Assembly: GCA_902363875.1 (NCBI GenBank)
Contig: CABJBO010000042.1
Span: 1 to 14,218, forward strand
DNA length: 14,218 bases
Direction: 5' to 3'
From: Coriobacteriaceae bacterium
Lineage (GTDB): Bacteria; Actinomycetota; Coriobacteriia; Coriobacteriales; Coriobacteriaceae
The translations under genes and the position numbers were made by a program. Of the stretch, positions 1 through 14,218 are shown in pieces (positions within the stretch are counted from its first letter, which is position 1; every line of letters starts with the position of its first letter). Under the pieces are notes generated by a model. The model saw only the letters and a list, made by a program, of their open reading frames with translations. It did no database searches and was not told the DNA's origin.

Positions 1-49
1 CGATTGGCGAAAATACGTTGGTGAAAATGGTGAAAAATATATTGACGCT

Positions 50-680
50 AACAGGCGTTGCCCTCTTCGGGGCCCGGTGCGACCTGGGCCTGTAGCCGAC
101 CTTGCGCCTGAGCTCCATGTTGGTCATGCCGTCGTAGCCCGCCGAGACCCAGCGGTAGATGGTCGACGGCGACAGGTCCACCGGGCCGCCGTTGCGCGCC
201 GCCATCTGCTCGGGCGACAGCCCCCGGCGCAGGCAGTCCCTTATCGCCTCCAGCCTGGCCGCCGCGGCGGGCTCGTCGGCGTCTATCCCGCGCCTGGACG
301 AGACGAGGACCGAGTCCGCGCACAGCTGCGCGGCGCGGGCGTCGTAGAAGACGTGCGGGCGGCGCTTGCAGCCGATCGCGCGGTACCGCCCGCACCCGTT
401 GCAGCAGCGCGGCCACGCGGCCAGGCGCGTGCATGCCGCAGACAGGTCGGCGGAGGCGTCCACGCGCTCGCCGCGCCTCTCCCTCGGCGCGGTCACGAAC
501 CTGTGCGACGCCACCTCCGAGCTCACCGTCGAGGGCGACCTGCCCAGCTCCCTCGCTATCCGCCTGCACGAGGCCCCTCGCTCCAGCATCCTCTGGACCG
601 TGTCCCGCTCGTTGCCTGGTGAGCCTGCCGTAGGCCCTCGGGGCCGACTTCCCGGCCCCCTTCTTCCTCTTTCCGGACAT
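50..680 (-). pseudogene. IS30-family transposase, N-terminal part, frameshifted and truncated
   Basis: Translation starts at ATG 680-678, preceded by a GGAGG ribosome binding site. The first 22 codons give a basic leader ending YGRLTR. One extra base near position 614 then breaks the frame. In the shifted frame the protein continues as NERDTVQRMLERG, then CRRIARELGRSPSTVSSEV, a helix-turn-helix typical of IS30 transposases. A Cys-rich stretch (CCNGCGRYRAIGC) and LSPEQMA...LSPSTIYRWV follow, the second being the usual IS30 motif before the catalytic domain. Similarity ends at about KRATP near position 52. The DDE integrase core is missing, so the product cannot transpose. A programmed +1 shift is possible but moot given the truncation. 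The long open frame from 740 to 48 is rich in Arg and Gly and is the wrong frame over most of its length. Confidence 0.7.
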
Positions 681-732
681 GTAGTCCTCCGATCTCCCGG
701 GGCCGGCCGGCCCGGCCCTCAGGGTATCGGAT

Positions 733-770
733 TCCCACATTCATCCGTACATGTACGGATGAATGTGGGA
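733..770. repeat. 38-bp perfect palindrome inside the IS left end
   Basis: The 19-base half TCCCACATTCATCCGTACA is followed directly by its reverse complement, centred at 751/752 on GTACATGTAC. It lies between the terminal repeat and the transposase start codon. As RNA it would form a hairpin in the transposase leader, which could block read-through from outside or hinder translation. It could also be a transposase binding site. Both roles are inference. Confidence 0.85.
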
Positions 771-775
771 GGTGT

Positions 776-799
776 TCGGATGAAGTCGCCAATCAAGGG
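776..799. repeat. 24-bp repeat, copy 1 (IS end)
   Basis: These 24 bases recur at 5599-5622 with a single mismatch (A at 784, G at 5608). The copy begins TCGGATGA and ends CAATCAAGGG, and includes the right terminal repeat of the IS30 remnant. Flanking bases differ between the copies on both sides. Confidence 0.8.
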
Positions 800-811
800 T
801 TGAGCAGCCTG

Positions 812-835
812 AGCAGCGGATTTAGCAGCGGATTT
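812..835. repeat. Tandem 12-bp direct repeat upstream of the STAND gene
   Basis: The unit AGCAGCGGATTT occurs twice head to tail (812-823 and 824-835). A partial third copy (GAGCAGC) lies just before it. The pair sits 22 bp upstream of the putative -10 box of the STAND gene, where a repressor or activator could bind. Confidence 0.7.
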
Positions 836-857
836 ATTACTTAGACTCGCCCTGCTC

Positions 858-863
858 TATAAT
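858..863 (+). promoter_or_regulatory. Putative -10 box of the STAND gene
   Basis: A perfect TATAAT lies 35 bp before the GTG start codon. The region 17 bp further upstream (about 834-840) is AT-rich but holds no good -35 hexamer, so the promoter may depend on an activator. The tandem repeat at 812-835 fits that idea. Confidence 0.4.
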
Positions 864-898
864 GTGCTGCATGTTGATTGTTGATAAGGTGGGTCTTT

Positions 899-2989
899 GT
901 GGATATTGATAGTTCGAATGTTGTTTCAAACAATGTGATCGGTTCAAATTCTCAGGTATCCATTACACAGAATATCGTTCATGCGCAAACTAGTGATATA
1001 AACCCTATTCCTCATCAGCTACCACTTGCACCTGATCTATTTGATCGAGTCGATATTCGGGATTCCCTCATATACAGTATTAATTCCGGAAAGCGAATAT
1101 TTCTATTTTATGGTGCTCCAGGAGTCGGCAAAACCTACTGCTTAACCAAATATGCTAATGAGGTTGCTGATTGTTTTTCGGACGGTCATATCTTTGTTGA
1201 TTTGAATGACTATCGATCCCTTGATGGGTCCCTTAATATCGACGAGCTCTATAAATTTGTCATTCGATCATTAACGATAAATTGCCCTTCCAATCTATCT
1301 GATATAAAAAGTCTCTTTAGATCAGTCACGTTTGAGAAGAAAATTCTACTTGTCCTAGACAACGTTTCCGATTCACTTGATATTGATTCCCTAGTTTTAA
1401 ACTCAGATGAATGCTTAATTTTATCTGCCGGTAATTGTAGAGAAGCCTGCGCATCTTATTTACATAAATTTAAGAGCATTCCAATTAATTCTTTCGATTC
1501 GGTAACCTCTGTCTCCTATCTCAGGGATCAGTTGAGGGAATGCGATCATGTCGATTTCGATTCTCTTGAAAACGACCCATTATTCCATCAATTAATCTAT
1601 GTTTGTGACGGTTTGCCTATTGTTTTGAGCAGGGCTGCGTATTTGATACGAGACAATGTCTATTCGCTTAAAGATATTGTTACAAGCCTATCAAATCCAG
1701 AACTAGAGCCTTTGATGGGTGCTTTGGATCTTGAGGTCGCGCATTTTGATGATCCTTCTTCAATTTTATATTCCTTGCTTGGTCGTCTTGGCGGAGGGCC
1801 AATTGCACTTTCATCCTTAACTTGCATAAGTAGCATGAAAGGCGCGGTAGCGGCTTTGCAGGGAAAATCGCTCATCAAGCGTTCATCAACAGCTTGGCTG
1901 GCATCTTGTTCTTCTCTTGAATCTCGTACTCTAATATCGATGAATCGTCAGATCTCAAATTATGCAAAAACCTATAACCCAAAAGATCGTATCTCTTTTG
2001 AAGCTCTTGTTCGGTCAGTTGTCCGGTACTACTGTTCCCTAATCGTCACACTTGATAATGTGCTTACCCCCAATCGGTTAAGAGTGTCTTCTAGCTCTCT
2101 GTTTGACTCGGATTTATTTTCCGAGATTAACCAATCAAATGCCGCAGACTATTTTCTTTCAATTCGTTTTGAACTATTTTCTGTCCTGGATTTGGCCTTC
2201 GATTTCTCACTATATTCCGAGGTGCTTTCTATAGCCGATTCCTGTTGGACTTTCATCTATGACAACGGGCTCTTCAGCCGAGGTCTTCACGTATATTCGC
2301 TCGGGCATCGTGCGGCTGTTAACTTAGATCGTTCTGATGCAGCATCTAGGATGCTTGCCTTACTATCTCGCTGCCAGCTACGGTTAAGCATGTATGAAAA
2401 ATCATCGGCTTCAATTTCGCTTGCCATTGAGCTCTCAGGTGATTCAACAAATCATACACTTAAAGGCTCTTTGCTGGAATTTAAGGGCCATACATTAAGG
2501 GAGGGGATTGCAGACTTTGATTTTGCAATCTCTTGCTACGAGGCAGCAATTTCTGAGTATCTGCTGTGCGATCCCGTAAATTATCGCGGGATCGCTATCG
2601 CTAATTTCTCGATTGCGGAGTCTTATTATGCACAAGGCGACTATCGATCGGCCCTTGACAGAGTCCAATCGGAGTTGAGTTCAGCCAACCAACTGGAACC
2701 TAATATGCGTTCAAAGATCGAGTTGTTTGGCGCTCATTGTCTATTTAAACTTGGCGAGCTCAAGAATGCTAATTCATTAGCGCGTAGCTGCTTGGAAACT
2801 TGCTCGAGTGGCGGATTGAGCGGAGTTGTTGCGGATGCTTATCAGCTTTTAGGGGACATTGAGTTCGATTTGAATAAAAAGGACGAGGCGGTGCGTTTAT
2901 ATTCTATATCCAGTGAGATTTATTCTCAGTTGGGAGATGTCGCTCAATGCAATATCGTTGCAGGCAAAATCCAACTTGTGAGCTCTTAG
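899..2989 (+). CDS. STAND-family NTPase (NB-ARC type) with N-terminal Asn/Gly tag and C-terminal TPR-like repeats
   Basis: The predicted product is a 696-aa signal-transducing P-loop ATPase. The start is taken as GTG 899, which has AAGGTGGG five bases upstream; an in-frame TTG at 878 has no such site. Residues 5-28 form an Asn/Ser/Val-rich tag (SNVVSNNVIGSNSQVSI). After a LPLAPDLFDR linker comes the nucleotide-binding domain: Walker A GAPGVGKT at 72-79, Walker B ILLVLDN at 149-155, and a GLPIVL motif near 238, as in NB-ARC proteins. From about 400 onward the sequence is helical with TPR-like spacing and would serve as sensor or scaffold. No enzymatic effector domain is visible, so a partner probably supplies that role. 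The gene is AT-rich compared with the IS and ugd remnants, and its stop overlaps that of the convergent gene. A regulator of the AfsR/MalT type is an alternative, but no DNA-binding domain is seen. Confidence 0.85.
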   Translation: MDIDSSNVVSNNVIGSNSQVSITQNIVHAQTSDINPIPHQLPLAPDLFDRVDIRDSLIYSINSGKRIFLFYGAPGVGKTYCLTKYANEVADCFSDGHIFVDLNDYRSLDGSLNIDELYKFVIRSLTINCPSNLSDIKSLFRSVTFEKKILLVLDNVSDSLDIDSLVLNSDECLILSAGNCREACASYLHKFKSIPINSFDSVTSVSYLRDQLRECDHVDFDSLENDPLFHQLIYVCDGLPIVLSRAAYLIRDNVYSLKDIVTSLSNPELEPLMGALDLEVAHFDDPSSILYSLLGRLGGGPIALSSLTCISSMKGAVAALQGKSLIKRSSTAWLASCSSLESRTLISMNRQISNYAKTYNPKDRISFEALVRSVVRYYCSLIVTLDNVLTPNRLRVSSSSLFDSDLFSEINQSNAADYFLSIRFELFSVLDLAFDFSLYSEVLSIADSCWTFIYDNGLFSRGLHVYSLGHRAAVNLDRSDAASRMLALLSRCQLRLSMYEKSSASISLAIELSGDSTNHTLKGSLLEFKGHTLREGIADFDFAISCYEAAISEYLLCDPVNYRGIAIANFSIAESYYAQGDYRSALDRVQSELSSANQLEPNMRSKIELFGAHCLFKLGELKNANSLARSCLETCSSGGLSGVVADAYQLLGDIEFDLNKKDEAVRLYSISSEIYSQLGDVAQCNIVAGKIQLVSS

Positions 2990-4518
2990 CCTTTCGTTAG
3001 GGAAACAAAGTGGCTATTATTGATTGTCTCTAATATGCATCGCGTCTTATTATGTTTTAGTAAGTACCAAATTGCTCGAGCGGTCAATATGCTATTCGGG
3101 CAATCAGTTTGTACCTTAAACAGATTTACTCTATTTAGTATTGCTATCCATTCAGAGTCTTTATTTATACAAACTAGCTTGGTTGTATCGCTTTGTGTGT
3201 CCATTATACGGCTTATGAATTTACTCGAAAGGGTATTGTCTATGACTACTATTTCAGGTGGTGCTAAGTTAATTGAAGGCATCTCCTCCTTTTCTATGAG
3301 TTGGGTTCTGGGGCCATCGAATACCCAGTTGTAATCCAATGATGAGCTTTTAAATGCTTTTATGTTAAGAATCGCCTCGCCTTTTTGTTGTTTTACCAGC
3401 GTTATGGTTCGATAGATTTCATTATCTATCTGGATTGGTCGCGGTCGTTGCGCCAGAGTATTTTCCGGCGCTTTGTTACCAACCTTTATTCCTAGTATCG
3501 AATATGCCAAGTGTTGAATCGATTCTAATGAGTGTCCAACGTTTGCAAAAGCTGTTGGCTCCAAGCGATTTGTTTGTAATGGCGCAGCTTCCAAGGCTCT
3601 AATTACCTTTAGAGCCTTATAGCTGTTCTTTATAGGTGTTGAATTAATATTTGCATGCTCAACTATGGCAATCCCCTTGGGGATGCTATCTTCGCTCGGT
3701 TCGTATCTTAAAACCGGTTTGCCTATTGAGGCACCATAGTTTGTAACTGATCCATAATCGCCAATTACGATATCTGCGGCAATTATCGCTGCCTCCCAGC
3801 CCATTTCATGTGGAACGATTTTTAGTCCTGCGTACAGCTCCTTTTTAAACCATGTTTCTATTTGCCATTCGCCATGTGCTGCCCAGATATACGGATGAAG
3901 AATCATCGCCACCCTGTATTCCGTATATGGAAGTTCCTTTAGTAAATCTTCTGCAATTGTTCTAATATTTGATAAAAGTGAATTTGGTCCCCAGGTTGAA
4001 GTGATTATTACCAGCTTCTGGGTATTGCAATTTAATGCAGCCCTGTATTCTTCTCTATATTTTTCCGAATATAGGATTTTGTCAAAAACGGGATCCCCCA
4101 CATAAACGGTTTTAATAATTGCTGGTAAGTCGGTTATTTCACCCTTTGAAGTCGGTTCGCAAATATATGTCGGATACTCTCTTGTCTTTAGGCGATTTAT
4201 AGCTTTTAGGGTGGAGTCGTATGCCCCCGATTTACCTAATGCGGGTCCATGCTGAAATAGCAAAAGTGGGGCGTCAATCTTTTCAAAATCGCCATTTGGA
4301 CTTGCTGCTATTGCTAGGTCAAATTTTTTGGTCAAAGCAATATCCCATGGCAGCAAAATGCATCCGGCATCTTTCAAATACAAATCGAGCGACCTGTCAA
4401 CTATTGATTTTGGTTTAGGTATTGTAAAGACGCATTGGATTCTGGTGTCGGCAAATATTGCAGAGCATACTTCTTCAAGTCGACTGAAAATGTAGTCAGC
4501 CCTAATGATAAGCAGCAC
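2986..4518 (-). CDS. GT-B-fold protein resembling CDP-glycerol glycerophosphotransferases; start affected by a poly-C tract
   Basis: The open frame encodes 510 aa from GTG 4518, the first canonical start in frame. Visible motifs are FQHGPALGKSG (88-98), VYVGDPVFD (138-146), TSTWGPNSLL (173-182), AMILHPYIW (204-212), and VIGDYGSV then GASIGKPVL (251-270). The last pair matches the nucleotide-sugar or CDP-alcohol binding end of TagB/TagF-like and UDP-GlcNAc 2-epimerase-like GT-B folds. From memory, Streptomyces encode close relatives often misnamed translation initiation factor 2. The C-terminal 170 residues are unrecognised. GTG 4518 has only a weak ribosome binding site. The same frame is open back to 4623, and ATG 4598, 15 bp after the upstream gene ends, would join it if the C run had ten rather than nine bases, adding 27 residues. 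The gene appears co-transcribed with the small gene upstream and converges on the STAND gene. The substrate is unknown. Confidence 0.75.
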   Translation of the reverse strand: MLLIIRADYIFSRLEEVCSAIFADTRIQCVFTIPKPKSIVDRSLDLYLKDAGCILLPWDIALTKKFDLAIAASPNGDFEKIDAPLLLFQHGPALGKSGAYDSTLKAINRLKTREYPTYICEPTSKGEITDLPAIIKTVYVGDPVFDKILYSEKYREEYRAALNCNTQKLVIITSTWGPNSLLSNIRTIAEDLLKELPYTEYRVAMILHPYIWAAHGEWQIETWFKKELYAGLKIVPHEMGWEAAIIAADIVIGDYGSVTNYGASIGKPVLRYEPSEDSIPKGIAIVEHANINSTPIKNSYKALKVIRALEAAPLQTNRLEPTAFANVGHSLESIQHLAYSILGIKVGNKAPENTLAQRPRPIQIDNEIYRTITLVKQQKGEAILNIKAFKSSSLDYNWVFDGPRTQLIEKEEMPSINLAPPEIVVIDNTLSSKFISRIMDTQSDTTKLVCINKDSEWIAILNRVNLFKVQTDCPNSILTARAIWYLLKHNKTRCILETINNSHFVSLTKG

Positions 4519-4582
4519 TAGTTTTTCGAATTGTACGGTGTTTCTTTCTGGTGTATTTATGGGGACAAATTTAATATTGCTC

Positions 4583-4591
4583 GGGGGGGGG
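4583..4591. repeat. Nine-base G run (poly-C on the coding strand), possible phase-variation tract
   Basis: Nine consecutive G on the + strand lie just inside the ATG at 4598-4596 of the GT-B gene. With nine bases the ATG frame ends at a TAA (4559-4557) after 13 codons. With ten (or seven) it runs straight into the 510-aa frame. Such tracts change length by slippage. Confidence 0.7.
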
Positions 4592-4615
4592 TGCTCATTG
4601 ACGCTGCTTTCGTTA

Positions 4616-4984
4616 CTATCTAACTACCTTTTGCGATATGTTGATGCTTGATCCGCTATTTCCGATAACGATGTTGCTATTCGTGGAGTTAACGTCGATA
4701 TCGAGCTCGTTATTGGCAAATACGGTGGCCATGCGTTCCCACGCATTTATGAGACGGTCTAATTCCGGATCGCGCGTAAATTCATCCATCTTTTTGATCA
4801 TTTGATTTGGATCTGATAGTTCGATCAAAACATCTGCTTCAGACACGTCATCGGCAGAGACATATTTTGACGACAAACCGCAAATGAGCCTTTGGGTTAA
4901 TACCCACAAGCCTGAACCCAGCGCACCTGCCCCGCCTTTTGCCAATCCATTAAAACAAGCTTCGATAAGAGTGGGGAGGTCCAT
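4616..4984 (-). CDS. Small 122-aa protein with C-terminal Asn/Gly tag, partner of the STAND cassette
   Basis: The family is not firmly recognised. The start is ATG 4984, with AAAGG seven bases upstream. Residues about 10-36 are rich in Gly, Ala and Leu (GGAGALGSGLWVLTQRL) and could be amphipathic or membrane-associated. A charged helical middle follows (about 45-90), including DPNQMIKKMDEF and DRLINAWERM. The C-terminus, residues about 97-119, is an Asn/Ser/Gly segment (STNSNIVIGNSGSSINI). From memory, Streptomyces encode comparable roughly 120-aa proteins ending in VQVGDHNTQ-like tails. The gene precedes the GT-B gene on the same strand with about 17 bp to the putative ATG of that gene, so the two are likely one operon. 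Because the tag also occurs in the STAND protein, the product may be the effector or adaptor recruited by it; this is inference. Confidence 0.7.
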   Translation of the reverse strand: MDLPTLIEACFNGLAKGGAGALGSGLWVLTQRLICGLSSKYVSADDVSEADVLIELSDPNQMIKKMDEFTRDPELDRLINAWERMATVFANNELDIDVNSTNSNIVIGNSGSSINISQKVVR

Positions 4985-5017
4985 TTCCGCGCCTTTCGTA
5001 TGTGTCTAGCTTATTTA

Positions 5018-5023
5018 ATTATA
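5018..5023 (-). promoter_or_regulatory. Putative -10 box for the small-protein/GT-B operon
   Basis: On the - strand TATAAT occurs 33 bp before ATG 4984. The surrounding 40 bases are very AT-rich. A TTGATT at 5040-5035 is only 11 bp away; spaced at 17 bp it would instead pair with TAAATA (5017-5012). The exact pair is therefore uncertain. Confidence 0.4.
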
Positions 5024-5402
5024 GCTTTTAATATAATCAAGTTTGAGATTTCGGTAATTTCTACTGGCAGAGGATTTACTGCCTTACCGAGGTCCTCCGA
5101 GTTCTTCACCAGCGCGAAACGGCTTCCTTGATTTCCTCGTCGGTCTACGCTTGAGTGCTTTCGCTCCCGACGAGGTCGCCATACCCCTGTGTGGTCCGCA
5201 CTACCCGTCGCACCCGGACATCACAGAATTCCGCGAGGCCGCATGTCTGCGAGTCGAATTCGTCGCCCTTTCCCGCGCCGTCTCCCGGAGCCCCGCGTCT
5301 ATAATCTCCTCAAGGCTATATTGTCTCTTGTTCACCTCAATGGCCCTTCTGACGCCACAGTGTTGATACCACCGGCGTAATGACGGCGGGGAGGCGCGGT
5401 GC

Positions 5403-5435
5403 CCATTTTCCGGTGACCGGAATTGGCCAAAATGG
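5403..5435. repeat. Nested inverted repeats
   Basis: The outer arms CCATTTT (5403-5409) and AAAATGG (5429-5435) enclose a 15-bp palindrome TTCCGGTGACCGGAA at 5408-5422, centred on one G. This could be an operator or the end of a lost insertion sequence. No gene is clearly attached to it. Confidence 0.55.
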
Positions 5436-5460
5436 CTTGACTATTAGTAGCCATAATCAC

Positions 5461-5685
5461 TTAGCGTCTACACTCGCAATTTACATGCCACCATCGCCGT
5501 TCGAACAAACTCACATGTTTTTGATCCCAAGCCGCAAGTTTGACTGTCTTAAACTCGATTTTGATCCAGCAGGTTACATTCCAGCACCGCAATGTTTCTC
5601 GGATGAGGTCGCCAATCAAGGGCCAGGCAAGACGCTTCTCGATGTCTTCGCAATGGTTGTTAAATTCGTCAAGAGAGATTAACAT
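5461..5685 (-). CDS. Possible small Trp-rich protein (74 aa), unrecognised
   Basis: ATG 5685 opens a 74-codon frame with acidic and aromatic composition (SLDEFNNHCEDIEKRLAWPL at the start, FERRWWHVNCECRR at the end). It has five Trp and four Cys. No good ribosome binding site precedes the start. The 24-bp repeat shared with the IS30 remnant falls within it and encodes LIGDLIRE, so part of it may derive from mobile DNA. It could be a remnant or a chance frame. Confidence 0.25.
   Translation of the reverse strand: MLISLDEFNNHCEDIEKRLAWPLIGDLIRETLRCWNVTCWIKIEFKTVKLAAWDQKHVSLFERRWWHVNCECRR
5599..5622. repeat. 24-bp repeat, copy 2
   Basis: It matches 776-799 at 23 of 24 positions and in the same orientation. 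Unlike copy 1, it has no transposase remnant or palindrome next to it. A chance match of this length within 14 kb is unlikely. Confidence 0.8.
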
Positions 5686-5814
5686 GCCTAGTGAGAATTG
5701 CGGCCAATCTCCTGCCGAATATATGAGGTTGCGAGTTCGTTTTTATTCTCGCCGAAACTTCAGTCTTGAAGGCTAGTTTAGGATTTAACCATCGGCTAAA
5801 AGGATTGTCAAAGA

Positions 5815-6012
5815 ATGGAAACGCTGAACCTAATCCTTGGGATAGTTGCCTCGGGCGCGTCAATAGTCGCTGCCGTCATATCCCTCTCCGTCAAGTCAGA
5901 TGTCAAGAAGATGCGAGATTCTTTTCAGGGCAACATCATGAGCGTCTCCGGTACCGGCAACAGCCAAGTCATGGGTTCGGACAACAAGGCGGACGTGCAT
6001 GCAAATTGGTAG
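5815..6012 (+). CDS. ABC-3C first component, N-terminal membrane-anchor and tag part
   Basis: This 65-aa product starts at ATG 5815 with AAGGA ten bases upstream. Residues 4-26 (LNLILGIVASGASIVAAVIS) form one transmembrane helix. A basic KSDVKKM stretch on the cytoplasmic side follows. The rest is an Asn/Gly/Ser segment (GNIMSVSGTGNSQVMGSDN). Helix plus KSxVKK plus GN-rich segment is a layout I associate with the N-terminus of larger ABC-3C effector proteins. Here a TAG at 6010-6012 ends the frame, and the expected continuation, with a second GN segment and the C-terminal domain, is in the +1 frame starting at 5999. Either this is a frameshift mutation (one extra base) or two overlapping genes replace one. 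The segment would tether the complex to the membrane. Confidence 0.6.
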   Translation: METLNLILGIVASGASIVAAVISLSVKSDVKKMRDSFQGNIMSVSGTGNSQVMGSDNKADVHANW

Positions 6013-6577
6013 CTCTCGTTCGACCGCGCTTTCTTCGTTTGGGACTGGAACAGGTCAGATCGTGGGCGACAACAACATCCAGAACATTAAGGTGCTGCTT
6101 GGCGGCAGGGAGGGGCTCACTCACAGCGTGGTTCATGACCTGCTCGCCCTTGTCTACAATGGACCGCTATGTGCTGAATCAGAACTCTCGCTCGATACCC
6201 CCGTTGGCATGAACGAAAAATTACAGTTCAACAACGCAAATAAATACATGAATGTTATACGCAACCATTCAGGCGATTATGCCATGGTTCGTGATGCCAT
6301 AAGGGAATTCCCAGACAGCGAGAAAATAATCAAAAAGCTCGGCGACTTATTCTATGACGTCGCCGATTACGACGATGGCGGCGAGCTCATTGTCGGTAAT
6401 GGGGATGCGCAGCTCGACGCTATAAAGGAACGTCTCGTAGACGCTCTCGTGCATGATATGGATTACGATGCCCACACTCATTCGACGGAGGACGTCGAGA
6501 GCTTTTGCATTGCGCTTGTGGCATGTGGGGTCTCGCGGTGTATCGTCTTGGTGAAGCCTGAACTGGAAGAAGGCTAG
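5999..6577 (+). CDS. ABC-three-component system C-terminal-domain protein
   Basis: The frame encodes 192 aa from ATG 5999, which has AAGGCGG six bases upstream and overlaps the preceding frame by 14 bp, so independent translation is possible. Residues 14-31 repeat the Asn/Gly tag (FGTGTGQIVGDNNIQNI). From about 40 on the protein is helical: THSVVHDLLALVYN, then EKLQFNNANKY (73-83), then a charged stretch to a Cys-containing C-terminus (CGVSRCIVLVKPEL). The KLQFNN-type motif and length fit the C-terminal domain shared by ABC-3C effector proteins, known to link the variable effector to the middle component and ATPase. The next gene starts 6 bp downstream. If fused in frame with the preceding 65-aa frame it would be a membrane protein of about 255 aa. 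The assignment rests mainly on the neighbouring DUF2326 ATPase. Confidence 0.65.
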   Translation: MQIGSSRSTALSSFGTGTGQIVGDNNIQNIKVLLGGREGLTHSVVHDLLALVYNGPLCAESELSLDTPVGMNEKLQFNNANKYMNVIRNHSGDYAMVRDAIREFPDSEKIIKKLGDLFYDVADYDDGGELIVGNGDAQLDAIKERLVDALVHDMDYDAHTHSTEDVESFCIALVACGVSRCIVLVKPELEEG

Positions 6578-6583
6578 GGAGTT

Positions 6584-6829
6584 GTGTTACTCATCGACAG
6601 GAACAATGACCCAGTGAAGACGGTGTACTATATCGCCGCATTGTCGTACTCGATAATTTCCGTTGCAGGTGAAGTCGAGTCGGCCGATTTATACAGATGG
6701 GTTTGCGACTCCGCACGATGTGGTGTGGTCCCCTATGAGTTCTTTCTTATGGCCATCGATTTCTTATTCCTCGTTGCGGGCTTAGAAGCTACAAGTGAAG
6801 GGAGGCTCCGTGTTCATAGGATCGGTTAG
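6584..6829 (+). CDS. ABC-three-component system middle component
   Basis: This 81-aa, mostly helical protein begins MLLIDRNNDPVKTVYYIAAL and contains SADLYRWVCDS and YEFFLMAIDFLFLVAGL. Size, helical make-up, and position between the C-terminal-domain gene and the DUF2326 ATPase fit the small middle component of ABC-3C systems, which bridges ATPase and effector. The GTG start at 6584 has AGGGAG two bases upstream, slightly close. The ATPase gene begins inside its last codons (20-bp overlap from GTG 6810), implying translational coupling. No DNA-binding or catalytic motif is visible. Confidence 0.65.
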   Translation: MLLIDRNNDPVKTVYYIAALSYSIISVAGEVESADLYRWVCDSARCGVVPYEFFLMAIDFLFLVAGLEATSEGRLRVHRIG

Positions 6830-8561
6830 GCTTCGGAATTCAATGACCGGTTGTGTCATGCGTGAGGTTGTATTTCACAAAGGGGCCAACCTCATCTCCG
6901 ACACTTTTGAATCAGATAGACACAATAAGGTCGGGAAGACGACATTTCTCAAGCTCATAGACGTACTGCTCGGCGCAAGCGGTAAAGTCGGCCTATACAA
7001 GGACGACGAAACGAATAGCGTCAATGAAGAGCTGCGTGACATTATCAATGAGAAGCGTGTTGTGGGCGAGATGACCCTCGTGAACTCGTTTGAAAGGCTC
7101 TCAGACCACAACGTCGAGCTCAAGGTAGAGCTGTTCCCGAGAGGTAAGTATTTCTTCGATGGCGAGAAGGTTAGTGCAAAACAATACAGGGAGCTGTTGG
7201 GTGAAACCCTATTTGCGGTTAGTTCTAACAAGCCCACGTTCCGTCAGCTCATCAAATCCTTCGTTCGTATTTCCCTAAGCGGAGACGACTATTCATTCCT
7301 CAGAACGTTGCCCAGAGCCTCTATCGCCGATTATAGGGCCGTTTATAATTACTTGTTCGACATCTCGGACGCTGAACTTGACGCTAGGTTGGCGGAGCTT
7401 AACAGGGAGCTGAACAAGCTCAAGGAGTCTGCCAAGCAGTACAGACGTCTTGCCGGCATCGAGGACGAGGAGCAGCTTACCCAAGTGGGCGTGGCTCTAG
7501 ACCGCGAGTGCCAACGCGCGGAGTCCAGGCTCAATGACGTGCTTGACGCCGATGAGTTCAAGGCTAACAGGGAGGCGATCGAGGAAGCAAGGAGCCAATA
7601 TGCCAGACTGTGCTCCGAATTGGCCGAAATCGAGTTCAGGATGGAGCGCAACGCCGAGTCTATCGAGCGTGCTAAGAAGGAAATTGTAAAGCAGGCCGAC
7701 CTGTCGCTTTCGCGTAGCTTCTACGATGAGGTCTGCTCCCTCATTCCCTCGGTAAACAAGACATTCGAGGACATGGTCGCGTTCAACCGTGCGTTTTGCG
7801 AGAACGAGATTGCGTACTTCCAGGAGGTCGGGGCCGAACTTGAGTCGGAGAGGGTGGGCATCCAGGCCAAACTCGCAGCCTTTTCGGTTGAGAACTCACG
7901 GTACCTCTCACTCATTGATGGCGATGCGATGAGCGAGTACGAGAATCTTCTCGGAGAGTGCATGCGCCTGCGCCAGGAGATGGGCAGAAACACCGAGGTT
8001 CTCAGCACACTACAAGGCTACGACGAGCGCATAAAGACCTTGGAAAGCCAAATTGCAAGTCTCTCCGATGGTGGGGAGGAACGTGAGTCCTCAAACTCGT
8101 CCCATCAGGATATGATGAACTCCTTCAATTACTACTTTACACCGATGGCAAATGCCGTTAACGGAGAGAGGCCCATATTGACTTATTCGACCGCTACGGA
8201 CAAGTTCCCGGTGGCCATTACCGACCTCAATGGATCAAGTACCGGCACACGCAAGTCCCTTTTGGCGGTTTACGACCTTTCGTATCAGGAGTTCGCAATC
8301 GCCAACAAAATCGAGGCGCCTCGCTTCGTGGTTCAAGGCGTAGTCGAGAACGTCGAAGGTGAAGACCTGAAGAAAATTGTCGACATTGCAAATAGCATAA
8401 ACTGCCAGTTCATTGTTGCTGTGCTCAAAGAGAAGCTTGACTCCTCGCAGATACCCCAGAATGCGCAGGATTCCATGTGTATCCTCGAACTGTCAAAGCA
8501 GGATAAACTGTTCCAGGGTCCAACGGTCGAGGCGAACGAGCGAGGTCGTGGTCTGGGATGA
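6810..8561 (+). CDS. DUF2326-type ABC/SMC-like ATPase of an ABC-3C system
   Basis: The product has 583 aa from GTG 6810, which follows AAGGGAGG by five bases and is better placed than the in-frame GTG at 6795. The P-loop lies at 35-46 (SDRHNKVGKTTF), a form typical of DUF2326 ATPases. Residues about 180-440 are coiled coil, rich in Glu, Arg and Leu, as in Rad50/SMC-like proteins. The C-terminal half-domain has the signature-like NGSSTGTRKSLLAVYDLSY near 480-500. Next come PRFVVQGVVENVEG (504-517) at the Walker B position and CQFIVAVLKEKL. In relatives I recall, the QG at 509-510 is HD; here neither an Asp nor a Glu follows the hydrophobic strand directly. That may impair ATP hydrolysis. The protein would be the sensor and motor controlling the membrane-tethered effector. 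Confidence 0.8.
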   Translation: MFIGSVRLRNSMTGCVMREVVFHKGANLISDTFESDRHNKVGKTTFLKLIDVLLGASGKVGLYKDDETNSVNEELRDIINEKRVVGEMTLVNSFERLSDHNVELKVELFPRGKYFFDGEKVSAKQYRELLGETLFAVSSNKPTFRQLIKSFVRISLSGDDYSFLRTLPRASIADYRAVYNYLFDISDAELDARLAELNRELNKLKESAKQYRRLAGIEDEEQLTQVGVALDRECQRAESRLNDVLDADEFKANREAIEEARSQYARLCSELAEIEFRMERNAESIERAKKEIVKQADLSLSRSFYDEVCSLIPSVNKTFEDMVAFNRAFCENEIAYFQEVGAELESERVGIQAKLAAFSVENSRYLSLIDGDAMSEYENLLGECMRLRQEMGRNTEVLSTLQGYDERIKTLESQIASLSDGGEERESSNSSHQDMMNSFNYYFTPMANAVNGERPILTYSTATDKFPVAITDLNGSSTGTRKSLLAVYDLSYQEFAIANKIEAPRFVVQGVVENVEGEDLKKIVDIANSINCQFIVAVLKEKLDSSQIPQNAQDSMCILELSKQDKLFQGPTVEANERGRGLG

Positions 8562-8702
8562 GTAGTGGAGCACCGGACAAGTTAAAACAGATTACGGACA
8601 CTACGCACCATGGAAGCATGGGCCGGCAACGCACCACTCGATGCTGGGCGAATGCCCGGATTGCATGTTACTTGGAGTCCTTACGCCGTCGACCCTTTAT
8701 CC

Positions 8703-8918
8703 ATCCAGGGCGTCATGAAGCGCGTGAAGGCCAAGGGCGTGCCCGTGGTGGTCTACGAGCGCACGCTGGACGCGCCGGAGTTCTTCGGCTCCGAGGTGAC
8801 CCACGACCTGGAGGCCTTCAAGGCCGGCTGCGACGTGATCGTCGCCAACCGCTGGAGCGACGAGCTCACGGACGTGGCGGACAAGGTGTACACGAAGGAT
8901 CTGTTTAAGAGGGAATAG
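8703..8918 (+). pseudogene. ugd: UDP-glucose 6-dehydrogenase, C-terminal fragment
   Basis: The last 71 codons of a UDP-glucose/GDP-mannose dehydrogenase remain: IQGVMKRVKAKG, VPVVVYERTLDAPEFFG, HDLEAFKAGCDVIVANRW and a final KDLFKRE. This is the UDP-binding C-terminal domain; the N-terminal NAD-binding and catalytic Cys domains are missing. Similarity begins abruptly at ATC 8703, and the preceding 100 bases encode nothing related. The fragment is GC-rich, unlike the ABC-3C operon before it. It probably marks the chromosome into which the defence genes were placed, the rest of ugd having been lost or moved. Without a start and the catalytic part it should be non-functional. Confidence 0.8.
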
Positions 8919-8971
8919 GGGAGAGCTGACGGCTGCGGCGACTCTGTCCTTGTGCATAAATCCAATTATTG

Positions 8972-9011
8972 AAAAGAGGGTGTATCGGCGCAAACCGATA
9001 CACCCTCTTTT
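8972..9011. terminator. Strong bidirectional hairpin terminator
   Basis: A perfect 17-bp stem (AAAAGAGGGTGTATCGG at 8972-8988 with its complement at 8995-9011) has a six-base loop CGCAAA. A and T runs at the two stem ends make it a terminator on both strands. It follows the ugd fragment by 53 bp, probably its original terminator, and insulates it from abiH. Confidence 0.85.
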
Positions 9012-9118
9012 GGTTAAACAAGTCCCATTAGCCTTTGATTACGCTTTTATAGATATACGTACGTTCTCCGGTCCTACTCTTCAATTACCACCTCAGGGAG
9101 CCGAATCTGGATTAGGTG

Positions 9119-10225
9119 TTAAAGCAAATATATATTGGAAGGTAAGACTGATATATTCTCGTCAACGTCTTTAATGAGCAACCTTTGCTCTAGAAGAAGT
9201 TTATGCATGAGATTCTTTCCATGGTCTTTATTGTCGAGTGTGCTTCCATACTCATACAGAAGATGCGATATGCGTGAGTACAGATCTTCTCGAATTGCCT
9301 GCTCATCAACTGTTTTATCTGACTTGTTTGGATATTTTTTGTATAGAAATACAAGCTTAGTAACTCCACCGTATAGATTGACGGTGTCAAAAATCGATTG
9401 GAAGTAGGAATAGTCAGCCCGAGAAAGCGAGTGTCCGAATATCTTGATGAAACGGGTATTGCTGTCGCAGAGTTTTGCAGTTTCGCTTTCGTATGGCACT
9501 AATGACATAAGCCTATATGTTTTTGTAAACGGCACCGCCGGATGGTCTTCAGCGACGTCTTTTCCGTCAATGCCAAATATTGTGTCCGTTTTGTCCAGTG
9601 AGCCATGAATATTCCGGGCAGCAACAATTCCCAGCTGCTGATCTTCCGATTTTAATGGGGTTGTATAGTTAAAGTTTAAGATAGATGTTTCATAGTTCTT
9701 TTGCTGGGCCTTATTAATGCAGGCATTGCGAATGGCTGCATAATACTCCACAGCCTTTTCCCTGTATTTATTGTTATTATCGACTTGTTTTTCTAGATAG
9801 CTCGCAAAGATGTGCTCGTAATCTTTTAGTGAGGTTAGAAGGAAATGGGTGAGCTCATCCTGGGAAACGTTTTCCTTACCCAGACAAGTTGAAACGTAAT
9901 TGTATACGGCGTTATCTGGATGTTCAGAACGATTTGGTTTTGACGGATCAATTGTCCACACCAGTTGCTCATACATGTGGTCCAATCTTGAACCCAAGTC
10001 GTCATCATGGAACACATACGCTGAAATAAGGCTTTCTATATTGCACCACAATGGGTCGTTTTCACCGATTTCAGAAAGAATGACATCCCAGACATTTCTT
10101 TCGTCCTTAGGGATCGATTCAATTGAGCATGCTGCGTTCATCCTATTGCGATAAAAATCTGAGAACTTTGACTTCAGTCCGCAGGTCAAGTCGAATCCAT
10201 TTCCAAGAATTATTAGTTGGTGCAT
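9119..10225 (-). CDS. abiH: AbiH-family abortive infection protein
   Basis: The frame encodes 368 aa, a normal length for AbiH, from ATG 10225 with GAAGGA eight bases upstream. Family marks are the N-terminal nucleotide-binding-like LIILGNGFDL (4-13) followed by GLKSKFSDF, the central ILNFNYTTP (182-190), NIHGSL (205-210), IFGID (216-220), and GHSLSRADYSYF (264-275). These are diagnostic of AbiH proteins, which stop phage growth at the cost of the host cell in lactococci; the biochemical activity is not settled. It is a single gene flanked by a terminator on one side and 365 bp of non-coding DNA on the other. It is AT-rich, like other imported genes here. Confidence 0.9.
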   Translation of the reverse strand: MHQLIILGNGFDLTCGLKSKFSDFYRNRMNAACSIESIPKDERNVWDVILSEIGENDPLWCNIESLISAYVFHDDDLGSRLDHMYEQLVWTIDPSKPNRSEHPDNAVYNYVSTCLGKENVSQDELTHFLLTSLKDYEHIFASYLEKQVDNNNKYREKAVEYYAAIRNACINKAQQKNYETSILNFNYTTPLKSEDQQLGIVAARNIHGSLDKTDTIFGIDGKDVAEDHPAVPFTKTYRLMSLVPYESETAKLCDSNTRFIKIFGHSLSRADYSYFQSIFDTVNLYGGVTKLVFLYKKYPNKSDKTVDEQAIREDLYSRISHLLYEYGSTLDNKDHGKNLMHKLLLEQRLLIKDVDENISVLPSNIYLL

Positions 10226-10590
10226 TATTTAAATCCTTCAATCGTAGTGAACTCCGTGAATAGCTTCTCAACTATTTACCCGATTACTAAGGTGTTGCTA
10301 CAACGGTATCCAACTTGCGAGGACACGACATGGGGCGTCATTGAGGAAAGGTTTTGGTAACTTGATATTGTCAATTTCCCTGTGCTGCTAATTTTGGAAT
10401 CAGCGGTCGGCATATTTGCCTAACGTGAATCTTCCTTTCACCGACTGGCAAAACGATTTACACCTAATTTTGGGGTTCGTTTACAGCTAATTCGTTCGCC
10501 ACTCGCCTGATCTCGCTACACTAATAACTGCTGCTACCAGGTAGTTTTCTGGCGCAGTTTCCAATGGCTCTTGCGAATATCGGAGCGGTT
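10226..10590. other. Intergenic region between abiH and the surface-protein pseudogene
   Basis: No gene is seen. It should hold the divergent promoters, but no convincing -35/-10 pair stands out. A 13-bp direct repeat with one mismatch lies at 10457-10469 (TTTACACCTAATT) and 10480-10492 (TTTACAGCTAATT), 23 bp apart, about two helical turns, as expected for an operator. An inverted CTACCAGGTAG occurs around 10533-10543. Confidence 0.4.
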
Positions 10591-11684
10591 ATGTTTGCCA
10601 CCGCGTTCCACACTAGCCGACACTACATCCTGTTTACTGCCATGGCCTGCCTATGCGTTTTGCTGGGCGGGCCTTCTTATGCCGCGGGCGCGGACAGCCT
10701 GTTCATCGCGGGCGCCACGTACTACGAGCCGGGTGTGTCGGGCCCCGGTTGGGCCTGGACCGATGTCGACCATCTGCATCTTAACGGCTACACGGGCGAG
10801 GCCATCGGCGCCGACGGCGAACTGGTGGTGACGCTGACCGGGCAGAACACTGTTGTCGAGACGAGCGCGCCCGACGTGGACATCTCGCGGTGCGGCATGG
10901 AGGTGTGGGGCGATCTGACGCTCCGCGGCACCGGGTCGCTGGTGGCCACAGCTCGCAGTGCGGAATCTACGTGTCGGGGACGCTCGCGGTGGACGGCTGC
11001 AAGGTTGACGCGCGGGCCGACGGCGCCGGCATCGCGGATGCGCGGGTGGCCGGCGTGATCGCGGACGGTCTTGCCGTTCGCGGCGGTGGGCGCGTTGTCG
11101 CCACGGGCGCGGGCTCTGGGGCGGGCGTGCGCGCCTATGGTGTGTGTCTGCTGGGCGGGGCTGCCGGCGGTGGCGCGGCCGGGCAGCTTGCCGTCGATGC
11201 GTCCTGGCTGGATGCGTCGGGCGCCGACGGCGGCGTCGCCTGCCTGGGCGGATCGCTTGCATCCGCACGCTTTGTGGCGCCTGCGGGCGGGGCCTTTGGT
11301 GCGGGCGGCGTGGTGAATGCCGACGGGTCCGTGGCAGCGCGTGTGACGATCGAGCCCGTGGACGCCACGGCGTCGGCGGGGGAGACCGGTGGGCCCGATG
11401 TGCCGGGGGATGGCACGGGCGAGCCTTCTGGTGGCGCCGACCCTGCTGCGGGGTAACTCGGTACGGGACCTGCGACGGATCCTGCGGTGAAACCCGCAAT
11501 CGCGACAAAGACGACAACCACGACGGCGGTGACCAAGACCGCGGTCGCCTAGGCCTCAAACACCAAGTCCGCAACCGCGACTTCCTCATCACTTCCCAAG
11601 ACCGCCGACAGCCATTGGATCGCAATATCCCCGGTACTTTTCCTGCTAGGGACGGCACTTCTCAGTGCAGCGCATCGATGCTAA
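10591..11684 (+). pseudogene. Secreted LPxTG-type surface protein with beta-solenoid-like repeats, frameshifted with two internal stops
   Basis: ATG 10591 has GGAG five bases upstream; an ATG at 10564 has none. The start gives a signal peptide with hydrophobic core ACLCVLLGG and a likely cleavage after SYA. The mature part (HLHLNGYTGEAIGADGELVV, GMEVWGDLTLRGTGSLVATA) resembles the carbohydrate-binding, right-handed-helix-like surface proteins of gut bacteria. A one-base loss near 10950 moves the frame; it resumes as SQCGIYVSGTLAVDGCKVD. In that same frame stops occur at 11454-11456 (TAA) and 11550-11552 (TAG). Beyond them the frame still encodes a Thr-rich linker and a sortase signal, LPKTAD, a hydrophobic stretch (ISPVLFLLGTALLSAA), HRC and a final TAA. 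One frameshift plus two stops mark it as decayed unless assembly errors are involved. Confidence 0.75.
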
Positions 11685-11938
11685 TTTGCCTGTACTCAAA
11701 ATATGTTGTGGACTTGGGCGTTAACCCATTTGTTCTCTACTAAATACGGCGAATCAGAACCCTCAATATCACGCTTGGGCACCGGGGCCTGCACGGACCT
11801 CGTTGCCCAAGTTGTTACCAGTGAAAGCTCTCGCTAGCCTCACATGCGTTATCCCCGGCAGGTTGGCGAAAAATAGTGTTGGCGACTTCGTCCATGAACG
11901 TATTCGATTGGCCCTGCAACCAAGGCTTTTGCATCGCC
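11685..11938. other. Intergenic region downstream of the surface pseudogene and of rloB
   Basis: No gene is seen. An 8-bp inverted repeat CTTGGGCA / TGCCCAAG (11774-11781 and 11804-11811, 22-base loop) could form a hairpin but has no T run. Two direct copies of GTTGGCGA at 11871-11890 resemble IS30-end sequences. Confidence 0.35.
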
Positions 11939-12655
11939 TTACAAATCGATGGCCCCATCTTCAATTACGCCCTTAATAGTCTTTGCGACATTAGAGGTCA
12001 AGCGCCCAACGGCAAGATCGGGGTTCTGATTGAGCTTTGTCTCGGCGACTAGTGCTATTTCGAAATTTGCAGCAAGGTCACCAATGTGATGGTTGGTTTT
12101 CGGATTCATTCCAAGTTCATCACTAGCAAGCTTTTCAATAAACCGACGCCGACTGCCTGGAGCGTGACCATTTTCTTCTATCTCCTGTCTATGCGGCAAA
12201 ATAGTGGCCTCGAGGGCACCACGCTTATGCAACATCAAGTAAAGCTCAAAACTCGGATATGTCACGGCCACCTCAATCCGTGCAGCTCGAAAGTCGGCTA
12301 GCAACGTCGCATATCCATCAGGGTCGTCCTTAAAGACGTCAACGTCGAAAACAACTACAACGCGATCAGTATCTTTTATGAACTCGCCCCCATTAGCCCG
12401 ACCATTGATAACGGCAACAGCGTGCTCCAATAATTTTCTGGGTGAGGACTGGTTTTTCTCACGCTCAGTTCTTTCAACAGGCTTTAGCTCGATTAGTTCC
12501 GGCTTTCCTTCTTTGGCTAGTCGCGTTGCAAGAGAGTCAAAGTACCAGTATTCCGTATTTGCTCCTTCGCCGATAAGAAAACACTTGGATTTTGGCTTTT
12601 CGACTTTCCATTCATTTCTGCTAGACCAAGTGTCAAGAGAGTTAAGCGGAGGCAT
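11939..12655 (-). CDS. rloB: RloB-family TOPRIM protein (AbiLii-like), effector of a two-gene defence system
   Basis: The product has 238 aa from ATG 12655, preceded at six bases by GGGGA; a TTG four codons earlier is also in frame. TOPRIM-type features are the first acidic motif FLIGEGANTEYWYF (26-39), VVVVFDVDVFKDD (99-111) and YPSFELYLMLH (133-143), the last a mark of RloB proteins. TOPRIM folds bind divalent metal and commonly act as nucleases; in related pairs (AbiL, RloAB, PARIS) the TOPRIM protein is the toxic effector held by its ATPase. The gene overlaps the end of the ATPase gene by 14 bp, implying coupled translation. The call as AbiL rather than another ATPase plus TOPRIM system is moderately sure. 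Confidence 0.8.
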   Translation of the reverse strand: MPPLNSLDTWSSRNEWKVEKPKSKCFLIGEGANTEYWYFDSLATRLAKEGKPELIELKPVERTEREKNQSSPRKLLEHAVAVINGRANGGEFIKDTDRVVVVFDVDVFKDDPDGYATLLADFRAARIEVAVTYPSFELYLMLHKRGALEATILPHRQEIEENGHAPGSRRRFIEKLASDELGMNPKTNHHIGDLAANFEIALVAETKLNQNPDLAVGRLTSNVAKTIKGVIEDGAIDL

Positions 12656-14057
12656 CGGATTCCCCAATCACTCCTAGCGCACTGAGTGCTCTTCCTGTTG
12701 ATAAAACCGGTATGCCACCATAACGACCCTCTAGATATTGCTTATTAACACGGGCATCGGATCTTGCTCTGTTGTCTGCAAACTTATCGAGTGGGAACAG
12801 GACCGAATGACCCTGACCGTTACGCTCGACAAACCAGATTTCATCACGCCTAAAATATTCAAAACTCATGATTGCATTTTCATGAGTTGTGAATACCAGC
12901 TGGCAGTCGTCCTGCGCGTGGACACGGTTAAACAGCGAGACAAGCTGCTGGGTAAGCATGGGGTGAAAGCTGCGATTAAGCTCATCAATCAGGAACAGCT
13001 TGTCTTTGCTCTTAGTAAATAAGATGTCCATAAAATCGAACAATCGCTTGGTTCCGTCCGACTCTTCTCCAAAATCGAAGTCGAGAACAGAGCCCTCATG
13101 GCGTAGTTTAAGCACCGTGGCGTGTGGCTCGGACACACCCTTGCTTTCAATGCTTAGAAACACGTCGTCGCTGCGAAACGTAACAGTCGACTCTGTCTGA
13201 GGGCCAGAAGGGATATTTTCACTGACGATACGCTTAATGGAAAGCAGGGCTTCAGCAGGAATATACTTTTCGAGCTCATCCATCCCAATTTCTTGCTTGT
13301 GAAGGCTATTGATGCCCGTATCAAAGGAGGCCAGCACCTCGGCGACCTTATCCAAATTGGCACCGTGTCCATAAAACTCAGAAGACATAGGGCTTTGACC
13401 CGCACCGATGGGCGAGAAATTGGAGTTGAACCAAGAATAGACATCTGCCAATGACGCTAAAGCAGAGCCGTCTAAATAATTTCTGCCATTTGCCAGCGCC
13501 GACAAAAAGAGCTCCGATCCCATGCCTTCGCGTGCACGATGGAGGAAATCGTCGCGATATACACCAAGCCTCGTTTGGTCAACTTCGGATGAGTTTTGCT
13601 CGAGACCCTGGCAATCAACGGAATCCGAACCGGTTCTCTCAAATAATTTCTCAGGCTTGTCACCGAGCTCGTAAAGCCATTCTGAAATAACTTTTAGTTG
13701 AGTTAAGTTGCAGCTGAACCCATAATCGAACGCGCGTCCATTTATATAGAGCTGAATATCGAAAACCGAGTCCTGATCTTTAAGACCAGCGCCACACTTG
13801 CAATACTCAACCTGCGCCCCCTGAGGAAGCGCGCCATTTAAAACAACATGCCTCATAAAGAGAAGCGCGGTAAAAATCGTACTCTTACCGGAAGCGTTAC
13901 CTCCATAGATAACGGCATTCCTTAAAATGCGCGCGTTATGCGAAGTTGCGCAAATATGATCTTTAAAGCGCTGGATTTTAGAAGTCGAGACCATGTCCAG
14001 TGTTATCGGTTCTTCGCCTACAGACCTAAAGTTCTTAAATGAAAATCTGATAAGCAT
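12642..14057 (-). CDS. AAA/ABC-type ATPase (AbiLi/RloA-like), sensor of the two-gene defence system
   Basis: The product has 471 aa from ATG 14057, with AGGAG six bases upstream. It starts with the usual FSFKNFRSV strand of OLD-like ATPases. The Walker A motif is YGGNASGKST (51-60). A long insertion covers about 60-320. The signature-like EESDGTKRL (331-339), the Walker B LFLIDELNRSFHP (354-366) and the H-loop TTHENAIM (390-397) follow. This order is that of the AAA_15/AAA_21 ATPases paired with TOPRIM proteins (AbiL, RloA, AriA). All key residues are present, so it should be active. It probably senses phage and releases or activates the RloB-like partner encoded directly downstream. Confidence 0.85.
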   Translation of the reverse strand: MLIRFSFKNFRSVGEEPITLDMVSTSKIQRFKDHICATSHNARILRNAVIYGGNASGKSTIFTALLFMRHVVLNGALPQGAQVEYCKCGAGLKDQDSVFDIQLYINGRAFDYGFSCNLTQLKVISEWLYELGDKPEKLFERTGSDSVDCQGLEQNSSEVDQTRLGVYRDDFLHRAREGMGSELFLSALANGRNYLDGSALASLADVYSWFNSNFSPIGAGQSPMSSEFYGHGANLDKVAEVLASFDTGINSLHKQEIGMDELEKYIPAEALLSIKRIVSENIPSGPQTESTVTFRSDDVFLSIESKGVSEPHATVLKLRHEGSVLDFDFGEESDGTKRLFDFMDILFTKSKDKLFLIDELNRSFHPMLTQQLVSLFNRVHAQDDCQLVFTTHENAIMSFEYFRRDEIWFVERNGQGHSVLFPLDKFADNRARSDARVNKQYLEGRYGGIPVLSTGRALSALGVIGESDASA

Positions 14058-14107
14058 GGCGTCTCCTAGGTGATCAGCTACCTCACATAAACCTGGTAGT
14101 TATCAGA

Positions 14108-14136
14108 AGAATAGTATCTGACGATTTTTTCGTCAA
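14108..14136 (-). promoter_or_regulatory. Sigma-70-type promoter of the AbiL-like operon with internal inverted repeat
   Basis: On the - strand TTGACG (14136-14131) and TATTCT (14113-14108) are exactly 17 bp apart, 51 bp before the ATPase start. A perfect inverted repeat TGACGA / TCGTCA (14119-14124 and 14130-14135, five T between) covers the -35 box and part of the spacer. A repressor bound there could silence the operon. Confidence 0.65.
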
Positions 14137-14218
14137 ATAGGTTTACGTTCTTTAACGCATTTATTAAGGCTCTGTTAGACCAAGGTTGACATAAAAACGA
14201 TGTCACCGCGAGGCGGTA

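Follow-up and report, generated by a model that had tools for sequence, protein, structure and literature searches.

The 14.2-kb window considered here (the whole stretch of 14,218 nucleotides from a Coriobacteriaceae contig) raises the question of why a gene for a GT-B-fold transferase, open over 510 codons and lying between the two partners of a putative immune cassette, is closed directly behind its proposed start codon. A first-pass annotation, made from the letters alone, had attributed this to a run of nine C acting as a candidate phase-variable switch. The features on which an answer depends are the following, with coordinates counted from the first letter of the window.

878 to 2989, plus strand: STAND/NLR protein (NB-ARC-like ATPase, TPR), convergent with the GT-B gene
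899 to 979, plus strand: N-terminal motif of the STAND protein, matching the C-terminus of the small protein
2986 to 4518, minus strand: GT-B-fold transferase frame, 510 aa from GTG
4519 to 4584, minus strand: 22 open codons from the tract to GTG 4518, with protein-level conservation (the relative P0001 has the same residue at 21 of 22 positions)
4557 to 4598, minus strand: frame from ATG with the tract as read, 13 residues and a stop (putative OFF state)
4583 to 4591, minus strand: C9 homopolymer tract, proposed slipped-strand switch, with C12 at the matching place in two further loci, L097 and L098
4596 to 4598, minus strand: ATG, proposed true start codon, 17 nt past the upstream stop and the start of the in-frame relative P0001
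4616 to 4984, minus strand: small helical protein of 122 aa, candidate BELL-like effector, in the direction of the GT-B gene
4619 to 4687, minus strand: C-terminal motif of the small protein, STNSNIVIGNSGSSINISQKVVR, scoring 53 against the N-terminus of the window's STAND protein

Read on the minus strand, the upstream gene ends with TAG 4618-4616 and is followed 17 nt on by ATG 4598-4596, AGC A and nine C, exactly the spacing that the first-pass annotation had given. In its present form the frame of this ATG yields 13 residues, MSTPPRAILNLSP, and then stops, leaving the GT-B frame closed; both the length of the tract and the closure after 13 codons, as claimed before, were confirmed on the sequence. 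Beyond the tract, 22 codons without a stop (PSNIKFVPINTPERNTVQFEKL) lead to GTG 4518, the first listed start of the 510-aa frame, ahead of which no Shine-Dalgarno-like stretch was seen, in keeping with the earlier description of this GTG as the sole alternative start, poorly served by a ribosome binding site. No other C or G run of at least seven occurs in the window, where one C9/G9 was observed against 0.07 expected. At least one such run appeared in 10 of 200 dinucleotide shuffles, and taken alone the C9 is only modestly unusual; its weight comes from its position at the start codon and from the evidence of relatives. Promoter-like sites were found at the level of shuffled sequence, and no terminator-like sites were found.

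With this in mind, the relatives of the enzyme are of particular value. A search of about 5.8 billion proteins gave 13 relatives and a profile search 22, amounting to 26 distinct proteins. Among these, P0001 (95% identical, representing a cluster of 404 sequences) has 537 aa, that is 510 plus 27, and its residues 1-27, MSTPPPSNIKFVPINTPERNTVRFEKL, differ by a single substitution from the extension that had been predicted for the in-frame form. Thus the relatives do not all begin at the position of GTG 4518, P0001 having the extension that leads back to ATG 4598. P0002 (81% identical, 42 sequences) does begin at the GTG position, which would fit the annotation of an out-of-frame allele, although the choice of a gene caller could give the same result. 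A start composed of M, one to three further residues and at least three prolines is found in 6 of the 26 proteins (P0001, P0006, P0007, P0010, P0027 and P0028), and P0008 has TPPP after a longer start; such a proline run is absent from the other 19, many of which are distant actinomycete-type proteins or lack the N-terminus. The pattern NTVxFxK, encoded by codons before the GTG position, is present in diverged homologues. At the DNA level, close relatives were not found in genome contigs, viral contigs, plasmids or phages (by single-protein scans, among others), nor in the genus, family and order of G376, the genome matched through the IS30 fragment described below, nor in viral contigs queried with a 22-base pattern from the window and the 122-aa protein.

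The remainder of the window is rich in defence-type genes between 5999 and 14057 and carries a mobile-element fragment at its left edge:

2 to 801, left edge: piece of an IS30-type transposase, 90% identical over 456 bases to the copy in G376
6584 to 6829: ABC-3C middle component MC6
6795 to 8561: DUF2326 ATPase
10225 to 9119: AbiH
12667 to 11939: RloB/AbiLii-like protein
14057 to 12642: AbiLi-like AAA ATPase

Between these, a short frame at 8558-8918 is probably a gene remnant, which we take, by eye, to resemble the C-terminal end of a UDP-glucose or GDP-mannose dehydrogenase. A GC-rich gene resembling those of secreted or surface proteins seems to continue from frame 10564-11058 into frame 10890-11456 and, being spread over two frames, looks frame-shifted.

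The IS30 fragment was matched in 7 of 396 genomes drawn from a phylum, G376 being the closest. Within the class of G376, the enzyme was matched in 3 of 396 genomes, clearly in G539 and G725 and marginally in a third (E 1.6e-4); the two clear matches are 33-34% identical to the window enzyme and 69% identical to each other. When the search was extended to the family of G725 (138 genomes) and the order of G376 (395 genomes), G539 and G725 remained the only clear matches, the others lying at E 4e-5 to 7e-4. The loci of these two genomes, the Coriobacteriia-type L097 and L098, reproduce the layout of the window: a small gene ending in the motif, an ATG, a tract of C12, the GT-B gene and a convergent STAND gene. 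Apart from the C12, neither stretch (16.0 kb and 16.5 kb, L098 being partly masked with N) contains a C or G run of at least seven. The start ATG is in frame with the enzyme after the tract in L098 and out of frame in L097.

A census of the family indicates that frame-changing repeats are common in these genes and vary in kind. Relatives were taken from a profile scan of genome contigs, belonging by their titles to Actinomycetes and Acidimicrobiia, and the census comprises 91 loci: 81 from the best 80 of 121 relatives and one viral contig, together with L097, L098, the window and seven plasmid loci. Arrays were defined as exact repeats of at least three copies and at least 15 nt, or mononucleotide runs of at least 9. 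In this set, which includes the best 80 of 121, 100 GT-B regions cover 182 kb; 62 of the 100 contain arrays with a unit not divisible by three, mostly of 7 or 8 nt, and 38 have no such array at the thresholds used. Inside the 182 kb there are 49 arrays of 7 nt, 8 of 8 nt, 6 mononucleotide runs, one 5-mer and one 6-mer, against 2, 1, 1, 6 and 10, respectively, in 946 kb outside, where one 4-mer, five 9-mers and one 12-mer also occur. For arrays of 7-8 nt this means 57 against 3 and a density ratio of about 99, which is a description and not a test because related genomes are not independent. An earlier count had placed 9 arrays of 7-8 nt in 948 kb outside the gene regions as first delimited, several of which fall in second GT-B copies. 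A second copy is present in nine loci (L005, L012, L014, L020, L022, L027, L038, L043 and L062), and in seven of them (L005, L012, L020, L022, L038, L043 and L062) the copy farther from the matched gene has a 7- or 8-nt array as well.

The unit sequences vary widely between loci, and the arrays lie at the 5' end (38 arrays in 37 genes) or internally, about 340-415 nt into the match. A third site, deep in the coding region at about 1270-1290 nt, holds poly-C in two Acidimicrobiia loci, 22 C near 7249 of L001 (next to N) and 15 C near 7234 of L010, and the protein P0011 has a run of ten prolines in the part that matches it. Mapped by eye, the repeat sites would fall in loops or tails of the enzyme. 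In many 5'-array genes a start codon lies downstream of the array; the repeat of such genes may influence transcription or the leader, and an effect on the frame need not follow. Among the 21 genes with testable internal arrays, 14 are in frame and 7 out, a proportion in which selection of the best 80 of 121 relatives may favour in-frame copies; the poly-C run of L001 was left unscored in this count, and L063, cut by its contig end, was counted as 5' with an array that is internal.

Comparisons between close relatives provide the most direct view of such a repeat changing length. The protein search of plasmid records returned seven records, all of which were examined. Between the soil strains NBC 01668 and NBC_01372 of Streptomyces anthocyanicus, all 1684 aligned bases of the gene stretch agree, and the one internal gap, of 56 nt, equals eight units of the 7-nt repeat GCCGGGA. 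The array measures 123 nt in NBC 01668, where the frame is broken, and 67 nt in NBC_01372, where it is open; the annotated CDS is shorter in NBC 01668 because of the broken frame. Over 11.7 kb the same pair shows 23 mismatches in 6295 columns and 22 in 5448. Three related plasmids, about 95% identical, two from S. coelicoflavus and one from Streptomyces sp. SYP-A7193, include two out-of-frame genes and one in frame. Furthermore, between L052 and L053 (91% identical) there is a difference of 115 nt at the array; for L060 and L066 (93% identical) the array is 54 nt in both. A tract length that differs between close relatives with a change of frame is thus seen in the S. anthocyanicus homologues and, for the window's species, at the protein level through P0001. 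An NLR gene beside the enzyme gene was not matched at E 1e-8 in the S. anthocyanicus pair or in L114, which speaks against a coupling to an NLR.

Altogether, we propose that the GT-B gene of the window carries a true simple-sequence-repeat phase switch and that C9 is its OFF length, a reading to which we assign a probability of roughly 0.8. The in-frame P0001, the poly-C of homologues, their 7- and 8-nt repeats and the strain pair all support the earlier suggestion of a phase-variable gene. The nearest competitor holds that the nine C are a miscount in sequencing or assembly, such that the gene is switchable and the sequenced cell was ON. Homopolymers are prone to sequencing error, and the large cluster of P0001 has an in-frame representative; against this, out-of-frame alleles occur in L097 and in homologues on records described as complete plasmid sequences, and P0002 begins as an out-of-frame allele would, with the reservation about gene callers made above. 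We regard a miscount as unlikely, without being negligible. It is far less probable that the 510-aa frame is translated from GTG 4518 behind an unimportant leader that happens to contain poly-C. That GTG is the first listed start and that P0002 is predicted from the same position speak for it, yet the codons before GTG are conserved as protein, with 21 of 22 residues retained in P0001 and NTVxFxK in diverged homologues, the first strand of the P0001 model starts at residue 26, ahead of the GTG residue 28, and a Shine-Dalgarno-like stretch is not visible. About as little credit can be given to a decaying pseudogene in which the frame shift is an ordinary disabling mutation, and we rate it marginally lower still: the frame is closed at its start and an IS30 piece and other broken genes share the window, but the other 510 codons are open, P0001 is intact at 95% identity, and the shift lies within a tract that homologues carry at the same place. 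Given the open codons, the intact relative and the conserved residues before GTG, both of these last readings were set aside.

If the switch is real, what it acts on is a separate matter. The P0001 model (pLDDT 88) has a GT-B double-Rossmann fold, with residues 1-9 and 421-424 disordered, and fold comparison matched it to the wall teichoic acid polymerases TagF/TarL and to sugar-nucleotide epimerases. Compared with TagF/TarL and the non-hydrolysing UDP-GlcNAc 2-epimerases, the window enzyme adds a C-terminal domain, after about residue 375, that lies outside the matches. Membership of the CDP-glycerol glycerophosphotransferases (Pfam Glyphos_transf, PF04464) was rejected, at 15.3 bits against a gathering cut-off of 22.1. 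A library of viral models gave generic glycosyltransferase-type matches only, and a sequence search of solved structures one weak match. Phase-variable glycosyltransferases are a classic kind of switched gene. Eggerthella lenta is one of the Coriobacteriia. Its capsule is phase-variable via large inversions, by which it escapes a phage (preprint PMC13174815). Such precedents, along with the fold matches, favour a real switch on an enzyme that alters a cell-surface polymer, be it phage receptor or immune target, with the NLR as a neighbour or guard and the GT-B enzyme outside its pathway. Set against this is the arrangement of the genes: in 77 of 84 loci an NLR gene lies convergent to the GT-B gene, no more than 4 kb downstream (of the others, two gave no match and five matched best at another place), and GT-B and NLR genes alternate in some loci with a second GT-B copy, arrays being present in second copies too. 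This tail-to-tail pairing and alternation suggest a functional tie between the two, as the first-pass annotation had supposed for the STAND cassette, and we hold a surface enzyme independent of the NLR to be possible at less than even odds. That the switch arms or disarms the NLR cassette, which overlaps with the surface-polymer reading, appears to us about evenly balanced.

The small protein adds to the picture of the cassette. Its C-terminus scores 53 against the N-terminus of its own NLR in the window, 70 in L001, 63 in L097 and 65 in L098, compared with a 99th percentile of 47 and a maximum of 75 among 5550 cross-locus scores from 75 loci, a set that includes related motifs; no convincing small partner was found for most of the 75 loci tested. 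Its model (pLDDT 66) comprises five helices and a disordered tail with two short strands. On S. coelicoflavus-type plasmids, the N-terminal domain of the NLR resembles the small protein of L001 (E 4e-6, a single comparison). The likeness to the NLR-fused domain of L111 was reached by 0 of 500 shuffles for L001, 2 of 500 for L097, 5 of 500 for L098 and 24 of 500 for the window, whose small protein is by itself only weakly similar. The NLR genes of L109, L110 and L111 open with a domain like the small protein that L001 encodes as a gene of its own, and this fusion links such a protein to the NLR. Two NCBI proteins related to the one at 4984-4616, P0024 and P0025, have its first 50-70 residues and then end in short, divergent tails as if frame-shifted, the pattern that one would expect from disrupted alleles of a costly effector.

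We thus hypothesize a conserved slipped-strand switch on an NLR-paired GT-B enzyme, captured here in the OFF state. Translation would start at ATG 4598, and slippage during replication would alter the length of the C tract and move the ATG in and out of the enzyme frame, so that a clone would hold both ON and OFF cells. Mispairing as the cause and switching in living cells are what we infer from the tract, its two frame states and the repeat-only difference between homologous strains. The enzyme family would keep or re-make this switch, as C tracts at the start codon in Coriobacteriia-type loci, as 7- and 8-nt arrays at the 5' end or internally in many Actinomycetes, and as poly-C at the third site in two loci of the Acidimicrobiia. 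Toggling might change the immune state of the cassette or its surface target in a fraction of the cells, which could lessen autoimmunity or keep phage-resistant minorities. Tentatively, and with slightly less than even confidence, we extend this to a phase-variable NLR repertoire in Actinobacteria, in which repeat-switched GT-B genes, each tail-to-tail with an NLR and in some cases in arrays of several units, vary independently from cell to cell and a clone would be a mosaic of differently armed or marked cells, the repeat being kept or re-invented with 1-, 7- or 8-nt units at three sites.

Repeat-driven phase variation is already on record for surface genes, as it is for a few genes of restriction and Pgl systems. 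What would be new is a repeat switch in a gene that travels with bacterial NLRs, the relatives of animal and plant immune receptors. If true, one component of some bacterial NLR cassettes is expressed stochastically, with relevance to how bacteria tolerate suicidal immunity and to cloned cassettes that may seem inactive when an OFF allele was taken. The hypothesis also predicts that many GT-B genes which databases mark as frameshifted are not pseudogenes but momentary states of a switch.

The literature covered, outside which most subscription papers fall, showed no account of repeats in the NLR-paired GT-B family, and the comparison is with systems that share its parts. Dyrka et al. (2020) reportedly described BASS/BELL NLR amyloid signalosomes of filamentous bacteria. 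Judged from its features, the window, with a small protein and an NLR joined by a common motif, would have the layout of such a signalosome. In that system too, according to the accessible part of the article (PMC7889193), the partners share a motif: a short one at the N-terminus of the NLR matches the C-terminal end of a small helical protein whose gene is close by. For BELL, a role as a membrane-targeting death domain is hypothesised there. The same part of the article mentions no glycosyltransferase (PMC7889193). The window differs in having a GT-B enzyme gene between the partners, carrying the repeat switch, and its motif carries no assignment to one of the ten BASS families. The Pgl system of Streptomyces coelicolor offers the closest likeness in principle, an actinobacterial defence gene turned on and off through a homopolymer: in the available portion of the paper, Pgl+ cells become Pgl- at 1e-2 to 1e-3 and revert at 1e-3 to 1e-4, and this switching is attributed to the G tract of pglX (PMC4365076). 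The pglX product, however, is a DNA methyltransferase and not a GT-B enzyme, it has no NLR or small helical partner, and the repeat of the GT-B family has units of 1, 7 or 8 nt at several sites of the gene. Pgl/BREX families were absent among the PADLOC matches listed for eight window proteins (for the AbiLi-like ATPase, the best 25 of 64). In the contingency loci of Haemophilus, Neisseria, Helicobacter and Campylobacter, frame-shifting repeats lie in or near the start of coding regions, often those of glycosyltransferases. The window's gene resembles these loci, which include restriction-modification genes as well as glycosyltransferases, in having such a repeat at its coding start. It stands apart from them in that, across the GT-B family, the length, sequence and site of the repeat unit vary from lineage to lineage, and in having an NLR as the partner of the gene.
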